A stretch of 64,000 nt of DNA from NCBI GenBank assembly GCA_902602515.1, contig CACKRG010000001.1:62001-126000 (forward strand), read 5' to 3'. Numbering within the stretch: position 1 is the stretch's first letter; each line of letters begins with the position of its first letter. Under the pieces are notes generated by a model, which had not been told where the DNA came from, searched no databases, and saw nothing but the letters and a program-made list of their open reading frames with translations. Shown in pieces: positions 1 through 64,000 of the stretch. The DNA comes from an uncultured Alphaproteobacteria bacterium (GTDB lineage Bacteria > Pseudomonadota > Alphaproteobacteria > HIMB59 > GCA-002718135). The translations under genes and the position numbers were made by a program.

Positions 1-778
1 GATCAGTTACTCTTTCTAACAAACCAACAACACAATTATCATAGAGGCCAAAAGCAGTTGTTCTAGTCATTACCTTAATTCCCAAACTTTTAAGTTGATT
101 AAAAATTTTAGAGGTAGAAAAATCATTTTCAGACAATTGATTTCCACCAACTAGACTGTCCTGCTCAACTAAAATAACATCTAATTTTTTCTCAGCAGCT
201 TCTATGGCTGCTGCAACACCAGAGGGTCCAGAACCAACTACAATTACATCACAAAAATCATGAGCATGTTCGTAAGAATCAGGATCAGGCAACCGTGAAG
301 CACTTCCCATACCAGCTGCTTTTCTAATTAATTTTTCAAAAAGCATCCAAATAGTAGTACCCTTACCCCATTCAAAAGGCGGTATACCCATGAAGGTTTT
401 GTAATAAAAACCTGCAGCAAAGAATCTACCAATATAATTATTTATTCCACCTAGATCAAAATTTACATTTGGAAATGCATTCTGACCACTTGCCTTCAAA
501 CCATCAAATAGCTCTTGTGTAGTTGCTCTAACATTTGGATCTCTTCTATCTTTAGAACCAATTGTAACTAATGCTCCTGATTCCTCTACACCACTAGAAA
601 ATATTCCTCTTGGTCTATGATATTTAAAACTTCTTCCAACAATACCAATATTGTTAGCTAAAAGAGCTGATGCAAGTGAGTCGCCCTCAAAGCCACTAAG
701 TTTTTTATTGTCCCATGTAAAATTTAGAGTTTTATCTCTGTCGATTTTGCCAAGGTTATTTAATCTCTTTGATTTCAT
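1..778 (-). CDS. soxA: Sarcosine oxidase alpha subunit, N-terminal part (cut by window edge)
   Basis: About 259 N-terminal residues of the large subunit of heterotetrameric sarcosine oxidase, which oxidises sarcosine to glycine and passes the one-carbon unit to tetrahydrofolate. The start is ATG at 778, overlapping the soxD stop (ATGA). The first ~100 residues resemble the degenerate ferredoxin-like domain of the family (FEGDSLASALLANN, KYHRPRGIFSSGVEESGALV). A dinucleotide-binding motif VIVVGSGPSGVAAAIEAAE follows about 180 residues in. The C-terminal folate/aminomethyltransferase half and soxG would lie to the left, outside the window. Order soxB-soxD-soxA is the classical one. Confidence 0.93.
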   Translation of the reverse strand, partial: MKSKRLNNLGKIDRDKTLNFTWDNKKLSGFEGDSLASALLANNIGIVGRSFKYHRPRGIFSSGVEESGALVTIGSKDRRDPNVRATTQELFDGLKASGQNAFPNVNFDLGGINNYIGRFFAAGFYYKTFMGIPPFEWGKGTTIWMLFEKLIRKAAGMGSASRLPDPDSYEHAHDFCDVIVVGSGPSGVAAAIEAAEKKLDVILVEQDSLVGGNQLSENDFSTSKIFNQLKSLGIKVMTRTTAFGLYDNCVVGLLERVTD

Positions 779-1059
779 TTATTATTTTCAACTACTTTCT
801 GTAAATCTGGATGACATGGTCTAACACTTTTTATTTCATGTGTTAATGTTGAACGCTCAACTTCTAGCCACATTCTACATCCATTTGAATGATGCCATGT
901 TTCTAGTTGAAAACCTCTAATATTTTTTCTAAAAAATATAGCTTCCGTCCATTCTTTTGCAGATGCTTCTAAAGAGGGATATTTAATTGAAGCATCTCCT
1001 CCATAGCTAAACTCACTATGATCACGTTCTCCACAATAAGGACAATTAATTCTAATCAT
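775..1059 (-). CDS. soxD: Sarcosine oxidase delta subunit
   Basis: 94-residue small zinc-binding subunit of heterotetrameric sarcosine oxidase. The family pattern is visible: CPYCGERDHSEFSYGGDA at residues 6-23 (Cys6, Cys9), then His57 and Cys61 as likely remaining zinc ligands. Length is normal. ATG at 1059 abuts the soxB stop, and the soxD stop overlaps the soxA start by four bases, so the three subunits are translationally coupled. Confidence 0.95.
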   Translation of the reverse strand: MIRINCPYCGERDHSEFSYGGDASIKYPSLEASAKEWTEAIFFRKNIRGFQLETWHHSNGCRMWLEVERSTLTHEIKSVRPCHPDLQKVVENNK

Positions 1060-2325
1060 TTAACCGTGCAATTTAGGATCTGGACCAGCACCGCGCTCAT
1101 CAATGTTTATGCCTTTTTCAAATCTTTCAAGATTATGGTTATGAACATAATTATGTGGATTTTCATTTGCAATTAAATCTGCAAAATACCAACCTGAAGC
1201 AGGGCTAGCTTTAAAGCCTCCATAATTCCAGCCAGCATTTAGATAAAGATTTGATATTGGTGTTTTACAAATAAAAAATGAACCATCCATAGTCATATCC
1301 ATGACTCCTGCCCAATGCCTTAGTAACCTTATTCTACCTAAGCAAGGAAGTATTGCCATGGCTGCTTCAGCTGAATCTTGAACGATAGGAAGATTCCCTC
1401 GTTGTGCGTATGACTTGTACCAATCGAGATCTCCTCCAAAAACCATACTTCCTTTGTCTGATTGAGATATATAAAAATGTGCTCCTCCCACACCATAAAC
1501 AACAACTTGATCTAAAAGAGGTTTTATTGACTCTGTAACAAATGCTTGAAGCTTATGAGATTCAATTGGTAGATTTCCTAATTCTGCCATTTGCCATAAC
1601 ACGGATGTATTACCAGCTACTGCAAATCCAACTTTTTTTCCTTTAATTGTACCTCTTGATGTTTGTATACTTTCAATACTCCCATTCTTTCTAGTGATTC
1701 CAGTTACCTCACAATTTTGAAGAATATCTACACCTAATGAATCTGCTGCTCTGGCATATCCCCAAGCGACTGCATCATGTCTTGCATTTCCAGCTCGCCT
1801 TTGAACTGCTGCACCTAAGATTGGAAATCTAGAATCATCATAATTTAAATGAGGAATTTTTTTCTTTAATGTTTTAAGATCCCAAAGTTCAGCATCAGTT
1901 CCATGAAGTCTCATAACATTATATCTTCGAGCAGCTGAATCTCTTGCACCTGGGCTATGAAATAAAGATACATGTGCTCTTTGACTAAACATTACATTAT
2001 AGTTTAATTCATGACTTAAATTCTCCCACAACTTTAGTGAATGTTCATAAAATTCATGATTACCCGGCATCATATAATTTGAACGAACTATAGTTGTGTT
2101 TCGGCCAGCATTACCTCCACCAATCCATCCTTTTTCTAAAACTGCTACGTTTTTAATATTATGATTTTTTGCAAGATAGAATGCTGTTGCTAAACCATGT
2201 AAACCGCCGCCAACAATAATAACATCATAATTACTTTTAGGTTCTGGATCTCTCCACTGTCTCGACCAACCAGATTGTCCATTCAACCCATTCTTAATTA
2301 CATTCCATGCATTAAATCTAGTCAT
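1060..2325 (-). CDS. soxB: Sarcosine oxidase beta subunit
   Basis: 421-residue flavoprotein subunit carrying the sarcosine dehydrogenation site. An FAD-binding GxGxxG motif is at residues 34-50 (DVIIVGGGLHGLATAFYL). ARHDAVAWGYA (His183) lies in the region where this family carries its covalently bound flavin; that assignment is by family knowledge. The start is ATG at 2325. A 90-base gap separates it from the upstream racemase-family gene, the largest gap in this minus-strand run, so sox may have its own promoter as well as readthrough. Confidence 0.95.
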   Translation of the reverse strand: MTRFNAWNVIKNGLNGQSGWSRQWRDPEPKSNYDVIIVGGGLHGLATAFYLAKNHNIKNVAVLEKGWIGGGNAGRNTTIVRSNYMMPGNHEFYEHSLKLWENLSHELNYNVMFSQRAHVSLFHSPGARDSAARRYNVMRLHGTDAELWDLKTLKKKIPHLNYDDSRFPILGAAVQRRAGNARHDAVAWGYARAADSLGVDILQNCEVTGITRKNGSIESIQTSRGTIKGKKVGFAVAGNTSVLWQMAELGNLPIESHKLQAFVTESIKPLLDQVVVYGVGGAHFYISQSDKGSMVFGGDLDWYKSYAQRGNLPIVQDSAEAAMAILPCLGRIRLLRHWAGVMDMTMDGSFFICKTPISNLYLNAGWNYGGFKASPASGWYFADLIANENPHNYVHNHNLERFEKGINIDERGAGPDPKLHG

Positions 2326-2415
2326 AATTTGTAATATCTTCTAGTACACTTCCTATTAAATCATCAAAATAAAATGTTTCGAATAATGATACAAGTGTTA
2401 TTTAATCGCAGTTTT

Positions 2416-3435
2416 CTATAGATCTGGCCAGGTATCATTTAATCTATAACCTTCTGGAAAAGGATCATCTTTATCAATGTATAAATTTTGTTTCCCAGTA
2501 ATAAATGCACTTCCAGTTATTCTTGGAATAATACAATTTTTATTATTAATAAAAACTTCTTTTTCTATACTAGCCTTGAATGTAGAGCCAATAATTGATC
2601 TTGAAATAAATTCTTCATTAATTTGTATTTCATTTTTTTCCTTCATTACTGCTAATCTTGCAGAAGTTCCTGTTCCACATGGGGATCGATCTAGTTTACC
2701 AGGACGTATTACAACAGTATTTAAGCCAGTAAGAATAGATTTGCTATTTTTCTCTAATGGTTCAACAAATTGACAAAAAGAAAGATAATTTAATCCTTCT
2801 ATTGTAGGATGTTCAAATCCGATTGTTAAATTAGCTTCTCGCAATAATTCTTTAGCTATATTTACAAATTTTTTAGCATTCTTAGGTTCAATTTTAAGAT
2901 TAAAATCATTAGAATTACAGATCAAAAAACTGTCACCCCCAAAAGCTGTACTTACTTTTATTGAGCCAAAGTATTTAGTTTTTAAATTCACATCTACTTT
3001 ATCTGCAAAACAAGCTAGGTTAGTTAGTGTTACACTTTTAACTTTTTTGTTTTCACAAGTTGCAATAACCTTGATTAATCCTCCTGGAGCCTCAAGTGTA
3101 AGCTCAGTTGTAGGATACTGCATTTTAATTATATTTTTTTCTAATAACACTGTTGTTACACATATTGCATTTGATCCACTCATGGGTGGATTGTCTTCCG
3201 GTTCCATAATTATAAAACCTGCATCTGCATTTTTATGTGAAGGATCTAAAATAATATTACAATGTTTAAATACTCCTCCTCTAGGCTCATTCAAAAAAAA
3301 ATTTCTCCATTTTTTGTCTTTAAAAAGTTTTGATGATGCTTCTTTCGGTGATTTAAAATTTAAATCTTGAATTCCAATTACAACATCACCTATTTCACCA
3401 CAGCAATGTGTATTAAAAACTGTAATCTCATCCAT
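2416..3435 (-). CDS. Proline racemase family enzyme (hydroxyproline epimerase or 3-hydroxyproline dehydratase type)
   Basis: 339-residue member of the proline racemase superfamily, which uses two acid/base residues across a pseudo-symmetric active site. Here the first is Ser86 (in MSGSNAIC, where proline racemase has Cys) and the second is Cys253 in DRSPCGTGTSARLA. Family knowledge: Cys/Cys members racemise or epimerise, whereas members with Ser or Thr at the first position include trans-3-hydroxyproline dehydratases and 4-hydroxyproline epimerases, so substrate cannot be fixed from sequence. It is the last gene of the operon and overlaps the M24 gene by 8 bases. An EutC/ornithine-cyclodeaminase-family protein in the same operon could act as the matching pyrroline-2-carboxylate reductase. 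Confidence 0.8.
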   Translation of the reverse strand: MDEITVFNTHCCGEIGDVVIGIQDLNFKSPKEASSKLFKDKKWRNFFLNEPRGGVFKHCNIILDPSHKNADAGFIIMEPEDNPPMSGSNAICVTTVLLEKNIIKMQYPTTELTLEAPGGLIKVIATCENKKVKSVTLTNLACFADKVDVNLKTKYFGSIKVSTAFGGDSFLICNSNDFNLKIEPKNAKKFVNIAKELLREANLTIGFEHPTIEGLNYLSFCQFVEPLEKNSKSILTGLNTVVIRPGKLDRSPCGTGTSARLAVMKEKNEIQINEEFISRSIIGSTFKASIEKEVFINNKNCIIPRITGSAFITGKQNLYIDKDDPFPEGYRLNDTWPDL

Positions 3436-4585
3436 TTGATATGATGAGATCTTCTATTTTTTTAGAATGGTGTGTAATTTGTTCATAACCATCTTTAGTA
3501 ATTATAAAACTATCTCCAACCTGAGATCTGAAATTGTTTGCGCTTGCACCACCATCTACAGCAAATACCATTCCTGGTTCAAGAACAGTTTTATTTCCAA
3601 CAACTAATTGTGGTTCCTCTAAAAAACTAAAACCAGTACCTCTTCCACATCTAAAAGTAGGATACGGATATCCTTCAGACTGAATCGTCTCTGCATATGC
3701 TGCATGAACTTCTTCTGCAGTAACACCAGGACCAAGTACATCAAGAGCAGCTTTTTGTGATTTAACTGCAGTTTCAAAAGCTTTTATTTGTTCATCAGAT
3801 TGAATTTCTTCCACCCAAAAAATTCTGTCAAATCCAAGTTTAAATCTATGAAAATTTGTTGAGCCACAATAACAAACAAATATAGGGTCACCTTTTTTGA
3901 TTATTTTAGTTGATGCTCTGTGATGAGTTTTAGGAAGATCTTGACCCGATGTTATAACAGGTAAAAAATGAATATTTGGTGACATATTGATATTTTCTGG
4001 ATAGTATTTTTGTAAGAGCTCAGCTGCTTTTCTCGTTCCTGCTTGTGATTGAGCAAGAGCAATTTCATACTCTGGTACATTATTTCCAATAGTTTTTTTT
4101 GCAGCTTCCATCATTGCCATCCCAACTTGTCCAGCATGGCGCGCTATATTTAGTTCATAATCTGATTTAATCATTCTTATACTATCAATTATTTTTGTTA
4201 GATCACCAGGTTGTTGATTAAATAATTCATCTAAATACGTTTTCACCATTTGATTAATTTTAAACTTTTCAATAAAAACATTTTTATGCTGATTAATAAT
4301 TTGTGGTAAAAGTTCTCTCCACTCATTGCCAATTCCATCATTCCATGTTTCTACTTTATCTACAGGACAATTTTCTGGAACTAATAAAACATCTAACAGA
4401 GGTGTGATTAAGTATGTTTGATAATCATTTGAAATAATTAATAATGTTGGACGATAAAAATCCATATGAAGAAAATCATGATAACCTGTAAAATAATATA
4501 TTGAGTCGTCATCTGTGATTATTGAAAGATCAATATTGTTCTCAGACATTTTTTTCTTTAGTTTTTGTAAATTTTCAGCAAACAT
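3428..4585 (-). CDS. M24/creatinase-fold hydrolase without canonical metal ligands (ectoine hydrolase/creatinase-like)
   Basis: About 385 residues with the two-domain creatinase/prolidase architecture: an N-terminal creatinase_N domain (~1-130) and a C-terminal pita-bread domain. The usual five metal ligands are not kept: the first Asp region reads FVCYCGSTNF, the His of the HxxGHGxG loop is replaced (RCGRGTGFSFLEEP), and the last Glu region reads SQVGDSF. This resembles creatinase and the ectoine hydrolase DoeA/EutD, which use the fold without the usual dinuclear metal site. ATG at 4585 overlaps the M20 stop (TAATG); an upstream TTG at 4618 gives a longer but less likely start. Substrate unknown. 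Confidence 0.72.
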   Translation of the reverse strand: MFAENLQKLKKKMSENNIDLSIITDDDSIYYFTGYHDFLHMDFYRPTLLIISNDYQTYLITPLLDVLLVPENCPVDKVETWNDGIGNEWRELLPQIINQHKNVFIEKFKINQMVKTYLDELFNQQPGDLTKIIDSIRMIKSDYELNIARHAGQVGMAMMEAAKKTIGNNVPEYEIALAQSQAGTRKAAELLQKYYPENINMSPNIHFLPVITSGQDLPKTHHRASTKIIKKGDPIFVCYCGSTNFHRFKLGFDRIFWVEEIQSDEQIKAFETAVKSQKAALDVLGPGVTAEEVHAAYAETIQSEGYPYPTFRCGRGTGFSFLEEPQLVVGNKTVLEPGMVFAVDGGASANNFRSQVGDSFIITKDGYEQITHHSKKIEDLIISNG

Positions 4586-5739
4586 TATTTTAACTGCTGT
4601 TCTACCAATTCTGTCCAATATGATGAACCTATTACTAATAAATCATCATTAAAATCATAATTATCTGCATGTAGCGGTCTAGAGTGTTGTTCTGATGTGC
4701 CATTTCCCATTAAAACAAAACATCCAGGTTTTTCACTTGCCATAACAGAAAAATCTTCTGAAAATAAACGAGGCTCAATATCTCCATTACATTTTTCACT
4801 CCCAAGTAATGAAACAGCTGCTTTAGTTGCAGACTCAGCTTGATCTTTTGAGTTGAAAGTAACTGGACAAGTCGTTTCATATTTAACACTTCCACTAACA
4901 CCATGTGCATTACAAGTACCTTCAACAATTTGTAACATTTTTGATGCAATTTTTTCATTCGTTTCTTTTGATAGAGCTCTTGCATCACCTGTCATTTTAA
5001 CATTTCCTGGTAAAACATTTTTTTTTCCATCAGTGATAAATTCTGTAATAGAAACTATACCATTATCAGCTGGATTTAATTTTCTAGAAACAATTGATTG
5101 TAAAGCGACAGCAATCTGAGAGCCAACAGTAATTGCATCAACACCCATATGAGGTAGAGCGGCATGTCCACCTTTAGCTTTTATTTCAATTTCAAATAAA
5201 TTTTCACTTGCTGTTATAGCTCCTTTTCTTGTTCCAAATGTTCCAACTTCCATGTTGGGAATATTATGCATCGCATATACTTCATCAATGTCGAACTTTG
5301 TGAAGAGACCCTCATCGATCATAGTTCTAGCTCCAAACGTATTTTCTTCATCAGGCTGAAAAATAAAATATACAGTTCCATTAAAATTTCCTTTTTCAGC
5401 TAGATATTTTGCAGCACCAAGAAGCATTGCTGTATGGCCATCATGTCCACAAGCGTGCATTCGGTTTTCAAACTTTGATTTATAATTAAAATTATTTTTT
5501 TCATGTATTGGAAGAGCATCCATATCAGCTCTGATACCTATTGATTTTGAACTATTTCCTTTTCTTAAAACTCCTACGACTCCTGTTCTTGCAATACCAT
5601 TATGAACATTAATACCAAATTCTCTAAGAAGTGTTGAAACTTTATTTGAAGCGTATTCTTCTTCAAAACTAATTTGTGGATGCATATGTAAATCGTGACG
5701 CCATTCTACTAATTGGTTGTGTAAAGTTTGGGTCTTCAT
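4585..5739 (-). CDS. M20D family amidohydrolase (hippurate/N-acyl-amino-acid hydrolase type)
   Basis: 384 residues, typical of the M20D metallo-amidohydrolases that cleave N-acyl or N-carbamoyl amino acids. The signature RMHACGHDGHTAMLLGAAK places Cys97 and His99 as metal ligands; FQPDEEN supplies the catalytic Glu region; the dimerisation domain carries IKAKGGHAALPHMGVDA. It lies directly after the PLP-enzyme gene (3-base gap) and shares a TAATG junction with the M24 gene, which suggests ring-opening followed by deacylation. In known ectoine clusters the deacetylase is an unrelated AstE-like protein, so this would be a functional substitute if the substrate is ectoine-like. Confidence 0.85.
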   Translation of the reverse strand: MKTQTLHNQLVEWRHDLHMHPQISFEEEYASNKVSTLLREFGINVHNGIARTGVVGVLRKGNSSKSIGIRADMDALPIHEKNNFNYKSKFENRMHACGHDGHTAMLLGAAKYLAEKGNFNGTVYFIFQPDEENTFGARTMIDEGLFTKFDIDEVYAMHNIPNMEVGTFGTRKGAITASENLFEIEIKAKGGHAALPHMGVDAITVGSQIAVALQSIVSRKLNPADNGIVSITEFITDGKKNVLPGNVKMTGDARALSKETNEKIASKMLQIVEGTCNAHGVSGSVKYETTCPVTFNSKDQAESATKAAVSLLGSEKCNGDIEPRLFSEDFSVMASEKPGCFVLMGNGTSEQHSRPLHADNYDFNDDLLVIGSSYWTELVEQQLK

Positions 5740-5742
5740 AGT

Positions 5743-7185
5743 TTATATATTATTAAATTCTTTAATCTTATTGTCTAGAGAAAGCATATAATTGTAATGA
5801 GAATTCCAAAATTCTTGATTTTTTCTTTTCTCAAAATCTTCTAGACTGACACCTTGCTGCTCAACCCAAGTAAAGTAACCCAAATTGAAGATTCTATTTT
5901 TATCTAATTGAGAAAGCTCGAGCATATTATCTGTTGATAATCCTGATAAGTGTCTTCCAAATAATTCAGCACATAAAACCTCATCATAATTATTTTTGAA
6001 TTCATTAATTGTTTTATTTAATTCTGACATGTACAAATCAGCACCATCTGTGGCAACCGTTATAATTGCATCATCGGCATTCAAATCCATGTATTTTGCA
6101 AGTTTTATTGAAGCAATGATATTAGCTATTGCAGAAAAACCAAATTCAGGCAATCTATCTACAAAGTTGGGTTCGAAATTTTTTTTCTCTACTAAAAATT
6201 TTCTTCCAATATCGGTGTTAAAAATCATGTTAAGATTGTTTGTAGCTTGATCAGAAACATCAACTACAAAATCAGTATTCATTACGTTATGAATTAGTGG
6301 AACGTGTTTGTCTCCTATGCCTTGAATATTGTGTTCACCATAGCCACCATGAAGTAGTGTTGGGCATTCTAGAGCTTCTACAACTGCAATTTTTGTTTGA
6401 TATTTGTCTTTAAGATAATCACCAGCAGCCAAGGTACCACTTGATCCTGACGCACTCACATAAAATCTTGGAGTCAAGTTACTATTACCTTTTACTTTTA
6501 AAAAAGATTTTTCAAATGATGGACCTGTCACAGAACGATGAATTCCATAATTATAATATTCATCAAATTGATTTATTATGTCATTATGATTATCTTTTTT
6601 TAACTCATTACAAGCATCATAAATTTCCTTAACATTACTTTCAGTTCCTTTTGTCTTAATAATATTTTTTTTATCTTCCACCCAGTTGTTGAGCCACTCA
6701 AATCTTTCATTGCTCATTCCCTCTGGGAGTATAGCTATACTATTAAGTCCCATAATACGTGAAATAGCAACTCCTCCTCGGCAGTAATTACCTGTTGATG
6801 GCCAAACAGCTTTATGTTTTTCATAATCAAAAGTTCCATTTAATATTCTTGGTAGTAGACATCCATAAGCGGCTAAAACCTTATGAGCTGTTATTAAAGG
6901 AAAATATCGACCCATATTTACTATAATTTTAGCTTTAACTCCGGTAAATTCTGATGGAAGAACAATATGTTCAGGTTCGTCTGCAAAACCTGACTGATCT
7001 TTTTTATTAAACCAGTGGACTCTAAATAAATTTAATGGATTAACATCATTATTATTTATTTTTGTAAGAGAATTTTTTATCTCTTCATTAATATTTACAG
7101 GATTTTGTAATTCTTTAATACTTGGGAGAATAACTCCTTTTGATTTAAAGTAATCTGATGTTTTCTTAATAACAGCTTGACTCAT
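5743..7185 (-). CDS. Fold-type II PLP enzyme (amino acid lyase/dehydratase), function unassigned
   Basis: 480 residues. Fold-type II pyridoxal-phosphate signatures are visible: a probable Schiff-base lysine Lys102 in TAHKVLAAYG, a substrate loop STGNYCRGGVAIS, and a glycine-rich phosphate loop SASGSSGTLAAGDYL. It is longer than threonine dehydratase-like enzymes and close in size to D-serine dehydratase, but I cannot assign a substrate. It follows the eutC-like gene by 3 bases. A beta-elimination or beta-replacement on an operon intermediate is a reasonable inference, nothing more. Confidence 0.75.
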   Translation of the reverse strand: MSQAVIKKTSDYFKSKGVILPSIKELQNPVNINEEIKNSLTKINNNDVNPLNLFRVHWFNKKDQSGFADEPEHIVLPSEFTGVKAKIIVNMGRYFPLITAHKVLAAYGCLLPRILNGTFDYEKHKAVWPSTGNYCRGGVAISRIMGLNSIAILPEGMSNERFEWLNNWVEDKKNIIKTKGTESNVKEIYDACNELKKDNHNDIINQFDEYYNYGIHRSVTGPSFEKSFLKVKGNSNLTPRFYVSASGSSGTLAAGDYLKDKYQTKIAVVEALECPTLLHGGYGEHNIQGIGDKHVPLIHNVMNTDFVVDVSDQATNNLNMIFNTDIGRKFLVEKKNFEPNFVDRLPEFGFSAIANIIASIKLAKYMDLNADDAIITVATDGADLYMSELNKTINEFKNNYDEVLCAELFGRHLSGLSTDNMLELSQLDKNRIFNLGYFTWVEQQGVSLEDFEKRKNQEFWNSHYNYMLSLDNKIKEFNNI

Positions 7186-7188
7186 AAA

Positions 7189-8163
7189 TTAAGTTTTAAT
7201 GCCTAAATTATTTTCATTACAGATATTATACGTATATCTTGCTATTGCAGTATCTTGAACACCTGTCCCTGTCAAATCACATATTGTAATGTCTTCTTTA
7301 TTTTTTCTTCCTAAACTAGGATCAATTATTATACTTCCAAGATCATCAAATTTATGATCAGTCGATATTATGTTTTCCTTAATAGCATGGTGTAATTCAC
7401 CTAAAATAGTTGTTTGTGGTTGATTATCTGGAATATACTTATCACATAGCTTTATCATAGTTGGGTGTAATTCATTTTTTTGTTCTGCGTCAGATCCCAT
7501 AGCTGTTATATGAGTGCCTTTTTTAATCCAATCAAATTCTAAAAGAGGTTTTTTACTCGGAGTCGTTGTTATAATTATATCTGAAGAACTAGCTAAATCC
7601 TTGCAAGACTGGGAAATGTTTATATCAATATTTAAATCTTTTAGACTATCTATAAATTCATCAACTTTAACTTTATCACGAGCCCATAAATTTATTTTGT
7701 TAATTTTTCTTACTAACAAAATGGCTTTTAGTTGTAATCTTGCTTGAATTCCAGCTCCAATAATTCCAAGATTACTAGCATCTTCATTTGATAAGTATTT
7801 TGCAGCTATTGCACCTGCTATTGCAGTTCTAGTATCAGTTAAATATCCCTCATCTAACAAAATAGATTTTATAACTCCTGTCTCAGAATCTAGCAAAACC
7901 ATCATCCCATTACTAGATGGTAATCCTAATTTCGGATTTTCAAAAAAACCTGATGCTATTTTTATTGCAAAACTATCTAAGCCTTCAACATAAGCAGCCT
8001 TAACATCTGATTCACCATGATATTTTTCAATATCAATTCTCATAATTGGAGGCATTACAGTTTTTCCATTAGACAAACTTTTAAAAGCCTCTTCTATAAT
8101 TGGAATTAGATCTTTATTAAGATTTACGTGTTGAATAATATCTTTTTTTTTAAGGATGAGCAT
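7189..8163 (-). CDS. eutC: Ornithine cyclodeaminase/mu-crystallin family protein, EutC-like
   Basis: 324 residues with the OCD/mu-crystallin fold: substrate domain with FAIKIASGFF, conserved DTRTAIAGAIAAKY at 110-123, and a Rossmann GIIGAGIQARLQL at 133-145, so an NAD(P)-dependent cyclodeaminase or imine reductase. Placement directly after an EutB-like and an EutA-like gene matches the eutABC block of hydroxyectoine utilisation clusters. An alternative is delta-1-pyrroline-2-carboxylate reductase paired with the proline-racemase-family gene. ATG at 8163 lies inside the end of eutB (14-base overlap). Confidence 0.75.
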   Translation of the reverse strand: MLILKKKDIIQHVNLNKDLIPIIEEAFKSLSNGKTVMPPIMRIDIEKYHGESDVKAAYVEGLDSFAIKIASGFFENPKLGLPSSNGMMVLLDSETGVIKSILLDEGYLTDTRTAIAGAIAAKYLSNEDASNLGIIGAGIQARLQLKAILLVRKINKINLWARDKVKVDEFIDSLKDLNIDINISQSCKDLASSSDIIITTTPSKKPLLEFDWIKKGTHITAMGSDAEQKNELHPTMIKLCDKYIPDNQPQTTILGELHHAIKENIISTDHKFDDLGSIIIDPSLGRKNKEDITICDLTGTGVQDTAIARYTYNICNENNLGIKT

Positions 8164-9112
8164 TGCTTAAAACTTTATTAAATAATTTAGAGTCAATGTT
8201 ACCCCCACAAATTAAGCAAATTATATTTTTTCCAAGATGAGATGTTAAATTATCTTTAGCAACCATAACACTTGTTGCAGCTGCTCCCTCAGATACTATT
8301 TTATGTTCCATAAAATTCATTCTAATACCCTCTGCTATTTTTTCTTCACTAACTAAAACGAAGTCATCTACATATTCCCTAACAATATCAAATGTATATT
8401 TGTTATCCAAGCCAATACTTCCTCCTAAACAGTCTGCCAAAGTCTCTATTTCATCAACATCTACTGGCTCTCCTTTTTTTAAACTTTCATACATAGATGG
8501 TCCTCTTTCCATAGATACAGCAATGACTTTTGTGTTTGGTTTTTGCAGTTTAATAGCTTTCGCTATTCCAGAAATTAGTCCTCCGCCTGAAGTAGGTATA
8601 ATAACTGTATCAACTTCAGGAAATTGTTCCAACATTTCAAGACCTACAGTTCCTTGGCCAATAATTATATCCTCATCATCAAAGGGGTGAATTAACGTAA
8701 TATTTTTTTCTTTTGAAGTTTGTTTCGCAAATAAATCTGCTTCATCACTATTTTTTCCAATTATCTCAACTTTTGCTCCTAAATTTTCGATAGCTTCTTT
8801 TCTGTAATTGGGCACCATTGATGACATATATATAGTTGATTGAATTCCTAATACTTTTGAAGCATAAGCTACTCCTTTACCATGGTTTCCTGTTGAAACT
8901 GCAATCACACCTTGGTCCTTTTCTTGTTCACTTAAGGAGAGTAATTTATTAACTGCGCCTCTTAATTTGAATGATCCAGTAATTTGAAAATTTTCTAGTT
9001 TAAGTTTTACTTTAGAGTTTTTTGATAAATATTGAGATTGAACTAGCGGAGTATAATTAACATAAGGTAAAATTTTCTTATGAGCATCTTGAATTTGTTG
9101 AAGTGTAATCAA
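8150..9112 (-). CDS. eutB: Threonine dehydratase-like PLP enzyme, EutB-like
   Basis: 320 residues, catalytic domain only (no ACT regulatory domain), as in catabolic serine/threonine dehydratases and the hydroxyectoine-utilisation dehydratase EutB. The PLP lysine is Lys49 in TGSFKLRGA, followed by STGNHGKGVAYA and the phosphate loop SGGGLISG. The start is TTG at 9112, supported by a GAAGG ribosome site six bases upstream; this start aligns with family N-termini. The gene order eutA-eutB-eutC is what favours EutB over a generic threonine dehydratase. Confidence 0.78.
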   Translation of the reverse strand: MITLQQIQDAHKKILPYVNYTPLVQSQYLSKNSKVKLKLENFQITGSFKLRGAVNKLLSLSEQEKDQGVIAVSTGNHGKGVAYASKVLGIQSTIYMSSMVPNYRKEAIENLGAKVEIIGKNSDEADLFAKQTSKEKNITLIHPFDDEDIIIGQGTVGLEMLEQFPEVDTVIIPTSGGGLISGIAKAIKLQKPNTKVIAVSMERGPSMYESLKKGEPVDVDEIETLADCLGGSIGLDNKYTFDIVREYVDDFVLVSEEKIAEGIRMNFMEHKIVSEGAAATSVMVAKDNLTSHLGKNIICLICGGNIDSKLFNKVLSNAHP

Positions 9113-9124
9113 TTTATACCTTCA

Positions 9125-9880
9125 TCAATGTAATTTAAAAAGTTTTCCAAAACCATCAATTTTATTATTTGTTTTTGATAAACGTAAAGAATCCCATATG
9201 ATAGCCTGATTACTTGAGATAATGTTTGTTTTCAAATTTTCTTCTAAATCTTCAATTAAATCTAAAATTTTTAAAGCTGTACACGAAACAAACAAACAAT
9301 CAATGTCTGTTAAATCTATAGATGAAATTGTTTGCACTAAACTATCTGATGTAACCTTTGCAATTTCAGAATCATAATTCAAATTAAATGAACTAAAGGA
9401 TTTAATATCAAACCCGTGCTTAATTAGATACTCATATACTTTAACATTTACCTCTTTAGGATAGGGTGTGAGAACAGCAATTTTTTTGAAATTTGATAAT
9501 TTAAAGGCCTTAATTGCTGCAGTAATTGGTGTAGTTATCAAAGCATCTACTTTAGACTTATGTATTTCAGATTTAATTCTCTCTTCCCCTATTTCAATTG
9601 TGCCAGAGGTGCATCCATATGCTACTACATCCACTTTCTCATTAGGTAATATTTGATTTGTTGTTTCATAAATATGATCTGCCATCTTGATATAATTTTC
9701 GTGGGTGAGAGGATTTAAAAATGGAATTCTATTAAAAAAAATATCTATAGGTAAATTATAACATACTTTTCTATAATCTTGTTCAATTGTCAAATCAGTT
9801 GATAGGGTTATAACACCTACTTTACTGAAGTTTATCCCTTTTAAATCAGCTTTAAAATTATTTTGATTAAAATTATTCAT
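9125..9880 (-). CDS. eutA: Asp/Glu racemase superfamily protein, EutA-like
   Basis: 251 residues of the aspartate/glutamate racemase, maleate isomerase and arylmalonate decarboxylase superfamily. Both catalytic cysteines are present: Cys90 in VVAYGCTSGT and Cys200 in LFVSCTALKILD. The C-terminal SSNQAIIWDSLRL matches the EutA branch as I know it. In hydroxyectoine clusters EutA is thought to change the stereochemistry of an intermediate before dehydration by EutB. ATG at 9880 overlaps the amidinotransferase stop (TAATG), and eutB follows 12 bases later. Confidence 0.75.
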   Translation of the reverse strand: MNNFNQNNFKADLKGINFSKVGVITLSTDLTIEQDYRKVCYNLPIDIFFNRIPFLNPLTHENYIKMADHIYETTNQILPNEKVDVVAYGCTSGTIEIGEERIKSEIHKSKVDALITTPITAAIKAFKLSNFKKIAVLTPYPKEVNVKVYEYLIKHGFDIKSFSSFNLNYDSEIAKVTSDSLVQTISSIDLTDIDCLFVSCTALKILDLIEDLEENLKTNIISSNQAIIWDSLRLSKTNNKIDGFGKLFKLH

Positions 9881-10983
9881 TATTGATTAGGAAAATAATC
9901 TTCACATTCTCCTTCTCTGTAAACATCTGTGGTTGCACAATGAAGACTTCCCCCAAAAGCATAAGCGTCTCTAAAAGGAACAGGAATTACATCCATACCA
10001 AAACCTTCCATTTGCTTAATCATTTTTTCTTCAGAAGCTTCAACACAAATTGTTTTTGGATTCAAAATTAATACATTCATTGATAACCAAATTGATGAAT
10101 AACACATAGGTGGTGGAGTATTGTGAATTGAAGGTGCAGCTTCATGTATCTGCCATTTATTATCATCAAATATCTTTCTTTGATCATTTGAAATTTTTCT
10201 GTTGGGATTAATAATAATGACACCTGGCTTAATTGGGGTAAAACATGCATCAATGTGAGTTGGTATTAATTCTCCTGGTAGGTTTATTTGATGGACTCGG
10301 TGGTTAGGAAAATGTCTTTGTAACCAATTCAATCCCTTTAAATTTGAAGTAAAATTGTTATGATAAAATAAATCTTTACCAAAACGCAGAACTTCAGCGG
10401 CATCAAATAATGGTTCTTGTTCGGTTAGTATCATATCTCTATCTGCAATTTTTTTATGTCTTTCTTCTTCTGTAATACCTTCTGGTAAGTAATTTGATTT
10501 ATAAGTCTTAGCTGTTAAACGAGGTTTTGGAGCTGACTCCCATCGCATATTCGGATCTTCATCATAATATTTTTCGAGTAAGGGTCTATAAGCAAGATAT
10601 TCAAACCAACGACAACGATATGACATTGGGGCTTCTAGCATTTCATTTCCTACAGTTAAAATTACATCTCTTGGAGGCATTGAACCGAATTGGCCATCAT
10701 TTTGCCAATCTGGAGTTTCAATCGCTTTTGTAAAATCAATTGGCGTTGGTCGATCAACTTTTATATTGTGAGACTCAAGAATTTTAATAAAATTATCTAG
10801 CTGTATATTTGCTTTTCCAATAGACTCTTCACTTCTAGGTCCATTAGAGCCCACCATTCCACTATCTTTACTTATTTTAGGTTCAAGAGCAGGTTCCATT
10901 GGCGGCACATTTGCATTTTCTACCGTACCGACAATTACATGTCTTAAAGGATCCCATTCATTCCAAGAATTTACTGTTGTCAT
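9880..10983 (-). CDS. Arginine:glycine amidinotransferase family protein
   Basis: 367 residues, very similar along its whole length to L-arginine:glycine amidinotransferase, which moves an amidino group from arginine to an amine, releasing ornithine. Visible family blocks: NEWDPLRHVIVGTVENANVP at the N-terminus, MLEAPMSYRCRWFEYLAYRP, FDAAEVLRFGKDLF (catalytic Asp), PTHIDACF (catalytic His), and GGSLHCATTDV with the nucleophile Cys349. It is the first gene of the minus operon, so a guanidino compound (guanidinoacetate or a relative) may be made or consumed by this cluster. Acceptor specificity cannot be read from sequence. Confidence 0.88.
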   Translation of the reverse strand: MTTVNSWNEWDPLRHVIVGTVENANVPPMEPALEPKISKDSGMVGSNGPRSEESIGKANIQLDNFIKILESHNIKVDRPTPIDFTKAIETPDWQNDGQFGSMPPRDVILTVGNEMLEAPMSYRCRWFEYLAYRPLLEKYYDEDPNMRWESAPKPRLTAKTYKSNYLPEGITEEERHKKIADRDMILTEQEPLFDAAEVLRFGKDLFYHNNFTSNLKGLNWLQRHFPNHRVHQINLPGELIPTHIDACFTPIKPGVIIINPNRKISNDQRKIFDDNKWQIHEAAPSIHNTPPPMCYSSIWLSMNVLILNPKTICVEASEEKMIKQMEGFGMDVIPVPFRDAYAFGGSLHCATTDVYREGECEDYFPNQ

Positions 10984-11025
10984 TATAATATCCTTAATTT
11001 AGGTTAAATCTTATAATTAACGCTT
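10984..11025 (+). promoter_or_regulatory. Divergent spacer with perfect -10 box before gabD
   Basis: This 42-base spacer must hold promoters for both the catabolic operon (minus) and gabD (plus). A consensus TATAAT lies at 11012-11017, only nine bases before the gabD ATG. No good -35 element is visible 16-18 bases upstream. If the box is used, transcription starts almost at the ATG. Confidence 0.45.
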
Positions 11026-12477
11026 ATGGAATTAAACAATAAATCGCTTTTTAAGGAAAAATGTTTTGTAAACGGACTATGGACGGATAGTCAGAGTGGA
11101 AAAACAATAGAAGTTAATAATCCAGCTACAATGGAAATTGTAGGCAAAGTGCCAAACTTTACAGCAGAAGAAACTAAATCTGCAATAGATCATGCTGAGA
11201 AAGCATTTCAATCATGGAAAAATACTACAGCGAAAGAAAGATCAATAATTTTAAAAAAATGGAGTGATCTTATAATCGAACATGTTGATGATCTTGCAAA
11301 AATAATGACAATTGAACAAGGAAAACCACTTGCTGAGGCCAAGGGTGAAATATTAATGGGTGCCTCATACATTGAGTTTTATGCTGAAGAGGCAAAACGA
11401 GTTTATGGTGACATTATCCCAGATCCAAGACCAGGAAAAAGAATAGTCATTATCAAACAACCTGTAGGAGTGGTTGGAGCTATCACGCCATGGAATTTTC
11501 CAAATTCAATGATTACTCGAAAATGTGCTGCAGCACTAGCAGTTGGATGTACAACTGTTGTCAAGCCTGCAAGTCAAACACCTTTTTCAGCTTTAGCTGT
11601 AGCAGAGCTTGCAAAAGATGCTGGATTTCCTGATGGGGTTTTTAATATTGTTACAGGTTCAGCAAAAGAGATAGGAATGGAATTAACTAAAAACCCAAAA
11701 ATTAAGAAAATATCTTTTACTGGATCTACAGAAGTAGGAAAAATATTAATGGAGCAGAGTGCATCAACAGTTAAAAAGTTATCAATGGAATTAGGAGGTC
11801 ACGCTCCTTTTATAGTTTTTGAGGACGCAAATATTGATGAAGCAGTAACAGGTGCACTACAAAGCAAATTTAGAAATAGTGGACAAACTTGTATTTGCAC
11901 AAATAGACTTTTTGTTCATGAAAAAGTTTATGATTCTTTTTTAGAGAAATTTACAAATGAGGTAAAAAAAATAAAAGTTGGAAATGGTTTAAATGATGGT
12001 ATTGTTTCAGGTCCACTTATTGATAAATCCTCATTAGATAAAGTTATTGATCATGTTCAAGATGCAGTAAATACAGGGGCAAAAATTGCAGTTGGTGGTG
12101 AAGTTCATTCATTAGGAGGTAATTTTTACCAACCTACAGTATTATCAAATGTGTCAACTGAAGCAAAGATAACATTTGAGGAGACCTTTGGACCAGTTGC
12201 ACCATTATATAAATTTTCTAGTGATGATGAAGTAATTAAAATGGCAAATGATACTCCATATGGACTTGCCTCATATTTCTATTCTCGTGATATAGGAAGA
12301 ATTTGGAAAGTTGCTGAAGCTCTAGAATATGGAATTGTATCTATCAACAATGGATTACCAACTATACCTGAAATACCTTTTGGAGGTGTAAAAGAATCTG
12401 GAATGGGTCGAGAGGGATCAAGGTATGGCTTGGATGATTATTTAATTATCAAATATATTTCAATGGGTGGAATTTAG
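11026..12477 (+). CDS. gabD: NAD(P)-dependent succinate-semialdehyde dehydrogenase
   Basis: 483 residues, nearly collinear with E. coli GabD from its first residues (MELNNKSLF versus MKLNDSNLF) to the end. Catalytic Glu255 is in SMELGGHAPFIVF and the nucleophile Cys289 in NSGQTCICTNR; the oxyanion PWNF motif is at 155-158. It oxidises succinate semialdehyde to succinate. Because it is divergent from an ectoine-like catabolic operon, a role like DoeC (aspartate-semialdehyde dehydrogenase, same family) is possible. It ends with a 4-base overlap against the convergent ROK kinase gene. No ribosome site is visible before the ATG. Confidence 0.88.
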   Translation: MELNNKSLFKEKCFVNGLWTDSQSGKTIEVNNPATMEIVGKVPNFTAEETKSAIDHAEKAFQSWKNTTAKERSIILKKWSDLIIEHVDDLAKIMTIEQGKPLAEAKGEILMGASYIEFYAEEAKRVYGDIIPDPRPGKRIVIIKQPVGVVGAITPWNFPNSMITRKCAAALAVGCTTVVKPASQTPFSALAVAELAKDAGFPDGVFNIVTGSAKEIGMELTKNPKIKKISFTGSTEVGKILMEQSASTVKKLSMELGGHAPFIVFEDANIDEAVTGALQSKFRNSGQTCICTNRLFVHEKVYDSFLEKFTNEVKKIKVGNGLNDGIVSGPLIDKSSLDKVIDHVQDAVNTGAKIAVGGEVHSLGGNFYQPTVLSNVSTEAKITFEETFGPVAPLYKFSSDDEVIKMANDTPYGLASYFYSRDIGRIWKVAEALEYGIVSINNGLPTIPEIPFGGVKESGMGREGSRYGLDDYLIIKYISMGGI

Positions 12478-13364
12478 GAAAGCCAAGCAGCTCCTCTAAC
12501 ACCACTTGAATCACCATGAACATTTTTTACTACTTTGGTATGTAAAGTATCAGTAAAAACATATTTTTTTAATGCATCATCAATATTCTCATAAATAAAA
12601 TCAATATTAGACATACCACCACCTAAGACAATTACATCAGGATCAAGAATATTACAAACCAATGACAAACCTCTTGCTAGATGGTCAGTATATTGCTCGA
12701 GAGCAAAAATACAATCTGGATCATTTTCTTTAAAACCCTCTAATATTTTATGAGAATCATAATCTTTATTAAAACGTAAGTTAAAAGTAGAAGCAAAGCC
12801 AGGTCCGGAGATGTACGTTTCCATACAGCCATTTTTCCCACAATAACAATGTTTAACATATTTTTTTTCATCATCTGATCTATTAGGTAAAGTAACATGT
12901 CCCCACTCACCGCCAATATTATTTCTACCTTGTAGGACTTTATGATCTATAACTATTCCACCTCCAGTGCCAGTACCTATAATTACTCCAAATACAACTT
13001 TGAAGCCTTTTCCACCACCATCCACGGCTTCAGATAAAGCAAAACAATTTGCATCATTTTCCAAATTAATTTTTCTATTTAAAATTTTTTCTAAATCTTT
13101 TTTTAACGGTTTACCATTAAGCCATATCGAATTTGCGTTTTTAATTAATGCAGTGTCAGCAGATATTGCTCCAGGCATACCAATACCTATAGATTCAACA
13201 ACACCAAAGGAGTTTTCAAAATTTTTAATTATAGAAAGTATACCATTGATAGTACCATCATAGTTCTTTTCAGTTTTAATTCTTTCTCGCTTTAATTCTT
13301 TACCAGAAGACTCAATGAGAATGCCTTCGGTCTTAGTGCCCCCCAAATCAATTCCAATTTTCAT
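12474..13364 (-). CDS. ROK family sugar kinase (fructokinase Mak/NagK type)
   Basis: 296 residues. The phosphate-binding loop GIDLGGTKTEGILIE is at the N-terminus, and the ROK zinc site reads HCYCGKNGCMETYISGPG with the preceding GGEWGHV. Length and the GCMETYISG form fit the fructokinase/N-acetylglucosamine kinase group, not a ROK repressor, since there is no N-terminal helix-turn-helix. It is the last gene of the tRNA-Leu, mgtE, gshA, gshB, bioY run, 5 bases after bioY. Sugar specificity is not decidable here. Confidence 0.85.
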   Translation of the reverse strand: MKIGIDLGGTKTEGILIESSGKELKRERIKTEKNYDGTINGILSIIKNFENSFGVVESIGIGMPGAISADTALIKNANSIWLNGKPLKKDLEKILNRKINLENDANCFALSEAVDGGGKGFKVVFGVIIGTGTGGGIVIDHKVLQGRNNIGGEWGHVTLPNRSDDEKKYVKHCYCGKNGCMETYISGPGFASTFNLRFNKDYDSHKILEGFKENDPDCIFALEQYTDHLARGLSLVCNILDPDVIVLGGGMSNIDFIYENIDDALKKYVFTDTLHTKVVKNVHGDSSGVRGAAWLS

Positions 13365-13369
13365 TAAAG

Positions 13370-13936
13370 TTATTTTTTAATAACTTTTTGGATAGTAGGA
13401 ATTAAGGCAACTGCTAATGCAATTTTAAATAACTCACTTGGTATAAATGGAAGTAAACCTACAGCTACAGCTTTTTGATAACCGATGATTGATCCAAGAT
13501 AAATTATACCAATTGCGAAAATAATTATTGAACCAATGGTAAGAGAAATCAAAGATTTAAAATATGTTTTGCTAAAACCTAGATTTGCCAAATAACTTAT
13601 TACTACAGATGCAAATAACATACCGTAAAGATAACCAGCTGTTGGACCTGTTAAATATGCAATTCCTCCACCAGAGGCAAAAACAGGTAAACCTACTGCA
13701 CCTTCAAAAAGATATAAAGCAACTGTTACAAAGGACAGTCTAACTCCATATGTTAAACCAATTAAAAAAATTACAAATGTTTGCATAGTCATTGGAACTG
13801 GCCAAAAAGGAACTTGAATTTTAGCAGATAAAGCTAATAAAAGCGTTCCAAAAAGAGCTAATACTATGTTTAAGATATTAGAATTGATATTTTCAAAACT
13901 CTTCAACTTATTTATTAAAATCCTATTATTGTTCAT
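13370..13936 (-). CDS. bioY: Biotin transporter substrate-binding subunit BioY
   Basis: 188 residues, hydrophobic with about six membrane segments. Family blocks are PFWPVPMTMQTFVIFLIGLT and GGGIAYLTGPTAGYLYGML. BioY is the S component of ECF biotin transporters and can act alone or with BioM/BioN, which are not in this window. The gene lies 25 bases after gshB on the same strand. It suggests the cell takes up rather than (or as well as) makes biotin. Confidence 0.92.
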   Translation of the reverse strand: MNNNRILINKLKSFENINSNILNIVLALFGTLLLALSAKIQVPFWPVPMTMQTFVIFLIGLTYGVRLSFVTVALYLFEGAVGLPVFASGGGIAYLTGPTAGYLYGMLFASVVISYLANLGFSKTYFKSLISLTIGSIIIFAIGIIYLGSIIGYQKAVAVGLLPFIPSELFKIALAVALIPTIQKVIKK

Positions 13937-13961
13937 AATTTTATCCTTTTATAATTTGTAA

Positions 13962-14900
13962 TTAAACTAATTTATATTTTGCTTCAAGCTTATCCCAAAA
14001 AACTCTTTCTAAATTAACGTTATTTAGAGCATTAATTTGTTTGATACCAGTAGGAGAAGTTACATTAATTTCAGTTAAATAATCTCCAATAATATCAATT
14101 CCTACAAAAAATAGATTACTATCTCTTAATTGTGGTCCAACAACATCAACTATTTCCTTATCACGAAATACTAAATCAGTTTTGCTAGGGACTCCCCCGG
14201 CATGGAAATTTGCTTTTATATCGCCATCTTTAGGAATTCGAGCTACTGATCCACAATATTCCCCATCAATAACTATTAATCTTCTATCACCCTTATCAAT
14301 TTCTTTAATATATTTTTGAATCATAATTGGTAGATCAAGATATTGTTTTAAAATATTAGGATTAAAATTATTTATATTAAATTTATGAATTCCTACTCCA
14401 CCATTACCATAAAGTGGCTTAGTTATAATATCTTCAACTTTATTTAAGAATTCATAAATTTCATCAATATCTTTTGTTACAATTGTTGGTGGCATAAATT
14501 CTTTAAAATTAAATGTATATAATTTTTCAGTAGCATTTCTTACAGCCGTAGGATTATTAATAACTTTAGTTTCATAAGGTAAAAAATCTAAAATATATGT
14601 TGAAGTGATGTAATTCATATCAAAAGGTGGGTCTTGACGTAAAAAAACAAAATTGAAATTTTTTAAATCTAAAGTAATTTTATCTGATGTATATCTAAAA
14701 TAATCATTTTGGTCTAAATTTAATTTTAAATAATATCCAGTTGCCTGTACGTTACCATTTTTAATTATTAAGTCACTGGGATTATAATAGAATATTTTAT
14801 AGTTTCTTAGTTGTGCTTCATAGGCAATTAAAAAAGATGTATCAAAATTATAATCTATCAACTCAATACTATCCATTTGAATTGCTATTTGTTTTTGCAT
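13962..14900 (-). CDS. gshB: Glutathione synthetase
   Basis: 312 residues, ATP-grasp enzyme joining gamma-glutamylcysteine and glycine. Seen: QMDSIELIDYNFDTSF at the N-terminus, FLRQDPPFDMNYI, the ATP-binding GNGGVGIHKF, and DGEYCGSVARIPKDGDIKAN. ATG at 14900 overlaps the gshA stop by one base, so the two glutathione genes are coupled. Length is normal for bacterial GshB. Confidence 0.94.
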   Translation of the reverse strand: MQKQIAIQMDSIELIDYNFDTSFLIAYEAQLRNYKIFYYNPSDLIIKNGNVQATGYYLKLNLDQNDYFRYTSDKITLDLKNFNFVFLRQDPPFDMNYITSTYILDFLPYETKVINNPTAVRNATEKLYTFNFKEFMPPTIVTKDIDEIYEFLNKVEDIITKPLYGNGGVGIHKFNINNFNPNILKQYLDLPIMIQKYIKEIDKGDRRLIVIDGEYCGSVARIPKDGDIKANFHAGGVPSKTDLVFRDKEIVDVVGPQLRDSNLFFVGIDIIGDYLTEINVTSPTGIKQINALNNVNLERVFWDKLEAKYKLV

Positions 14901-16243
14901 TAAAAAATATTTTCTTTATAAATTTTATTTATATCATGATCCCATTTGTTATTAAATTTATCAATTAATATATCTGCTGGGGATTTTCCTGAACTTAAAT
15001 TAAACTCAAGTTCTTTTAAATAAAATGTTTCATCATATTTTTTATTTTTTGCTAAAATATTTCTACTTTCTAATCCCTGTTTTGAAATTTCAAAAAGTTT
15101 TTGAGCAACATCAAGAATTTTTCCATCTTTAAATTGAGCTTGTAGGCCATCTTTGGGAGCTACTTTATTAATATAATTTCTGTCTTCTTGAGTCCAACTT
15201 TCAACTATCTCTTGAGCTTTATTAAAAGAAGATTCATTATAAAGTAACCCAATCCAGAATGCAGGTTGTGAACATATTAATTCCCAAGAACATGCATCCA
15301 TAGATCTTATTTCTAAAAATTGCTTTAAGCGAACTTGTGGGAATAAAGTTGATAGATGATTAACCCAATCATCAATTGAAGGTTCAATATATTTTTTTTC
15401 ATCTTGAAGCTTATTTTCAAAAAAATTTCTAAAGGTATAATCAGTCATATTTATATATTTATGATCTCTAACTATAAAATACATCGGAATATCAAGAGCG
15501 TATTCAACATATTTTTCAAAATTAAAATCTTTTTCGAATACAAAAGGTATCAAACCTGTTCTATCTTTATCTGTATGATGCCAAAAATGAGATCTTAGAC
15601 TTTTATAATCTGATATTTTTTTATTATCAAAAGGTGAATTAGCAAATATTGCAGTTGCTATTCCTTCAAGATTTAACATTAGACGATACTTATTTTTCAT
15701 ATCCTCTTCTGAAAAAAAATCTAAATTAACTTGATTTGTGCAAGTTCTTTTCATCATATGATGACCTAAATTACCTACTTTAGGCATATAATTTCGCATT
15801 ATACTGTATCTCTGCTTAGGCATCCATGGTAATTCATTTAATTTTAAACTAGGTTCAACTCCTAAGCCCAATAAAATAAATTCAAATTCATCTCCAATAC
15901 TTTTTAATTCCTTTAAATGTCTTGTGGTTTCTGTACAAGTTTGATGTATATTGCTTAATTGAGCGCCTGATAATTCTATCTGACCTCCAGGTTCAAGGGT
16001 TATAGCCTCTCCAAATCTTTCCAGTGCGATAATTGTTTTTTCTTCATCATCATATTTTGGTTTCCAACCATTGGAGACAAATTTTAACAAAATATCCTTG
16101 ATACCATTTTGCATCTCGTATGAAACTGGATGAAATCCATTTTTACTTAAAACAAATTTTTCGTGTTCAACGCCAATTTTTAAATTTTTTTTATCTTTTA
16201 TACCTTTGTAAAAGTATTCCACTAATTCATTTTTTTTTAACAT
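14900..16243 (-). CDS. gshA: Glutamate-cysteine ligase (plant/alphaproteobacterial type)
   Basis: 447 residues, the ~450-residue GCS2-type enzyme found in alphaproteobacteria and plants, not the E. coli type. IGVEHEKFVL near the N-terminus, LEPGGQIELSGAQLSNIHQT in the active site, and FLEIRSMDACS are typical. It makes gamma-glutamylcysteine, the first step to glutathione, and is directly coupled to gshB. It lies 23 bases downstream of mgtE. Confidence 0.94.
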   Translation of the reverse strand: MLKKNELVEYFYKGIKDKKNLKIGVEHEKFVLSKNGFHPVSYEMQNGIKDILLKFVSNGWKPKYDDEEKTIIALERFGEAITLEPGGQIELSGAQLSNIHQTCTETTRHLKELKSIGDEFEFILLGLGVEPSLKLNELPWMPKQRYSIMRNYMPKVGNLGHHMMKRTCTNQVNLDFFSEEDMKNKYRLMLNLEGIATAIFANSPFDNKKISDYKSLRSHFWHHTDKDRTGLIPFVFEKDFNFEKYVEYALDIPMYFIVRDHKYINMTDYTFRNFFENKLQDEKKYIEPSIDDWVNHLSTLFPQVRLKQFLEIRSMDACSWELICSQPAFWIGLLYNESSFNKAQEIVESWTQEDRNYINKVAPKDGLQAQFKDGKILDVAQKLFEISKQGLESRNILAKNKKYDETFYLKELEFNLSSGKSPADILIDKFNNKWDHDINKIYKENIF

Positions 16244-16266
16244 TTGTAAATTTTATATAGTATAAA

Positions 16267-17631
16267 TTAAATCAAAAATAAGGTTGCTAAACCAAGAAAA
16301 GATAGGAAACCAAACACATCTGTTATTGTAGTCAAAATTACTGCAGATGCTAAAGCAGGATCAACTCTCAATTTATCTAAAACAAGTGGAATTACAATTC
16401 CTGCAAAGCCAGCAAGTATTAAGTTTGAAATCATAGCTATACCAATGATTAAGCCCAACATCAAATTTTCAAACCAATAAACAGATATTAAAGATATTAT
16501 TATAGCAAAAATCATACCATTTATACCGCCTATAAAAGTTTCTTTAGTTATAATTTTTAAAGCATTGCTAGTTGTCAATTCTTTTACTGCAATAGCTCGC
16601 ACTGCGACTGTTAATGTTTGAGTACCGGCATTAGCACCCATTGAAGCTACTATTGGCATTAAAATAGCTAAGGCTACTACTTTTTCAATAGCAGCTTCAA
16701 ATAAACCGATAACTATGGAAGCTACGACAGCTGTCATTAAATTTACAATTAACCACGAAATTCTTGATTTTGTTGTACTAATAACTGACTCATATAAATC
16801 TGTATGATCTACACCTCCAAGTTTTAAAATATCTTCTTCTCTTTCTTCTTCTATTACTTCAACAACATCATCTACAGTTATTGAACCTATAATTTTTTTT
16901 TGATTATTAATAACTGGAGCGCTAACTAATCCATATTTATTGAATAATAAAGCTACATCCTCTTGATCAGTGTTTACATTAATCAATCTTAACTCTTTGT
17001 TTGATATTGAATTTAATTCTATTTCTCTTTTAGAGCCCATTAATCTTCCTAATGGAACAACTCCTTTCGCTTCTTGGTTATTATTAATTAAGTAAATATC
17101 ATAGAAGTCTTCAGGCAAGTTTTCTTTATTATCTCTTAAATAATCAATAGCCTGACCAACATCCCATGATTGATTAACGGCAACAAATTTTCTTTGCATT
17201 AATCTTCCTGCAGAGTCTTCAGGATAATTTAATCCTTCTTCAATTAATGATCTTTCCTCCTCTTCTAAATTTTCTAAAAATATATTCTGATCTTTTTCTT
17301 CCAAATCTTCTACAAGATCTACAGCATCATCAATATCTAATTCTTTAGCATTGGTTGCAAGCTGTTTAATATCAAGAGTTTCAACAATTTCTTCACGAAG
17401 ACTGTCATTCAAATAAGTTAAAATTTCTGGATCAAATTTATCACTTATTATGTTTATTAGGCTTAATCTTAAAACAGGATCAAGGTTTTGAAGTAAATCA
17501 GCAATATCTGCATTATGTAAATCTTTAAGATAATCTAATATTCTATTATTTTGATAATTATCTAAATAATTTGTTATTTTTTTTACAGATTCATCTGTAG
17601 AAAAGGATTCTTTAATTATTTTTTCTTCCAT
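16267..17631 (-). CDS. mgtE: Magnesium transporter MgtE
   Basis: 454 residues in MgtE order: N-terminal helical MgtE_N domain (acidic, DADLLQ-type repeats), a CBS pair (~140-265), then a C-terminal region of five membrane helices with IVASMGANAGTQTLTVAVRA, the pore-forming block. The start codon at 17631 is only nine bases after the encoded CCA of tRNA-Leu, with no Shine-Dalgarno sequence in that spacer. Expression therefore probably depends on tRNA processing or on a leaderless-type start. Confidence 0.94.
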   Translation of the reverse strand: MEEKIIKESFSTDESVKKITNYLDNYQNNRILDYLKDLHNADIADLLQNLDPVLRLSLINIISDKFDPEILTYLNDSLREEIVETLDIKQLATNAKELDIDDAVDLVEDLEEKDQNIFLENLEEEERSLIEEGLNYPEDSAGRLMQRKFVAVNQSWDVGQAIDYLRDNKENLPEDFYDIYLINNNQEAKGVVPLGRLMGSKREIELNSISNKELRLINVNTDQEDVALLFNKYGLVSAPVINNQKKIIGSITVDDVVEVIEEEREEDILKLGGVDHTDLYESVISTTKSRISWLIVNLMTAVVASIVIGLFEAAIEKVVALAILMPIVASMGANAGTQTLTVAVRAIAVKELTTSNALKIITKETFIGGINGMIFAIIISLISVYWFENLMLGLIIGIAMISNLILAGFAGIVIPLVLDKLRVDPALASAVILTTITDVFGFLSFLGLATLFLI

Positions 17632-17640
17632 AATTTAATT

Positions 17641-17727
17641 TGGTGCGGCTGAGAAGACTTGAACTTCCACAGGATAAATCCCACAGCGACCTCAACGCTG
17701 CGCGTATACCAATTCCGCCACAGCCGC
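17641..17727 (-). tRNA. tRNA-Leu (GAG)
   Basis: 87-base class II tRNA. The acceptor stem GCGGCTG pairs with CAGCCGC, the discriminator is A, and CCA is encoded (17641-17643). The anticodon loop contains GAG (TTGAGGT), and a long variable arm is present. mgtE begins nine bases downstream. Confidence 0.97.
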
Positions 17728-17741
17728 ATATATACTAGAAT

Positions 17742-17770
17742 TAAATAGCAGATAGGATATTAAGTATCAA
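17742..17770 (-). promoter_or_regulatory. Putative promoter of tRNA-Leu (mgtE run)
   Basis: On the minus strand a -35 TTGATA (complement of 17765-17770) and a -10 TATTTA (17742-17747) are 17 bases apart. This places the start about eight bases before the tRNA 5' end. The -10 match is weak, so this is a position-supported guess. Confidence 0.45.
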
Positions 17771-17791
17771 TAGAACATAAAAGTATTAAAA

Positions 17792-18439
17792 ATGAATAGT
17801 ATAGAAATAAAAATATCAAAAAATTTAGTAGATTACGAATCCTCAGTTAATTTTATGCAAAAAAAAGTACAGGGTATTCAGACTAATACCTCAAACGAAT
17901 TATTATGGTTTTTGGAACACAATCATATTTATACTCAAGGGACTAGTGCAAATAAAAATGAAATAATTAAAACTAACAATATAAATATTATAAAAACAAA
18001 TAGAGGTGGAAAAACTACTTATCATGGACCTGGTCAAAGAATAATTTATTTTTTAATTGATTTAAATAAAAGAAAAAAAGATATTAGAAGATTTATAACT
18101 GTCATTGAAAGTTCGGTAATCACTTTATTGGCAGATTATAATATTGAAGCAAGATCATTTAAAGACAGAGTTGGTATCTGGGTAATAAAATCTAATAAAA
18201 TTAAATTTAATAAAGAAAGGAAAATTGGTGCGATAGGTCTAAGAGTTTCTAAATGGGTTACATATCATGGGTTAAGTTTAAATATTGATACAAATTTAAA
18301 GTACTATGATTTTATTAATTCTTGTGGATTAAAAGGTTATAAAAATACATCATTAAGTGAATTAAAGGTAAATATTACAAAAGAAGAATTCGATTATAAA
18401 TTTGAAAAAATTTTTAATAAGAAAATTTCACAATTTTAA
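17792..18439 (+). CDS. lipB: Octanoyl-[ACP]:protein octanoyltransferase
   Basis: 215 residues. LipB motifs are clear: RGGKTTYHGPGQ, KIGAIGLRVSKWVTYHG with the conserved Lys, and NSCGLKGYKNTSL with the nucleophilic Cys. It transfers octanoate from ACP to lipoyl domains of dehydrogenase complexes. It is divergent from tRNA-Leu/mgtE and convergent with the pseudouridine synthase gene, with two bases between stops. Confidence 0.95.
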   Translation: MNSIEIKISKNLVDYESSVNFMQKKVQGIQTNTSNELLWFLEHNHIYTQGTSANKNEIIKTNNINIIKTNRGGKTTYHGPGQRIIYFLIDLNKRKKDIRRFITVIESSVITLLADYNIEARSFKDRVGIWVIKSNKIKFNKERKIGAIGLRVSKWVTYHGLSLNIDTNLKYYDFINSCGLKGYKNTSLSELKVNITKEEFDYKFEKIFNKKISQF

Positions 18440-18441
18440 AA

Positions 18442-19338
18442 TTAATAGTATTTTTTTAAATTTTTTAAACTATTTCTTTTGATAAATAATGTAAAATCTT
18501 TTGGCAATTCGCTATTAAAACTATATTCTTCATTAAAGAGTTTAAATTTTAATTGATAAGCATTCAACTTGAGTATTTCTTTTGTATAACTTGTTTGAAT
18601 ATTATATTTATCATCTCCAACAATAGGAGCTCCTATATTTTTTGCAACTATTCTTATTTGATGTGTCTTACCTGTTTTGGGTTTGAACAGTATTAATGAA
18701 ACACCTTTCGAATAAGATAATATTTTATAGTAAGTTTCTGTTTTTTCATATTTACTAATTTTATTTTTTATATTTAATTTTACAATTGATTCTTTTAATC
18801 TTGGTTTTCCTTCACAAACTGCAATATAAGTTTTATCTATTAATTTAGATCTAAATAAATTACCAAAATTTTTTGCCGAATTTAAATTTTTAGAAATAAT
18901 TAATAAACCGGAAGTATCTTTATCAAGTCTATGAACTAATTTGTATTCTGATGAAATATTTTTAATTATATTATCAATCGAAAAATTAATTTTACTACCT
19001 CCTTGAGTAGAGATTGATGACCATTTATTTAATATAATGAAATTTTTATTTTCAAATATTATTGATGTTTTAAATAGATTATTTACTTTTAAAGGGATGG
19101 TAATTTTTTTGTTATAAATAATTCTATTTTTATATTTTTGCTCATGAAAATTTAAAATTTTTAATTCGTCATTTTTTTTTACAATATATTTTGATGAAAC
19201 TTTATTATTATTAACCAATATATTTTTTTTTCTTATATTTTTTTCAATAAAACTTTGAGTTAATGATGTAAATTTTCGTTTAAGATACTTATCTAACCTA
19301 GTATCTGTATCTTTTGAGATAATGAAAGACTTAATCAA
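18442..19338 (-). CDS. rluC: RluC-type large-subunit rRNA pseudouridine synthase
   Basis: 298 residues. An S4-like RNA-binding domain lies at the N-terminus (~10-70: DTRLDKYLKRKF), followed by the RluA-family catalytic domain with the active-site motif HRLDKDTSGLLIISKN and GKTHQIRIVAKNIGAPIVGD. The RluC versus RluD assignment is by overall resemblance. The start is TTG at 19338, overlapping the crcB stop by four bases (TTGA); no nearby ATG would keep the S4 domain. It may be transcribed from the ribosomal superoperon through crcB. Confidence 0.85.
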   Translation of the reverse strand: MIKSFIISKDTDTRLDKYLKRKFTSLTQSFIEKNIRKKNILVNNNKVSSKYIVKKNDELKILNFHEQKYKNRIIYNKKITIPLKVNNLFKTSIIFENKNFIILNKWSSISTQGGSKINFSIDNIIKNISSEYKLVHRLDKDTSGLLIISKNLNSAKNFGNLFRSKLIDKTYIAVCEGKPRLKESIVKLNIKNKISKYEKTETYYKILSYSKGVSLILFKPKTGKTHQIRIVAKNIGAPIVGDDKYNIQTSYTKEILKLNAYQLKFKLFNEEYSFNSELPKDFTLFIKRNSLKNLKKYY

Positions 19339-19703
19339 AACTTATTTAAACTAATTCCAATATATGCAGCCAAAATACAAAAAAATATTGAAGATGATAC
19401 ATAAATAATTAACAAAAAATATTTATTTGACGCAATCAATTCAATAGCTTCAATTGAAAATGCAGAAAAAGTAGTGAAGGAGCCAAGAAAACCTATTATT
19501 AAAAAATATTTAATTAGGCTCTCCGAGATATTTTTTGCATAACCAAGAGAAATTAAATATCCAATAAAAAAACAGCCTAATATATTTACACAAAATGTTC
19601 CATATAAACTATTGTTCAAGAAGTTTTTTATAAAGTTACTCAATAGAAATCTGGATAGAGCTCCAAAAGCACCACCAGATGCTATTAGTATAAATTGAGA
19701 CAA
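19335..19703 (-). CDS. crcB: Fluoride ion exporter CrcB/Fluc
   Basis: 122 residues with four membrane helices. Family features are GGAFGALSRFLLSN at the start, NILGCFFIGYL, and GFLGSFTTFSAFSIE, the fluoride-pore block. TTG at 19703 is the only start that preserves the N-terminal helix. It begins five bases after rplQ, leaving no room for a fluoride riboswitch, so it is probably expressed constitutively from the upstream operon. Confidence 0.92.
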   Translation of the reverse strand: MSQFILIASGGAFGALSRFLLSNFIKNFLNNSLYGTFCVNILGCFFIGYLISLGYAKNISESLIKYFLIIGFLGSFTTFSAFSIEAIELIASNKYFLLIIYVSSSIFFCILAAYIGISLNKF

Positions 19704-19708
19704 GTTAT

Positions 19709-20146
19709 TTAAGCTTGAAGTTGTTCTTCTACTTCCTCAGTAGGCTTCTTTTCAATTACTGGACCGCTATCTTTTCCTTTTGCATCTTCATCTCTGTCAA
19801 CAAGTTCAATTATTGCCATTGGAGCATTATCTCCAAATCTGTTTCCAAGTTTAATAATTCTAGTATAGCCACCACTTCGTTCTTTATATCTTAAGGCTAA
19901 AACGTCAAAAATTTTTTTTGTCATTTGCAAGTCTTGTAAGATAGATATTGTTTTTCTTCTTGACTGAAGATTACTATTTTTACCTAGTGTTATTAATTTT
20001 TCAACAAACCTTTTTAATTCTTTGGCTTTTGGTAAGGTAGTTGTTATTTGTTCATGCTTAATAAGTGCATTAGAAAGATTCATAAACATAGCTTTTCTAT
20101 GTGTAGTAGTTCTGTTTAGTTTTTTGTTTTTTATATTATGTTTCAT
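19709..20146 (-). CDS. rplQ: Ribosomal protein bL17
   Basis: 145 residues. The N-terminal block [20 protein letters not shown] is diagnostic. A C-terminal acidic tail (EEVEEQLQA) extends beyond the ~120-residue core, common in alphaproteobacteria. Last ribosomal gene of the alpha operon, three bases after rpoA. Confidence 0.97.
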
Positions 20147-20149
20147 TGT

Positions 20150-21172
20150 TTACTTATTAAATGGATCTTCATATTTTTTTGCTAGCTCATCTATATTTTC
20201 AGGAGGCCAATCTGGAACAGACATTCCAAGATTTAATTCCATTTGTTGAAGAACTTCTTTAATTTCATTTAATGATTTTCTTCCAAAATTTGGAGTTCTA
20301 AGCATTTCTGATTCAGACTTTTGAACAAGATCACCAATATATATTATATTGTCGTTTTTAAGGCAATTTGCGGATCTAACTGATAACTCAAGCTCTTCAA
20401 CTTTTTTAAGCAAATTAGAATTAAATGATAATTGTTCGGCTTGTGATTGATCTGAAGTTATTTCAGGTTCATCAAAATTGATAAATGGTTGTAATTGGTC
20501 TTGTAAAATTCTTGCAGCTAATGCTATTGCATCATCTGGTGTTATAACTCCATTTGTCTCAACTTCAAAAATTAACTTGTCATAATCAGTTACCTGCCCA
20601 ACCCTGCTATTTTCAATTTTATAAGATGTTTTTACAACTGGACTAAACATTGCATCTAATTTAATTTCACCAATAACTTTATTTTCATCTTCAGCTACTT
20701 CTGCAGAAACATAGCCTTTTCCAGTCTCTACATTAGCCTCAATTTCAATTTCAGCATTGGAATCTAAAGTCATTATAAGTTGATCAGGGTTCATTATTTC
20801 TGTTTCAGAGTCAGTCTCAAAGTTTCCTGCTCTTAATTCTCCAGATCCTGTAGACTTAAGATACATTTTTTTTAAACCTGGTGAATGTACTTTTACAGCA
20901 ACTGTTTTAAGATTTAACAAAATATCAGTTAAATCTTCTTTTACTCCAGGTATAGTAGAGAATTCATGAACTACACCCTTTATCTTTATTGATGTGATTG
21001 CAGCGCCTTGCAATGATGATAATAAAATTCTTCTAATTGCATTACCTAATGTAAGGCCAAAACCTCTTTCAAGAGGCTCTGCAGTTAATATACCTATTTT
21101 CCCATTACTTTCCTCTACGTTCACTTCCATTTTACTAGGCTTAATTAATTCTGTCCAATTTTTCTGTAACAC
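20150..21172 (-). CDS. rpoA: RNA polymerase alpha subunit
   Basis: 340 residues. The N-terminal dimerisation domain (~1-235) has [18 protein letters not shown], then a linker, then the alpha C-terminal domain (~255-320) with [12 protein letters not shown] and [16 protein letters not shown] for UP-element and activator contact. The start is GTG at 21172, with AAGGAG six bases upstream. Conserved position between rpsK and rplQ. Confidence 0.98.
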
Positions 21173-21187
21173 TTAATTCTCCTTTGA

Positions 21188-21568
21188 TTAAACTCTTCTT
21201 CTTTTTCTTGGTCTACATCCATTATGTGGAATTGGAGTAACATCCTTTATTGATGTTATTATATATCCAATTGATTGTAGTGATCTTAGTGCGGATTCTC
21301 TTCCTGAGCCTGGCCCAGAAACTTCAACTTTAAGAGATTTTACCCCATATTCTTTTGCTTTATTTCCAACATCTTCAGCTGCAATTTGTGCTGCATATGG
21401 AGTAGATTTTCTTGAACCCTTAAACCCTTTGTGACCTGCAGAAGACCAAGCTAGTGCATTTCCTTTTTCATCAGATATTGTTATGATTGTATTGTTAAAA
21501 GAAGAAACAATATGAGCTACTCCACTACTAACCTTTTTTTTGGTTTTATTTTTCTTTTTTTCAACCAT
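21188..21568 (-). CDS. rpsK: Ribosomal protein uS11
   Basis: 126 residues of the platform of the small subunit. Seen: [20 protein letters not shown], the conserved [11 protein letters not shown], and the basic tail [13 protein letters not shown]. The N-terminus is lysine-rich. One base separates it from rpsM. Confidence 0.98.
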
Positions 21569-21569
21569 A

Positions 21570-21950
21570 TTAACCTTTAGTTACTTTTTTCTTTCCTGCA
21601 ATAGCTACAGCTTTACCTTTTCTTGTTCTTGCATTAGTGTGAGTTCTTTGCCCTCTAACTGGGAGTTTCTTTCGATGTCGCAATCCTCTATAACAACCAA
21701 GATCATTTAACCTCTTTATATCAACTGATATTTTCCTTCTTAAATCTCCTTCTACAGAATATTTTTTATCTATTAATTCTCTAATTTTATTTAATTCATC
21801 ATCGTTTAATTCACTAACACGTTTTACCACATCAACAGATGCTGATTTACATATGTCATTTGCAATCTTTCTTCCAATACCAAATATATATGTGAGAGCT
21901 ATGTTCACTTTTTTATTAGTAGGTATATTTACTCCCGATATTCTAGCCAT
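21570..21950 (-). CDS. rpsM: Ribosomal protein uS13
   Basis: 126 residues starting at [18 protein letters not shown] at 21950. An in-frame TTG further upstream would add 18 unrelated residues and is not credible. The C-terminal tail [15 protein letters not shown] is the RNA-binding extension. The 85-base gap to adk is one of the longest inside the superoperon and contains no clear Shine-Dalgarno site just before the ATG. Confidence 0.97.
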
Positions 21951-22035
21951 AATTGTGTACGAAAATGATTGAGGGTGAATACATGAATAACATGTTGTTA
22001 GCAAGTATAGAAAGTGTAAAATTGGCTGAAATTCA

Positions 22036-22602
22036 TTAATTTTCTAACATTTTGAGAATTTTTTTGCTGATTTCTTCAATTTGATTGTTGCCATCAATTT
22101 CATGATAAACATCTGGGTAATGTTCACTATAAAAATCTGATACTTTTTTTACTTTCTTTACATATTCATTATATCTAATTTCTATAGCATTAATATTATC
22201 ATCTTCTCTTCCTTCTTCTTCTGATCTCTTAAGTATTCTGCTTCTAATTGTATTTAAATCAATGTTAATATTAATAATAAAATTTATTTTCAATTTTGAG
22301 TCATCAAGAAACTTATTTAGAAATTTAGATTGCTCAATTGTTCTAGGATAACCATCTAAAATAAAACCTTGTTTACAATCAATTAACTTTTCAGCAACTA
22401 TTTTATTTAAAATATCATCTGAAACTAAATTACCTTTTGCCATTACTTCTCTTAATGTATTTGCAATTTTATCTTTTTTTTGTATTTTTAATCTTAGTAT
22501 ATCTCCTGTGGAAAGATGAGGTACTTTTAATAATTTCGAGATCAACTTTGCTTGAGTTCCTTTTCCAGCTCCAGGAGGGCCAAAAAATAAAATATTATTC
22601 AA
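22036..22602 (-). CDS. adk: Adenylate kinase (short-lid form)
   Basis: 188 residues. The P-loop is [14 protein letters not shown]; the AMP-binding segments are STGDILR and [11 protein letters not shown]. The lid is the short type ([12 protein letters not shown]), without the zinc-binding Cys set of long-lid enzymes. It converts AMP and ATP to two ADP. TTG at 22602 starts the protein at the beta strand before the P-loop, one base after secY. Confidence 0.96.
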
Positions 22603-22603
22603 G

Positions 22604-23944
22604 TTATCTTCTACCTTTTAATTTTGTTTTTCTTAATAAATTTTCGTATTGATGCTGAAATAAATGTGATTGAACTTGAGTAATAAAATCAATCATAACA
22701 ACAACTACTATCAATAAAGCTGTCCCACCAAGATAAAATGGAATTGAAGTTCTTGATAAAAGAAATTCAGGTAATAATGCAACAAATGCTAGATATATTG
22801 TTCCGATAGTTGTAATTCTTGTCAATACAAACTCAATATAATTAGCAGTATTTTCTCCTGGTCTTATGCCAGGAATAAAACCTCCATATTTTCTAAGGTT
22901 CTCAGCTTGTTCATCAGGATTGAAAACAATTCCAGTATAAAAAAAAGCAAAGAAAATTATCATAGCTGCATAGAATAAGAGATATAATGGTTGACCTCTA
23001 CCAAGATAACTTGAAATAAATATAAAGATATCACTAGTTGAACCCGCGCCAAATCCAGACATTGTATTTGGCAATAGTAGAATTGATGATGCAAAGATAA
23101 CTGGTATAACACCTGCCGTATTTATTTTTAATGGTAGGTGTGAGCTTTGCCCGCCATATATTTTATTGCCAACTTGTCTTTTTGGGTACTGAACAGGAAG
23201 CCTTCTTTGTGCTTTCTCAACAAATACAATAAAAATAATCAGTGCTAAAATTAAAATCAAGATACCTAGTATAAAGGCAATACTTAATTCACCAGTTCTA
23301 CCTAATTGAAGAGTACTAACAAAAGCACTTGGCAAGTTAGCAATTATTCCAGCAGTTATAATTAATGATATACCATTTCCTACACCTCTTGAACTGATTT
23401 GTTCTCCCAACCACATCAAAAATATAGTTCCACCTACAAGTGTGATAACAGTAGTTAGTCTAAAAAAAATTCCAGGATCAAAAACAATGTTTCCATACAT
23501 AGTTTGCATTGACTCTAACCCAATTGCAACGCCATATCCTTGTAGAGCAGCTATTAGCACAGTAAAATATCTTGAATACTGCAGTAATTGCCTTCTACCC
23601 TTTGTTCCTTGTTCTTTTAATGATTTAAGATAAGGAATTGCAGATTGCATAAGTGTCATAATTATTGAAGCAGAAATGTATGGCATTACGCCTAAAGCAA
23701 ATATACCCATACGCCCTAGTGCTCCACCAGAAAAAGTATCAAAAATTCCAAGAATGCCTGACGACTGTTGTTCAAAAAACTGTTGGAGTGCTATAGGATT
23801 AATTCCAGGTATGGGTAAAAAAGTTCCTAATCTAAATACAATTAATGCACCTAATGTAAATAATAATCTTTGTCTTAATTCTGTAGCTTTTCCCAGTGCT
23901 CCAAAGTTAAGATTGTTAGCGAGTCTATCTGCAGCTGTTGCCAT
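22604..23944 (-). CDS. secY: Protein translocase channel subunit SecY
   Basis: 446 residues with ten predicted membrane helices. Recognisable blocks: FRLGTFLPIPGINP, LGVMPYISASIIM (plug and helix 2), NGISLIITAGI, NPDEQAENLRKYGGFIPGIR, and the cytosolic loop near the C-terminus. Forms SecYEG in the inner membrane; secE is at 46788-47003. Located between rplO and adk as usual. Confidence 0.98.
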   Translation of the reverse strand: MATAADRLANNLNFGALGKATELRQRLLFTLGALIVFRLGTFLPIPGINPIALQQFFEQQSSGILGIFDTFSGGALGRMGIFALGVMPYISASIIMTLMQSAIPYLKSLKEQGTKGRRQLLQYSRYFTVLIAALQGYGVAIGLESMQTMYGNIVFDPGIFFRLTTVITLVGGTIFLMWLGEQISSRGVGNGISLIITAGIIANLPSAFVSTLQLGRTGELSIAFILGILILILALIIFIVFVEKAQRRLPVQYPKRQVGNKIYGGQSSHLPLKINTAGVIPVIFASSILLLPNTMSGFGAGSTSDIFIFISSYLGRGQPLYLLFYAAMIIFFAFFYTGIVFNPDEQAENLRKYGGFIPGIRPGENTANYIEFVLTRITTIGTIYLAFVALLPEFLLSRTSIPFYLGGTALLIVVVVMIDFITQVQSHLFQHQYENLLRKTKLKGRR

Positions 23945-23945
23945 G

Positions 23946-24404
23946 TTAGTTTTTAATTAAATTAATTTTGCCGCCAAGCTTTTCTACTATTTCAATTGCT
24001 TTTTTTGATGCGAAAGAAATTTCAATATTTAGTACTTGATCTAATTTTCCAACATTAAGTAATTTTAATTTACCTTTTGATTTTTTAAGTATTTTCTTCT
24101 CAAAAATCTCTTTTTCACTAATTTTACCATCTGTGAAGTTATTTTTTGAAATTATAGAATTAAGAAAATTAAAATTAATATTTTGAATCTTTATTTTAAA
24201 TGGGTTTTTAAAACCTCTTTTTGGTAATCTTCTATATAAAGGCATTTGCCCACCTTCAAAGCCATTTATACTTACTCCAGATCTAGATTTCTGACCTTTA
24301 ACACCTCTTCCAGAAGTTTTACCTAGTCCAGATCCAGATCCTCTTCCTTTTCTTTTTCTAAGTTTATTAGATAATTTGTTTGATTTTAGTTCGTTTATTT
24401 TCAT
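23946..24404 (-). CDS. rplO: Ribosomal protein uL15
   Basis: 152 residues with the glycine-rich N-terminus [19 protein letters not shown] and [21 protein letters not shown] at 24404 follows the rpsE TAG stop directly. In most bacteria rpmD (L30) sits between these two genes; here there is no room for it. Confidence 0.97.
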
Positions 24405-24917
24405 CTAATTATTTTTTTTGCTATTTGTTATATCTGTAATTTTTTTGGATCTCTTTGAGGCTATTGATTTTGGAGACTCCGACATTTTAAATGCATTAAA
24501 AGTAGCTTTTAGCATATTATGTGGATTTGATGTTCCTGTTGATTTAGCAACTACATCTTTTACTCCCAATGATTCAAATAATGCGCGCATAGGACCACCG
24601 GCAATTATTCCTGTTCCAGGAGCTGCAGATCTCAGTATCACTTTTCCTGCCCCAAATCTACCAACTACATCATGATATATTGTTCTGTTTTCTTTAAGAT
24701 GAACTCTAATCATTTTATTTTTTGCATTTTCTGTTGCTTTTCTTACTGCTTCAGGCACCTCTTTTGCTTTACCAGTTCCTAAACCTACCCTACCTTTATT
24801 GTCACCAACAATCATAATAGCAGCAAAACCAAATCTTCTTCCGCCTTTAACAACCTTTGCTACTCTATTAATGGTCACTAAATGTTCACTGAAATCTGTT
24901 TTATCACTTTCAAACAT
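24405..24917 (-). CDS. rpsE: Ribosomal protein uS5
   Basis: 170 residues. Double-stranded-RNA-binding-like N-domain with [18 protein letters not shown] and the conserved [16 protein letters not shown]; second domain with [17 protein letters not shown]. Eight bases downstream of rplR. A 20-residue lysine/serine-rich C-terminal tail follows the core. Confidence 0.98.
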
Positions 24918-24925
24918 AATTACCT

Positions 24926-25258
24926 CTAAAAATTAAGCCCTTCATTTCTTGCAGCTTCTGCAAGAATTTTAATTAATCCATGATATTTATATTTTCCTCT
25001 ATCGAATGAAACATCTTTAATACCTAATGAAATAGTTTTTTTTGCAATATCTTTTCCTATCAATTCTGCAAGTTCTTTCTTTTTTAAATTTTGATTCTTT
25101 ATTTTTGGCTCAACAGATGCTGAACTTGCTAATGTTGCTCCTTTTTTATCATCAATCAACTGTGCATATATATGGCAATTAGATTTAAATACACTAAGTC
25201 TATTTCTTGTTGATACTTTTTTTAGTTTATACCTATTTTTTTCTGCTCTGGTTTTCAT
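24926..25258 (-). CDS. rplR: Ribosomal protein uL18
   Basis: 110 residues, the 5S rRNA-binding protein, slightly shorter than the usual ~117. [18 protein letters not shown] and the C-terminal [22 protein letters not shown] are diagnostic. Lies between rplF and rpsE in standard order. Confidence 0.97.
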
Positions 25259-25263
25259 AATAT

Positions 25264-25797
25264 TTATTTCTTTTTTCCTTCTTTTCTAAAAATAAACTCA
25301 TCACTGTATTTAATACCTTTGCCCTTGAATGGTTCTGGTTTTCTATAAGATCTAATTTTTGCTGCAGCTGCACCAAGTTTTTCTTTATCAAAGCTAGATA
25401 GATTAATTATATTTTGTTTTGGACATTCTATTTTTACTTCTTTAGGAATATCAAAGTTAACATCATGACTGTATCCCAACTGCAATTTCAGGGTAGAACC
25501 AGCAACACTTGCTCTATAACCAGTACCATTTAGCTCAAGTGTTTTTGTAAATCCCTCTGAGACCCCATGAATAATATTTGCTACCAAGGCTCTTATTGTT
25601 CCCCAATTTGGATCTTTTTTTGTGTCATCATTTTTAGGCATTACAGATACTTCATCATCCGAAATTTTAATAGTAAAGCTTGGTTTAACACTTAACTTCA
25701 TTTCTCCAAGTTTACCTTTTGCAAAGAAAACACCATCATTGAAATTACACTCAATGTCTTTATTAATTTTAATTGTATTTTTTGCAATTCTTGACAT
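25264..25797 (-). CDS. rplF: Ribosomal protein uL6
   Basis: 177 residues, two homologous domains. The C-terminal block RSYRKPEPFKGKGIKYSDE is the rRNA-binding signature; LELNGTGYRASVAGSTLKLQ lies in domain two. ATG at 25797 overlaps the rpsH stop (TAATG). Confidence 0.98.
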   Translation of the reverse strand: MSRIAKNTIKINKDIECNFNDGVFFAKGKLGEMKLSVKPSFTIKISDDEVSVMPKNDDTKKDPNWGTIRALVANIIHGVSEGFTKTLELNGTGYRASVAGSTLKLQLGYSHDVNFDIPKEVKIECPKQNIINLSSFDKEKLGAAAAKIRSYRKPEPFKGKGIKYSDEFIFRKEGKKK

Positions 25798-26195
25798 TAA
25801 AATACCTCACACAAAACTTCGCCACCAACATTATTTTTTCTTGCCTGTTGATCTGACATAACTCCTTTAGGTGTCGAAAGAATTGAAATTCCTAATCCAC
25901 CATATGGTTTTTCTAGGTCATTAATTTTTGAATAGACTCTTATTCCTGGTTTTGAAATTCTTTTTATTTTTTTTATAACTGGTACACCATTATAATATTT
26001 TAGATCTATTTTAATAAAATTTACTCCTTTTCTCTCTTCAATATCTTTAAAATCTCGAATATAGCCCTCATCCTTTAAAACAGATAAAACATTTGTATTA
26101 AGCTTAGATTTGAAACAAGAAGTAAAAGTTTTTTTTGCTCTATGAGCATTTTTAATTCTTGCTAACATATCTGATAATGCATCATTAAAAGCCAT
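25797..26195 (-). CDS. rpsH: Ribosomal protein uS8
   Basis: 132 residues. DMLARIKNAHRAKK at the N-terminus and STPKGVMSDQQARKNNVGGE at the C-terminus are typical. In other bacteria S8 is the translational repressor of the spc operon; a binding site was not identified here. Confidence 0.98.
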   Translation of the reverse strand: MAFNDALSDMLARIKNAHRAKKTFTSCFKSKLNTNVLSVLKDEGYIRDFKDIEERKGVNFIKIDLKYYNGVPVIKKIKRISKPGIRVYSKINDLEKPYGGLGISILSTPKGVMSDQQARKNNVGGEVLCEVF

Positions 26196-26208
26196 TACAC
26201 ACTCTCCT

Positions 26209-26514
26209 TTACCAACTTGATTTTATCACTCCTGGTAAATCCCCAGTCATTGATAACTCTCTAATTTTTATTCTTGATAAACCAAATTTTCTATAAGTTC
26301 CTCTAGATCTGCCAGTAAGTTCACATCTGTTTCTGTGTCTAATAGACGAACTATTTCTTGGCAATTCATTTAGTTTATTTTGAAATGATATTCTTTCCTC
26401 TAAAGATAAATTTTTATCTTTTACTTTAGATTTCAGATATTGTCTTTTACTACTTAATTTTTCAATTAGTTTTAATCTAGTTTTATTTTTTTGAATTGTA
26501 CTAACTTTTGCCAT
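26209..26514 (-). CDS. rpsN: Ribosomal protein uS14, long zinc-free form
   Basis: 101 residues, the long C-minus form without the two CxxC zinc pairs. [19 protein letters not shown] and the ending GVIKSSW are diagnostic. Lies between rplE and rpsH. Confidence 0.97.
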
Positions 26515-26521
26515 ATTTCTC

Positions 26522-27073
26522 CTAATTAACTTTTCTCTCTATAAAAGGCATATTAAAACTTTTTAAAAGTTCCAATGCTTCATTGTTTCTAGTTGTTGAT
26601 GTACAAATTGTTATGTCTAATCCTCTTACTTTATCAATTTTATCAAAATTAATTTCTGGGAAAATTATATGTTCTTTGATGCCTAATGAATAATTACCAT
26701 TGCCATCAAAACTGTTGGGGTTTAAACCTCTGAAATCTCTTATTCTTGGTATCGCAATATTAACTAGTCTATCAAGAAACTCGTACATTATTTTATTACG
26801 AAGAGTAACCATTATCCCTAAAGGCATTCCTGCACGAATTTTAAAACCAGATATTGCTTTCTTTGCTTTTGTTTTTATTGCTTTTTGTCCAGATATCAAG
26901 GTCAGATCTTCAATAGCCTTATCAATGATTTTAGAATCATCTTTAGCTTCTCCCAATCCCATATTTAATACGATTTTTTGTATTTTAGGAACCTCGTGAA
27001 TATTATTTAAATTTAATTTAGTCATTAGGTCTTTTTTAATCTGATCATTATATTGGTTTAATAGTCTGCTCAT
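26522..27073 (-). CDS. rplE: Ribosomal protein uL5
   Basis: 183 residues, contacts 5S r[36 protein letters not shown] and [15 protein letters not shown] are conserved blocks. ATG at 27073 is directly adjacent to the rplX stop. Confidence 0.98.
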
Positions 27074-27388
27074 TTAAATTTCCTTACCAGATGACTTGTT
27101 TATTCTTACTTTTTTTTCTTTAACTACTTTATACCCTATCCTGACACCTTTATTTGATGCAGAGTCAAAAAAGGATAGGTTAGAAATGTGAATTGGCATT
27201 TCTTTATCTATAATTCCACCAGGTTGATTATTATCAGGTTTTTGATTTTTTTTTGATTTATTTATATCTGATACTATTGCTTTATTTTTTTTAGGGAGGA
27301 TTTTAATTATTTTTCCTTTCTTGCCTTTATCTTTACCAGCAAGCACTACTACCTCATCACCCTTTTTTAATTTTATTTTTATATTCAT
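27074..27388 (-). CDS. rplX: Ribosomal protein uL24
   Basis: 104 residues. KOW motif region KKGDEVVVLAGKDKGKKGKI at the N-terminus; the conserved middle contains GGIIDKEMPIHISN. One-base overlap with rplN. Confidence 0.97.
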   Translation of the reverse strand: MNIKIKLKKGDEVVVLAGKDKGKKGKIIKILPKKNKAIVSDINKSKKNQKPDNNQPGGIIDKEMPIHISNLSFFDSASNKGVRIGYKVVKEKKVRINKSSGKEI

Positions 27389-27756
27389 TATAATACCTCA
27401 GGGGCTAAGCTTATTATTTTCATAAATTTTTTATTTCTTAACTCTCTAGTGACAGGCCCAAATATTCTAGTTGCTATTGGTTCCTCTTGCTTGTCAAGTA
27501 ATACTGCTGCATTTTTATCAAATCTAATTGCAGTACCATCCGACCTTTGAAAATCTTTTGATGTTCTTACAATTACAGCTTTGTAAACATCGCCCTTTTT
27601 AACTTTTGCTCTAGGTATTGCATCTTTAATTGATACCACTATAATATCCCCAATTGATGCTGATCTTCTTTTTGATCCACCCAATACTTTAATACATTGT
27701 ATTTTTCTAGCACCAGAATTATCAGCAACAAACAACTTTGATTGCATTTGTATCAT
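27388..27756 (-). CDS. rplN: Ribosomal protein uL14
   Basis: 122 residues, normal length. Starts [19 protein letters not shown]; contains the L14 signature around [20 protein letters not shown]. Overlaps the start of the upstream rpsQ stop by four bases. Confidence 0.98.
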
Positions 27757-27998
27757 TTTTTATCTCCTGAATTTGGAACAACAATCCAAGTTTTAAGCTT
27801 TGATATTGGTTTAGTCTCAACAATTGAAACAAAATCACCGATTTTAAATTCATTATTTGCATCATGAGCATGATATTTTTTTGATCTGTTAATAATTTTT
27901 CTATAAAGTTTATGTTTTACTCTCCTTAAAACTTTTACAACGATTGTTTTATTTGAGTTTGAACTAACAACGGTACCTGAGAGCATTCTTTTAGGCAT
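27753..27998 (-). CDS. rpsQ: Ribosomal protein uS17
   Basis: 81 residues from ATG at 27998 ([18 protein letters not shown]). A GAAGGA ribosome site sits just upstream of this ATG, whereas an in-frame ATG at 28013 has none, so the shorter form is chosen. [14 protein letters not shown] is the C-terminal signature. Overlaps the end of rpmC by eight bases. Confidence 0.95.
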
Positions 27999-28191
27999 TA
28001 TTTTTTCCTTCATTAAATTTCATCTTAGTTTTAAGTTGGGCTATATTCTTTTTTGTTTTTTTTATAACTGCTGTTTTTTCTAATTGACCTGTAGATTTCT
28101 GAAAATAATAGTTAATCAGAGATTTTTTTAGATTAATTATTTCCTCTTGCATTTTTGTTAAGTCTTTATTTTTATCTACTTTTTTAATCAT
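27991..28191 (-). CDS. rpmC: Ribosomal protein uL29
   Basis: 66 residues, two-helix protein at the exit tunnel. [19 protein letters not shown] and the C-terminal [13 protein letters not shown] match the family. Placed between rplP and rpsQ, overlapping both. Confidence 0.93.
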
Positions 28192-28604
28192 ATATTTCTC
28201 TCTACAAACTTACATTTAATGGGTAGTTTTGCAGCTGCTAGTGTCATTGCCTTTTTTGCATCATTTACATTGACGCCATCAACTTCAAACATAATTCTTC
28301 CAGGTTTTACCCTACATGCCCAAAATTCTATAGATCCTTTTCCCTTGCCCATTCTAACCTCTGCAGGTTTTTTAGATACTGGAACATCAGGAAAAATCCT
28401 AATCCACATTCTTCCTGCTCTTTTTAAATATCTTGTAATTGCTTTTCTTGCAGCTTCAATTTGTCTAGAAGTTACCCTTTCAGGTTCCATTGCTTTTAAA
28501 CCGAAACTTCCATAATTCAGAGCATAATTTCCTTTAGAATTACCATGAATTCTACCCTTGAATTGCTTTCTATACTTAGTTTTTTTTGGAGATAACATAT
28601 TCAT
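28188..28604 (-). CDS. rplP: Ribosomal protein uL16
   Basis: 136 or 138 residues. Two ATGs compete: 28604 ([13 protein letters not shown]), overlapping the rpsC stop and better placed for the AAGGAAG site upstream, and 28598, which matches the usual N-terminus MLxPKxTKxRK. Conserved [19 protein letters not shown] and [12 protein letters not shown] are present. Confidence 0.97.
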
Positions 28605-29281
28605 TATCTTACACTTCCTTGATCAATTTGTTTTTTTTCACTAGCATAGGGATCTTTATTTAGAATTTCACCTTTATTAATCCAAACTTTAATTCCACAA
28701 ATACCATATGTTGTATCAGCTTCTGCAGTTGCATAGTCAATATCACCTCTTAATGTATGCAGTGGAACACTGCCCTCATGATACTTTTCTGTTCTAGCAA
28801 TTTCTGCCCCACCAAGCCTGCCACTGCAAACAACTTTAACACCTTTAGCACCAAGTCTAATAGCTGATTGGACTGCTTTTTTCATTGCTCTTCTAAATGA
28901 AATTCTTTTTTCAAGCTGATTAGCAATATTTTCAGCTACAAGTTTAGCCTCTATTTCAGGTTTACGTACTTCTTTAATATCTAAAAATACCTCAAGATTA
29001 GACATTTTTGATAAATTATTTTTTAGCGACTCTATATCAGCTCCTTTTTTACCAATTATTATACCTGGTCTTGAACTGTAAATAGATAATCTAAGTTTTT
29101 TTGCTGCTCTTTCTATATTGATTTTTGATATGCTTGCATTTTTTAATTTACTTTCAACATATTTTTTTATTCTAATATCCTGATGTAGCAATTTTGTATA
29201 TTCTGATTTTGAAAACCATCTTGATGACCAAGTTTTATTTATGCCTAATCTAATACCGTGTGGATTAACTTTTTGTCCCAT
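28604..29281 (-). CDS. rpsC: Ribosomal protein uS3
   Basis: 225 residues. N-terminal KH domain with the GxxG loop in [18 protein letters not shown]-terminal domain with [20 protein letters not shown] and [17 protein letters not shown]. Starts [14 protein letters not shown]. Overlaps rplV by one base (TAATG). Confidence 0.98.
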
Positions 29282-29652
29282 TATTTTTTACCTTTTTTAA
29301 TTTCATTTCTTTCTTCAACAACAATAGTTAATTTACTAAATGGTTTTATTATTGATCCTGCTCTGCCCTTTGCTCTAGGTCTCCATCTTTTCATTCTCAA
29401 ACTTTTACCAACATAAGCCTCTCGAACATAAAGTTTATCAATATCTAGTTGTTTATTATTTTCAGCATTCGCAATTGCTGCATTTAAAACTTTCAAAACA
29501 TTTCTGGATACTCTTTTTTCAGAAAATTTTAGTTGATTAATTGCGTAATTAACATTCTTATTTACAATACTGTTAGCAATAAAAGATAATTTTAAAGGAC
29601 TAGTTCTGACCATATTGTCTTTGGCAATTGCTGTTAAGTTATTATTTTTCAT
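29281..29652 (-). CDS. rplV: Ribosomal protein uL22
   Basis: 123 residues; its long hairpin lines the exit tunnel. [20 protein letters not shown] and the tip/hairpin [20 protein letters not shown] are clear. Four-base overlap with rpsS. Confidence 0.97.
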
Positions 29653-29930
29653 TTCTTTTCTGCCTTTTTGTCTGCTGCTGTATGGCCTTTAAAAGATCTT
29701 GTTGGTGAAAATTCACCAAATTTATGACCAACCATTTGTTCATTAACGGTTACGGGAACAAATTTTTGTCCATTATATACTCCAAAAGTAATACCAACAA
29801 ATTGAGGTAAAATTGTAGATCTTCTAGACCAAGTTTTAATTACTTCTTTTCTGCCAGACTGAGATATCTTCTCAGCTTTTTTTACAAGCTGCGTATCTAC
29901 AAAAGGTCCTTTCCAAACTGATCTACTCAC
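29649..29930 (-). CDS. rpsS: Ribosomal protein uS19
   Basis: 93 residues. [14 protein letters not shown] at the start and [17 protein letters not shown] near the C-terminus. The start codon is GTG at 29930, overlapping the rplB TAG stop. Confidence 0.98.
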
Positions 29931-30751
29931 TATTTTTTCCTTCTTTTAATTATAAAAACATTTGTTTTTTTATTTTTCCTAGTTTTTTTTCCTTTAGTCG
30001 GAACACCCCATGGAGTAACTGGATTTCTTCCTCCAGACGTTCTTCCTTCACCACCACCATGAGGGTGATCGACAGGATTCATAACTACACCTCTAACTTT
30101 TGGTCTAAATCCTAAATACCTTTTTCTACCAGCTTTACCTAACTTGATATTTTTTTGATCTGGATTGGAAATCTCTCCTATTGTCGCTCTAGAATTCTTA
30201 TTGATATGCCTTATCTCTCCAGAAACTAATTTAACTTGTACATATGGAGTTTCTTTAGAAACAATCTGAGCTGAAGACCCGGCAGATCTTACAAGTTGAC
30301 CCCCTGCTCCAGGTTTAAGTTCTATATTATGAATATTAGTCCCAACCGGTATGTTTTTCAAAGGAAGACAATTTCCATTTTTGATTTCAACATCTTCACC
30401 TGATAATATTTTATCACCAACTTTTAGATTTTTTGGAGAAATAATATAGCTTAATTCTCCGTCATCATATTTAATTAATGATATAAAAGCTGACCTGTTA
30501 GGATCATATTCGTTTCTTATTATCTCAGCTGCAATATCTAGTTTATTCCTTTTAAAATCTATTAGTCTATATTTTCTTTTTACGCCACCACCCATTCTTC
30601 TGGATGTAATTCTTCCTTGATTATTTCTTCCACCAGTTGATACAATTTTTTTAGTTAAAGACTTAACTGGTTTTTCATTACTTAAATGTTTTTTAGAAAC
30701 TAAAACTGTGCCTCTTAGACCTGGAGTAACTGGTTTAAAGTTTTTAAGCAT
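29930..30751 (-). CDS. rplB: Ribosomal protein uL2
   Basis: 273 residues, normal length, needed for peptidyl-transferase-centre assembly. The C-terminal signature [15 protein letters not shown] contains the functionally important His. [17 protein letters not shown] marks the N-domain. Confidence 0.98.
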
Positions 30752-31068
30752 TATTTAATCTCCAGTGAACTATCAATCGTATTTCCCTCTTTAAGAGTAA
30801 CAATTGCTTTTTTTGTATTTTTTCTAAAACCTGATGTTCCTTTAAAAGTTTTCATTTTTCCACGGTTGATTGAAGTATTAATTTTTAAAACTTTCACTTT
30901 AAAAATAGTTTCTATTGCTTGTTTAATTTCATTTGCGTTGGAATTTTTTGAGACCATGAAAGTATATTGATTAAATTGTTGAAGATTTGTTGACTTTTCC
31001 GTTGTAATTGGTTTTTTTATTATACTCATTGCATTCTCTAGAGATAGTTGTGAATTATTTATTTTCAT
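30751..31068 (-). CDS. rplW: Ribosomal protein uL23, slightly extended N-terminus
   Basis: 105 residues. The family core starts at [15 protein letters not shown], 13 residues into the open frame. The upstream ATG at 31068 has an AGAGG site at good spacing, while the internal ATG at 31029 has only a weak one, so the longer form is preferred. It docks signal recognition particle and trigger factor at the tunnel exit. Confidence 0.93.
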
Positions 31069-31688
31069 AAAAGCCTCTTTGAAATTTCATCTATACTTTT
31101 TTGCTCAATAAAAACCTTATCAAAAGTTATTAAATCTTTTACATTTATACCTTTGTCATTCAATACTGAAATTTTGGGTATGTTTGATGATGCAAGTTTA
31201 AAATTATTATCAATTTCTTTTTCAGCATGAACAAATAAAGCAGATGAATAGGCAAAGTTTTTTAAATATTTGCTTAACTCTTTAGTTTTGAAACTATCTA
31301 TTTTAAATGAATCAATAAAAATTAATTTATCCTCTGAAAGTTTTGTTGACAATGCAGATTTTAAAGCAAGTTTTTTTTCTTTTTTGTTTAATTTAAAAGA
31401 ATGGTCTCTATTTACAGGCCCCATTGAAACTGCCCCACCTCTAAAATTTGGTGGTTTACTACTTCCCTGTCTAGCATTTCCTGTTCCTTTTTGAGAAAAA
31501 GGTTTTTTTGATCTACCACTTACTTCAGATCTTGTTTTAGTTTTATGTGAACCTTGTCTTGATTTTGCATTTTGATATCTAATATATTGGTGAATAATAT
31601 CTGGGAATGTTTTAATTCCAAAAATATTGTTATCTAACTCAACGTTACCCACTTCTTTATTTTTAAGATTTAAAACTGGTTTTTTCAT
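31065..31688 (-). CDS. rplD: Ribosomal protein uL4
   Basis: 207 residues. The tunnel loop reads GRSKKPFSQKGTGNARQGS followed by RGGAVSMGP. In enterobacteria L4 represses the S10 operon; here the S10 genes are inside a longer operon with no leader before rpsJ. Confidence 0.96.
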   Translation of the reverse strand: MKKPVLNLKNKEVGNVELDNNIFGIKTFPDIIHQYIRYQNAKSRQGSHKTKTRSEVSGRSKKPFSQKGTGNARQGSSKPPNFRGGAVSMGPVNRDHSFKLNKKEKKLALKSALSTKLSEDKLIFIDSFKIDSFKTKELSKYLKNFAYSSALFVHAEKEIDNNFKLASSNIPKISVLNDKGINVKDLITFDKVFIEQKSIDEISKRLL

Positions 31689-32329
31689 TATTTTTTAACA
31701 GAGTCTTTTAAAAAAATTATTGAATTTTTCTTACCTGGAACAGAACCTTTAACAACTAAGAGCTGGTTTTGTTCATCGACATTAATAATTTTTAAGTTTT
31801 GTTTTGTTACCTTTTTGCCACCCATTCTACCCGCCATTTTTTTTCCTTTAAAGACTCTTCCGGGATCTTGGTTCTGGCCTGTTGAACCATGAGATCTATG
31901 TGAAATTGATACACCGTGTGATGCTCTCAATCCGGCAAAATTATGTCTTTTCATTACTCCAGCAAAACCCTTACCAATTGATTTACTTGTAGCATCAACA
32001 TATTGATCAGTTGAAAAATGTGTTACGTTTAATGTGGTACCAACTTCAAGTAAATTGTTATCATCAACTCTGAACTCTTTGAGTATTTTTTTTGGTTTCA
32101 AATTAATCGATGAAAAATTTTTTCTTTGTGATTTTTTTACTTTTTTTATATCTTTATCAAGATCAATACTTGCTAATTGAATGGCATTGTAACCGTCTTT
32201 ATCCATTGTTTTAACTTTTGAAACTACACAATCTTCAACCTTTAGAAGAGTAACATGTGTTATAGACCCATTGTCATTAAAAAATGATGAATTACCAAGC
32301 TTTACAGCTATTAAACCTGACCTAGACAT
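31688..32329 (-). CDS. rplC: Ribosomal protein uL3
   Basis: 213 residues. The signature region MKRHNFAGLRASHGVSISHR and GRVFKGKKMAGRMGGKKVT is well kept, including the Gln of STGQNQDPGR that is methylated in many bacteria. One-base overlaps on both sides. Confidence 0.97.
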   Translation of the reverse strand: MSRSGLIAVKLGNSSFFNDNGSITHVTLLKVEDCVVSKVKTMDKDGYNAIQLASIDLDKDIKKVKKSQRKNFSSINLKPKKILKEFRVDDNNLLEVGTTLNVTHFSTDQYVDATSKSIGKGFAGVMKRHNFAGLRASHGVSISHRSHGSTGQNQDPGRVFKGKKMAGRMGGKKVTKQNLKIINVDEQNQLLVVKGSVPGKKNSIIFLKDSVKK

Positions 32330-32637
32330 TATATTTTTATATCCACTTCTACCCCAGCTGATAAATCGAGTTTCATTAATGCATCTACTGTTTGGGGTGT
32401 TGGGTCAATTATATCAAGTAATCTATTATGAGTTCTAATTTCGAGTTGGTCTCTACTTTTTTTATCAACATGTGGTGATTTATTTACTGTAAACCTCTCA
32501 AATCTTGTTGGTAGAGGAATAGGTCCTTTAACTTTAGCGCCTGTTCTTTTTGCAGTATTGATTATATCAAGAGTGCTGTTATCTAATAAAGAACTATCAA
32601 AACCTCTTAACCTGATTCTTATATTTTGATTTTCCAT
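32329..32637 (-). CDS. rpsJ: Ribosomal protein uS10
   Basis: 102 residues, also the NusE antitermination factor. [14 protein letters not shown] and [19 protein letters not shown] are diagnostic. It directly overlaps the fusA stop; no tuf gene lies between fusA and rpsJ, unlike E. coli and many alphaproteobacteria. Confidence 0.98.
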
Positions 32638-34715
32638 TATGCTAGTTTCGCTTTCACTTCATCAGCAACGTTAGAAGGAACCTGTTCATAATGATCAAAC
32701 TGCATTGTATAATTAGCTCTTCCTTGAGATAGAGATCTCAAATTATTAACGTACCCAAACATATTCGCTAAAGGAACCATAGCATCCACCACATTAGCAT
32801 TACCTCTAGTTGACATTTCTTGCACCTGACCTCTTCTACTATTTAAGTCACCTATTACGTCGCCCATGTATTCTTCAGGAGTGACAACCTCCACTTTCAT
32901 CATTGGTTCTAACAAAACTGGGCTAGCTTTAGCTATACCTTCTCTAAATGCAGCTCTGGCTGCAATCTCAAAAGCAAGCACACTTGAATCAACATCGTGA
33001 TAGGCGCCATCATAAAGTACTGCTTTAAAATCAATACATGGAAATCCAGCTATAACTCCTGTTTGCTGCTGCGCAATTAATCCTTTTTCAACACCTGGGA
33101 TATGTTCGGTAGGTATATTTCCTCCTTTAATTTGATTTACAAATTGATATCCGCTTCCAGGTTCTCCAGGTTCAAATTTAATTTTAACTCTTGCAAATTG
33201 TCCAGCACCACCAGATTGCTTTTTATGAGTATAATCAACATCAAAAGAATTAGAAATAGTTTCTCTGTAAGCTACTTGAGGCGCGCCTACATTTGCTTCA
33301 ACTTTAAATTCTCTTTTCATTCTATCAACTAATATTTCCAAATGAAGCTCTCCCATACCTTTTATTATTGTTTGACCACTTTCATGATCAGTTGTAACTC
33401 TAAAGCTTGGATCTTCTTGAGCTAATCTTCCTAATGCTTGACCCATTTTCTCATGGTCTGCTTTAGTTTTAGGCTCAACTGCAACCTCTATAACAGGGTC
33501 AGGAAAATCCATTCTTTCTAAAACTATTGGCTTATTTACATCACATAATGTTTCTCCTGTAGTAACATCTTTAAGACCAACTAATGCTACAATGTCTCCT
33601 GCATGCGCAACTTTAATTTCTTCTCTATTATTTGCATGCATTAACAGCATTCTTCCTATGTTTTCTTTTTTACCAGAATTAGAATTAAGTACTGAGTCTT
33701 TTGCATTTATAGTTCCAGAATAAATCCTTGTGAATGTAAGGCTTCCAACAAAAGGATCGGTCATAATTTTAAATGCTAAAGCACTAAATGGTTCTTCATC
33801 ATCACACTTTCTTATTAATTCATTCTTATCATTATCAACTTCACTACCCTTAACACTTTCAACATCAATTGGGGATGGCATATAATCTATAACCGCATCT
33901 AGAAGAGGTTGTACTCCCTTATTTTTAAAAGCTGATCCAGTTAAAACGGGAACAAATGAACCCTTTATTGTTCCAACTCTAATACATTTTTTTAGCTCAT
34001 CTACTGTAGGTTCTTTACCTTCAAGATAATTTTCCATAATAGAGTCGTCTTCTTCAACGGCTTTTTCAATTAATTTTTCTCTATACTCTGATGCTTGATC
34101 TTTAAGATCATTTGGTATTTCAACAATATCAAACTTTGCTCCTAAGCTTTCATCTTGCCATATTATTGCCTTGTTAGAAACTAAATCAACAACTCCTTTA
34201 AGATTGCTCTCAATACCTATTGGTAATTGCGTAACTAAAGGATAAGAGCCTAATCTTTCAGAAATCATATCAACGCACATAAAGAAGTTTGCTCCTGTTC
34301 TATCAAGTTTGTTTATGAAACACATTCTTGGAACCTTATACTTATCAGCTTGTCTCCATACTGTTTCAGATTGTGGTTCGACACCAGCAACTCCATCAAA
34401 AACAGCTACTGCACCATCTAAAACTTTAAGAGATCTTTCAACTTCAATTGTGAAATCCACGTGACCTGGAGTATCGATTATATTTATTCTGTAGTCGTTC
34501 CAAAAGCATGTTGTTGCTGCTGAAGTTATTGTTATACCTCTTTCCTGCTCTTGCTCCATCCAGTCCATGGTAGCAGCACCATCATGAACTTCACCTATTT
34601 TATGGGATTTTCCAGTATAATATAATATTCTTTCAGTAGTTGTAGTCTTACCAGCATCAATGTGAGCCATTATTCCAATGTTCCTATATTTTGATAATGG
34701 GTGTGATCTAGACAT
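32637..34715 (-). CDS. fusA: Translation elongation factor G
   Basis: 692 residues, normal. G1 is [16 protein letters not shown]2 [15 protein letters not shown]3 DTPGHVDF, G4 NKLDRTGA. Domains II-V follow, with the C-terminal [14 protein letters not shown]. It translocates tRNA and mRNA on the ribosome and helps in recycling. Three bases after rpsG. Confidence 0.99.
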
Positions 34716-34718
34716 AAA

Positions 34719-35189
34719 TTACCATCTAAAATGAGAAAAGGCACGATTAGCTTCGGCCATTTTGTGTGTTTCTTCTCTTTTCTTTACAGCATTACCTTTG
34801 TTGTTGAATGCATCAAAAATTTCATTAGCAACTCTTTCTTTCATAGTTTTTTCATTTCTTTTAACTGCAGAGTCTACTATCCATTTCATAGCGAGAGTTT
34901 GTGCTCTTTTTGGTCTTACTTCCATCGGAACTTGATAAGTAGCTCCACCAACTCTTCTTGAACGAACTTCTAGAGATGGTTTTACATTGTTTAGAGCTTC
35001 ATGAAAAAAATCAATTGGGCTTTTGTCTGTTTTTTTTGCAACAATATCGAATGCTCCATAAACAATTCTTTCCGAAACTGATTTTTTACCATCTTCCATA
35101 ATTCTATTCATAAACTTTGCTAAAACTAGATCTTTAAACTTATGATCAGGTAGTATTGTCCTTTTTTCAGCTGCTCTTCTTCTAGACAT
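34719..35189 (-). CDS. rpsG: Ribosomal protein uS7
   Basis: 156 residues. [17 protein letters not shown] at the N-terminus, [20 protein letters not shown] in the middle, and [15 protein letters not shown] at the C-terminus. Two bases separate it from rpsL. Confidence 0.98.
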
Positions 35190-35191
35190 AA

Positions 35192-35563
35192 TTATTTAGG
35201 TCTCTTCGCACCATATAGTGATCTGCGTTGTTTTCTTGTACTTACACCTTGTGTATCTAGAGTTCCTCTAAGTATGTGATACCTAACACCTGGCAAATCC
35301 TTGACTCTTCCACCTCTAATAAGAACAACTGAGTGTTCTTGAAGATTGTGCCCTTCACCAGGAATATAAGCAGAAACCTCTTGTCCATTAGTAAGTTTTA
35401 CTCTTGCAACTTTTCTTAAAGCAGAATTTGGTTTTTTTGGTGTAGTAGTGTAAACTCTTGTACAAACACCTCTCTTTTGAGGACTTTGTTCCAATGCCGG
35501 AACTTTATTTCTCTTTTTTACAGTTGTTCTACCTTTGCGAACAAGTTGATTAATTGTTGGCAT
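35192..35563 (-). CDS. rpsL: Ribosomal protein uS12
   Basis: 123 residues. The decoding-centre segments [18 protein letters not shown] and [14 protein letters not shown] are present with the wild-type lysines of streptomycin-sensitive ribosomes. First gene of the 29-gene superoperon. Confidence 0.98.
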
Positions 35564-35621
35564 TTTTCCCCTTAGTTAAGTGTTTGGATTTTCATCCACG
35601 ACCTTTAACAATCGTAGCGGG

Positions 35622-35650
35622 TCTTTATAAATTGAAACAAATAAAGTCAA
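35622..35650 (-). promoter_or_regulatory. Putative promoter of the rpsL superoperon
   Basis: In the 101-base gap between rpoC and rpsL, on the minus strand: -35 TTGACT (complement of 35645-35650). The -10 is either TATAAA (35624-35629, spacer 15) or TAAAGA (35622-35627, spacer 17). A GGGG-rich ribosome site lies just before the rpsL ATG. Confidence 0.5.
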
Positions 35651-35664
35651 GGAAATATCTTAAT

Positions 35665-38600
35665 TTATTCTAAATTTTCTAGGTTTTTTGCATTATTTTG
35701 CTCTATAATTTCCCTATCTTTATCTAAAGCCACTTTTTCGTATTCTGTGGTCATTCTTCCAGTTCCAGCAGGGATAAGCCTTCCTACAATAACATTTTCT
35801 TTTAGTCCATTTAATGTATCAATCTTTCCAAGTGTAGCAGCATCAGTCAAAACTTTAGTAGTCTCTTGGAATGATGCAGCGGAAACAAAAGAGTTAGTTT
35901 GCAAACTAGCTTTCGTAATACCTAATAAAACAGGTTCAAATTTAATAAGTTTTTTGTTTTCACTTTTTAGGATTTTATTTAATTTAACCAAATCTCTTCT
36001 TTGAATTTGTTCACCAGCAATTAAATTTGAATCACCAGGATCTTTTATGAGAACTTTTTGAAGCATTTGTCTCGCTATAGTTTCTATATGTTTATCATTT
36101 ATATAAACTCCTTGTAGTTTGTATACTGACTGAACTTCTCTTACTAAATACCTTGCTAATTCCTCAACGCCCAATATTCTTAGTATATCGTGAGGAACTG
36201 GTGTTCCCTCAACTAAAATATCACCTTTTTTTACAAAATCACCCTCTTGCACATTTAAGTACTTTGATCGTGGAATTAACAATTCAATATTTTCATCGTT
36301 TTCTATACTTGTAATAATAACTCTTCTTTTGTTTTTATAATCTTTACCAAAAGATATTTTTCCATCAATTTCTGACATTATAGCAGGATCTTTAGGCTTT
36401 CTAGCTTCGAACAACTCAGCAACTCTTGGTAGTCCACCTGTTATATCTTTCGTCTTTGAAGATTCTTTTGGAATTCTAGCTAATACTTGACCAGCGCTAA
36501 CTTCTTGGCCATCTTCAACACTGATGATTGTATCAATTGACATAGGGTAGTTTAAAAAATTTTCCTCATCATCATTTTCTAAATTTTGTAAGATATTAAT
36601 TGCAGGTTTGAAGTTTTTACTTTTTTGATTTTGACTCCAATCTATAACTATTTTGCTAGATATACCAGTTGTATCATCTACTGTTTCTCTAAAAGAGTTT
36701 CCTTGTTTTAAATCTATATATTTAGCATATCCTTTTTTTTCAGCAATTATTGGTAATGTGTAAGGATCCCATTCGGCAAGAGTTTGGTTAATTTTTACAT
36801 CATCATCTTCACTTACAAATAGCTTTGCACCAAATGGTATATATGAATTAAACTTTTCTTCAGATCCACTGATAACCTTAATTTTTGCATTTCTACTTAA
36901 AACAATTTTATTATTTAATTTGTCTTCAATAATTTTGATATTTTCAAGTTTAATTTTACCTTCAACAGGTGATATAGAATTTGATTGTTCAACTGATGAA
37001 CTCGCTGCACCACCAATATGGAAAGTTCTCATTGTAAGTTGAGTTCCTGGTTCTCCAATAGATTGAGCTGCTATAATACCAACGGCTTCTCCAATGTTTA
37101 CTGAAGTTCCTCTAGCTAAATCTCTTCCGTAACATTTTGAACAGATACCGTCTTCAGTTTCACAAGTTAATACTGATCTAATCTTGAGAGACCTTATTGC
37201 TAGTTTAGATATACTTTCAAGATGGTTTTCTGCAATTATATCGCCAGCAGGTACAATTATATTATTATCGCTATCTAATATGTTTTCAACCGGAGTTCTT
37301 CCTAGAATTCTCTCTGATAAAGGAGAGGTTATATTACCTGATTCAACTATTTCTTCCACAACAACTCCATTGGTTGTTTTGCAGTCTTCCTCTCGTATAA
37401 CTGCATCTTGAGCTACGTCCACTAATCTTCTAGTTAAATAACCACTACTCGCAGTTTTAAGTGCAGTGTCTGCTAAGCCTTTTCGTGCACCATGCGTTGA
37501 GGTAAAATATTCTAACACTGATAAACCCTCTTTAAAATTAGACTTTATTGGGTTCTCGATAATTTCACCCGAAGGTTTAGCCATTAATCCTCTCATACCT
37601 GATAATTGTTTTAATTGAGCAGCAGAGCCTCTTGCACCAGAATGTGCCATCATATAAACAGAATTTATAGGCTGATCATCTGATGGGTTTGATATAACCT
37701 CAAGCATTTTATCAGCAACTTTATTTGTGCATTCTGACCAAGCATCAACAACTTTATTATATTTTTCACCTTGGGTAATTAAGCCGTCTTGATATTGACT
37801 TTCGTATTCAACTACTTTCGATTGCGTTTCGTTAAGAAGTTTTTGTTTTTCATCAGGAATAATTAAATCATCTTTACCAAATGAGATGCCGGCAATTGCA
37901 GCATACTTAAAACCAATTTGCATAATTTTGTCAGCAAATAATACAGTTTCTTTTTGACCACAAAATCTATAAACACTGTCAATCAAGTTACTAACTTCTT
38001 TTTTTGTTAAAACTTTATTGAACATATCAAAATTAATATTTTTGTTTTTAGGAATCACACTCCCAAGTATCATTCTACCTGGTGTGGTGTTAATAGTTTT
38101 AGATTCTCCTTCAAAATTTATTACCCTAGAAAAAATCTTACTATGAAGTGTAACGTCATTATTTTCTAAAGCTTTAATTATTTCATTTAAATCAATGAAA
38201 TGCCTACCTTCACCAATTTGTTTGTCCCTCATGATTGATAAATAATATATTCCGAGTACAATATCTTGAGACGGAACAATTATTGGCTTACCACTTGAAG
38301 GTGACAAAATGTTGTTTGTGCTCATCATTAAAACTCTTGCTTCTAACTGTGACTCAAGGCTCAAAGGTACATGAACAGCCATCTGATCACCATCAAAGTC
38401 TGCATTAAATGCTGTACAAACTAATGGGTGTAGCTGAATAGATTTACCTTCAATTAAAATTGGTTCGAAAGCTTGGATACCCAATCTATGTAGTGTTGGA
38501 GCTCTATTTAATAATACAGGATGTTCTCTAATAACTTCTTCAAGAATATCCCAGACTCTTGGGTCTTCTTTTTCTACAAGTTTTTTTGCAGCTTTAATTG

Positions 38601-39783
38601 TATTTGCCCATCCATAAATATCAAGTTTGTGGAATATAAAAGGCTTAAATAATTCTAGTGCCATTTTTTTTGGTATTCCACATTGATGTAGCTTAAGGTT
38701 TGGTCCTACAACAATTACAGACCGGCCAGAATAATCTACTCTTTTTCCAAGAAGATTTTGTCTAAATCTGCCTTGCTTTCCTTTAAGCATATCAGATAGA
38801 GATTTTAATGGTCTCTTATTTGTTGATGTAATTACTCTTCCTCTTCTACCATTATCAAATAAGGCATCTACAGATTCTTGTAGCATTCTTTTTTCATTTC
38901 TAATTATTATGTCTGGAGCTCGCAGATCAATTAACCTTTTAAGCCTGTTATTTCTATTAATTACCCTTCTATATAAATCATTTAAATCACTTGTTGCAAA
39001 TCTTCCACCATCCAGAGGGACTAATGGTCTTAGCTCAGGTGGTATAACTGGCAAAACTTTAAGTATCATCCATTCAGGTTTATTTTTTGAAGAAATAAAT
39101 GACTCCACTAATTTTAGTCTTTTAGTTATTTTTGTTTTTTTTAATTCAGATTTCGTTTCTGTAAGTTCAATTTTTAATTGTTTATAATCATTTTCTAAAT
39201 CAATACTTAAAAGCATTTGTTCAATTGCTTCAGCTCCTATAGCTGCACTAAAAGAATCTTCACCATATTCGTCTTGGTATTCAATATATTGTTCTTCAGA
39301 AATAATTTCACCTTTTTTAAGATTTGTTAATCCTGGCTCGACCACAATAAATTGTTCGAAATATAAAACTTTCTCCAAGTTTTTGATTGTCATATCTAAA
39401 AGTGTTGCAATTCTACTTGGTAATGATTTCATAAACCAAATATGTGATACGGGAGCAGCTAACTCAATATGGCCCATTCTGTCTCTTCTAACTTTAGATA
39501 GAGTTACTTCAACTCCACATTTTTCACAAATTATACCTCTAAACTTCATTCTTTTGTATTTACCACACAAACATTCATAGTCTTTTACAGGCCCAAATAT
39601 TCTTGAGCAGAATAAACCGTCTTTTTCGGGTTTGAATGTTCTATAGTTAATAGTTTCAGGTTTCTTTATTTCTCCAAATGACCAAGATCTAATATCTTCA
39701 GGACTAGCTATAGATATTTTTAAACTATTGAAATTTTGTACGCCTAGACTTTGGTTAAAAATATTTGTTAGTTCTTTATTCAT
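35665..39783 (-). CDS. rpoC: RNA polymerase beta' subunit
   Basis: 1372 residues. The N-terminal zinc site is [20 protein letters not shown]; the catalytic magnesium motif is [12 protein letters not shown]; the second zinc site is in [19 protein letters not shown]; the trigger loop region includes [20 protein letters not shown]. Overlaps rpoB by eight bases, indicating coupled translation. Confidence 0.99.
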
Positions 39784-42700
39784 TGTTTCCTATCAGGTTA
39801 GTTAAGTTATTCTCTTTTAAATTTTCTTTAAATTCAAGGTTAAGACCTAATGATCTTAATTCTTTAACCATTACATTAAAAGACTCTGGTGTTCCTGACT
39901 CAAAGTTATTATCTCCTTTGACTATAGATTCATATACTTTAGTTCTTCCAGCAACGTCGTCTGATTTTATAGTAAGTATTTCCTGAAGTGTATAAGCTGC
40001 ACCATATGCTTCTAAAGCCCAAACTTCCATTTCACCAAACCTTTGACCTCCAAATTGTGCTTTTCCACCCAATGGTTGTTGAGTAACTAAGCTATAAGGA
40101 CCTATCGATCTAGCATGTATTTTTTCATCTACAAGATGATGTAATTTGAGCATATACATGTATCCAACTGTAACTGGCCTTTCAAACCTCTTACCCGTAA
40201 TACCATCATATAAAGTTTCTTGACCAGTAATTGAAACACCAGATTTTTCTAATAAATTAGAAATATCCTTTTCTTTTGCACCATCAAAAACAGGTGTTGA
40301 GAAAGGGATTCCCTCTTTAAGGTTGTCAGCTAATTCTAATATTTCATCATCATTCATTTTATCGATAACTTTTTTATGACCATCTAAATCATATATATCT
40401 AGAAGTTTATTTTTAAGATCCTTAGTTTTACCTTCTTTTTGAATTTTACTTATCATACTTGTAACTTGTCTGCCTAAAGAAGCTGATGCCCAACCAAGGT
40501 GTGTTTCTAATATTTGACCAATATTCATTCTACTTGGAACACCTAAAGGATTTAAAACTATATCAACTGGTGTCCCGTCTTCTAGATAAGGCATATCTTC
40601 AACTGGGCAGATTTTTGAAATAACACCTTTGTTGCCATGTCTTCCTGCCATTTTATCTCCAGGTTGCAACTTTCTTTTTACAGCTATAAACACCTTAATA
40701 AGCTTTAATACTCCAGGAAGTAGTTCGTCACCACTTTGGATTTTATCAATCTTATTTTCAAATTTTTGGTTAATATTGCCTAATTGATTTTCATAATTTC
40801 TAACGAGCAAATCAATTTGTTGAATATATTTTTCTTCAGATATATTAATTTTCAACAAGTCTGATAGTAACATGTTTTCTATATCATCATATTTGATTGA
40901 GTCATTCTTTTTTAAAATATCACTGCCTGAAATGTAAGTTTTACCTGAAAGTAAATCTCTGAGATGATTACCAAAACTTTTTTCTAATATTTTTAACTCA
41001 TCATCTCTGTCTCTAGCAATCATTTCAATTTGATGATTTTCTATACTTATAGCTCTCTCATCCTTTTCAATTCCCCTTCTAGAAAAAACTCTAATCTCAA
41101 CAATTGTTCCTTTAACTCCTGGAGGTACTCTTAAACTTGTATCTTTAACGTCAGCAGCTTTTTCTCCAAATATTGCTCTTAATAATTTTTCTTCAGGTGT
41201 CATTGGTGACTCACCTTTAGGCGTTACTTTTCCAACAAGAATATCACCAGAAGATACTTCTGCTCCAATATAGACTATGCCTGTTTCATCAAGATTAATT
41301 AACATCTCTTCACTGGCATTAGGTATATCTCTGGTTATTTCTTCAGGTCCAAGTTTTGTATCTCTCGACATTACCTCGAATTCTTCAACATGAATTGAAG
41401 TAAAGACATCATCTTGAACAACTTTTTCAGATATTAATATTGAATCCTCAAAATTATAGCCGTTCCAAGGCATAAATGCTGCAAGAACATTTCTTCCCAG
41501 TGCAAGTTCTCCTAAATCCGTAGCCGGACCATCAGCAATAACTTGATTTTTTTTAATTTTATCACCTACATTTACAAGTGGTCTTTGAGTAATGCATGTG
41601 TTTTGATTAGATCTTTGAAATTTTAAAAGATTATAAATATCTATTTTATTTAATGATGTATCTGTTTTATCTGTAACTCTTATAACAATTCTATTTGCAT
41701 CTAGTTGGTCTACAACACCTTCTCTCTTAGCCACGACAGTAGACCCGCTATCTTTAGCAACAGTATATTCCATACCAGTGCCAACAAGTGGTGCTTTAGG
41801 CTTTATTAGTGGTACTGCTTGTCTCATCATATTTGAACCCATTAATGCACGGTTTGCATCATCGTTTTCTAAAAAAGGTATTAACGATGAAGCTACAGAG
41901 ACTAGTTGCTGAGGAGAAACATCCATCAAATCAATTGCATCAACATCAGCATTTATAAATTCACCATTTTTTCTGCAACTTACAATTTTGTTTTTAAAAC
42001 GTCCTTTGTCATCAATATCAGCGTTTGCCTGAGCAATAACAAAATCTTCTTCATCAATAGCACTTAAATAAATGACATTATTCGTAATTTTTCCATTATT
42101 AACAATTCTATAAGGAGTTTCAATAAAACCGAACTTATTGATTCTGGAGTATGAAGCTAAACTATTTATTAATCCGATGTTTGCACCCTCTGGAGTTTCA
42201 ATTGGGCAAATTCTACCATAATGAGTCTGATGAACATCTCTAACTTCAAACCCAGCTCTTTCTCTATTAAGGCCTCCAGGTCCTAAAGCAGAAACTCTTC
42301 TTTTATGAGTTATTTCACTCAAAGGATTTGTTTGATCCATAAATTGACTTAATTGACTGAGGCCGAAGAACTCTTTTACAGAGGCTACAACTGGTTTAGC
42401 ATTAACTATATCTTGAGGCATAATGTTATCTACCTCAAGTGAGCTTAATCTTTCCTTAATTGCACGATCCATCTTAAGTAGACCAATTCTATATTGATTT
42501 TCTAAAAGTTCTCCTACAGATCTAACTCTTCTATTAGCTAAATGGTCAATATCATCAATATCACCCTTTCCATCAATTAGATTATGCATATGTTTAACAA
42601 CATCTATTATGTCACTTTTATCTAAAACTCTCTGTTCAACAGATGTATCCTTCTTAAATTTAGCACAAATTTTCAATCTGCCTACAGAAGACAAATCATA

Positions 42701-43981
42701 CCTATCTGAATTAAAAAATAAGTTATTAAATAATGTTTCGGCTGTTTCTATAGTTGGAGGTTCACCTGGTCTTAAAATTTTGAAAACTTCAAATAAAGCC
42801 TCCTCTCTAGATCTTGCTTTGTCTAGTTGAAGTGTACTTCTGATATAAGATCCGATTTCAATATTATCGACCTTCAGTATATCTAATTTATGAATTTTTT
42901 GTTCGTTGATAAAATCTATAAACGTTTCATCAATTTCATATCCAGCTTCATAAAAAATTTTTCCTGTTTTAATGTCAATAATATCAGATGACAAATAATG
43001 TCCAATTAAAGAATTATTTTCTATAGTTATGCTGTTAATATTTTTCTTTTTTAATTCATTTATTGTTTTTTGATTTACCTTAGTACCTTTACTAATTAAG
43101 ATTTTGCCAGTCTTAGAATCTAAAATATCATAATTTAATATTTTTGCTTTAAAAAAAGATAAATCTTCTTTAAATTGCCATCCAAAATCGTTCTTTTTGT
43201 AGGATACGTTTTCATAAAAAATATTAAGAATTTCCTCAGAAGTCATACCTAGTATTTTTTTTGGATCAGGGTCAATTTTGTTTAACTCACAATCTTTTAA
43301 ATATTTTTCAGACATTTCACTTAAAAGACACTTAAATAGAGTTGTTACAGGAAATTTTCTTTTTCTATCAATCCTTGCATGAATATTGTTTTTTGCATCA
43401 TGCTCAAAGTCTAACCATGAACCTCTATAAGGGATAATTCTTGCGTTAAATAAGTATTTACCACTAGTATGAGTTTTACCATAATCATGATCAAAAAATA
43501 CTCCCGGTGAACGATGCATTTGACTAACAACAACTCTCTCTGTGCCATTAACAACGAAAGTTGCGTTCTTAGTCATGAGAGGTATATCTCCCATATAAAC
43601 TTCTTGTTCTTTTATATCTCTAACTGATTTTGTACCTGCAATTTCATCAATATCCCAAATTACAAGTCTAAAGTTAACTAATAAAGGTGCTCCATATGTC
43701 ATGCCTCTCTGAGAGCATTCTTCTACATCATACTTTGGAATCCCTAAATTATAACTTACATAATCTACAGTAGCTCTTTCAGTATAATCATGAATTGGAA
43801 AAACAGATTTAAAAATAGCATGTAAACCAAAATTTTTTCTTTCTTCAGAATCAACATTCAATTGTAAAAAATTATCAAATGATCTCTTTTGAACCTCTAC
43901 CAAGTTAGGTAGTGAAGTTACAAGAGGGATCTTACCGAATGATTTTCTAATTTTTTTTAAATTTATGTGATCTAAACTCAT
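39776..43981 (-). CDS. rpoB: RNA polymerase beta subunit
   Basis: About 1401 residues. The rifampicin region contains [19 protein letters not shown] and [18 protein letters not shown]; the C-terminus has [23 protein letters not shown] at 43981 is preferred (AAGGA six bases upstream); the preceding codon is an in-frame TTG. A hairpin precedes it, between rplL and rpoB. Confidence 0.99.
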
Positions 43982-43998
43982 CAATTTTCCTTTTTTAA

Positions 43999-44028
43999 TT
44001 TAAGGCCTCTTTGAAAAGAGACCTTAAA
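43999..44028 (-). promoter_or_regulatory. Hairpin between rplL and rpoB
   Basis: A 13-pair stem interrupted by one C/A mismatch: 43999-44012 pairs with 44015-44028 around a two-base tip (so a four-base loop in practice). It starts one base after the rplL stop. No U-run follows on the minus strand, so it looks like a partial attenuator or RNase III processing site, as found at this position in E. coli, and not a full terminator. Confidence 0.7.
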
Positions 44029-44029
44029 G

Positions 44030-44404
44030 TTACTTAAGTTCAACTTTAGCACCTGCTGCTTCCAATGATTTTTTCATTGTTTCAGCTTCCTCTTTTTTAA
44101 CACCCTGTTTTAGGGGTTTAGGGGCGCCTTCAACTAAATCCTTGGCTTCTTTTAAGCCAAGACCAGTGATAGTTCTAACTTCCTTTATAACTGAAATTTT
44201 ATTTGATCCAGCTTCAGCAAGTACAACATCAAATTCTGACTTCTCTTCTGCTGGAGCATCTCCTGCTGCTGCAGGAGCTGCTGCCACTGCAACTGGTGCA
44301 GCTGCAGAAACACCCCACTTTTCTTCAAGCATCTTGCTAAGTTCAGCAGCTTCAAGAACAGTTAAAGAGGATAAATCTTCAACAATTTTATTTAAATCAG
44401 CCAT
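44030..44404 (-). CDS. rplL: Ribosomal protein bL12 (L7/L12)
   Basis: 124 residues. N-terminal dimerisation domain (~1-35), alanine-rich hinge ([18 protein letters not shown]), and C-terminal factor-binding domain with [20 protein letters not shown]. The stalk protein is present in multiple copies per ribosome. An alanine/proline-rich hinge of this length is standard. Confidence 0.98.
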
Positions 44405-44423
44405 TATCTTACTCCTTATTAAC

Positions 44424-44945
44424 CTAGTTCGACTCTTGTGAATTGCTACTCTTTACGCTTAAAAGTCTAGCTATTTTCGCCCCAGGCTCAATAGTTACGC
44501 TAGCAATTTTTTGAGCTGGTGCCATTATAAGACCAATAAGCTTACCTCTAAGTTCGTCTAATGATGGTAATTTAGCTAAAAAATCAATTTTATCTTTATC
44601 AATCTTTTCACCATTATAACCACCACCAATGATTTTAAATTTATCAAATTTCTTTTCAAAATTTACAGCAACTTTTGCAGGGGCAACTGGATCAGTTGAA
44701 TATGCAATTGCTGTAGGACCTTTGAATAGATCAGAGATATCTTTAAATTGAGTATCAGAGATAGCAAGTTTAGTGAGTCTGTTCTTAGTTACTTTAAATT
44801 TTGCTCCATTAGCTCTCATTTCTTTTCTTAGATCTTCTGATTCATTCACAGTCAACCCAGAATATTCAGCAACAATAATAGAAGAAGAATTTGAAAATTC
44901 ATCTTTGAGCTTTGAAACAAAATCTTTTTTTTCAGAACGTTTCAC
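44424..44945 (-). CDS. rplJ: Ribosomal protein uL10
   Basis: 173 residues from GTG at 44945 ([17 protein letters not shown]), which matches the family N-terminus and has GAGG seven bases upstream. An in-frame ATG further up would add ~21 residues unlike any L10. [18 protein letters not shown] is characteristic. A structured leader RNA lies before it. Confidence 0.94.
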
Positions 44946-45017
44946 GTCAACCTCGGTTTTTATTAGATTAAATAATCTAATGTTAGCTAAAGTTAATTTG
45001 CCCATCAAATTAACTCA

Positions 45018-45119
45018 AAGCCTGTCAAGAAGCAAATCTTTGACTTACTTCAGTCTATGCAGGATATTAAGCTTGAAGCTCCTGCAGTCTTTGACAGGTG
45101 ATGATCATAAAGATCATCT
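45018..45119 (-). promoter_or_regulatory. L10-leader-like structured RNA upstream of rplJ
   Basis: In the rplA-rplJ gap a closing stem pairs 45021-45028 with 45091-45098 (8 of 8). It encloses a hairpin of 45058-45064 with 45080-45086 (7 of 7). A separate strong hairpin, 45100-45106 with 45112-45118 (7 of 7, five-base loop), lies nearer rplA. None is followed by a U-run on the minus strand. Position and branched shape match the L10(L12)4 autoregulatory leader known in other bacteria; the kink-turn itself was not verified. Confidence 0.65.
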
Positions 45120-45129
45120 TATTGAACTC

Positions 45130-45819
45130 TTAACGCAAACTCACTTGGTTAATTTTGAGCCCAATACCCATAGTTGAAGCTATGGTAACTTTTTTTACAA
45201 ATGATCCTTTAACAGCATCAGGTTTATTCTTTAGTATGGAGGAATAAAAGGTTCTTAAATTCAATAAAATATCCTCATCTTTAAAACTTAGCTTACCAAT
45301 TCCAGCATGAACGATGCCAGATTTTTCATTTTTAAACTTAACTTGACCAGATTTAGCATCTTTGACAGCTCTACCTATTTCATTTGTAACTGTACCTAAT
45401 TTAGGATTAGGCATTAAGCCTTTAGGGCCTAAAATTTTTGCAACTTTACCTAATTGAGGCATCATGTCTGGGGAAGCAATTAATATATCAAATTCAATTT
45501 TGTTTGATGAAATTTCATCTATTAAATCCTTACTTCCTACTATATCAGCTTTATTTTCTATAGCTTCATTCTGTTTATCTTCGGAAGTTATAACTGCAAC
45601 TTTAATATCTTTTCCAGTACCTTTTGGTAAATTAATCACCCCTTTAATATTTTGATCTGTTTTATTACTATCAATATTGAGATTAACTGAAACTTCAACT
45701 GTTTCATCAAATTTTACGTATGATTTATCTTTTAAGATCTTAATTGCATCAAGAGGCTCATATGTTTTATTGATGTCGAAATCATTAAATAGTTTTTTTC
45801 TATTTTTAGAAATTCTCAT
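45130..45819 (-). CDS. rplA: Ribosomal protein uL1
   Basis: 229 residues. Contains the signature [19 protein letters not shown] and [16 protein letters not shown]1 autoregulates the L11 operon in other bacteria. One-base overlap with rplK. Confidence 0.98.
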
Positions 45820-46247
45820 TATTGAATTACCTCCATACCCATAGACACAGCTGAACCTTTAACCATATTGACTGCCCCGTTTAAATCCGTGGCATTTAAG
45901 TCTGCCATTTTTTCTTTGGCAATCTTTTCAACATCAGCCATTGTAACTTTGCCAACTAAAGATCTTCCTGGAGTAGAGTTACCCTTCTTAATTTTTGCAG
46001 CCTTCTTTAAATAGTAACTGACAGGAGGTAGTTTTGTAATAAAATCAAAACTTCTATCTTTGTAAGCTGTTATAATTACTGGGATTGGAGCTCCTTTTTC
46101 TAAACTTTTCGTTTTATCATTAAAAGCTTTGCAAAAATCCATAATATTTAATCCTCTTTGCCCAAGTGCAGGCCCTACTGGTGGTGAAGGATTAGCTCCT
46201 CCTGCTGGAATTTGTAACTTAATTAATCCTAAAACTTCTTTAGCCAT
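45819..46247 (-). CDS. rplK: Ribosomal protein uL11
   Basis: 142 residues. [22 protein letters not shown]-type N-terminal domain (proline-rich, thiostrepton region) and C-terminal rRNA-binding domain. Six bases after nusG. Confidence 0.98.
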
Positions 46248-46253
46248 ACTTAG

Positions 46254-46787
46254 TTATACTTTCTCAACTTGTGAATAATCTAGATCTACAGGTGTTGATC
46301 TTCCAAATATTGAAACTGCCACCCTAAGTCTAGCTTTTTCTTCATCAATCTGTTCTATTTCACCATTGAAAGACGCAAAAGGTCCATCAATTACTTTAAC
46401 TTGTTCTCCAACATCATACATTATTGCAGGTCTAGATTTCTCAACACCGTCGACCACTTGTTGAGTAATTCTTTTTGCTTCAGCATTGCTTATGGGAATT
46501 GGTTTTCCTTTGTTTCCTAAAAAACCACTCAATTTTGGAGTAGTTTTTATTATGTGCCATGTATCATCATTTAAATTCATCTTAATAAGAACATAGCCAG
46601 GAAAAATCTTCCTTTCTGTATTAACTCTCACTCCCCTTTTAACTTCAACAATATTTTGAGTTGGTACTGAAATATCCTCAATTTGATCTTTAATACCTAA
46701 TTTGTCTGCTTGATCCATTATACTATCTGCTACTTTTTTTTCATATCCTGAATATGCATGCAATACGTACCATCTAGAATTTGTCAT
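46254..46787 (-). CDS. nusG: Transcription elongation/antitermination factor NusG
   Basis: 177 residues. NGN domain starts RWYVLHAYSGYEKKVADSI; the C-terminal KOW domain contains GEQVKVIDGPFASFNGEIE. Couples RNA polymerase to the ribosome and Rho. Abuts secE with no gap. Confidence 0.98.
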   Translation of the reverse strand: MTNSRWYVLHAYSGYEKKVADSIMDQADKLGIKDQIEDISVPTQNIVEVKRGVRVNTERKIFPGYVLIKMNLNDDTWHIIKTTPKLSGFLGNKGKPIPISNAEAKRITQQVVDGVEKSRPAIMYDVGEQVKVIDGPFASFNGEIEQIDEEKARLRVAVSIFGRSTPVDLDYSQVEKV

Positions 46788-47003
46788 CTAAAAGCCTGAG
46801 CCAATCTGAATAATTTTTTTTATTGAAAAGGACCAGATTTGATCAGTCAATAAAAAAAATAATGAAAACAGTATAACAAGAAGAATTACTATACCTGAAG
46901 AGATAAACGTATCTCTCCTTTGGGGCCAAGTAACTTTTTGCATCTCTTGCCTCACCTGCCTTACAAAAAGTGCTGGTGAGGTTTTTTTCTTTTCAATATT
47001 CAT
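46788..47003 (-). CDS. secE: Protein translocase subunit SecE
   Basis: 71 residues, the short single-helix SecE. The conserved cytosolic RQEMQKVTWPQRRDT precedes one membrane helix (VILLVILFSLFFLL). ATG is 17 bases after the tRNA-Trp 3' end. Confidence 0.95.
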   Translation of the reverse strand: MNIEKKKTSPALFVRQVRQEMQKVTWPQRRDTFISSGIVILLVILFSLFFLLTDQIWSFSIKKIIQIGSGF

Positions 47004-47020
47004 AATCTACTTCTTTATTT

Positions 47021-47096
47021 TGGCAGGAGTGGCAGGACTTGAACCCGCAGCCCCCGGTTTTGGAGACCGGTGCTCTACCAGTTGAGCTACACTCCT
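47021..47096 (-). tRNA. tRNA-Trp (CCA)
   Basis: 76 bases. Acceptor AGGAGTG/CACTCCT, discriminator G, encoded CCA. The anticodon stem-loop CGGTCTCCAAAACCG gives CCA. It lies between tuf and secE, a common bacterial arrangement. Confidence 0.97.
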
Positions 47097-47143
47097 ATTT
47101 TAAGGTACGTGAAATCAACGGATAGATTTAACCGGTGAAATTA

Positions 47144-48334
47144 CTATTCAATAATTTCACTTACGTTTCCAGCACCCACTGTTCTTCCACCTTCTCTGAT
47201 TGCAAATTTTAATCCATTATCCATTGCAATAGGAGATAGGAGTGTTATTTCCATTTCAATAGTGTCACCAGGCATTACCATTTCCGTACCTTCAGGAAGT
47301 TTAATAGTACCAGTTACATCTGTTGTTCTAAAATAGAATTGAGGTCTATAATTTGAGAAAAAAGGAGTGTGTCTTCCTCCTTCCTCTTTGTTCAATATAT
47401 AAGCACTAGCTTTAAACTTAGTGTGAGGCTTGATTGAACCAGGAACAGCCAAAACTTGTCCTCTCTCAACTTCTTCCCTTTTGGTTCCTCTTAATAGAAT
47501 TCCAACATTATCACCAGCTTCACCTGAGTCTAAAAGTTTTCTGAACATTTCCACACCAGTACATGTTGTTTTTTGAGCATCTCTTATTCCAAGAATTTCA
47601 ATTTCTTCTCCAACTTTAATTATACCTTGCTCAATTCTACCAGTTACTACAGTACCTCTTCCAGAGATAGAAAAAACATCTTCGACTGGCATCAAGAAAG
47701 GTTTATCTTTTGGTCTATCAGGTTGTGGTATGTGTTCATCTACAGCTTTCATAAGTTCCATGATTGAATTTTTTCCAATTTCATCATCTCGACCTTCAAC
47801 AGCAGCAAGAGCAGAACCTTTAATAATTGGGGTTTTATCGCCAGGAAACTCATACTTAGTTAATAAATCTCTGATTTCTTCTTCAACAAGTTCAATCATT
47901 TCTTTGTCATCAACTTGGTCTACTTTATTCATATAGACAACTAGGGCAGGTACTCCTACTTGCCTAGCTAATAGAATATGTTCTCTAGTTTGAGGCATAG
48001 GACCGTCAGCTGCATTTACAACTAGTATTGCACCGTCCATTTGGGCAGCTCCTGTAATCATATTTTTTACATAGTCTGCATGACCTGGGCAATCTACGTG
48101 AGCATAATGCCTATTATCAGTTTCATATTCAACATGAGCAGTTGAGATCGTAATACCACGTTCTTTTTCTTCAGGAGCTTTATCGATTTGATCGTAAGCA
48201 GTAAATTCTGCTCCTCCACTTTCAGCTAATACTTTTGTTATAGCTGCTGTTAATGTAGTTTTACCATGATCCACGTGTCCAACAGTTCCAATGTTGCAAT
48301 GTGGTTTGTTTCTTTCGAATTTTGCTTTAGCCAT
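47144..48334 (-). CDS. tuf: Translation elongation factor Tu
   Basis: 396 residues, standard length. G1 [10 protein letters not shown], effector region [13 protein letters not shown]3 [13 protein letters not shown]4 NKVDQ. Only copy in the window; the second copy often found between fusA and rpsJ is absent there. Co-oriented with two tRNA genes upstream and tRNA-Trp downstream. Confidence 0.99.
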
Positions 48335-48361
48335 TTTATTTACCCCAATAAATTTTTGTTA

Positions 48362-48435
48362 TGGAGCGGGTGAAGGGAATCGAACCCTCGTAGCCAGCTT
48401 GGAAGGCTGGAGCTTTACCACTAAGCTACACCCGC
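48362..48435 (-). tRNA. tRNA-Gly (TCC)
   Basis: 74 bases. Acceptor GCGGGTG/CACCCGC, discriminator U, encoded CCA. Anticodon loop CTTCCAA gives TCC. Lies between tRNA-Tyr and tuf, as glyT does before tufB in E. coli. Confidence 0.97.
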
Positions 48436-48493
48436 AACTAAACTGACTGCATCACGCACTCACTTTTTTTGCTTTACACCTGTCCTCCATTTA

Positions 48494-48579
48494 TGGTGGA
48501 GGGGGTAGGATTCGAACCTACGTACGCTCACGCGGGCGGATTTACAGTCCGCTGCCTTTAACCACTCGACCACCCCTCC
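48494..48579 (-). tRNA. tRNA-Tyr (GTA)
   Basis: 86-base class II tRNA. Acceptor starts GGAGGGG, pairs with CCCCTCC, discriminator A, encoded CCA. Anticodon loop ACTGTAAAT gives GTA; variable arm CCCGCGTGAGCG. First gene of the tRNA-tuf-secE transcription unit. Confidence 0.97.
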
Positions 48580-48749
48580 TTATGAAGAAACTGGCCAATA
48601 CTAATAAATTAGTACATATGTCAATCTAAAACAGCAACCTCACCCATGCAAAATACGTATACTCGTAAAAGCAACGGCCTTTTAGACAAAAAATGGCAAT
48701 TTGTATATATCTAGATTGTATTTATTAAATAAATCTGTGATATAGAAAA
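48580..48749. other. 170-base divergent intergenic region
   Basis: Longest gap in the window, between tRNA-Tyr (minus) and rlmB (plus). Apart from the tRNA promoter I see only AT-rich sequence before rlmB and a more mixed segment around 48636-48690, without a clear hairpin or open frame. Confidence 0.6.
48595..48624 (-). promoter_or_regulatory. Putative promoter of tRNA-Tyr/tRNA-Gly/tuf unit
   Basis: A perfect -35 TTGACA (complement of 48619-48624) on the minus strand. The -10 is TATTGG (48595-48600, spacer 18) or TAGTAT (48598-48603, spacer 15). The predicted start falls about ten bases before tRNA-Tyr. Confidence 0.55.
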
Positions 48750-49511
48750 ATGTCCAAAAATAACTCGAAAAAACAAGGCAAAGCAATAAAAAATCAGGTT
48801 ATTTTTGGCTTTCATTCAGTTTTAGCAGCTCTAATTAATGAAAAAAGGATAAAAAATGAACTAATTTTGCAGGAAAATACGGCATTTCCAGTAGAAAACT
48901 TCAAATCAAAAATAAATAAAATCAAATATTTTGACAAAAAAAAGTTTAGAAAACTTTTTGGAAATGATCAAACCACTCAAGGTATTGTATTAAATACAGA
49001 AGAACTTAATATTCCTTCAATCGAAGAATTTTTACAAAATGAAAAAAATAATAATAAATCGGTAATCGTAGTTTTAGATCAAATTACTGATCCACAAAAC
49101 ATTGGTTCAATAATGAGATCCTGTGCTTTATTCAATTGTAAAGCTATAGTTGTATCAAAAAATAATTCACCTGAACTAACTCCAGCACTATTAAAAGCTG
49201 CTTCAGGTGCTGCTGAATTAGTAAATTATTTTAAAGTCACAAATATAAGAAGAAGTCTTCAAGACTTTAAACAAAATGGTTATTGGATTTATGGTTTTGA
49301 CAGCTCAAGTAATAGTAAAACAAATTTAAACTTTGAAAAAAAATCAGTTTTAGTTTTTGGCTCAGAAGGTAAAGGTATAAGAGAGTTAATCAAAAAGGAA
49401 TGTGATTTTTTTATAAGATTAAAAATAGAGAATATTTCAAAATTTCAAATTGATAGCTTAAATGTTTCTAATGCTACATCAATTGCACTTTATGAATTCT
49501 ACAAAAAGTAA
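48750..49511 (+). CDS. rlmB: 23S rRNA (guanosine-2'-O-)-methyltransferase, RlmB type
   Basis: 253 residues. N-terminal substrate-binding domain (QVIFGFHSVLAALINEKR) and C-terminal SPOUT methyltransferase domain with the three knot motifs DPQNIGSIMRSCALFNCKA, LVFGSEGKGIREL and SLNVSNATSIALYEF. Likely methylates G2251 of 23S rRNA. Preceded by a lysine-rich N-terminal tail of about 15 residues. Confidence 0.93.
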   Translation: MSKNNSKKQGKAIKNQVIFGFHSVLAALINEKRIKNELILQENTAFPVENFKSKINKIKYFDKKKFRKLFGNDQTTQGIVLNTEELNIPSIEEFLQNEKNNNKSVIVVLDQITDPQNIGSIMRSCALFNCKAIVVSKNNSPELTPALLKAASGAAELVNYFKVTNIRRSLQDFKQNGYWIYGFDSSSNSKTNLNFEKKSVLVFGSEGKGIRELIKKECDFFIRLKIENISKFQIDSLNVSNATSIALYEFYKK

Positions 49512-49532
49512 TTATATAAAAGTTTTAAAAGG

Positions 49533-49608
<76 letters not shown>

Positions 49609-49619
49609 ATAAATTTGCA

Positions 49620-49646
49620 TTTATAGTTAAATTAAAATTTCAACAA
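49620..49646 (-). promoter_or_regulatory. Putative promoter of tRNA-Thr
   Basis: Minus-strand -10 TATAAA (complement of 49620-49625) with a weak -35 TTGTTG (49641-49646), spacer 15. The start would be about five bases before the tRNA. Confidence 0.4.
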
Positions 49647-49658
49647 GAAATTTATAAA

Positions 49659-49781
49659 TTAAATACCGGGAATATATGGCACTCCATCACCTTTAACTCT
49701 TTCATTCATTTCACTAAATGTAGAGCACGCAGTTACAGGACTAAAAATCAGAAATAAAATAATTAAAATTTTCTTAATCAT
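49659..49781 (-). CDS. Tiny lipoprotein in the formate dehydrogenase operon
   Basis: 40 residues from ATG at 49781, seven bases after the fdsA stop. A lysine start and hydrophobic run (MIKKILIILFLIFSP) lead to a lipobox VTAC, so the mature lipoprotein would be only 22 residues, CSTF...YIPGI. A longer in-frame form overlapping fdsA is possible but would bury the signal peptide. I do not recognise the family; a periplasm-facing membrane anchor is inferred from the lipobox alone. Confidence 0.7.
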   Translation of the reverse strand: MIKKILIILFLIFSPVTACSTFSEMNERVKGDGVPYIPGI

Positions 49782-49788
49782 ATCTTTC

Positions 49789-52542
49789 TTATAACTTCTC
49801 AATTTTTGCTGCACAATATTTAAATTCAGGTATTTTACCATGAGGGTCTAAGGCTGGATTTGTTAATAAGTTTGCTGCGGCCTCATTATAACAAAAAGGA
49901 ATAAATATAACACCTTCAGGAATAGCTCTGTCCTGTCTAATTCTAATATCTAAAGATCCTCTTCTTGTAGATACTTTTATTTTATCACCAGGTTTCATAT
50001 TATTTTTAAAAATATCATTCGGAGAAATGGATACTGATGGCTCTGGTTCAATTGCATCAAGATTTGACGCTTTCCTTGTCATTGCGCCAGTATGCCAATG
50101 CTCTAATTGCCTTCCAGTTGTTAAAATCATTGAAAAATCACTATCTGGCATTTCATCTGGAGATGTGACACTTGCAGGAACAAATTTTCCCTTTCCAGTT
50201 TCATTTGGAAATTTATCACCAAAAACTATTTCATCTCCAGGACTAGTTGGTGATCTGCTGGGATATGTTACTGAGCTTTCTTTATCAAGTCTATCCCATG
50301 AAATATTGTTTAAAGATGGCATAGTTAATGACATTTCTTCATAAATTTCTTTTGGATGTTTATAATTCCATTTTAAGCCCATTTTTTTTGCTAATTCATT
50401 TGTTATCCACCAATCTTCTTTAGCTTCACCTGGTGCATCTATAGCCTTTCTGCCCATTTGAACTTGCCTATTTGTGTTCGTTGCTGTGCCATCTTTTTCA
50501 GGCCAGGCAGATGCAGGAAATATAACATCAGCATATGTTGCTGTTTCAGTGAGAAAAATATCTTGAACAACTAAATGTTCTAACAACTGCAAAGCCTCCC
50601 TAGCATGGTTAAGATCTGGATCTGACATTGCAGGATTTTCTCCAAGTATATACATGCCTTTAATAATTTTCTCATGAATAGCATCCATAATTTCAACAAC
50701 AGTTAATCCTTTTTTATCATCAAGAGCAATATCCCAAAATTTCTCAAAAAAATCTTTATTATTATTTTTTTCTACTAATTGATAATCTGGATACATCATT
50801 GGAATTAAGCCTGCATCAGAAGCTCCCTGAACATTATTTTGTCCTCTGAGTGGATGCAAGCCTGAGCCCCTTTTGCCTACATTACCTGTCATTAATGCTA
50901 ATGATATTAAACACCTAGCATTATCAGTTCCATGAACGTGCTGTGATACGCCCATTCCCCAAAAAATAATACCCTTATTAGTATTAGCATATAAACGAGC
51001 AACTTCCCTAATCAAACCAGCATCAATACCTGTTTCACTCTCCATAATATCAGGTGAGTAGTTTTTTAGGTGTTTTTTTAATTTGTCAAAGCCTTCAGTA
51101 TGTCTTTTAATATAATCTGTATTAAATAAGTTTTCTTCAATTATGACATTCATGATGGAATTAAGTAAAGCAACATCAGATCCTGGTTTAAATTGCAGCA
51201 TATGAGTTGCATGCTTTTTTAAAGCATGACCTCTAGGATCCATTACTATAAGTTTTGATCCGTTCTTTGCTGCATTCTTAAAAAAGGTTGCAGCAACTGG
51301 GTGATTTTCTGTAGGATTCGCACCTATAACAATAATTACATCAGAATGTTCTACTTCATAAAATGGGGCTGTAACAGCGCCGGATCCAATTGTTTCTAAT
51401 AATGCAGCAACAGATGATGCATGACAAAGACGGGTACAATGATCAACATTATTTGTATTAAAACCTGTTCTTATAAGTTTTTGGAATAAATAAGCCTCTT
51501 CATTTGAACACTTTGCAGATCCAAAACCAGCTAAATTACTTTTACCATTTCGTTTCTTTTTTAGTTCAAGAAATCCTTTAGCGGCGTAGTCTATTGCTTC
51601 TTCCCAACTCGCCTCTCTAAAATATTCGTGAATGTTTGAAAAATTTATACTAGGGTGAAGATCTTTCTTTTTACCTTTGATTCTAATTAATGGCTTTGTT
51701 AATCTTTCCGGATTATTTACATAATCAAAACCAAATCTTCCTTTAACACATAATCTATTTTTATTAGCTGGGCCATCAGTTCCATTTACATATTTTATTT
51801 TATTATCCTTAACATTATATTCAATCTGGCATCCAACACCACAATATGGACATACACTATTAACTTTTTTATCTACATCACTATGACCAACACCATCCTT
51901 ATCTACCACTGAGGCTGGCATAAGAGCTCCAGTTGGACAAGCTTGAACACATTCACCGCAGGCAACGCAAGTACTATCACCCATTGGGTCATCAAAATCA
52001 AAAACAATTTTTGAATTTTCTCCCCTATAAGCCATTCCAATGACATCATTAACTTGAACTTCTCTACAAGCTCTTACACATAAATTACATTGAATACATG
52101 CATCTAAATTTACTGCCATACTTGGATGAGATGTATCAGGCTGGCAAGGTGTCTTTTTTGGAAATCTACTTTCTTTAATATCTACTTTGTCTATCCAATT
52201 CCAGAATTGTGAATTACTATCATGTGCAATATCTCTGTCTGGTTGATCTGATAAAAGTAGCTCAAAAACAAGCTCTCTAGATTTTTTAGCCTTTTCTGAT
52301 GAAGTTTTGACTTTCATTTCATTAGTCGGCTGTCTAATACACGAAGCAGCTAAAACTCTTTCACCTTCAATCTCAACCATACAAGCTCTGCAGTTTCCAT
52401 CAGCCCTATAACCTGGTTTGTTAGCATAACATAAATGTGGAATTTCAGTTCCTAATCTATTTGCAACCTGCCAAATTGTTTCGTCTTTATAAGCTTCAAC
52501 CTCTTTGTTATTTAAATAAAACTTAATTTTATTTTCACTCAT
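49789..52542 (-). CDS. fdsA: NAD-dependent formate dehydrogenase catalytic (alpha) subunit
   Basis: About 917 residues. Order: [2Fe-2S] domain (HLCYANKPGYRADGNCRACM), a His/Cys cluster region, two [4Fe-4S] sets (CIQCNLCVRACREV and CVACGECVQACPTGAL), a further [4Fe-4S] set CPYCGVGCQ...CVKG, then the molybdopterin domains. The metal ligand is Cys373 in RLCHASS, where E. coli FdhF has selenocysteine. No signal peptide, so cytoplasmic. ATG at 52542 overlaps the upstream subunit gene by eight bases; a TTG at 52560 is also in frame. Oxidises formate to CO2 and passes electrons to the flavoprotein subunit. Confidence 0.94.
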   Translation of the reverse strand: MSENKIKFYLNNKEVEAYKDETIWQVANRLGTEIPHLCYANKPGYRADGNCRACMVEIEGERVLAASCIRQPTNEMKVKTSSEKAKKSRELVFELLLSDQPDRDIAHDSNSQFWNWIDKVDIKESRFPKKTPCQPDTSHPSMAVNLDACIQCNLCVRACREVQVNDVIGMAYRGENSKIVFDFDDPMGDSTCVACGECVQACPTGALMPASVVDKDGVGHSDVDKKVNSVCPYCGVGCQIEYNVKDNKIKYVNGTDGPANKNRLCVKGRFGFDYVNNPERLTKPLIRIKGKKKDLHPSINFSNIHEYFREASWEEAIDYAAKGFLELKKKRNGKSNLAGFGSAKCSNEEAYLFQKLIRTGFNTNNVDHCTRLCHASSVAALLETIGSGAVTAPFYEVEHSDVIIVIGANPTENHPVAATFFKNAAKNGSKLIVMDPRGHALKKHATHMLQFKPGSDVALLNSIMNVIIEENLFNTDYIKRHTEGFDKLKKHLKNYSPDIMESETGIDAGLIREVARLYANTNKGIIFWGMGVSQHVHGTDNARCLISLALMTGNVGKRGSGLHPLRGQNNVQGASDAGLIPMMYPDYQLVEKNNNKDFFEKFWDIALDDKKGLTVVEIMDAIHEKIIKGMYILGENPAMSDPDLNHAREALQLLEHLVVQDIFLTETATYADVIFPASAWPEKDGTATNTNRQVQMGRKAIDAPGEAKEDWWITNELAKKMGLKWNYKHPKEIYEEMSLTMPSLNNISWDRLDKESSVTYPSRSPTSPGDEIVFGDKFPNETGKGKFVPASVTSPDEMPDSDFSMILTTGRQLEHWHTGAMTRKASNLDAIEPEPSVSISPNDIFKNNMKPGDKIKVSTRRGSLDIRIRQDRAIPEGVIFIPFCYNEAAANLLTNPALDPHGKIPEFKYCAAKIEKL

Positions 52543-54238
52543 AGGAGATCTCGTTTTCAAAATACTTTAAAACAGAATTAAGAGGATTTGTTGCAGCTTG
52601 ACCCAATCCACAAATTGAAGCTTGAGACATAACTTGTGATAAATCAGCTAACTTTTTCTTATTCCAATTTTTTTCTTTCATTAATTTAACTGTTTTTTCT
52701 GTACCAGCTCTACATGGTGTGCATTGACCACAGCTTTCTTCCTCAAAAAATCTAAGTAAGTTTAGAGCAACATCTTTCATATTGTCTTTATCAGATAAAA
52801 CTACTATTGCCGCAGAACCAAGAAAACATCCAGCTTCAGCGAGTTCTTTAGAGCCATAATCTAGAGGAATATTATTCATTGATGCAGGCAAAATCCCCCC
52901 AGAGGCACCTCCAGGGAGATATCCTTTGAAAACATGTCCTTCTTCCATACCATCACAGTAATTATCAATTAACTCTTGAATTGTAATACCTGCAGGTGCA
53001 ACTTTTACTCCCGGCTTCTTTACATGACCGGAAACTGAAAAACTATGAAAACCCTTTTTCCCACTATAACCTTGATCAGCAAACCATTGCGGTCCGTTTT
53101 CAATTATATCTCTTATCCAATAAAGTGTTTCCAAATTATTAGTAAGTGTTGGACGTCCGAACAATCCTATTTCTGCAACATAAGGCGGTCTATGTCTTGG
53201 AAGACCTCTTTTACCTTCTATACTTTCAATCATAGCTGACTCTTCACCGCAAATATAGGCACCTGCACCTCGTCTTATAATAAAATAGTTTTTAGGAATT
53301 ATACACTCAGTTTCTAATTTATTTATTTCGTCATTTAAAATTTTTATTACAGCTGGATATTCGTCTCTCATATAAATATAAACTTTATCAGCATTAATAA
53401 AATTAGATGCGATTAAGGCGCCTTCCAAAAATCTATGTGGATCTTTTTCAAGATATGATCTATCTTTAAAAGTACCTGGCTCACCCTCATCACCATTTAC
53501 AGCAACAAATTTTTGCCCTTTATATCCAGAGACAATTTCCCATTTTTTTCCAGTAGGAAAACCTGCACCACCTTTACCTTTCAAACCACTCTCATTTAAA
53601 GAAAGTAAAATTTGTTTTTTTGTAATTATCCCTTTTTTAATTTTATTAGCAATTACGTAACCGCCATTTTTCATATATTCTTTTAGACCAATAAAATTAG
53701 GAATTATTGGATCAAATTTTTTTTCTTCTATTGTTTTTTTAACATCTTTTAAGCTAGCTTTATCAACATAATTTTTACCAACACATACAGTAGGAGCAAC
53801 TTGACATCTGCCCATACAAGGACCAGGAACAACCTTAATATTACGGTCTTGAAGGCTTTCTAGATCTTTAAGTAGTTTATGTGCACCAAATAATTCACAT
53901 GTTAAACTTTCACATACTCTTACAACTTTGATAGGATTATAATTTTCAGCATTTTTTACTATATTGAAATGCGCATAGAATGTTGCTACTTCATATATTT
54001 CAGTAAGAGGTAAATTTGTTAAAGTTGATAGTGCTACTAGATGTTTATCGAACAAAACTCCAAAATTATCTTGTAATACATGTAAATACTCAATTAGCTC
54101 ATCACGCTTAAATATAGTTCCAGTAAATAGTTTAGAAACCTCATTTAAGTAATTATCATCAACTTGCCTGCCTTTAGGCGCCCATCTTCTTTTTTTCTTT
54201 TTTAAAGAATTTTCCGTTTGAGAAACAAATTTATCCAT
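52535..54238 (-). CDS. fdsB: Formate dehydrogenase fused NuoE/NuoF-like (FdsG-FdsB) flavoprotein subunit
   Basis: 567 residues that fuse two normally separate subunits. Residues ~1-170 are a thioredoxin-like [2Fe-2S] domain (CESLTCELF and GPCMGRCQVAP). Residues ~190-567 are the FMN/NADH-binding domain (LKGKGGAGFPTGKKWE, NGDEGEPGTFKDR, GAGAYICGEESAMIES) with the [4Fe-4S] motif SCGQCTPCRAGT. It reduces NAD+ with electrons from the alpha subunit. The fusion is known in alphaproteobacterial formate dehydrogenases. Confidence 0.93.
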   Translation of the reverse strand: MDKFVSQTENSLKKKKRRWAPKGRQVDDNYLNEVSKLFTGTIFKRDELIEYLHVLQDNFGVLFDKHLVALSTLTNLPLTEIYEVATFYAHFNIVKNAENYNPIKVVRVCESLTCELFGAHKLLKDLESLQDRNIKVVPGPCMGRCQVAPTVCVGKNYVDKASLKDVKKTIEEKKFDPIIPNFIGLKEYMKNGGYVIANKIKKGIITKKQILLSLNESGLKGKGGAGFPTGKKWEIVSGYKGQKFVAVNGDEGEPGTFKDRSYLEKDPHRFLEGALIASNFINADKVYIYMRDEYPAVIKILNDEINKLETECIIPKNYFIIRRGAGAYICGEESAMIESIEGKRGLPRHRPPYVAEIGLFGRPTLTNNLETLYWIRDIIENGPQWFADQGYSGKKGFHSFSVSGHVKKPGVKVAPAGITIQELIDNYCDGMEEGHVFKGYLPGGASGGILPASMNNIPLDYGSKELAEAGCFLGSAAIVVLSDKDNMKDVALNLLRFFEEESCGQCTPCRAGTEKTVKLMKEKNWNKKKLADLSQVMSQASICGLGQAATNPLNSVLKYFENEISYE

Positions 54239-54283
54239 TCTAGCGTTCCAATTTTTATAATATATATTAAGTAACAGAAAGTC

Positions 54284-54532
54284 ATGAAAGATTTAATTGA
54301 AAATGATGAAATAGTACTTGATACTAGTGGTACAGAATGTCCTATACCGGTACTTAAAGCAAGAAGACTAGCTTCTGAACTAACAAAAGATATTATAGTT
54401 AAAGTTATAGCAACTGACCCTTTAGCAGAGGCAGATTTTGAACATTACTGTGAACAATCAAAATTTGAATACTTAAATTGTATCAAAGATAATGGTAAGA
54501 TTATAATTCGTTTTAAATTTAAAAAAATCTAA
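54284..54532 (+). CDS. tusA: TusA/SirA-family sulfur carrier protein
   Basis: 82 residues. The conserved CPIPVLKARRLA carries the active Cys of the TusA family. In E. coli TusA delivers persulfide sulfur for tRNA thiolation and affects molybdenum cofactor sulfur supply. Divergent from fdsB and convergent with moeA, so a role in sulfuring the formate dehydrogenase cofactor with FdhD is plausible here. Confidence 0.87.
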   Translation: MKDLIENDEIVLDTSGTECPIPVLKARRLASELTKDIIVKVIATDPLAEADFEHYCEQSKFEYLNCIKDNGKIIIRFKFKKI

Positions 54533-54533
54533 T

Positions 54534-55748
54534 TTAGAAAAGAGTATTAAAATCATAAAAATCAAATATATCACCTTTATTAATCTCTGATACATCTTCA
54601 TTTATTTCTATAATACCGTCTGAGTATGAAACTGAACTAATCATACCAGATCCTTGTTTAGGATATTTAAGTGCTATATCTTTTTTGTTTACTCTCTTTT
54701 TGATTATTCTTAACCATTCCATTCTTTGAGTTTTTTTCTTCATACTAAAATTAGCAACAATTTTATTTGAGTTTGGCAGTTTAAAGCCTCCCCCTGATAA
54801 TTTTTCTACTAATGGATTAATCAACATAGCATACAATAATTGTACTGATACTGGATTCCCCGGCAAGCAAATGACATAGCAATTATTTATCCTTCCAACA
54901 GCAATAGGTCTGCCAGGTTTTATTGCAGCTCTCCAAAAAAATAAGTTACCTAAATTTGATAATGCATTAATTAAATGATCTTCATCACCAACTGAAGCAC
55001 CTCCAGCAGTAATAATAATATTATTTTTTTTAGAAGCGCTTAAAAGATTATTTTTAACAATTTTTAAATTATCTTTAAGATTTCCACAATATTTCTTTGA
55101 AATAAATTTTTGATCTAGCAACGAATTAAGCGCAAAAAAATTTGAATTATTTATTTCTGAATATTTTAAATTGTTAGTTGGTTTTCGTAATTCATTCCCA
55201 CTGGTAAAAAAGCCAATTTTAATTTTTTTAAAAACTTTGACTTTTCTTATTCCAGAAGCAGCTATTAAGTTAATGTTTTGTTGATTAATTTTTGATCCTT
55301 TAAATAAGATTTTTTGATTTTTTTTTATATCTTCACCTTTAAGTCTATAATTTTCTCCAAAACTAGGAACTTTTAAAATCTCAATTCTATTTTTATTTAT
55401 TAATGTATTTTCTTGCATAACTACAGTTGAAGAATTTGAAGGCATTTTTGCTCCTGTAAATACTCTAACTGCTTCACCAGATTTTATTTTAATATTTTTT
55501 TTATCACCAGCTGCAATTCTTCTATCACAATAAAAAAATTTTTTTTTATTTAGATCTTTTTTTAATAATGCATAACCATCAACAGCAGAATTATTAAATG
55601 GAGGTAAATTTACTTTGCTTTTCAAATCCTCAAATAAAAACCTTCCTTGAGAATTTTGCAAATCTACGAATTCCGGTTTTATAATTATCGCATTCTGTTT
55701 TTTAAAAAGTTTAACTATTTGCTTTTTTGTTAATGGTAATTTATTCAT
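54534..55748 (-). CDS. moeA: Molybdopterin molybdenumtransferase MoeA
   Basis: 404 residues. Typical blocks: PPFNNSAVDGYAL, RVFTGAKMPSNSSTVVMQEN, FTSGNEL, ITAGGASVGDEDHL and KPGRPIAVGRI. Inserts molybdate (or tungstate) into adenylylated molybdopterin. Overlaps mobB by four bases. Confidence 0.95.
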   Translation of the reverse strand: MNKLPLTKKQIVKLFKKQNAIIIKPEFVDLQNSQGRFLFEDLKSKVNLPPFNNSAVDGYALLKKDLNKKKFFYCDRRIAAGDKKNIKIKSGEAVRVFTGAKMPSNSSTVVMQENTLINKNRIEILKVPSFGENYRLKGEDIKKNQKILFKGSKINQQNINLIAASGIRKVKVFKKIKIGFFTSGNELRKPTNNLKYSEINNSNFFALNSLLDQKFISKKYCGNLKDNLKIVKNNLLSASKKNNIIITAGGASVGDEDHLINALSNLGNLFFWRAAIKPGRPIAVGRINNCYVICLPGNPVSVQLLYAMLINPLVEKLSGGGFKLPNSNKIVANFSMKKKTQRMEWLRIIKKRVNKKDIALKYPKQGSGMISSVSYSDGIIEINEDVSEINKGDIFDFYDFNTLF

Positions 55749-56230
55749 TTTATACCTTTTAAAATAAAGTTAACAATATTATCAATCTCATTTATTTTGA
55801 ATTGTTTTAAATCAGTATCAATTTTTTCTTCTGAAATAACAGCCTGAATATTTGAAATTTTATTAAATAAATAGTTATCATCTCCCTTTTTAATTATCTC
55901 AATTTTTGGATGATTATCATTTTTAAAGCCTTCTACAATAACAAAATCTGTTTCACTTAATTGATTTAACAAATCATTTAAAGATTGCTCTTTAGAATTA
56001 TTAAGTTCTGTAATTTTTACCCATCTCTTTGATGAGCTGATTATTACTTGCGTGGATCCTGACTCTCTATGAATATAACTATCAGTATTTTTATGATCAA
56101 TATCAAATTCATGATGAGCATGCTTAATAGATGCAACAGTATAATTTTTAGTTTTTAATTTATTAATAATTTTACTTGCAAAATATGTCTTTCCAGAATT
56201 CTTCCATCCAACTATGCCTACAATCTTCAT
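55745..56230 (-). CDS. mobB: Molybdopterin-guanine dinucleotide biosynthesis adapter MobB
   Basis: 161 residues. P-loop VGWKNSGKTYFA at 7-18, Walker-B-like VIVEGFKND, and SIKHAHHEFDIDHKNTDS typical of MobB. GTP-binding helper of MobA. Overlaps both moeA and the permease gene by four bases. Confidence 0.93.
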   Translation of the reverse strand: MKIVGIVGWKNSGKTYFASKIINKLKTKNYTVASIKHAHHEFDIDHKNTDSYIHRESGSTQVIISSSKRWVKITELNNSKEQSLNDLLNQLSETDFVIVEGFKNDNHPKIEIIKKGDDNYLFNKISNIQAVISEEKIDTDLKQFKINEIDNIVNFILKGIK

Positions 56231-56919
56231 TTAACTGATCTATTATTTAATAAATAGACAAAAGAATATATAATAATTGTGATTGAAATAAGTACTAGGC
56301 CTAAAGCCATAGCATACTCTAAATTACCCATTCGAGTTTCAAGAGAGATTGCGGTAGTCATTACACGAGTATAATGATCAATGTTTCCACCTACAATCAT
56401 AACAGCCCCTACTTCAGAAATAGCTCTTCCAAAAGCTGATAATAATGTTGTAATTAATAAAAAGTAACTATGATTAAATAAAAGTTTTGCTGAACCCAAA
56501 AAAGGAATATTCAATGATCTGATCTGATCTTTGAATTCAAACCAATTCTTAGAAAATATTTCATGAGATAAGGATACAATAATTGGAAATATTATAATTG
56601 TTTGAGCAATAATCATTGCTGATGGAGTATACAATAGTTGCAAAACTCCAAGAGGACCACCAGAAGCAAAAATAAAATAAACAATCAAACCAACAACTAC
56701 TGGTGGGATACCCATTAACGAGTTTAATAAGACAAGTAAAATTTTTTTTAGAAAAAAATTACGAAGTGCTAAATAATAACCTATTAAAAAACCCAAAATT
56801 GAGGCAATAATTAGTGCTGTAAAACTAACAAATAAAGATAAAAATATTATGTCCCATAACTCTTGATCAAATGTAATGATTAATTGTATGGAATTTATAA
56901 AAATTTCAAATATGTTCAT
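56227..56919 (-). CDS. tupB: Tungstate-type ABC transporter permease
   Basis: 230 residues from ATG at 56919, five to six membrane helices. The TupB-like region FGRAISEVGAVMIVGGNIDH and TRVMTTAISLETRMGN is clear, and is closer to tungstate (TupB) than molybdate (ModB) permeases. A TTG at 56979 would extend it into fdhD and is rejected. No partner ATPase (TupC) or binding protein (TupA) gene is in the window. Clustering with moeA/mobB/fdh points to cofactor metal supply. Confidence 0.85.
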   Translation of the reverse strand: MNIFEIFINSIQLIITFDQELWDIIFLSLFVSFTALIIASILGFLIGYYLALRNFFLKKILLVLLNSLMGIPPVVVGLIVYFIFASGGPLGVLQLLYTPSAMIIAQTIIIFPIIVSLSHEIFSKNWFEFKDQIRSLNIPFLGSAKLLFNHSYFLLITTLLSAFGRAISEVGAVMIVGGNIDHYTRVMTTAISLETRMGNLEYAMALGLVLISITIIIYSFVYLLNNRSVK

Positions 56920-56945
56920 ATAAATTATTAGGTTATTTACAACAT

Positions 56946-57761
56946 ATGAAAAAAAAAGAGAAATATTTAGTATCACCAAATATTAAAGATAAATCCCTTA
57001 TAACTGAGCTAAAAGGCATAGATGAAAATGGTAAACAGATTAAATCAAAAGTTATAAACGAAAAATCACTTACAATATTTCTAAATAATCAAGAAATAGT
57101 GACTTTAATGTCGATTGGTGATCATCCAAAATATCTTGCAATTGGATACTTACTTAATCAAAATATGCTCAAAAAAAATGATAAAATTTCAAAAGTAGAA
57201 GTAGACAAAGAGTTGAATGTTGTTGTTGTTCGGACCAAACGGAAAACTAACTATGAAAATAAATTAAAGAAAAAGATCACAACAAGTGGTTGTGCAATAG
57301 GAACAGTTTTTGGTGATATATATAATGAAATAAAAAAAATTAAATTAAATACAAAGAAAAAAATAAAACATAAATGGATTTATGAAATTTCAAAAAAAAT
57401 AACTTTAACTCCAAGTCTATACCTAGAAGCTGGTGCAATTCATGGCTGCGCTATCATTGAAAATAATAAACCATTAATTTACATGGAGGATGTAGGCAGA
57501 CATAATGCTGTAGATAAAATTGCTGGATATATGTTCTTAAAAAAAGTAAGTTCATCAAATAAGTTTTTTTATACTACAGGTAGATTAACTAGTGAGATGG
57601 TTATAAAGACTATTAAAATGAAAATTCCTATTTTGATATCTAGATCTGGTTTTACTTCATGGGGTGTTGAATTAGCAAAGGAATCAAATTTAACACTAAT
57701 TGGAAGGGCAAAAGGTAAAAAATATTTAGTTTTATCAGGAGAAGAAAGAATTGAATATTAG
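56946..57761 (+). CDS. fdhD: Formate dehydrogenase sulfurtransferase FdhD
   Basis: 271 residues. Conserved EDVGRHNAVDKIAGY and TTGRLTSEMVIKT are present. It transfers sulfur to the bis-PGD metal. The flexible loop that is CxxC in E. coli here reads SGCAIGTVF: Cys116 is kept and the second position is Gly119. Divergent from tupB with only 26 bases between starts; overlaps mobA by 11 bases. Confidence 0.93.
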   Translation: MKKKEKYLVSPNIKDKSLITELKGIDENGKQIKSKVINEKSLTIFLNNQEIVTLMSIGDHPKYLAIGYLLNQNMLKKNDKISKVEVDKELNVVVVRTKRKTNYENKLKKKITTSGCAIGTVFGDIYNEIKKIKLNTKKKIKHKWIYEISKKITLTPSLYLEAGAIHGCAIIENNKPLIYMEDVGRHNAVDKIAGYMFLKKVSSSNKFFYTTGRLTSEMVIKTIKMKIPILISRSGFTSWGVELAKESNLTLIGRAKGKKYLVLSGEERIEY

Positions 57762-58359
57762 TAAAGAAAAAATATTATTTGCAATTTTAGCAGGTGGTCA
57801 ATCTAAAAGATTTGGAGGTGGCTATAAAACTTTTACTAAAATTAGTGGAACAACCATGCTAAATCAAATTATTAAAATATTAAGTAATTTTAGTAATGAT
57901 ATACTTATAAATGCTAATAATTTAGAAGAATTTGAAAGCCTAAATTACAATATTGTAAAAGATAAGTTTGAAGGATTTCTTGGTCCTCTAGCTGGCATTC
58001 ATGCTTCAATTTTATGGATGTTAAATAACAACAAAGAAAAAGAATGGTTGTTTACTGTTCCAAGTGATACACCTTTTTTACCAAGTAACTTACTAGATAA
58101 ATTTTTATCATCATATTCCTCTGGTATAAAAATTCTGATAGCAAGGTCAAATAATAGACATCATCCAGTTATTGCAATGTGGCACGTTTCTCTTTTAAAG
58201 AGTTTAGAAAAAGAATTAAAATTAAAAAATAGTAAAATTATGCTTTGGGTTAAAAAACATAAATATAAATTTGTTGATTTTGATGCTGATCAAGAAAAAA
58301 ATTTTTTTAATATAAACACACAAGTTGACTTAAATGATGCAAAAAAAATAATAATCTAA
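57751..58359 (+). CDS. mobA: Molybdenum cofactor guanylyltransferase MobA
   Basis: 202 residues. Nucleotidyltransferase motif AILAGGQSKRFGGGYK, LGPLAGIHASI and VPSDTPFLP. Adds GMP to molybdopterin to make MGD for formate dehydrogenase. TTG at 57751, with an AGGAG site upstream, overlaps the end of fdhD. Confidence 0.93.
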   Translation: MNISKEKILFAILAGGQSKRFGGGYKTFTKISGTTMLNQIIKILSNFSNDILINANNLEEFESLNYNIVKDKFEGFLGPLAGIHASILWMLNNNKEKEWLFTVPSDTPFLPSNLLDKFLSSYSSGIKILIARSNNRHHPVIAMWHVSLLKSLEKELKLKNSKIMLWVKKHKYKFVDFDADQEKNFFNINTQVDLNDAKKIII

Positions 58360-58404
58360 TTAAGTGTTTGAATAATTTTTTTTTTCTATAAGGAATGTTT
58401 TAAA

Positions 58405-59499
58405 ATGCGATTATCAATATATAAAGTCTTTCCAGGAATTATTTTAAGTTTTATAATTGCATACTCAGGAATATATTTAAGTAGCTTTATTGCTAATGAA
58501 TTATTAAATTTAAGTAAAAGTCCAATTTCTCCAATTATGATTTCAATAATAATTGGTTTATTAATTGGAAATATTTTTAAAATTCCTTCAATATTTTCTG
58601 AAGGAATTAAATTTTCTCTGAAATTTATTCTAAGATTAGGAATTATTTGTCTTGGTATTAGATTAGGTCTTTTGGATATTTTAAAGTTAGGAGTTATTGG
58701 TATACCATTAATTATTGCTTGTATAATTTTTTCAATATTATTAGTTAATTATTTTTGTAAATTTTTAAATGTTCCTTCAAAAATAGGTTCTCTTATAGCT
58801 GTTGGTACAAGTATATGTGGCGCTTCAGCAATAGTTGCAACTAGCCCAGCTATTAACGCTAATAAAGAAGATGTTACATACGCAATTGCTAATATTACCA
58901 TATTTGGGTTAATTGCTATGTTTATATATCCATTTCTAGGACATTATCTATTTAAAGGTGATGAACTATCAATTGGTTTGTTTTTGGGCACATCAATTCA
59001 TGAAACTGCTCAAGTAGCTGGTGCAGGATTAATTTATTCAGAGCAGTTTAGCTCTCCAATTACTATGGATATAGCAACTGTAACTAAACTTGTAAGAAAT
59101 ATTAGTATGATAATTGTTATTCCATTTATAAGTTATTTGTACTTTAAAAATAATATTGATACAGAAAATAAAAAACCGTCAATTCTATCAATGTTTCCTC
59201 TGTTTATTATTGGTTTCATAATTATGGGCTTAATTAGAACAATTGGCGACTACAGTTTTCAAAGCTATAATCTAGCATTTGGTCTATTTATGATAGATCA
59301 ATGGGTTTCAATAATTAATTTTATTAAATTATTAGCAGAATACTCTTTAGCTATAGCAATGGCAGCAGTTGGTATAAGTACAAACTTTGCATCATTAAGA
59401 AGCTTAGGCATAAGGCCATTTTATGTTGGTTTCTCGGCGGCCATAAGTGTTGGATTTGTCAGTTATGTTGGAATTATTATTTTAAATTATTTTATTTAG
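58405..59499 (+). CDS. YeiH/PSE family putative sulfate or anion exporter
   Basis: 364 residues, about ten membrane helices, UPF0324/YeiH family. Conserved GTSICGASAIVATSPAI in the middle and GTSIHETAQVAGAG later, forming the two pseudo-symmetric halves. The transported anion is unproven in the family; sulfate, sulfite or small organosulfonate breakdown products have been suggested. Followed by a TauE-type exporter on the same strand. Confidence 0.85.
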   Translation: MRLSIYKVFPGIILSFIIAYSGIYLSSFIANELLNLSKSPISPIMISIIIGLLIGNIFKIPSIFSEGIKFSLKFILRLGIICLGIRLGLLDILKLGVIGIPLIIACIIFSILLVNYFCKFLNVPSKIGSLIAVGTSICGASAIVATSPAINANKEDVTYAIANITIFGLIAMFIYPFLGHYLFKGDELSIGLFLGTSIHETAQVAGAGLIYSEQFSSPITMDIATVTKLVRNISMIIVIPFISYLYFKNNIDTENKKPSILSMFPLFIIGFIIMGLIRTIGDYSFQSYNLAFGLFMIDQWVSIINFIKLLAEYSLAIAMAAVGISTNFASLRSLGIRPFYVGFSAAISVGFVSYVGIIILNYFI

Positions 59500-59520
59500 T
59501 TTTCTTTAAGCAAATATAAT

Positions 59521-59549
59521 TTGTACTTGGGAAGTATTAATTATATAAA
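59521..59549 (+). promoter_or_regulatory. Putative promoter of tauE operon
   Basis: A TTGTAC at 59521-59526 and TATAAA at 59544-59549 with a 17-base spacer. The start would lie about nine bases before the tauE ATG (59565), which has no visible Shine-Dalgarno site. Confidence 0.45.
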
Positions 59550-59564
59550 AAATTTAATCATAAA

Positions 59565-60479
59565 ATGTCGATTTATCTTCCAATAGCTGAAATGAATGTA
59601 AATATTTTTTTAATTATATTTATTGGAATGAGTATTGGAATTCTTTCAGGTATTTTTGGCGTTGGTGGAGGATTTCTTATGACACCTCTTTTAATTTTTT
59701 TAGGTATACCTCCTGTTGTTGCAGTAGGTTCAGAGGCTCCACATGTTTTGGCAACTTCTGTTTCAGGTGTGATTGCACATTGGAGAAAAAAAAATGTAGA
59801 TTTTAAGATGGGTATTTTTCTATTATGTGGTGGTTTATTAGGATCAACAGTTGGAGTAAATTTATTTAATTATCTTAAGAATTATGGTCAAATAGATTTA
59901 GTTATTCAATTACTATTTGTATTCTTTTTAGGGTTTGTAGGTTTTAGCATGGCTTTTGAGAGTGCTAGAACTACGATAAAGCAGTATAGATCAAGAAGTA
60001 CAAAAAGAAAAAAACTTCATCAACATTCTTGGTTTCACGGTCTTCCATTCAAAGTAAGATTTCACCGTTCAAAATTATACATTAGTGCAATACCACCAAT
60101 TTTAATTGGATTTATAGTTGGTGTAATGTCAGCAATGATGGGAGTCGGAGGTGGTTTTATAATGATACCTGCAATGGTTTATATACTTGGAATGCCGACT
60201 AGTGTTGTTGTTGGGACATCTTTGTTTCAAATTATTTTTGTAACCGCAAATGCTACTTTTTTTCAATCATATATAAATTATAATGTAGATGTTGTGCTTT
60301 CAGCGCTAATGATATTTGGCGGTGTCATAGGTGCACAAATTGGTGTAATATTTGGCTCAAAACTAAAGGCAGAATATTTAAGAGGTATTCTTGCAATTTT
60401 AGTTTTAGCAGTTTGTGGTAAAATTTTTACCGACCTTGTTTTAAAACCAAGTGATTTGTTTTCCTTAGTAGTTCTATAA
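59565..60479 (+). CDS. TauE/SafE family anion exporter
   Basis: 304 residues, about eight membrane helices arranged as two repeats, each beginning GVGGGF (GVGGGFLMTPLLIFLGIPP and GVGGGFIMIPAMVYILGMP). A basic cytoplasmic loop (~residues 140-165) separates them. Family members export sulfite, sulfoacetate or related compounds. Its TAATG overlap with the next gene and the following set form a compact operon. Confidence 0.92.
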   Translation: MSIYLPIAEMNVNIFLIIFIGMSIGILSGIFGVGGGFLMTPLLIFLGIPPVVAVGSEAPHVLATSVSGVIAHWRKKNVDFKMGIFLLCGGLLGSTVGVNLFNYLKNYGQIDLVIQLLFVFFLGFVGFSMAFESARTTIKQYRSRSTKRKKLHQHSWFHGLPFKVRFHRSKLYISAIPPILIGFIVGVMSAMMGVGGGFIMIPAMVYILGMPTSVVVGTSLFQIIFVTANATFFQSYINYNVDVVLSALMIFGGVIGAQIGVIFGSKLKAEYLRGILAILVLAVCGKIFTDLVLKPSDLFSLVVL

Positions 60480-60880
60480 TGATTATTTTAAATTATTTTA
60501 TTAATTTACTAAATTTATTTTTGATATTTCTTTATTTTATTTTTATAAATATAAATTTCTTATTAACAGAATTAGAGCTTTCATTAATTTTTCTAATAAT
60601 CTTAAATTTTGTAATAAAATTATACAATTGGTATTATTATAAAAATTTAAAAGTAATAAATTTAAAAGCAATATCGAAAAAAATTTTTTTTAATGAAAAT
60701 TTTACAAAAATAAGTATTTTTATATTATCAATTTTAATTCCTATTTATATGATTTGGCAAAGAGAAAGTTTAATAATAGATTTATTTGTAGAAAAACTAT
60801 CTTTTTTTCTAGTATTTGTTTTTTCATTATTAGGATTTTATATAGAGTTTTTTATTTTAGAAAGTCAGTCTAAAAAATGA
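60479..60880 (+). CDS. Small membrane protein of unknown function
   Basis: 133 residues, extremely rich in Ile, Leu, Phe and Asn, with about four predicted membrane helices and a short basic loop (~50-75). Start overlaps tauE (TAATG), end overlaps the next gene (ATGA). I do not recognise a family. Its low-complexity, AT-driven composition makes distant homologues hard to judge. Confidence 0.6.
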   Translation: MIILNYFINLLNLFLIFLYFIFININFLLTELELSLIFLIILNFVIKLYNWYYYKNLKVINLKAISKKIFFNENFTKISIFILSILIPIYMIWQRESLIIDLFVEKLSFFLVFVFSLLGFYIEFFILESQSKK

Positions 60881-61623
60881 TTACATCATATAAAAATATA
60901 ATTGTTTTTATTTCTATAATATTCATATTTATCAGTGCTGAAGCAGAAGAAGTTTATTTTGACCTTTCAGAAGATAATATTGAGATTAAAACTGATTTTG
61001 AAGGGAAGGAAATAATTATTTTTGGATTACTGCAAAATGGTCACGAGACTCTATTAACAATAAAAGGGCCGCCAACAAAAATGAAAATTCAAAAAAAAGA
61101 AAGGTACTTTGGTATATGGATTAATAATAAACAAATTATTTACAGTAAAATCCCAACTTTATTTTTTTTATCGTCGTCTTCTAAAGTTGATGATATTTTA
61201 CCAAAATCAATTCAAATAAATGATGACTTAAATTTTGATAAAATATTAAATAATAAAACATTTGATCAAAATTTTATCTTTGAAAATGATCAATCGATTT
61301 GGAATGAGAACTTTGTTAGAATAAAAAAAAGACAGTTATTTTATAAAGAATTTGAAATGAAGACTTTTAAAAATAAATTATTTCAAACTAGTGTTTTTTT
61401 CCCACCAAACACAATTCCTGGTATTTATACTGTTGATATTTATTATATAAAAAACAACACTATTATGAATAAAGATCAAAAAAAAATTATTGTTAAAAAA
61501 ACAGGAATTGGTAGTGATATATATAATTTTGCTAGGAATAATGCTGCTACCTATGGAGTATTTGTAATAATCTTTTCTATATTATGTGGTTTAATTGCTG
61601 CAACATTGTTTAGGAGAGCCTAA
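60877..61623 (+). CDS. Alphaproteobacterial TauE-linked transmembrane protein (Alph_Pro_TM/TIGR02186 type)
   Basis: 248 residues. N-terminal signal peptide (IVFISIIFIFISAEA, likely cut before EEVYFD), a periplasmic beta-rich domain, and one C-terminal membrane helix (VFVIIFSILCGLIAATLF) ending FRRA. Its layout and the GLLQNGHETLLTIKGP region match the alphaproteobacterial family usually found beside TauE/SafE genes. Function unknown; a periplasmic accessory of the exporter is inferred from context. Confidence 0.78.
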   Translation: MITSYKNIIVFISIIFIFISAEAEEVYFDLSEDNIEIKTDFEGKEIIIFGLLQNGHETLLTIKGPPTKMKIQKKERYFGIWINNKQIIYSKIPTLFFLSSSSKVDDILPKSIQINDDLNFDKILNNKTFDQNFIFENDQSIWNENFVRIKKRQLFYKEFEMKTFKNKLFQTSVFFPPNTIPGIYTVDIYYIKNNTIMNKDQKKIIVKKTGIGSDIYNFARNNAATYGVFVIIFSILCGLIAATLFRRA

Positions 61624-62096
61624 TGAAAGAAGAAAGATATATTTTGGTTATTGCTGATAATTCAGAAGAAATGAATATCGCATTAGAATATGCTTGTGCT
61701 AGATCAAAAAAAACTGGTAGAAAAATAATTATTGCTACTTTTATTGAACCTCCTGAGGTCCTTACTACTAAAGGAGTATCAGAAATTATGAAAGAAGAAG
61801 CAAGAGAGGAAGCTGAAGAATTATTAAAAAAAGCTGCTTCTTTTGTTAAGAATAAAATTGGAGAGCATCCCGCACTATCAATAAGAGAGGGTGAAACTAT
61901 GACTGAACTAAAAAAATTAATTGATGAAGAAAAAAATATTAATGTTCTTGTTCTAGCTGCAAAGACTGACCTAAATAATAAAGATCCGGGACCAATAATA
62001 ACTTCTCTTGTTACAAGTGAAATTACTAATTTACGAGTTCCAGTAATGATTGTACCTGGAAATTTTTCAATTGAGCATATTGCACAAATCACTTAA
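61623..62096 (+). CDS. Universal stress protein family protein
   Basis: 157 residues. Single UspA domain: N-terminal strand RYILVIADNSEEMNIALEYA, then an alpha/beta core, and the C-terminal IITSLVTSEITNLRVPVMIV. The G-2x-G-9x-G(S/T) nucleotide loop is not clearly intact, so ATP binding is uncertain. TAATG overlap with the preceding gene ties it to the TauE operon. Confidence 0.82.
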   Translation: MKEERYILVIADNSEEMNIALEYACARSKKTGRKIIIATFIEPPEVLTTKGVSEIMKEEAREEAEELLKKAASFVKNKIGEHPALSIREGETMTELKKLIDEEKNINVLVLAAKTDLNNKDPGPIITSLVTSEITNLRVPVMIVPGNFSIEHIAQIT

Positions 62097-62099
62097 TTA

Positions 62100-62735
62100 A
62101 TGTCTAAAGAAATTGCAAAAATTTTAGTTGAGATAGGTTCAGTTAATTTTGATTTCAAAAAATATTTTACACTTACCTCTGGTTTAAAAAGTCCAGTATA
62201 CGTGGATTGTAGAAAAATAATTTCATTCACAAATGAAAGGGATTTTATAATAGATAAAGCAATTCAATATTTAAAAGAAAATAATATTGATAATGATATA
62301 ATTGCTGGAGGAGAAACTGCTGGTATTCCATATGCAGCATTTCTTTCTCAAAAATTAAAAAAACCAATGGTTTATATTAGAAAGAAACCGAAAGGATTTG
62401 GCATTAACAAACAAATTGAAGGTAAATTTGATTATAAATCTTCTGCACTGCTGGTAGAAGATTTGGCAACCGATGGTGGAAGCAAAATAACCTTTGTTAA
62501 TGCAATGCGCGAAGTTGGATTAAATGTTAAAGATATATTTGTAATATTTTATTATGATATTTTTAATTTTGAAAAATCAGAATTGTATAAACTAAACGTA
62601 AAAATACACTCACTTTGCACTTGGAAAAATATAGTGGAATATATTGAAAGTGAAAAAATATACACAGAAAATGAAATTTCAAATTTAAAAGAATTTTTGA
62701 GAGATCCAGATAAATGGAGAAATAAATATGGATGA
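62100..62735 (+). CDS. pyrE: Orotate phosphoribosyltransferase
   Basis: 211 residues. The PRPP motif reads LLVEDLATDGGSKITFV; substrate loop YIRKKPKGFGINKQIEG; N-terminal FTLTSGLKSPVYVDCR. Converts orotate and PRPP to OMP in pyrimidine synthesis. Three bases after the Usp gene and overlapping the next by eight. Confidence 0.94.
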   Translation: MSKEIAKILVEIGSVNFDFKKYFTLTSGLKSPVYVDCRKIISFTNERDFIIDKAIQYLKENNIDNDIIAGGETAGIPYAAFLSQKLKKPMVYIRKKPKGFGINKQIEGKFDYKSSALLVEDLATDGGSKITFVNAMREVGLNVKDIFVIFYYDIFNFEKSELYKLNVKIHSLCTWKNIVEYIESEKIYTENEISNLKEFLRDPDKWRNKYG

Positions 62736-63162
62736 AATCGTTATTGTTAGTGGAGGATTTGATCCAATTCATAGTGGACATATTAAATTGATTAAAGAAG
62801 CTGCTAAACATGGAAAGGTTGTTGTTTTGCTAAATTCAGATCTATGGCTTCAAAGGAAGAAGGGTAAGGAATTTTTACCATTTGTTGAAAGAGCAACAAT
62901 AATGAATGAATTAAAAAATGTAATTGAAGTTATTGAATTTGATGACAAAGACAGAACATGTATCGATGGTCTTAAAAAGGTTAAAAATAAATATCCAAAA
63001 TCAATTTTGAAATTTGCTAATGGAGGTGATAGAAATAATAATACAACACCTGAAATAATTTTTTGTGAAGAAAATAATATAAAATTGTTATGGGGTATAG
63101 GTGGTGAAAATAAATCAAATTCCAGTTCATGGATTTTACAAAAATGGAAAGAAGATAATTAA
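62728..63162 (+). CDS. Small cytidylyltransferase-like nucleotidyltransferase
   Basis: 144 residues of the HIGH-superfamily nucleotidyltransferases. GGFDPIHSGHIKLIKEA carries the HxGH motif; ERATIMNEL and FANGGDRNN follow. Resembles stand-alone RfaE C-domain or glycerol-3-phosphate cytidylyltransferases. Likely activates a sugar phosphate or alcohol phosphate; substrate unknown. Overlaps pyrE by eight bases and pdxH (convergent) by four. Confidence 0.82.
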   Translation: MDEIVIVSGGFDPIHSGHIKLIKEAAKHGKVVVLLNSDLWLQRKKGKEFLPFVERATIMNELKNVIEVIEFDDKDRTCIDGLKKVKNKYPKSILKFANGGDRNNNTTPEIIFCEENNIKLLWGIGGENKSNSSSWILQKWKEDN

Positions 63163-63764
63163 GGATATAATTTTCTTGTAACCCAACGATCATTTTCCAT
63201 ACGGAATTCAAGTCTGTCATGCAATCTAAACGGCATATCTTGCCAAAATTCAATTAATACAGGTGTTACTAAGTAACCATTCCAATGTGAAGGTCTTGGA
63301 ACATCATTATTTGAAAATTTTTTTTCAAACTCTTCTACTCTTTTAGTTAATGTCGATCTATTATCTAATTCTTCTGACTGCAAGGAAGCCCAAGCTCCTA
63401 TTCTACTTCCTAGTGGTCTTGAATTATAATATTCATCGGCTTCAGCGTTAGAAATTTTTGATACATTGCCTTCAATTCTTATTTGTCTTTGAAGTGTTTT
63501 CCAATGAAAATTTAAAGCCACATTGGTATTATTTTGAATTGCTCTACCCTTTTTACTATTAGAGTTTGTGTAAAAAACAAACCCATTATCATTATATGAT
63601 TTTAGTAAAACAATGCGAGAATTAGGCTTGCCATCAGAAGAAACAGTGGCAAGGTTCATAGCATTTGGATCATTAATTTCACTTTTCTTTGCTTCTTCAA
63701 ACCATTCTTCAAAAAGTTCAATTGGTTTTTTACTGGAATTTATTAATTTTTGATTTGTTGGCAT
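63159..63764 (-). CDS. pdxH: Pyridoxamine 5'-phosphate oxidase
   Basis: 201 residues. FMN-binding region GKPNSRIVLLKSYNDNGFVF and TNSNSKKGRAI; C-terminal signature NDRWVTRKLYP. Makes pyridoxal phosphate, the cofactor of the two PLP enzymes in the catabolic operon. Convergent overlap with the nucleotidyltransferase gene; divergent from fabI. Confidence 0.95.
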   Translation of the reverse strand: MPTNQKLINSSKKPIELFEEWFEEAKKSEINDPNAMNLATVSSDGKPNSRIVLLKSYNDNGFVFYTNSNSKKGRAIQNNTNVALNFHWKTLQRQIRIEGNVSKISNAEADEYYNSRPLGSRIGAWASLQSEELDNRSTLTKRVEEFEKKFSNNDVPRPSHWNGYLVTPVLIEFWQDMPFRLHDRLEFRMENDRWVTRKLYP

Positions 63765-63832
63765 ATTATAGATATGAATATTAATTTATAAGTATATATA
63801 TCTATATTTATAAAAAAACACTGATTTACAAT

Positions 63833-64000
63833 ATGTTAATGCAAAATAAAAAAGGTCTTATAATGGGAGTTGCCAACGACCGGTCTATTGCTTGGGGTAT
63901 TGCAAAAAAATTAGCTGAACAAGGCGCAGAAGTTGCACTTACATATCAAGGAGAAGCTCTTAAAAAAAGAGTCCAACCGCTTGCTGATGAAATTGGCTCT
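63833..64000 (+). CDS. fabI: Enoyl-[ACP] reductase FabI, N-terminal part (cut by window edge)
   Basis: 56 N-terminal residues. [20 protein letters not shown] is the FabI NADH-binding motif (GxxxxxSxAWG), followed by [20 protein letters not shown] at 63833 or 63839. Last step of fatty acid chain elongation. The gene continues past the window. Confidence 0.95.

What the first reader, a model, noticed from the sequence alone, without database searches (positions are those of the whole stretch)
59565..62096. Four-gene TauE module: exporter, small membrane protein, TauE-linked periplasmic protein, Usp
Seen: four genes joined by TAATG or ATGA overlaps, including an unrecognised 133-residue membrane protein and a signal-peptide protein with a C-terminal anchor. 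Established: the latter family is alphaproteobacterial and TauE-linked but has no known role. Inference: a multi-component anion exporter with a periplasmic accessory and a cytosolic stress sensor.
Basis: partly seen in the sequence, partly recalled or inferred. Interest (0 to 1): 0.58.

Follow-up and report, generated by a model that had tools for sequence, protein, structure and literature searches.

The report
Sulfite exporter with lost-oxidase remnant
Four overlapping genes of a marine bacterium encode a likely sulfite exporter (TauE), a partner protein of unknown role found beside it in most alphaproteobacteria sampled, a small stress-family protein, and a 133-residue membrane protein that turns out to be the surviving half of a lost sulfite-oxidising enzyme's membrane anchor, which gives the unknown partner a testable role.

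Summary
The four genes and their overlaps are real. Three results change the reading. (1) The "unrecognised" 133-aa protein is not a new exporter subunit: it is the C-terminal four-helix half of a SoeC/DmsC-type anchor. Two relatives of the same genus carry TauE-SoeA-SoeB-SoeC-PF09608-Usp in the same place; a third has AprMBA there. The window's lineage lacks SoeA, SoeB and the first half of SoeC. The remaining half-gene is open in every copy aligned and under purifying selection, so probably still a protein. (2) The PF09608 (TIGR02186) protein and this TauE subfamily come as a pair: both in 250 of 385 alphaproteobacterial genomes, neither in 132, one alone in 3. In a SAR11-like family the PF09608 membrane helix is fused to the end of TauE. 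(3) The pair sits beside sulfite enzymes: SoeABC in 23 of 96 SoeA-bearing genomes, AprMBA and SuyB-like genes in about 20 of 30 SAR11-like loci. The window genome encodes Xsc, which releases sulfite, but no SoeA or AprA was found. Best reading: a two-part TauE/PF09608 transporter that clears sulfite, here working without its usual oxidase. Substrate and direction are inferred. The Usp role is unproven.

The parts
58405..59499 (+). YeiH-family (PF03601) putative anion exporter, upstream neighbour; between mobA and TauE in the window and in L122-L127, absent from that slot in L128, L129, L130, L132
   Evidence: PF03601 2.4e-69; tblastn of named loci
59565..60479 (+). TauE/SafE-family transporter, 304 aa, 8 hydrophobic segments; member of a subfamily that is co-inherited with PF09608
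   Evidence: PF01925 2.4e-53; subfamily and co-occurrence; hydropathy
60479..60880 (+). 133-aa, four-helix membrane protein: C-terminal half of a SoeC/DmsC-type anchor (equivalent to SoeC residues 163-315 with an internal loop missing)
   Evidence: intact TauE-SoeA-SoeB-SoeC-PF09608-Usp in L111 and L128; hhalign prob 95.5, E 1.4e-8; alignment; codon test
60877..61623 (+). PF09608 (Alph_Pro_TM) protein: signal peptide, two beta-rich domains (about residues 28-209), C-terminal membrane helix (residues 223-247)
   Evidence: PF09608 171.6 bits against cut-off 24.5; AlphaFold2 model mean pLDDT 92.3
61543..61617 (+). codons of the C-terminal membrane helix of the PF09608 protein, the part that is fused to TauE in a SAR11-like family
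   Evidence: helix 223-247; tail-to-helix profile match prob 96.9, E 1.6e-10, controls
61623..62096 (+). Usp-family protein, 157 aa, without the usual G..G(x9)G[ST] pattern
   Evidence: PF00582 39.6 bits against cut-off 24; motif scan
62100..62735 (+). pyrE, 3 bases downstream, probably co-transcribed, not part of the system
   Evidence: NF001729 256.9 bits; order kept in genus and sister family
54284..54532 (+). TusA-like sulfur carrier; with moeA, mobB, modB, fdhD and mobA (54534-58359) it forms the neighbouring molybdenum/formate dehydrogenase block
   Evidence: ORF list; TusA, FdhD and MobA kept in L122-L125, L127, L128, L130 and L132; TusA, MoeA, MobB, ModB names from sequence, recalled

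Best explanation
TauE and the PF09608 protein are two parts of one inner-membrane transporter. TauE is the channel; the PF09608 protein packs its single C-terminal helix against TauE and holds a two-domain beta-rich module in the periplasm. The unit moves sulfite (or the sulfate made from it) out of the cytoplasm, as relief for cells that release sulfite from sulfonates (Xsc, SuyAB) and often oxidise it with SoeABC or AprMBA. In the window's lineage the locus once read TauE-SoeA-SoeB-SoeC-PF09608-Usp. A deletion removed SoeA, SoeB and the first half of SoeC, and left a four-helix C-terminal half of SoeC that still starts at the TAATG junction after TauE and still overlaps the PF09608 start. 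That half is kept as a protein. With the oxidase gone, the window organism, which still has Xsc, depends on export. Shown: gene order, homology of the half-SoeC, co-inheritance, fusion of the helix, neighbourhood with sulfite enzymes, Xsc present and SoeA/AprA not found. Inferred: substrate, direction, physical contact, role of the periplasmic module, of the half-SoeC and of Usp.
For: Co-inheritance: of 385 alphaproteobacterial genomes, both in 250, TauE subfamily alone in 2, PF09608 alone in 1, neither in 132. Fusion: TauE of a SAR11-like family is about 350-375 aa with a tail that matches the PF09608 membrane helix (Pfam 23.3 and 21.9 bits; profile-profile prob 96.9, E 1.6e-10; score 60.6 against 14.3 reversed and at most 19.2 in 30 column shuffles); 75 of 79 genomes of that family match, 74 of them over about the full length. 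Sulfite context: SoeA within 1.5 kb of the pair in 23 of 96 SoeA genomes from 11 families, about 0.3 expected if placed at random; the pair is in 92 of those 96 against 158 of the other 289. In 30 SAR11-like loci AprA lies next door in 20, a SuyB-like gene in 21, YeiH in 8; one cluster reads AprM-AprB-AprA-orf116-TauE-YeiH-SuyB-SuyA-Xsc (Xsc 839.6 bits against 676.4). Ancestral locus: L111 and L128 intact; L132 has AprMBA in the same slot (AprA 1010.3 bits against 641.75, AprB 190.6 against 135.65). Window genome: Xsc 943.6 bits against 676.4, no true SoeA or AprA. Half-SoeC: codon model with free omega lnL -2269.34 against -2319.44 with omega 1; all 16 copies aligned open. Literature: PMC12636525 (passage read) states that in SAR11 AprAB likely removes sulfite made by SuyAB and Xsc.
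Against: No transport assay. 158 of 250 genomes with the pair have no SoeA at the threshold used, so SoeABC is not an obligate partner, and many of the 18 class contexts that I read show no sulfur genes close by. TauE-family members can import: a Pseudomonas homologue restores sulfate uptake (PMC11535334, passages read). The window genome is 86.5% complete, so absence of SoeA/AprA is not proven, and it holds one PF00174 protein that looks like MsrP rather than a sulfite dehydrogenase (by eye, from an orthologue). In two named loci (L137, L146) a related TauE has no PF09608 gene and sits by an oxalyl-CoA-decarboxylase-like gene (by eye). The SAR11-like fusion lacks the periplasmic module, so that module is dispensable there. 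The half-SoeC has a higher dN/dS (median 0.354) than TauE (0.03) or PF09608 (0.19).
Confidence: 0.58

Rival explanations
1. The TauE/PF09608 unit carries sulfate (export of the oxidation product, or uptake), not sulfite.
For: A TauE-family protein restores sulfate uptake in an E. coli cysA mutant (PMC11535334, passages read). SoeABC and AprMBA neighbours make sulfate in the end.
Against: The pair is kept in the window genome although no SoeA or AprA was found there, while the sulfite-releasing Xsc is present. A biosynthetic need for uptake is not suggested by the neighbours read.
Confidence: 0.22
2. The PF09608 protein is a general envelope or assembly factor of alphaproteobacteria, and its link to sulfur genes is incidental.
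For: It occurs in 251 of 385 genomes, 158 of the 250 pair genomes have no SoeA hit, and its predicted fold gives only generic beta-sandwich matches.
Against: It is co-inherited one-to-one with one TauE subfamily, its helix is fused to that TauE in one family, and SoeA adjacency recurs in 11 families.
Confidence: 0.1
3. The 133-aa half-SoeC has no function of its own; the reading frame is kept only because its end carries the start region of the PF09608 gene.
For: The ORF overlaps the PF09608 start by 4 bases in the window and SoeC overlaps it by 20 bases in L111; it evolves fast (median dN/dS 0.354) and outside the genus it is missing.
Against: Omega of 1 is rejected by 50 log-likelihood units on 23 unique copies; four hydrophobic segments and conserved residues (PIYM, a glutamate near the C end) persist. 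Coupling would need only the last codons.
Confidence: 0.33
4. One reading: a four-part exporter in which the 133-aa protein is an exporter subunit and Usp a stress sensor.
For: Conserved order and overlaps within the genus.
Against: The 133-aa protein derives from a redox-enzyme anchor and is absent from the sister family and the rest of the class examined. Usp is not always next to the pair.
Confidence: 0.08

Closest known systems
TauE (DUF81) sulfite exporter of Cupriavidus necator (Weinitschke et al. 2007, seen only as a citation and reference entry in PMC5840216)
   Same: PF01925 transporter linked to C2-sulfonate metabolism; proposed sulfite export
   Different: Here TauE belongs to an alphaproteobacterial subfamily with a dedicated PF09608 partner; no such partner is described in the passages that I read
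TauE-family sulfate importer TK06_RS10770 (PMC11535334, passages read)
   Same: Same family
   Different: Shown to restore sulfate uptake; sulfate-assimilation context, not sulfite-oxidation context
SoeABC sulfite dehydrogenase (NrfD/DmsC-type anchor SoeC; review PMC8076601, passages read)
   Same: G020 and L128 carry SoeA, SoeB and a DmsC-family SoeC between TauE and PF09608; the 133-aa protein aligns with SoeC helices 5-8
   Different: The window has only the second four-helix bundle; the bundle with the quinone site (helices 1-4) and the catalytic subunits are missing
AprMBA sulfite oxidation with SuyAB and Xsc in SAR11 (PMC12636525, PMC2211403, passages read)
   Same: Same enzymes next to TauE in the SAR11-like loci and, for AprMBA, in the L132 slot
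   Different: The TauE fusion with the PF09608 helix is not mentioned in the passages that I read
PF09608 / TIGR02186 (Alph_Pro_TM, no assigned role)
   Same: The window protein is a PF09608 member
   Different: It scores 118.4 bits against the TIGR02186 equivalog cut-off of 255.25, so it lies outside that tighter set

Membership tests
TauE/SafE (PF01925) | Pfam score over the curated cut-off | tested here: met
   181.7 bits against 32.6
TauE/SafE (PF01925) | sulfite export activity | not testable with these tools
   needs a transport or tolerance assay
Alph_Pro_TM (PF09608) | Pfam score over the curated cut-off | tested here: met
   171.6 bits against 24.5
TIGR02186 (hypothetical equivalog) | score over the equivalog cut-off | tested here: not met
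   118.4 bits against 255.25
Usp (PF00582) | Pfam score over the curated cut-off | tested here: met
   39.6 bits against 24
ATP-binding Usp (motif recalled) | G..G(x9)G[ST] nucleotide-binding pattern | tested here: not met
   absent from the window Usp and from the L032 Usp
SoeC/DmsC anchor (133-aa protein) | sequence homology to SoeC/DmsC | tested here: met
   hhalign prob 95.5, E 1.4e-8 over 124 columns; 49% identity, 8e-14, to the G020 protein without composition correction
SoeC/DmsC anchor (133-aa protein) | Pfam DmsC (PF04976) or NrfD match of its own | tested here: not met
   no family at E 0.1; the full G020 protein matches PF04976 at 2.5e-22
SoeC/DmsC anchor (133-aa protein) | first four-helix bundle with the quinone site | tested here: not met
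   the protein starts at about the equivalent of SoeC residue 163; location of the site from PMC8076601 (passages read)
SoeABC (G020, L128, class loci) | molybdopterin subunit without an export signal, 4Fe-4S subunit, DmsC/NrfD-type anchor in one operon | tested here: met
   SoeA of G020 starts MNPFKNQKEIVKTS, no twin arginine seen in its first 60 residues; Fer4 and DmsC Pfam hits; order
SoeABC (G020, L128, class loci) | close identity to a characterised SoeABC | not tested
   no reference sequence was at hand; NCBIfam has no SoeA model among the hits
AprBA (L132, L221) | equivalog scores over cut-off for AprA and AprB | tested here: met
   TIGR02061 1010.3 against 641.75 and TIGR02060 190.6 against 135.65 for L132; L221 AprA and AprB named by similarity only

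The most novel reading that the evidence does not exclude
TauE and PF09608 form an obligate two-subunit sulfite transporter in which the PF09608 helix is a ninth membrane helix of the channel, and in this genus the surviving half of SoeC has been recruited as a third membrane subunit of that transporter after the loss of the sulfite dehydrogenase: an enzyme anchor turned transporter part.
Probability: 0.22. Interest if true: 0.78.

Novelty: new variant of a known kind. Interest (0 to 1): 0.6.

Why it matters
PF09608 is in 251 of 385 alphaproteobacterial genomes sampled and has no assigned role in the libraries used. The fusion with TauE and the sulfite-enzyme neighbours turn it into a testable claim: it is the partner subunit of a sulfite transporter. 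Sulfite is toxic and is the inorganic product of taurine, sulfoacetaldehyde and sulfolactate breakdown in abundant ocean bacteria, so how it leaves the cell matters for marine sulfur budgets. The locus also records an evolutionary swap: enzyme (SoeABC or AprMBA) in some relatives, exporter only in others.

Tried and rejected
Rejected: the 133-aa protein as an orphan or a new exporter subunit (homology to SoeC). Rejected: TauE here as a formate-dehydrogenase accessory because of the Mo/formate block upstream. In the wider class the pair sits with or without such genes, and that block is present in the genus whatever lies in the slot.

Led nowhere: sequence search of PF09608 and TauE profiles against solved structures; Foldseek and VIA-align of the PF09608 model gave only generic beta-sandwich folds (best Foldseek E 5.2e-4, best Z 9.5 over 94 residues, rmsd 2.1), no function; papers on TIGR02186 and PF09608 (none on the family); papers with SoeABC and TauE (4 listed, none opened); TauE with SAR11 (6 listed, none opened); the AEGEAN-169 paper PMC10308909 has none of the words sulfite, sulfonate, taurine, soe, apr in its main text. 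PDB search of SoeA found thiosulfate reductase as the nearest solved chain. Plasmid search of SoeA gave 13 records named only 'molybdopterin oxidoreductase' or unannotated.

Not settled: whether the SoeC truncation happened once or several times. By TauE identity G011 (truncated) and G020 (intact) are close (95.7%), but the tree of the short region is poorly resolved, so repeated loss and regain by recombination both fit.

Rows dropped: L160 left out of the PF09608 alignment for length, and L124-L127 as near-duplicates (63 of 68 found loci used, plus the window); L242 left out of the tail alignment because of a stop in the stretch taken (29 of 30); dN/dS used 103 pairs of genomes with all five genes and TauE dS under 1.2. 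In the SoeA adjacency count, TauE/PF09608 places were not listed for 12 of the 96 genomes; they count as not adjacent. The genomes were hand-picked for diversity, not sampled.
Full report
OBSERVATION. The window lies in a 1.43-Mb draft genome, 86.5% complete. The four ORFs and their overlaps are as described. Pfam names three of them (TauE, Alph_Pro_TM, Usp) and gives nothing for the 133-aa protein. Upstream lie a YeiH-family gene, mobA, fdhD and a molybdenum/formate block; downstream pyrE, a cytidylyltransferase-like gene and a PNPOx gene.

ORDER ACROSS ALPHAPROTEOBACTERIA. PF09608 is found in 33 of 41 relatives and in 251 of 385 genomes of the class, and in none of 14 control genomes. In loci L001-L090 TauE lies directly before PF09608 in 86 of 90. 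The exceptions are L003, where other genes lie between, and three SAR11-like loci. In 80 named loci it is 74 of 80. The exceptions are two with genes between (L128, L132), two at contig ends (L174, L179), and two without PF09608 (L137, L146). Usp follows PF09608 in 60 of 90 and in 25 of 76. In many Rhodobacteraceae loci a related Usp lies about 7-9 kb upstream.

CO-INHERITANCE. A profile of this TauE subfamily (A2) finds 252 of the same 385 genomes at E below 1e-90, with a clear gap to weaker TauE proteins (1e-63 and above). Both genes are in 250, TauE alone in G215 and G335, PF09608 alone in G380, neither in 132. G335 belongs to the SAR11-like family in which only the helix remains.

THE 133-AA PROTEIN. 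It is found only in the window's genus. In genome G020 the place after TauE holds a 975-aa molybdopterin oxidoreductase, a 246-aa 4Fe-4S protein and a 328-aa DmsC-family anchor, followed by PF09608, Usp and pyrE, in synteny with the window. A second genome (L128, isolate AG-447-L18) has the same order. These three genes are SoeABC-like: no twin-arginine signal is seen at the start of the large subunit, and the anchor is DmsC/NrfD-type. The window's 133-aa protein aligns with residues 163-315 of that anchor, helices 5-8, with the loop between helices missing (hhalign prob 95.5, E 1.4e-8). In G020 and L128 TauE and SoeA share one base (8366; 10915), as TauE and the 133-aa gene do in the window. 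So the remnant starts at the old junction and ends at the old overlap with PF09608. In L130 and L132 an ORF of this kind is also present. In L132 the slot additionally holds an APS-kinase-like gene and, on the other strand, AprA, AprB and a membrane protein at the AprM place.

IS THE REMNANT STILL A PROTEIN? All 16 copies aligned are open. Median dN/dS is 0.354, against 0.03 for TauE, 0.19 for PF09608, 0.06 for Usp and 0.11 for PyrE. A codon model with free omega beats omega 1 by 50 log units on 23 unique copies. It is under weak but real purifying selection. Selection on the DNA for the start of the next gene could account for the last codons only.

THE FUSION. 75 of 79 genomes of the family have this TauE. 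The tail profile of 29 sequences matches the PF09608 profile at prob 96.9, E 1.6e-10, over the juxtamembrane stretch and the helix. Score 60.6 against the end of PF09608, 14.3 when reversed, at most 19.2 in 30 column shuffles. A helix that is separate in most genomes and fused in another argues for contact between the two proteins.

SULFITE NEIGHBOURS. SoeA (E up to 1e-150) is in 96 of 385 genomes. In 23 of them, from 11 families, it lies 0.5-1.4 kb from TauE or PF09608, in the cases read as TauE-PF09608-Usp-SoeABC (L093 and L104; L135 and L150; L093 and L150 are the same genome) or divergent (L103). The pair is in 92 of 96 SoeA genomes and in 158 of the other 289 (Fisher p 6e-16; relatedness is not corrected for). 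In 30 SAR11-like loci AprA is adjacent in 20, a SuyB-like gene in 21, an unnamed 116-aa ORF in 22 and YeiH in 8. One locus continues into SuyA and Xsc (SuyA/SuyB names recalled, Pfam gives GD_AH domains for the larger one). PMC12636525 states that SAR11 AprAB likely removes sulfite made by SuyAB and Xsc (passage read).

THE WINDOW ORGANISM. True Xsc is present in its genome (943.6 bits against 676.4) and in 18 of 41 relatives over the cut-off, all of the genus. No true SoeA (only the formate dehydrogenase matched weakly) and no AprA were found. In the genus SoeA occurs in G020 and G001, AprA in G011 only, and none of the 16 sister-family genomes has a match at the level of a true homologue. 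The single PF00174 protein of the window genome has an orthologue that looks like MsrP (by eye). Among the ten genus loci read, YeiH sits before TauE only where no SoeABC or AprMBA lies in the slot (L122-L127 with YeiH; L128, L129, L130, L132 without), though L129 and L130 have neither.

STRUCTURE. The PF09608 model (64 rows, mean pLDDT 92.3) shows a signal helix, two beta-rich domains, connecting helices and a C-terminal membrane helix. Fold comparison gave only generic Ig-like matches, so the role of the periplasmic module is open.

READING. The simplest account is a two-part transporter, TauE plus PF09608, that clears sulfite next to the enzymes that make or oxidise it. The window holds the version that has lost its oxidase. 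Substrate and direction rest on context: a TauE homologue that takes up sulfate is known (PMC11535334), and 158 pair genomes show no SoeA.

Noticed in passing
L132:10563-15241: In isolate AG-447-I04 an APS-kinase-like gene and AprMBA (opposite strand) sit between TauE and the SoeC remnant: a different sulfite-oxidising enzyme in the same slot.
   Followed up: partly
L219 (G001:C14), 6838-8438: In G001 both SoeC and the PF09608 gene are broken by frameshifts while SoeA, SoeB, TauE and Usp are intact: decay of just these two, or a sequencing fault.
   Followed up: no
L221:3210-3560, L132:11054-11404, L220:5029-5397: A 116-122-aa protein (L221 copy without Pfam or NCBIfam match) follows AprA in three genomes read and lies near the fused TauE in 22 of 30 SAR11-like loci: a likely unnamed partner of AprBA.
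   Followed up: partly
L137:10001-10888, L146:3831-4748: A TauE of the same subfamily without a PF09608 gene, beside a GntR-type regulator and an oxalyl-CoA-decarboxylase-like gene (named by eye): perhaps another anion.
   Followed up: no
window 58405-59499: A YeiH-family putative exporter directly before TauE in the window and six relatives, absent from that slot in four relatives; also next to the fused TauE in 8 of 30 SAR11-like loci.
   Followed up: partly
window 56227-56979: A ModB-like molybdate permease gene overlaps mobB; I saw no ModA or ModC gene next to it in the ORF list.
   Followed up: no
L098, L140, L141, L155, L171: Two TauE genes of this family in tandem before PF09608.
   Followed up: no
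L088:1620-2048, L090:1620-2048: In two SAR11-like genomes a small membrane protein gene (DUF3429 in L088) overlaps the end of the fused TauE gene.
   Followed up: no
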